This document shows, one piece after another, positions 1-10,301 of a stretch of DNA of 10,301 bases. This stretch comes from Flectobacillus sp. (GTDB taxonomy: Bacteria > Bacteroidota > Bacteroidia > Cytophagales > Spirosomataceae), in NCBI GenBank assembly GCA_029865665.1, contig JARXAV010000284.1, forward strand, positions 1 to 10,301, in the 5' to 3' direction. Position 1 is the first letter of the stretch; every line of letters begins with the position of its first letter. The translations under genes and the position numbers were made by a program. A model generated the notes under the pieces. That model was given only the letters and a program-made list of their open reading frames with translations, was not told where the DNA came from and made no database searches.

Positions 1-1660
1 GTTTTACATCACTCCAAGTTAATACAGCCTGATTATTTAGGATTTCATAACTTAGTAAAGGGGGCGACTGTACCTCCTCTTTTTTGACAGGTACATACGA
101 CACATAAGGAGCATAAGCACTGGTATCTTGTGTGACATTCATGGCCATCACGCTATAATAGTAGGTTAAACGAGCCGAAAGGTAATCGGTGCTATCAACG
201 TATTGTTGTGTTTTAACAGCAGAACGAATAGGTTTCATTTTTTGAGGACTAGTCCCTCGATAAACGATGTAACTAAAAATTGCTTTTTCATCGGCTACTT
301 CCCATGATAACTTAGCAAATTTCCCTTCCGAAACCACTTTCAAATTAAAAGGAGGCGTTGGACGGCTAAATTTAGCACAGGTAATCGCTACAGAAGCACC
401 AACATCTTGTTTCAGTTCTTGAAATTCGATGAATACAGGTCTTACATAGTAGGTAAACAATTGTCCCGCAGGATATACCTCCGTATCTATGAACTGACTG
501 GCTGTTGTAGGTAAAATTTGGATTACCTTAGCAGGATCTCCCCCTATACTTTTAGCAATTTCAACGCCTGCATAATAGGGCTTATTCGCTAATTTTCTCC
601 ATTTTAAAATAATCGAATTAGCACTATCTTTCGCACTTACACCATAAATAAGCTCTATACTTCCATTATGAGCAATTACTCCACGAGCAATTTTAGTGGT
701 ATCTCCTTGATTGTAAACATAATCTTCTGGAATTAGTATAGCTTCAACGAGGTCATCTAACTTCCCTATAACCCTAGCTGAAATCCGTCTATTACCAAGA
801 GAATCAGTATCTGCTATCTTCTTTTCTAAAAAACGCCAACTTAGGTTTCCATTGGTGCGATAATAAACTAGAAAATGCGTATTAAAATCATCTATCGAAT
901 TAGTATTTAATACCTTGGGATTGTTAAGATAAATAGCTTTGATTTGGCTATAAGACTTCTCATCTGCTTTCTTAGCAGTATTTTCTGGTATATAGCCAAA
1001 TACTTCATTGAGCTGACTTCCAACCCTGGTTTGCTCAAGGGCATTATCTTCTAACGTTGGAAAGTTCAATTTCCATTCAAAAGTAACAGATGAGTCTGCT
1101 CCTGCCACTTTTGACAATTGCGATTTTATCTCTTTCAATAAAGGGTTTTGGGGATAAGAAAATACGCCTATTTCTTGCACTAATGTTTCAGGCTGCTCCT
1201 CTTTTTTTTCATAGATACTATATCTATAAAGTTCATTTTTCTGGGCTGTTTTATCCAAAAAAGCAAAACCAAACGCTTGCAAAAACTCAATCTTTAATTC
1301 GCCAAACAAGGCAAGATCTTTATAGGCAGGATGACTATTAAAATAAGCCATAGTTTGTGACGGGCTGGTAAATTTTTTCATTTTGTCAAATTCACTTGCT
1401 TCTCTTATCCCTACCAATGCCTGAAACTCCTGATAGGTCTTTATCATCTGCAACTGTCCAATCGTCTTAATACCTTCTTCATTCAATTTTTGACGTTTGA
1501 TGATATATTTAGCATCACCTATCTTTTTGGATGCTAAGAACTCAGCATTTAAGCGAAGATACACCCCTTTAGGCGAAGACAATGCAACAACTTGTTGCTC
1601 TTGAGCTACCACCCATTTAGATAATAAAACAAAGAATAATACGTATGAAAAGATTCTCAT
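1..1660 (-). CDS. Secreted fibronectin type III domain protein, 3' end beyond window
   Basis: An open frame runs without a stop from the ATG at 1660-1658 off the left edge: 553 complete codons, C-terminus missing. The first 19 residues (MRIFSYVLFFVLLSKWVVA) form a classic signal peptide, so the protein is exported. An FN3-like module spans about residues 336-432 (nt 655-365), with ILKW and YYAGVEI strands. A clearer one spans about 436-523 (nt 355-92), with PTPPFNLKV, LSWEV, YIVYRG and TYYYSVMAMN. A third begins near residue 527 (SPPLLSYEI, AVLTWSD) and is cut by the edge. Residues 20-330 are less clear; a LYRYSIYE stretch suggests a further divergent FN3-like fold. No catalytic motif is visible. 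The ATG is chosen because the signal peptide follows it at once; the leader is A-rich with no Shine-Dalgarno, as is usual in Bacteroidota. It lies 85 bases downstream of the giant lectin gene and is probably co-transcribed. A role as surface partner or scaffold is inference. Confidence 0.93.
   Translation of the reverse strand, partial: MRIFSYVLFFVLLSKWVVAQEQQVVALSSPKGVYLRLNAEFLASKKIGDAKYIIKRQKLNEEGIKTIGQLQMIKTYQEFQALVGIREASEFDKMKKFTSPSQTMAYFNSHPAYKDLALFGELKIEFLQAFGFAFLDKTAQKNELYRYSIYEKKEEQPETLVQEIGVFSYPQNPLLKEIKSQLSKVAGADSSVTFEWKLNFPTLEDNALEQTRVGSQLNEVFGYIPENTAKKADEKSYSQIKAIYLNNPKVLNTNSIDDFNTHFLVYYRTNGNLSWRFLEKKIADTDSLGNRRISARVIGKLDDLVEAILIPEDYVYNQGDTTKIARGVIAHNGSIELIYGVSAKDSANSIILKWRKLANKPYYAGVEIAKSIGGDPAKVIQILPTTASQFIDTEVYPAGQLFTYYVRPVFIEFQELKQDVGASVAITCAKFSRPTPPFNLKVVSEGKFAKLSWEVADEKAIFSYIVYRGTSPQKMKPIRSAVKTQQYVDSTDYLSARLTYYYSVMAMNVTQDTSAYAPYVSYVPVKKEEVQSPPLLSYEILNNQAVLTWSDVK
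1604..1660 (-). other. Signal peptide of the FN3 protein
   Basis: Codons 1-19 encode one Arg near the start, then a hydrophobic core (VLFFVLL), and end V-V-A before Q-E-Q-Q. This fits signal peptidase I cleavage after residue 19. There is no cysteine at the cleavage point, so it is not a lipoprotein signal. Confidence 0.85.
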
Positions 1661-1745
1661 AAATTCGTTTTTTAATGGTATATACCGTATTTCTTATGGT
1701 CACTTGTAAAGTTAAAAATAACTTCACAAGTGACTACTAATACCC
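1661..1745. other. Intergenic gap between the two genes
   Basis: This is the only non-coding stretch in the window. It holds a stem-loop (1699-1734) and a perfect 10-base palindrome, GGTATATACC (1677-1686), lying 17 bases before the downstream ATG. No Bacteroidota-type promoter (TTTG at about -33 with TAnnTTTG at about -7) was recognised on the minus strand, which favours read-through from the upstream gene. Confidence 0.7.
1699..1734 (-). other. Intercistronic stem-loop, possible attenuator or terminator
   Basis: Arms 1699-1713 and 1720-1734 pair over 15 bp around a 6-base loop. In minus-strand RNA the single imperfect position is a G-U wobble, so the hairpin is continuous there. It begins 11 bases after the stop codon at 1748-1746. 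The arms are AT-rich and no U-run follows on either strand, so a standard intrinsic terminator is doubtful. It may instead protect the 3' end of a processed message or reduce downstream expression. Confidence 0.6.
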
Positions 1746-4700
1746 TTATTTTCCTTTTGTAAGTGTTGACCAAACAATATCTTTAACTCGATACACAGCG
1801 TTAGTGATATTACCTGGATTTAAACGTTCTAAGGACTTATACAAGACTAAATTACCGTCGTTTTGCATCATTAATACTGCCTCTGCTCCTGATTTCCCAT
1901 AGGTTTCAGATGACCATGCTGGAATTCCTCCTTTGATATAAGCAACAACATTTCCATCCTTTTGTACTTTGAAGGCATCTACGTCTTTCCCATAGGTTCC
2001 TGTTGTCCATATCGCTAATGCTCCTTTGTAAAGCACTACGTTACCATCAGACTGTAGGGTCACTTTATAAGTACCATTGAGTGACGTAATAGATTGATTT
2101 GGCCTTAGCATATTTTCTGCTCTAATGGTGGACGTGTTAATTTCATTCTCTGTAAACAAATCATTTGTCCCCGACGACCAAATGCCTTCTTTTCCATTTT
2201 TGTAAAGTACTAAATTACCGTCATCCTGAATAACCATTACTGTTGTGGCATCACCTTTTCCATTAGTACTAGAAGCCCACTGAGGATTACCACCTTGCCC
2301 ATATACTACCAAGTTACCATCTTCCTGTAATCGTAAGGCATCACCTGATGTATTAGCCTGCCATATTAAGGTATTATTTTTAGTGATTACTAGATTACCA
2401 CTTTCATTCAGTGTGACTTTATAGATGCCATTGGCCGATGTTCTTGACTCGCCACGTTTCAACGCTCTATCAGAAACAATAGATGAACCTGCTGGATACG
2501 GATTTTCTCTATCTTTCTTTACCTTGCCACCTGTAGTGCTTGAAGACCAAATAGGTTCAAAAATTCTATATATAGAAACACTGCTTGACTTTGACTCCTC
2601 CAATGTTTTATAGAGCACTACATCACCGTCGTCTTGCATCATCAATGCTGTTCGATTATTTCCTTTTCCATTGGTTACAGTGGCCCAAACAGGCACTCCA
2701 TCTTTTGAATAAGCTACTAAATTACCATCGTTTTGTACTTTAAAAACATCCGTTCCTTTTCCAGCTGTACCTATGGACCAGATTTCATTTTTTGCTTTCC
2801 GAAGGACAACATTGCCATCACTCTCAAAAATCAACTTATAGGTATCATTAGGTGATGTTAGTGACTGATTATGACGTAATGCTTTTTCGTTTTTCAAAAT
2901 GGATTTCTCTACTTCCACTTCTGATAATACATTATTTGTATTAGAGCTCCAAAGTGCTTCTTTTCCATTTTTATAAAGTACTAAGTTACCGTCGTCTTGG
3001 ATAGTTAAAATTGTAGTACGATCCCCTTTGCCTTCAGTATCAGAAGACCATATCCTATTCCATTTACTATCATAAGCAACCAAGTTTCCATTCTTTTCTA
3101 CTTTTAGAACTTCAACTCCTTTACCACCCGTTTGAGTGTCCCAAATCTTAGCTCCTTTTTTCGTTAATATAATATTACCATCCTGAGTAAGTGATAATTT
3201 ATAAATACGATTAGGTGAGTTTTTCGACTGATTAAGCTTTAATAAGCTTTTTGCTTCAAGCGAAGATTCAGGTAAAAATGGATTTTCAATTGTTTTTGGA
3301 GCAATACGTCCACTTTTATTTGAATTCCAAATTGGGTTTTTAAAACGATATAGCGTTACATTACCTGGTCGTAAAGATTCATATTCACCATACAGTACAA
3401 GGTTTCCATCATCTTGTAAGAATAGCACTGATTTACTCCCTCCTTTTCCGTGTGTTGAAGATGCCCATTCTGGTTTTCCATCCTGAAGATATACAACCAC
3501 ATTTCCATCATTTTGTATTTTAAACATACTCACATTCTTGTCATCGGTATCTGTTGCCCACACAATTTTACTGATATAATTACGAAGCGTTACATTGCCA
3601 TCCGACTCAAGTGTCAGTTTGTAGTCCCCATTTGCGGAAACAAGTGACTCATTCGTACTTAGCGTTTTTTCTGCCTGAAGAATCGATTTTTTAACTTCTT
3701 CTTCTGCAAATACGTTCGCAGTACCCGAACTCCACATCTGTGCTTGACTCTCGTTATGCAACACCATATTTCCATCGTCTTGCACCACCAAAACAGGAGA
3801 GGTTCTTATTATTCCAGCTTTCAAAAAGAGTTGTGCTTGGTTGCTTAGGCTTGTATTAGAAGACCATTTCGCCACGCCATTTGCATAAGCTACTAAATTA
3901 CCATCTTTCTGTAATTTAAGAACATTTACACCCGTCGTGTTAGTTTCCCAAATCTTAATACCCTCTTTTGTAAGTACTACATTACCAACATCTTGCAATG
4001 TCAACTTATAGATTCCATTAGGCGATGTTCTTGATTCATTTACACTTAATTCACTATCCGTTACGAGCGATGCAACTGCTGGGAATGTATTTGCTTTTTC
4101 ATTCTTAGAAGTTCCGCCATCTGTTCCGCTACCCCAAATAGCATCCTTGCCTCGGTAAACCTTAACATATCCCGGAGTAATTTCATCTAACGACTTATAA
4201 AGCACCAAGTTTCCATCATTCTGCATTAATAAAACGGTAGTGTTATTTCCTTTGCCATTTGTTTTAGAATCCCATTTAGGTACTCCGCCTCTAGCGTAAG
4301 CTACTAAATTTCCATCATTCTGTACTTTAAAGGCATCAATATCCGCACCACCTGTTTCAGTAGCCCAAATTACTTTTCCATTCTCTCTGCGGAGTGTTAC
4401 ATTTCCATCAGTGTCAATTGCTACTTTATATTTATCATTGTTAGAAGTCAGCAATTGACCAGGTCTCAACATATTCTCTGCTTTAATTAACGATTTACTG
4501 GTAACTTCAGCTTCTGTGAATATGTTTGATGTACCTGACGACCAAATAGAATTCTCTCCATCTTTGTAAAGCACCAAGTTACCATCATCTTGCATTACCA
4601 ATACTGTTCTATCACCACTTTGGCCATTTGTTTGAGAAGACCATTTAGCTGCTCCGCCTTTAGCGTAAGCTACTAAATTTCCATCATTCTGTACTTTAAA

Positions 4701-7700
4701 GGCATCTACTCCTGTGGTACGAGTTTCCCAGATTTTAGTGCCATCTTTTGTAATCACTACATTGCCATCCTCTTTCTGAAGGGTTAATTTATAAATCCCA
4801 TTAGGTGACACTTTCGATTCGCCAGGTGCTAATGATGACTCAGCTGTAATCGAACTAGCTTCTGAGAAACGATTTCCACCAGACTGTGTACCCGGCATAT
4901 TTCCTCCCAATTGGACACGCCATCCTCTCGCTTCTGGTACCCCTTTTTCTTGATAATATACTCCCATTTGTCCTTCAAGACAAATCTTAGCAAATCTACT
5001 TCTAGTACCACATGGATACGGCACATCAATACGTGCCCAACACCTCCATGATGTACCATCACAGCAGGTTATACATTTAGAACACCACGTTATCCCTGTG
5101 ATGCTATAATCATTACAAGCTTCATTGGCATAATTACCCGCTCCAATTTCTAATTTAGCATTAGCAGAAGCTCTAAAGTTCCAGCCTAATTCATTGGTTC
5201 GTCCACCACCTAATTCCAAATCTAAATCTAGCTTACCTCCCATGTTAAAAGCTAAGATAGAAGCTTTAGCTTCTGCTTCCAATTTCAAAGAAGAGGTAAT
5301 CATAAAGTTACCATTGGAGAAATTAACGCCTGCATGAAGTCTCCCTTTAGCATTAATTTCCGAACTATATTTAACTAAATCAATACCAAAGGCACTTAGT
5401 CCACCATTCTTTGTAGATTGATAAGCGACATCTACACCTAAATAGATGGCGGAGATAGTACGATTATCGTTTTGGTATAAGTATTTTGGCAATCCTTTAA
5501 CATAATTACCTAACTCTTTCGGAGCGGCACCATCCTGCGTATCACACATAATACCAAGTACTGCGATTCCGTTGACATTCATTCCTAAAATATCTGCCCT
5601 TACAGTTGCCCCCAAGAAAAACCCTGCTGACTTTGAGATAAATGCGAGCCCATCGACTTTTACTTTTTTATCCGAAACCTTAATTTCGCAATCAATCTTA
5701 CATACAACCATTACTCGGCACATATCAATATCTGCCGTGACATCGCATATTTTCTCTTCTTTTTCGTTTCTCGCCACTATGATTCCAGACCATACTTCCA
5801 TTGACCCTCTTATCACAATAGGAACTCCCGAAGAGCATTCTGCTTTTCCATCATATTCAACTGCCAGTCTAATTTTTTTGTACCTTGTTACTTTTTCTGG
5901 CACTCCAGTAGTACGTGCGTCACCTAACAAGAATACTGCGAACTTCTTATCTGCCGTATTAAGGTCAAACCCACCACCTAAGGCTGTCCATGTAATAGGC
6001 CCCATTGGTAAACCTGTTGGTCCTAATGCCACTTTTAAGGCAGCCCCCAACTCTATACCTGTTCCATTTCCTTTTTCGTCAAAAAGTTTATAAAACTTAA
6101 GAGACATAGCCGTTTTCATTGTTGCCCCTTCAAATGTACCCTCTCCTTCTGCTCCAATTTTTTTACCTGATGTACCTATCTTAACTTTAGCATAAGCTCT
6201 AAAAGAAGGAGCATCCACTTTGAGCATGAACTCATTCATTTTAAAAACAATACCTTTGCCATCAAAATCACCGACATAAAACGAGGCATCCGAATCAATA
6301 TTTACGGATTTGGTTTCTACTTCTACCCCACCAGCAAAACCCATCGCCCATGCCGTTGTAAGTGGATTATCTAATGTGACCTTGTCTTCAATCGCCTTCA
6401 CACTCAGATTATCAATAGCAGCCCCTTCTTTCGTTTTCTGACTAGCTTCAGAAGTTGCTCCAATACGTTTACCTTCTTTATCAATGTATGTATTGGCATC
6501 GTTGAATTTGACAGACGAATTCAGTTTTTTCATTTCGTCTTCACTCATTTTGAGTAAATCCTGTATTTCGCTTTCTTTTACAGGCGATGCAGGCTGCGTT
6601 TCGGTTGCAGCGACTCCTTTTGCAAATACAATACGACGTATTTTGATTGCTACAGGACCAAAACTCAATGCGTCAGGACTTGGTGCTGCCGAAACAATAA
6701 ACTTACCCGTTGTTGACCACTTGAAAAGCTGAACCTCAATAGGAAACACCCTATCAATCAACCCTTTAGTTTCTCTACTTTTGGTATCTACTTCTCTCTG
6801 CTGCCCATTTTCTACAGCCACTCTTGCATCTGTATCTTTCTTTTCAGCTTCTACTTTAGCTTTCTTAGCTTTAGCTGCTTTCTCTAATTCATCCTTTTTT
6901 TCTGCCTCCGCTTTAGCCAGTGCAGCCCTATCACTTTCAACCTGATTTTTTAGTTTTTCTAATGCTGTACGTTTCTCTTCCAACGCTTTTTTCAAGTCAT
7001 CGGTATCATACATTTGTAATCGTTTACGTCGCTCTGCATTTTCGGCAGTTGTAAGATTAGCTTGCTGAATTGCCAGTTCTTCTTCTCGCTTTTTACGCTG
7101 TCTTTCCTCAATTTCAGCCTGTTTATTTTCCAGTTCTTGATTTGCGTCTGCTATTTTTTTCTCATTATCCTTGAGCTTCTTATTTATCTCAATTTGCTCT
7201 TTAGAAAGATCATGACCAAAACGATCTTTAGTGTCCGTTGATAAATCTTTCGATTCTTTCTCATCGTATTCTATTCTCAAAGAACCTTCAATCTCATAGC
7301 TTTTATCATCGGGATTTCCTTTGATTGTAATACTTTTCTTACCTACTGTTTTAAAGCGTAGTTTACTAATTTTAAAACCATCTTTAGGAGTACTCAAATC
7401 TACGTTAGGATACACTCGTCCATCTATTACCGAAAGCCCTAATGAATTAATGTTAATGTAGTTTTCTTTGTCCGTATTGATTGTACCACCAACGCCAAAG
7501 CCTTTGAAATTGTTATATAGCTGTACGGTTTTCCAATAGCACATAAACTTATCTGCCATTCCAAAACGAACAATTTCGGGTTTTGCCTCATCAGTTTTAC
7601 CGATTGTTGCCATCTTCATGGCAAACTTTTTATCAATTTCGAGCTTTTCAATCGCTAGTGCTGGGTCATCCATTTTAAATCTCCATATCTCAGGAAGTAA

Positions 7701-10301
7701 TAAAACACCCTTCATCGAAATACCCGATTTTTTTAGGACTGCTTCTTCAGGATTAATACCAGCCATAACGGACGGAATCCCTACAAGAGGTACCGTTCCA
7801 ACAGGAATCCTAACGAAATCAGCATATTTGTCCACCTTTTGAGGTGCCTCATAATCCTTCTTAACTTCCTTCGGAGCGGTGATATTATTCATATCCTCCT
7901 TTTTGGCCGCATGCGGAAATTCAATTTTATACTCCTTACTTTCTGATAATTCATCTAAATTAACAGGAGCAAAAGCGAGTAATAGAGGTTCTTTTTCGGG
8001 TGCTTCCGTATATTTTTTACCTTGCAAATCAGTTAAAGCCTTTTCTTCTATCTTTTTGGAATCCCCTTTAGCAGTTGCTACCGCATTTTTTTGATTCTGA
8101 ATTTCCATTTTTAAGGCAAGTGCATCATCTTCTTTTCGTTGCGTTTCTGACTTCGAAGCTTTTTTATCTGATATTTTATCATCTGCTTTGCCGAATTTTG
8201 CTTCCTTATTTGGATCTTTTACTTTTAGCTCCATTTTTCCAAAATTCACTCCCATCATCTCCCTCTGAGTAAATTCCATCTCAGAGGCACCAATTTTACC
8301 ATCGCTTGCTTTCCCTGCCTTTACGTCTAAATGTTGCATACGAATATAAGGTTCACCTTCAGGGTTCCCTTGTAACGTAATTGGGGCATAGCCAAAGAGC
8401 ATAATTTTCGCTTCTGTTTCTACAAAATTGACAGAAGTCATTACTGTAACAGCATTATCTTTATTCTTAGCATCTAGTTTTACAACAAGATTTCTAAAAT
8501 TCAACTCTTTTGTACCAGCTGTGGCAGAGAAAATATTCGTTTGCTTTCCTTTTTCAAGCTTTCCTTTGTCTAAATACAACACACCCGAAATCAGATAGGC
8601 ATCACTTGATTGCTTGATCGCTTTATCCACTTTAATATTAAAACCCATTAACGTAGCAAACTTAGGAATATCGTTATCCTGTCGTAACAAATAGAGGTCT
8701 TTCCGCCTTTTTTCAAGGGGATTAGCACTATTATGTTGTTGTGCCTGAATAGCCGTAAAAGCATACTTAGAGGTAGCAAAACCTTTTTTACTTGCCTCTA
8801 GCTCAAAATCCTCTCCTTTGGGTACTAGTACCTTAAATTGCCCATTTTTATTGGTCAAGCCTTTACTACCGCTTACAGATACCTCTACACTGTCAATGGC
8901 ATTAAAAGAATCCCCAGGTTTACGAACCGACGCATCATATTCCTGATGAACTCCCTTGATATACGTTGTACTATCATAAACGGTTCCATAAAAATACATA
9001 GCAGGCTTGAGCCTTATTTTTACTAAAAATGTATCTTTTTTAACTTTAGTTTTTGGTAAAGAAATGGTAAACTCCTCCTCGACATAGGTTGGAATCGACG
9101 TGGTATCACTCGCTAATACTCGTTTATTCATAACTTTAATAACCAATTCCCCCTTCGATACTTTACCCACATATCCACCTGTCCAAGTAGCTTTTCCATT
9201 ATACTTTATAAGTTGCCCTTTTTGCACCACTTGTTCGTTATCGTCTATTTTGACAACGGCCTCCTTTAAATAAACAGAATCCTCAGCATTTCTCAACCCT
9301 AGTGTTCCAGTTCTATTGATATAGGTGATAATCCTATATTTTACCTCGTGATTAAGAACTACAGAATCAACTGCATAGAAAGATGTGAGAGTACTTTGAG
9401 TCTGTACAAAATTTTCTTCAAAAAATTGTTCTCGATTAGGCATTCTTGCTTTTACCGCTTTGATAAAGCTCTCTTTTCGATCCTCCATCGTAGCTCCTGT
9501 AATCGCTTTTTTCTTGAATTTACTGACAGGCATATAGGTAACATCATAGCCATCAAAAGAGACTTTCACAGAATCTTTCATTTCGCCAACACGTGCCAAA
9601 CTAAAATATCCTTCTGCACTCGTTTTACTTGATTGGCCTTGCAATTCAACTGTTGCTCCCGACAAAACAGAGCCGTCACGTAGATAGACACGCCCCTCTA
9701 CATAATAAGCATTACGGTTGATAACCAGTATTTTTGCCTCATCTTTCAATTGATAGACAAGCGTATCCGACACAATGTTATTTGCATTGAGTGGGTCAAC
9801 AGCACTGAGTACAATTTTGGTATTTTTAGCTGTGTTTTGTGGGATGTCTATTTCAAAATATCCTTTATCATTCGTCCGAACAGATTTTCCTAATACCCTT
9901 ACTGAAACATTGGCAAGGCGTTCTGTTTTTTCACCCTTTGTTTCTACATAGCCACTAATGAGATGATTGGGAGCTGTATAATTAAAATAGTCGGTAACGC
10001 CTGCATAGCTCCCCTCTTTGATGTCTTCGATATCATTTACAGGAAATACAACCGCTTTACGACCCTTCTGTTTTACTCGAAGCACAAATTTGTCATTGTA
10101 CGGTTTATTATAAAATAGTTGGGCGACTGTACTAGTTTTGCCAAAATCTGCTACTTTAACATAAGTATCATTATTGAACGAAAGTGTTGCTTTTTCACCA
10201 TCTATATTTCCCTCCTGTTTGAGATAAGGATTCTTATCAAGGCTTGTTTTAAGACGATAAAGGGCTATTTCTTCAATATTATCCTTTGATAAAGCCGATT
10301 C
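1746..10301 (-). CDS. Giant modular protein with C-terminal bulb-type lectin array, 5' end beyond window
   Basis: One open frame covers 2851 codons from the right edge to the TAA at 1748-1746. The reading stays open through 10086-10301, so the start is outside the window; the GTG at 10085 is an internal Val. Visible residues in order: three carboxypeptidase-regulatory-like segments (about 112-184, 195-259, 434-516), beta-rich sequence, a charged linker (692-771), a second beta-rich region, a coiled coil (1024-1185), a Gly-rich beta body (about 1294-1720), an eight-cysteine patch (1729-1774), and eight B-lectin domains (1824-2851). GNA-type lectin domains bind mannose through QxDxNxVxY, and 14 of 24 possible sites here match it in full. 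The protein ends directly after the last lectin domain (WSTLTKGK), with no recognisable type IX secretion C-terminal domain. No transmembrane helix or enzyme motif was seen. A secreted or surface glycan-binding protein is the likeliest reading; export route and target are unknown. Confidence 0.95.
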   Translation of the reverse strand, partial: ESALSKDNIEEIALYRLKTSLDKNPYLKQEGNIDGEKATLSFNNDTYVKVADFGKTSTVAQLFYNKPYNDKFVLRVKQKGRKAVVFPVNDIEDIKEGSYAGVTDYFNYTAPNHLISGYVETKGEKTERLANVSVRVLGKSVRTNDKGYFEIDIPQNTAKNTKIVLSAVDPLNANNIVSDTLVYQLKDEAKILVINRNAYYVEGRVYLRDGSVLSGATVELQGQSSKTSAEGYFSLARVGEMKDSVKVSFDGYDVTYMPVSKFKKKAITGATMEDRKESFIKAVKARMPNREQFFEENFVQTQSTLTSFYAVDSVVLNHEVKYRIITYINRTGTLGLRNAEDSVYLKEAVVKIDDNEQVVQKGQLIKYNGKATWTGGYVGKVSKGELVIKVMNKRVLASDTTSIPTYVEEEFTISLPKTKVKKDTFLVKIRLKPAMYFYGTVYDSTTYIKGVHQEYDASVRKPGDSFNAIDSVEVSVSGSKGLTNKNGQFKVLVPKGEDFELEASKKGFATSKYAFTAIQAQQHNSANPLEKRRKDLYLLRQDNDIPKFATLMGFNIKVDKAIKQSSDAYLISGVLYLDKGKLEKGKQTNIFSATAGTKELNFRNLVVKLDAKNKDNAVTVMTSVNFVETEAKIMLFGYAPITLQGNPEGEPYIRMQHLDVKAGKASDGKIGASEMEFTQREMMGVNFGKMELKVKDPNKEAKFGKADDKISDKKASKSETQRKEDDALALKMEIQNQKNAVATAKGDSKKIEEKALTDLQGKKYTEAPEKEPLLLAFAPVNLDELSESKEYKIEFPHAAKKEDMNNITAPKEVKKDYEAPQKVDKYADFVRIPVGTVPLVGIPSVMAGINPEEAVLKKSGISMKGVLLLPEIWRFKMDDPALAIEKLEIDKKFAMKMATIGKTDEAKPEIVRFGMADKFMCYWKTVQLYNNFKGFGVGGTINTDKENYININSLGLSVIDGRVYPNVDLSTPKDGFKISKLRFKTVGKKSITIKGNPDDKSYEIEGSLRIEYDEKESKDLSTDTKDRFGHDLSKEQIEINKKLKDNEKKIADANQELENKQAEIEERQRKKREEELAIQQANLTTAENAERRKRLQMYDTDDLKKALEEKRTALEKLKNQVESDRAALAKAEAEKKDELEKAAKAKKAKVEAEKKDTDARVAVENGQQREVDTKSRETKGLIDRVFPIEVQLFKWSTTGKFIVSAAPSPDALSFGPVAIKIRRIVFAKGVAATETQPASPVKESEIQDLLKMSEDEMKKLNSSVKFNDANTYIDKEGKRIGATSEASQKTKEGAAIDNLSVKAIEDKVTLDNPLTTAWAMGFAGGVEVETKSVNIDSDASFYVGDFDGKGIVFKMNEFMLKVDAPSFRAYAKVKIGTSGKKIGAEGEGTFEGATMKTAMSLKFYKLFDEKGNGTGIELGAALKVALGPTGLPMGPITWTALGGGFDLNTADKKFAVFLLGDARTTGVPEKVTRYKKIRLAVEYDGKAECSSGVPIVIRGSMEVWSGIIVARNEKEEKICDVTADIDMCRVMVVCKIDCEIKVSDKKVKVDGLAFISKSAGFFLGATVRADILGMNVNGIAVLGIMCDTQDGAAPKELGNYVKGLPKYLYQNDNRTISAIYLGVDVAYQSTKNGGLSAFGIDLVKYSSEINAKGRLHAGVNFSNGNFMITSSLKLEAEAKASILAFNMGGKLDLDLELGGGRTNELGWNFRASANAKLEIGAGNYANEACNDYSITGITWCSKCITCCDGTSWRCWARIDVPYPCGTRSRFAKICLEGQMGVYYQEKGVPEARGWRVQLGGNMPGTQSGGNRFSEASSITAESSLAPGESKVSPNGIYKLTLQKEDGNVVITKDGTKIWETRTTGVDAFKVQNDGNLVAYAKGGAAKWSSQTNGQSGDRTVLVMQDDGNLVLYKDGENSIWSSGTSNIFTEAEVTSKSLIKAENMLRPGQLLTSNNDKYKVAIDTDGNVTLRRENGKVIWATETGGADIDAFKVQNDGNLVAYARGGVPKWDSKTNGKGNNTTVLLMQNDGNLVLYKSLDEITPGYVKVYRGKDAIWGSGTDGGTSKNEKANTFPAVASLVTDSELSVNESRTSPNGIYKLTLQDVGNVVLTKEGIKIWETNTTGVNVLKLQKDGNLVAYANGVAKWSSNTSLSNQAQLFLKAGIIRTSPVLVVQDDGNMVLHNESQAQMWSSGTANVFAEEEVKKSILQAEKTLSTNESLVSANGDYKLTLESDGNVTLRNYISKIVWATDTDDKNVSMFKIQNDGNVVVYLQDGKPEWASSTHGKGGSKSVLFLQDDGNLVLYGEYESLRPGNVTLYRFKNPIWNSNKSGRIAPKTIENPFLPESSLEAKSLLKLNQSKNSPNRIYKLSLTQDGNIILTKKGAKIWDTQTGGKGVEVLKVEKNGNLVAYDSKWNRIWSSDTEGKGDRTTILTIQDDGNLVLYKNGKEALWSSNTNNVLSEVEVEKSILKNEKALRHNQSLTSPNDTYKLIFESDGNVVLRKAKNEIWSIGTAGKGTDVFKVQNDGNLVAYSKDGVPVWATVTNGKGNNRTALMMQDDGDVVLYKTLEESKSSSVSIYRIFEPIWSSSTTGGKVKKDRENPYPAGSSIVSDRALKRGESRTSANGIYKVTLNESGNLVITKNNTLIWQANTSGDALRLQEDGNLVVYGQGGNPQWASSTNGKGDATTVMVIQDDGNLVLYKNGKEGIWSSGTNDLFTENEINTSTIRAENMLRPNQSITSLNGTYKVTLQSDGNVVLYKGALAIWTTGTYGKDVDAFKVQKDGNVVAYIKGGIPAWSSETYGKSGAEAVLMMQNDGNLVLYKSLERLNPGNITNAVYRVKDIVWSTLTKGK
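1749..2108 (-). repeat. Lectin unit B4, terminal
   Basis: 120 residues. It is the only unit with all three sites intact (QSDGNVVLY, QKDGNVVAY, QNDGNLVLY). It keeps the B-type extension (LERLNPGNITNAVYRV) but lacks the linker, because the protein stops right after the last strand. Confidence 0.9.
2109..2462 (-). repeat. Lectin unit A4
   Basis: 118 residues. The second and third sites are intact (QEDGNLVVY, QDDGNLVLY) and the first is lost (NESGNLVIT). Confidence 0.9.
2463..2879 (-). repeat. Lectin unit B3
   Basis: 139 residues. The second site is intact (QNDGNLVAY). The third has N changed to D (QDDGDVVLY) and the first is lost (ESDGNVVLR). The B-type extension is EESKSSSVSIYRI. Confidence 0.9.
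2880..3242 (-). repeat. Lectin unit A3
   Basis: 121 residues. Only the third site is intact (QDDGNLVLY). The second has Q-to-E and D-to-N changes (EKNGNLVAY) and the first is lost (TQDGNIILT). Confidence 0.9.
3243..3662 (-). repeat. Lectin unit B2
   Basis: 140 residues. The second and third sites are intact (QNDGNVVVY, QDDGNLVLY) and the first is lost (ESDGNVTLR). The B-type extension is ESLRPGNVTLYRF. Confidence 0.9.
3663..4049 (-). repeat. Lectin unit A2, divergent
   Basis: 129 residues, about 8 longer than A1 and A3 because of an insertion between the second and third hairpins (LSNQAQLFLKAGI). Only the second site is intact (QKDGNLVAY). The third ends in His instead of Tyr (QDDGNMVLH) and the first lacks the Asp (QDVGNVVLT). 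Confidence 0.88.
4050..4469 (-). repeat. Lectin unit B1
   Basis: 140 residues. The second and third sites are intact (QNDGNLVAY, QNDGNLVLY) and the first is lost (DTDGNVTLR). The B-type extension in the third hairpin reads SLDEITPGYVKVYRG. Confidence 0.9.
4292..4706. repeat. Perfect 46-base direct repeat between units A1 and B1
   Basis: Bases 4292-4337 and 4661-4706 are identical over 46 bases and lie 369 bases (123 codons) apart in the same frame. Upstream in plus-strand order the match extends by nine more bases with a single mismatch. It encodes the second-hairpin segment around DAFKVQNDGNLVAYA. Confidence 0.9.
4470..4832 (-). repeat. Lectin unit A1
   Basis: 121 residues. The second and third sites are intact (QNDGNLVAY, QDDGNLVLY). 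The first is degenerate (KEDGNVVIT). It is the first unit after the cysteine patch. Confidence 0.9.
4980..5117 (-). other. Eight-cysteine patch before the lectin array
   Basis: Eight cysteines in 46 residues with spacing C-x10-C-x2-C-x2-C-C-x6-C-x9-C-x9-C. In an exported protein this would most simply form a disulfide-knotted plug; the C-x2-C-x2-C-C run could also bind metal. It marks the border between the beta body and the lectin array. Confidence 0.75.
5150..6420 (-). other. Glycine-rich beta body of unknown family
   Basis: Visible residues from about 1294 to 1718 show alternating strands and Gly turns, such as GPTGLPMGPITWTALGGGF and FAVFLLGDAR, then LDLDLELGGG near the end. Six cysteines lie between about 5845 and 5545 (contexts AEC, KIC, DMC, VVC, IDC, IMC). 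I do not recognise the family. The composition resembles a beta-barrel or solenoid, but no hydrophobic transmembrane pattern is obvious. Confidence 0.45.
6745..7230 (-). other. Long charged coiled coil
   Basis: About 160 residues (visible 1024-1185) rich in K, E, A, Q and R. Hydrophobic residues recur at heptad-like spacing in stretches such as LKKALEEKRTALEKLKNQV. It is Pro- and Gly-poor until near its end. It sits between beta-rich parts and probably forms a helical stalk or hinge, or an oligomerisation element. Confidence 0.75.
7990..8227 (-). other. Lys/Glu/Asp-rich linker
   Basis: Visible residues about 692-771 are dominated by K, E, D, A and Q (for example KADDKISDKKASKSETQ), with almost no aromatic residues. 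They are probably helical or disordered and separate two beta-rich regions. Confidence 0.6.
8755..9002 (-). other. Carboxypeptidase-regulatory-like domain 3, with insertion
   Basis: Visible residues about 434-516. It begins FYGTVYDST, carries an insert of roughly 20 residues, then IDSVEVSVSG, TNKNGQFKVLVPKG and LEASKKGFAT. The final segment matches the family well; the insert after the first strand is unusual. Confidence 0.65.
9525..9717 (-). other. Carboxypeptidase-regulatory-like domain 2
   Basis: Visible residues about 195-259. It shows VEGRVYLRDG, LSGATVELQG and TSAEGYFSLARV followed by VKVSFDGYD, the textbook order of the family and the best of the three matches. Confidence 0.8.
9750..9968 (-). 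other. Carboxypeptidase-regulatory-like domain 1
   Basis: Visible residues about 112-184. The pattern is LISGYVE, then LANVSVRVLG, then TNDKGYFEIDIP. The G-x-V start, the A-N/T-V middle strand and the turn D-K-G-Y-F are hallmarks of this beta-sandwich family, which in Bacteroidota usually acts as a structural module of surface proteins. Confidence 0.75.

Follow-up and report, generated by a model that had tools for sequence, protein, structure and literature searches.

The window analyzed here, the whole 10,301-nucleotide stretch of Flectobacillus sp. contig JARXAV010000284.1, contains one giant reverse-strand open reading frame and part of a downstream neighbor (Table 1). The last 1,039 residues of the giant protein form a tail of eight B_lectin (PF01453) units at positions 1749 to 4865 of the minus strand. 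In a scan of the whole protein, PF01453 matched with an E value of 6.9e-54 and a score of 181 bits, against a cut-off of 32.4. When the units were scanned singly, all eight matched the profile (E values of 2.5e-12 to 2.4e-6), with six above the cut-off and A2 (30.8 bits) and B4 (28.4 bits) below it. A first-pass annotation of this DNA had proposed eight bulb-type lectin domains fused to a giant modular protein, and both the unit-by-unit matches and the frame itself (2,851 amino acids between 1746 and 10301) bear this out. Of the span it gave for the array, 1749 to 4832, the start holds and the end does not, as the array reaches 4865. The array also drew weak matches to other Pfam families (Flagellin_D3, ANAPC4_WD40, NOMO1-like, GvpO, and others), which were dismissed as cross-matches, although Flagellin_D3 and ANAPC4_WD40 nevertheless exceeded Pfam's cut-off in the whole-protein scan.

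Table 1. Features of the window, with the lectin units listed in protein order
Feature	Position	Strand	Basis or remark
Giant-protein ORF, 2,851 aa within window	1746..10301	-	ORF listing; N terminus cut by window edge
CarboxypepD_reg-like domain, best stretch residues 201-254	9540..9701	-	Pfam PF13620, E 4.1e-12, 46.7 bits
Predicted long helices, coiled-coil-like segment	6810..7202	-	AF2 model helices 187-248 and 254-317
Conserved core, long amphipathic antiparallel beta strands	4908..6740	-	Weak resemblance to outer-membrane barrels
Lectin unit A1	4524..4865	-	PF01453; motif sites II and III intact; modelled
Lectin unit B1	4089..4523	-	Sites II and III intact; modelled
Lectin unit A2	3714..4088	-	Site II kept; Y-to-H change at site III
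Lectin unit B2	3282..3713	-	Sites II and III intact
Lectin unit A3	2931..3281	-	Site III intact
Lectin unit B3	2502..2930	-	Site II kept; N-to-D change at site III; without counterpart in P0002
Lectin unit A4	2160..2501	-	Sites II and III intact; without counterpart in P0002
Lectin unit B4	1749..2159	-	All three sites intact; protein terminates here
Downstream neighbor, partial, called FN3-like	2..1660	-	Name from the L002 relative's below-cut-off Tissue_fac match and reading by eye

The body of the giant protein, more than 2,000 residues that are conserved and mostly without an assigned fold, is unexplained in its own right. Two stretches of the protein passed for PF13620 in the Pfam scan, and we infer a coiled coil from the predicted helices. 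The model of the core was weak (pTM of 0.47), and the core has no assigned fold. Relatives of the protein (P0002 and P0003) add a signal-peptide-like start, recognized by eye, and an FN3 domain at the N terminus (Pfam scan of the giant at related locus L002). Among the published titles and abstracts searched, none described, for Flectobacillus or Spirosomataceae, a giant protein of this kind or an array of A-B lectin pairs.

The window's copy of the downstream neighbor had no meaningful match in the Pfam scan, and a relative of this gene follows the giant in all 12 other records with DNA past the giant's end. The gliding adhesins RemA and SprB of Flavobacterium johnsoniae are described as surface adhesins of Bacteroidota, RemA with a lectin domain (PMC12618676). 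The L002 locus resembles these systems in that one of its other genes, upstream of the giant, codes for an Ig/SprB protein with SprB repeats and a type IX tail (matched by TIGR04183), whereas the giant itself has no recognized tail of this type. At locus L005 the neighboring genes stand in a different order, and a search there for an Ig/SprB relative found none. No type IX sorting model matched the window protein or the L002 giant at E ≤ 0.01, and the giant itself was therefore rejected as a type IX substrate. Because a type IX tail is not recognized and the N terminus lies outside the window, its export and surface exposure are something that we infer.

The lectin units alternate between two types, A and B, four times along the array. 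The resulting pair blocks measure 777, 807, 780, and 753 nt, in line with the pair repeat of about 780 bases proposed earlier. A tree of the eight units, built on 117 columns common to both types with the B-only insert removed, split A from B with support of 100/99, so that the proposed arrangement as four A-B pairs, A grouping with A and B with B, holds; 13 of 500 label shuffles grouped A and B equally well in this eight-row tree. A and B labels were assigned by position across the family. Type-specific stretches, also part of the earlier description, were found as approximately 13 additional columns ahead of the last tryptophan in B units that are absent from A units. DNA identity between pairs is 60 to 63%, which indicates that the blocks are old. 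Tandem Repeats Finder, for which the longest period covered is 500, returned no row on the array.

We compared the family's units with 48 units from 24 tandem lectins outside the family, chosen by length from 119 other listed proteins and not purely bacterial (P0056 is labelled tardigrade). In this tree of 113 columns, from which LlpA sequences were absent, the family's A and B units formed one clade (100/99), and the N and C domains of the outside lectins were mixed. The A units formed one group (100/98); the B type needs two changes, with the B unit of P0024 falling outside the rest. Because the family units form a single clade relative to these 24 proteins, the tree indicates that A and B were duplicated within this family, as judged from sequence, and makes an imported LlpA-like pair unlikely. 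The alternation of A and B, the unit trees, and the unit order in relatives all agree with the earlier suggestion that a two-domain block was duplicated. The accompanying contrast with known bacterial lectins of two domains was too narrow: proteins with B_lectin domains in tandem abound (5051 matches at E ≤ 1e-5 among 7987 scored), and three to five units are common. At least three units were counted in 118 of the 120 matches listed for the eight-unit query, by a method that may split one domain in two, and only clean rows such as P0170 give trustworthy counts for outside proteins. P0170, a C40-peptidase protein of Clostridium sp. 19966, has eight clean, consecutive B_lectin units of about 125 amino acids each, which rules out that eight units are unprecedented. 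It differs from the giant in being fused to an NlpC/P60-type peptidase and is 28% identical to the array. The family suggests that tandem B-lectins arose repeatedly and not from one bacteriocin-like ancestor.

Tail length varies on the same giant body. Among the 23 proteins found, 9 have no lectin tail, 11 have one A-B pair, and one each has six, seven (P0014, labelled by eye), and eight units; G107, a match of 61 residues, was not counted as body. The sole eight-unit relative, P0001, is a near-identical copy of the window protein (99% identical), and it was excluded, together with P0010 (a near-copy of P0009), from the unit tree, the body tree, and the motif count given below. The closest distinct relative, 84% identical in the core, departs from the window protein in its order of units by one B-A block. 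The tail was less conserved than the core in all six pairs of relatives compared, which were chosen by hand. The lectin-less relatives show that the tail is dispensable to the body. What is gained and lost is the two-domain lectin block, and the order of A and B is kept.

Variable and divergent tails of this sort could also be relaxed, nonbinding remnants whose sugar sites have decayed and which serve no selected function. Of the 24 QxDxNxVxY sites in the window, 14 are intact by strict motif and 10 deviate. The absence of a tail in the 9 relatives, these deviant motifs, and the faster divergence of tails compared with the core (which relaxed constraint would also produce) all fit decay. However, the losses lie mainly at site I, which is lost in seven of the eight window units and shows the heaviest decay across the family, whereas sites II and III are mostly intact. 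All 21 B units of the family have an intact site II, and the three positions of the tryptophan triad are kept in 40, 41, and 41 of 41 units. The reading frame is also open across all eight units in both the window protein and P0001. These data make functionless remnants the most doubtful of the alternatives considered here. The predicted fold, the tryptophan triad, and the QxDxNxVxY sites are shared with GNA/MMBL lectins (PF01453; snowdrop agglutinin and the Gastrodia and Marasmius lectins), from which the window protein differs in its eight domains, its four unequal pairs, its position at the end of a giant protein, and the loss of most of its sites I. In the A1-B1 pair, modelled as two lectin domains with a pLDDT of 93.9, the two units are predicted to be separate beta-prism II domains.

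LlpA lectin-like bacteriocins, which kill related bacteria, consist as whole proteins of two tandem B_lectin domains followed by a C-terminal extension, in a rigid, strand-swapped arrangement. Members of this group (putidacin L1 and pyocin L1/L2) share the tandem B_lectin pair with the giant and are the closest natural solved sequences. The best PDB sequence match was pyocin L2, aligned across both domains, and the NCBIfam model for the putidacin L1 family (NF033557) scored 431 bits on the window protein against a cut-off of 275, a value summed over 11 stretches of the repeat array, and 129 bits on a one-pair relative. Both matches would suit an LlpA-type antibacterial weapon, in which four heads on the cell surface would bind the lipopolysaccharide and an outer-membrane protein of competitors. 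The giant differs from LlpA, however, in having four pairs rather than one, in their fusion to a body (2851+ aa), and in ending in B4 without an extension. Going by prediction, the domain arrangement may also differ, and the A/B duplication seems to have happened within the family; the modelled pair superposed with an rmsd of 11.8 over 191 on pyocin L1 and 9.1 to 9.2 over 190 to 193 on putidacin L1, values that compare a model and not an experimental structure. We consider a weapon of this type improbable. The C-domain of pyocin L1 has two intact sites in one domain (PMC3916391), and window units with two intact sites per domain match it in this respect.

We favor the reading that the eight-domain tail is a multivalent glycan binder on a surface or secreted scaffold, which the sequence evidence makes rather likely. 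The body would be retained at the cell envelope after export, and each A-B pair would use sites II and III for a weak grip on a polysaccharide resembling mannose or D-rhamnose. Gain or loss of whole blocks would alter avidity, drift of the units would alter the sugar recognized, and the likely use would be adhesion to matrix or to the surfaces of algae or other microbes. A comparable use of a B_lectin domain for glycan binding on a bacterial surface is described for MUL_3720 of Mycobacterium ulcerans, a cell-wall protein with a bulb-type lectin domain and LysM that binds sulfated glycans, with sulfated galactose and GalNAc as ligands in place of mannose (PMC7906334); it differs in being a 22-kDa protein with a single lectin domain and LysM. 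As counterpoints to the glycan-binding reading, we note the deviant motifs counted above, the giant's lack of a recognized type IX tail, the weak core model, the different gene order at L005, the non-mannose ligands of MUL_3720, the existence of lectin-less relatives, and that B_lectin domains also serve bacteriocins.

The tail might instead be a structural spacer or self-interaction module that fixes the giant in the envelope or capsule, either by binding polysaccharide made by the cell itself or by binding a second copy of the tail. Its C-terminal position behind a Gly/Ser/Asn-rich linker (recognized by eye) would suit this, as would the pairing of MMBL domains by strand exchange (PMC6240691, PMC3585409) and the matching mycobacterial B-lectin 4oit/4oiz, a domain-swapped dimer by entry title. 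However, a tail of 0 to 8 units on the same body, less conserved than the core, is more in keeping with a part that faces outward than with an anchor inside the envelope, and we regard this alternative as unlikely. Going beyond the preferred glycan-binding reading, we suggest tentatively that the family may be a conserved surface scaffold of Bacteroidota whose lectin tail evolves its valency in whole A-B steps (0, 1, 3, and 4 pairs) with the phase kept. The sugar contacts would stay while the rest of the unit diverges fast, and close strains could thereby switch grip strength and target. With 0, 1, 3, or 4 lectin pairs on one and the same protein, the family forms a natural series from which matched constructs can be made, and the effect of valency on bacterial attachment is therefore directly testable.

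The lectin modules of Streptomyces umbrella toxins (UmbA) are described as diversified and as choosing the target glycan (PMC13274773). The giant differs from these toxins in that its Pfam scan contained no trypsin-type family; the UmbA4 structure 9oee was among the matches in the structural comparison.

A Pfam scan of the giant protein found CarboxypepD_reg domains in its early part and, at its end, B_lectin (PF01453, E = 6.9e-54). The first-pass annotation had described eight bulb-type lectin domains repeating as pairs of about 780 bases, and both points held: scanned singly, all eight units matched PF01453 (E = 2.5e-12 to 2.4e-6; six of the eight above the cut-off), and the pair blocks measured 777, 807, 780, and 753 nt, with 60 to 63% DNA identity between them. 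Besides FN3 and CarboxypepD_reg, Pfam scans of the body upstream of the lectin tail gave no convincing family, and no clear fold was found there.

Features of the giant gene and its neighbor in the window
Feature	Position	Strand	Remarks
Giant ORF	1746-10301	minus	2,851 aa, N-terminus open; takes up most of the window
Lectin array	4865-1749		Giant's final 1,039 residues; eight units, A1-B1-A2-B2-A3-B3-A4-B4
Conserved body	4908-6740		Many invariant residues, here and in relatives; cysteine cluster ahead of the linker
Downstream ORF	2-1660	minus	Second ORF of the window

The annotation had also expected A units to group with A and B with B, which the window units bore out strongly and the wider family to a moderate degree. 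In a tree built without the B-only columns, the eight window units separated into four A and four B (support, 100/99), with 13 of 500 label shuffles matching the real split in this eight-row tree. For 41 units of 13 family proteins, support for the split was 93/96 with all columns and 86/90 without the B-only columns (bootstrap not yet settled for the latter), neither of which earns the program's star. One change sufficed for A/B in 94% and 88%, respectively, of 200 bootstrap trees, and none of 500 label shuffles equaled the real split.

The pair query gave 5,051 matches at E ≤ 1e-5 among 7,987 scored, and the eight-unit query gave 951 at E ≤ 1e-10 among 7,994 scored. Among the 120 of these 951 matches that were listed, some of them plant or fungal and some with counts inflated by split domains, 2 had two units, 40 had three, 39 had four, 22 had five, and 17 had at least six. 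Eight clean B_lectin units, as many as in the window array, were counted in P0170, a protein of Clostridium sp. 19966, and a review describes tandem MMBL genes for Bacteroidetes, Spirosoma among them, with frequent fusion to other domains (PMC6240691). Given these matches, P0170, and the review, multi-unit bacterial B-lectins are already known, and the annotation's contrast with two-domain bacterial lectins was not supported. The variant here is the alternation of A and B units, in a variable number of pairs, on a giant that is conserved. Killing by the tail in the manner of LlpA, the lectin-like bacteriocins with two tandem domains, is improbable.

On a tree of 113 columns from which LlpA was left out, the family's ten units formed a single clade (100/99) against 48 units from 24 outside tandem lectins. 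The N and C domains of the outside lectins failed to split into two groups (22 changes), and the B units were not one group (two changes). Based on this tree, A and B seem to have arisen by duplication within the giant's own family, and tandem B-lectins elsewhere look to have been made repeatedly.

A search with the giant's first 1,812 residues yielded 23 relatives, in which we counted lectin units with our own unit profile: 14 had units (8 in P0001, 7 in P0014, 6 in P0002, and 2 in each of eleven others), and 9 had none, ending, by eye, where the linker of the window giant starts. P0001 (Spirosomataceae bacterium by its label) nearly duplicates the window gene (1582/1589 body and 1029/1042 tail residues identical) but, relative to the window, has a short insertion in the charged helical segment (by eye), one more place where length varies. 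On the unit tree, window units 1, 2, 3, 4, 5, and 8 had P0002 units 1 to 6 as partners (supports, in order, 98/79, 100/99, 98/93, 100/98, 100/100, and 100/99), leaving window B3 and A4 unpaired; as read from this tree, the difference is gain or loss of one B-A block with the A-B phase retained. P0014 has three A-B pairs and then an extra B-type unit (types assigned by eye). Because the lectin-less P0007 and P0016 adjoin lectin-bearing rows, lectin presence required three changes on the 22-row body tree (SH-aLRT support only; four long rows), at least two changes being forced by well-supported branches. Either a single lectin gain plus two losses or several gains would fit this. The body was present in 10 of 222 genomes of the family, an eleventh match spanning just 61 residues; a B_lectin match lay within it in 4 of the 10, in open frames of 2641 to 2695 aa (one-pair length), and outside the body in 7 more genomes. 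Across the phylum, 6 of 395 sampled genomes had any B_lectin match at E ≤ 0.001. P0024 (262 aa) is a free-standing A-B pair record whose start, by eye, falls within the linker of a giant with one pair; instead of a genuine free lectin, it may represent a broken or wrongly predicted gene.

Of the 24 sugar-site places in the window array, 14 carried the strict motif QxDxNxVxY, which was absent from the remainder of the giant. Across the 41 family units, site I was intact in 4/20 A and 11/21 B units, site II in 14/20 and 21/21, and site III in 17/20 and 15/21, and the three tryptophans were retained in 40, 41, and 41 units; decay of the lectin units is the least probable of the readings considered. 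We liken this site pattern to the pyocin L1 C-domain, for which PMC3916391 describes two working sites in one domain and binding of D-rhamnose. Mannose or rhamnose would be the family's candidate ligand, whereas the ligands of MUL_3720, another B_lectin protein, are sulfated galactose and GalNAc (PMC7906334). In six hand-chosen pairs of relatives, lectin identity was always below that of the preceding core (73/84%, 61/90, 68/72, 81/90, 89/96, and 53/67), and the window and P0001 differed at 7/1,589 body and 13/1,042 tail residues. Rapid drift with retained sugar contacts would suit changing recognition, although a higher rate is also expected from relaxed constraint.

At L001 to L004, four of the five loci with upstream DNA, the one-strand order was an Ig/SprB-type protein, a 575-aa protein without a match in Pfam or NCBIfam, the giant, and an FN3-like protein. 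SprB repeats were recognized in the Ig/SprB-type protein of L002, which also has a type IX sorting tail, matched at E = 1.1e-8. The fifth, L005, has relatives of the giant, FN3-like, and 575-aa proteins in a different order, and no Ig/SprB relative was found at that locus. The FN3-like neighbor follows the giant in the window and in all 12 other records reaching that far. This neighborhood ties the giant to an envelope or secreted protein set, without implying its own location. Self-anchoring by the tail is unlikely, if less so than killing or decay, and above all three we rank a tail that would act as a multivalent glycan binder at the surface, which is probably its role. In genome G001, which has a lectin-tailed giant, a second, shorter body-like ORF (L029; 513-aa open frame) has its own FN3-like neighbor.
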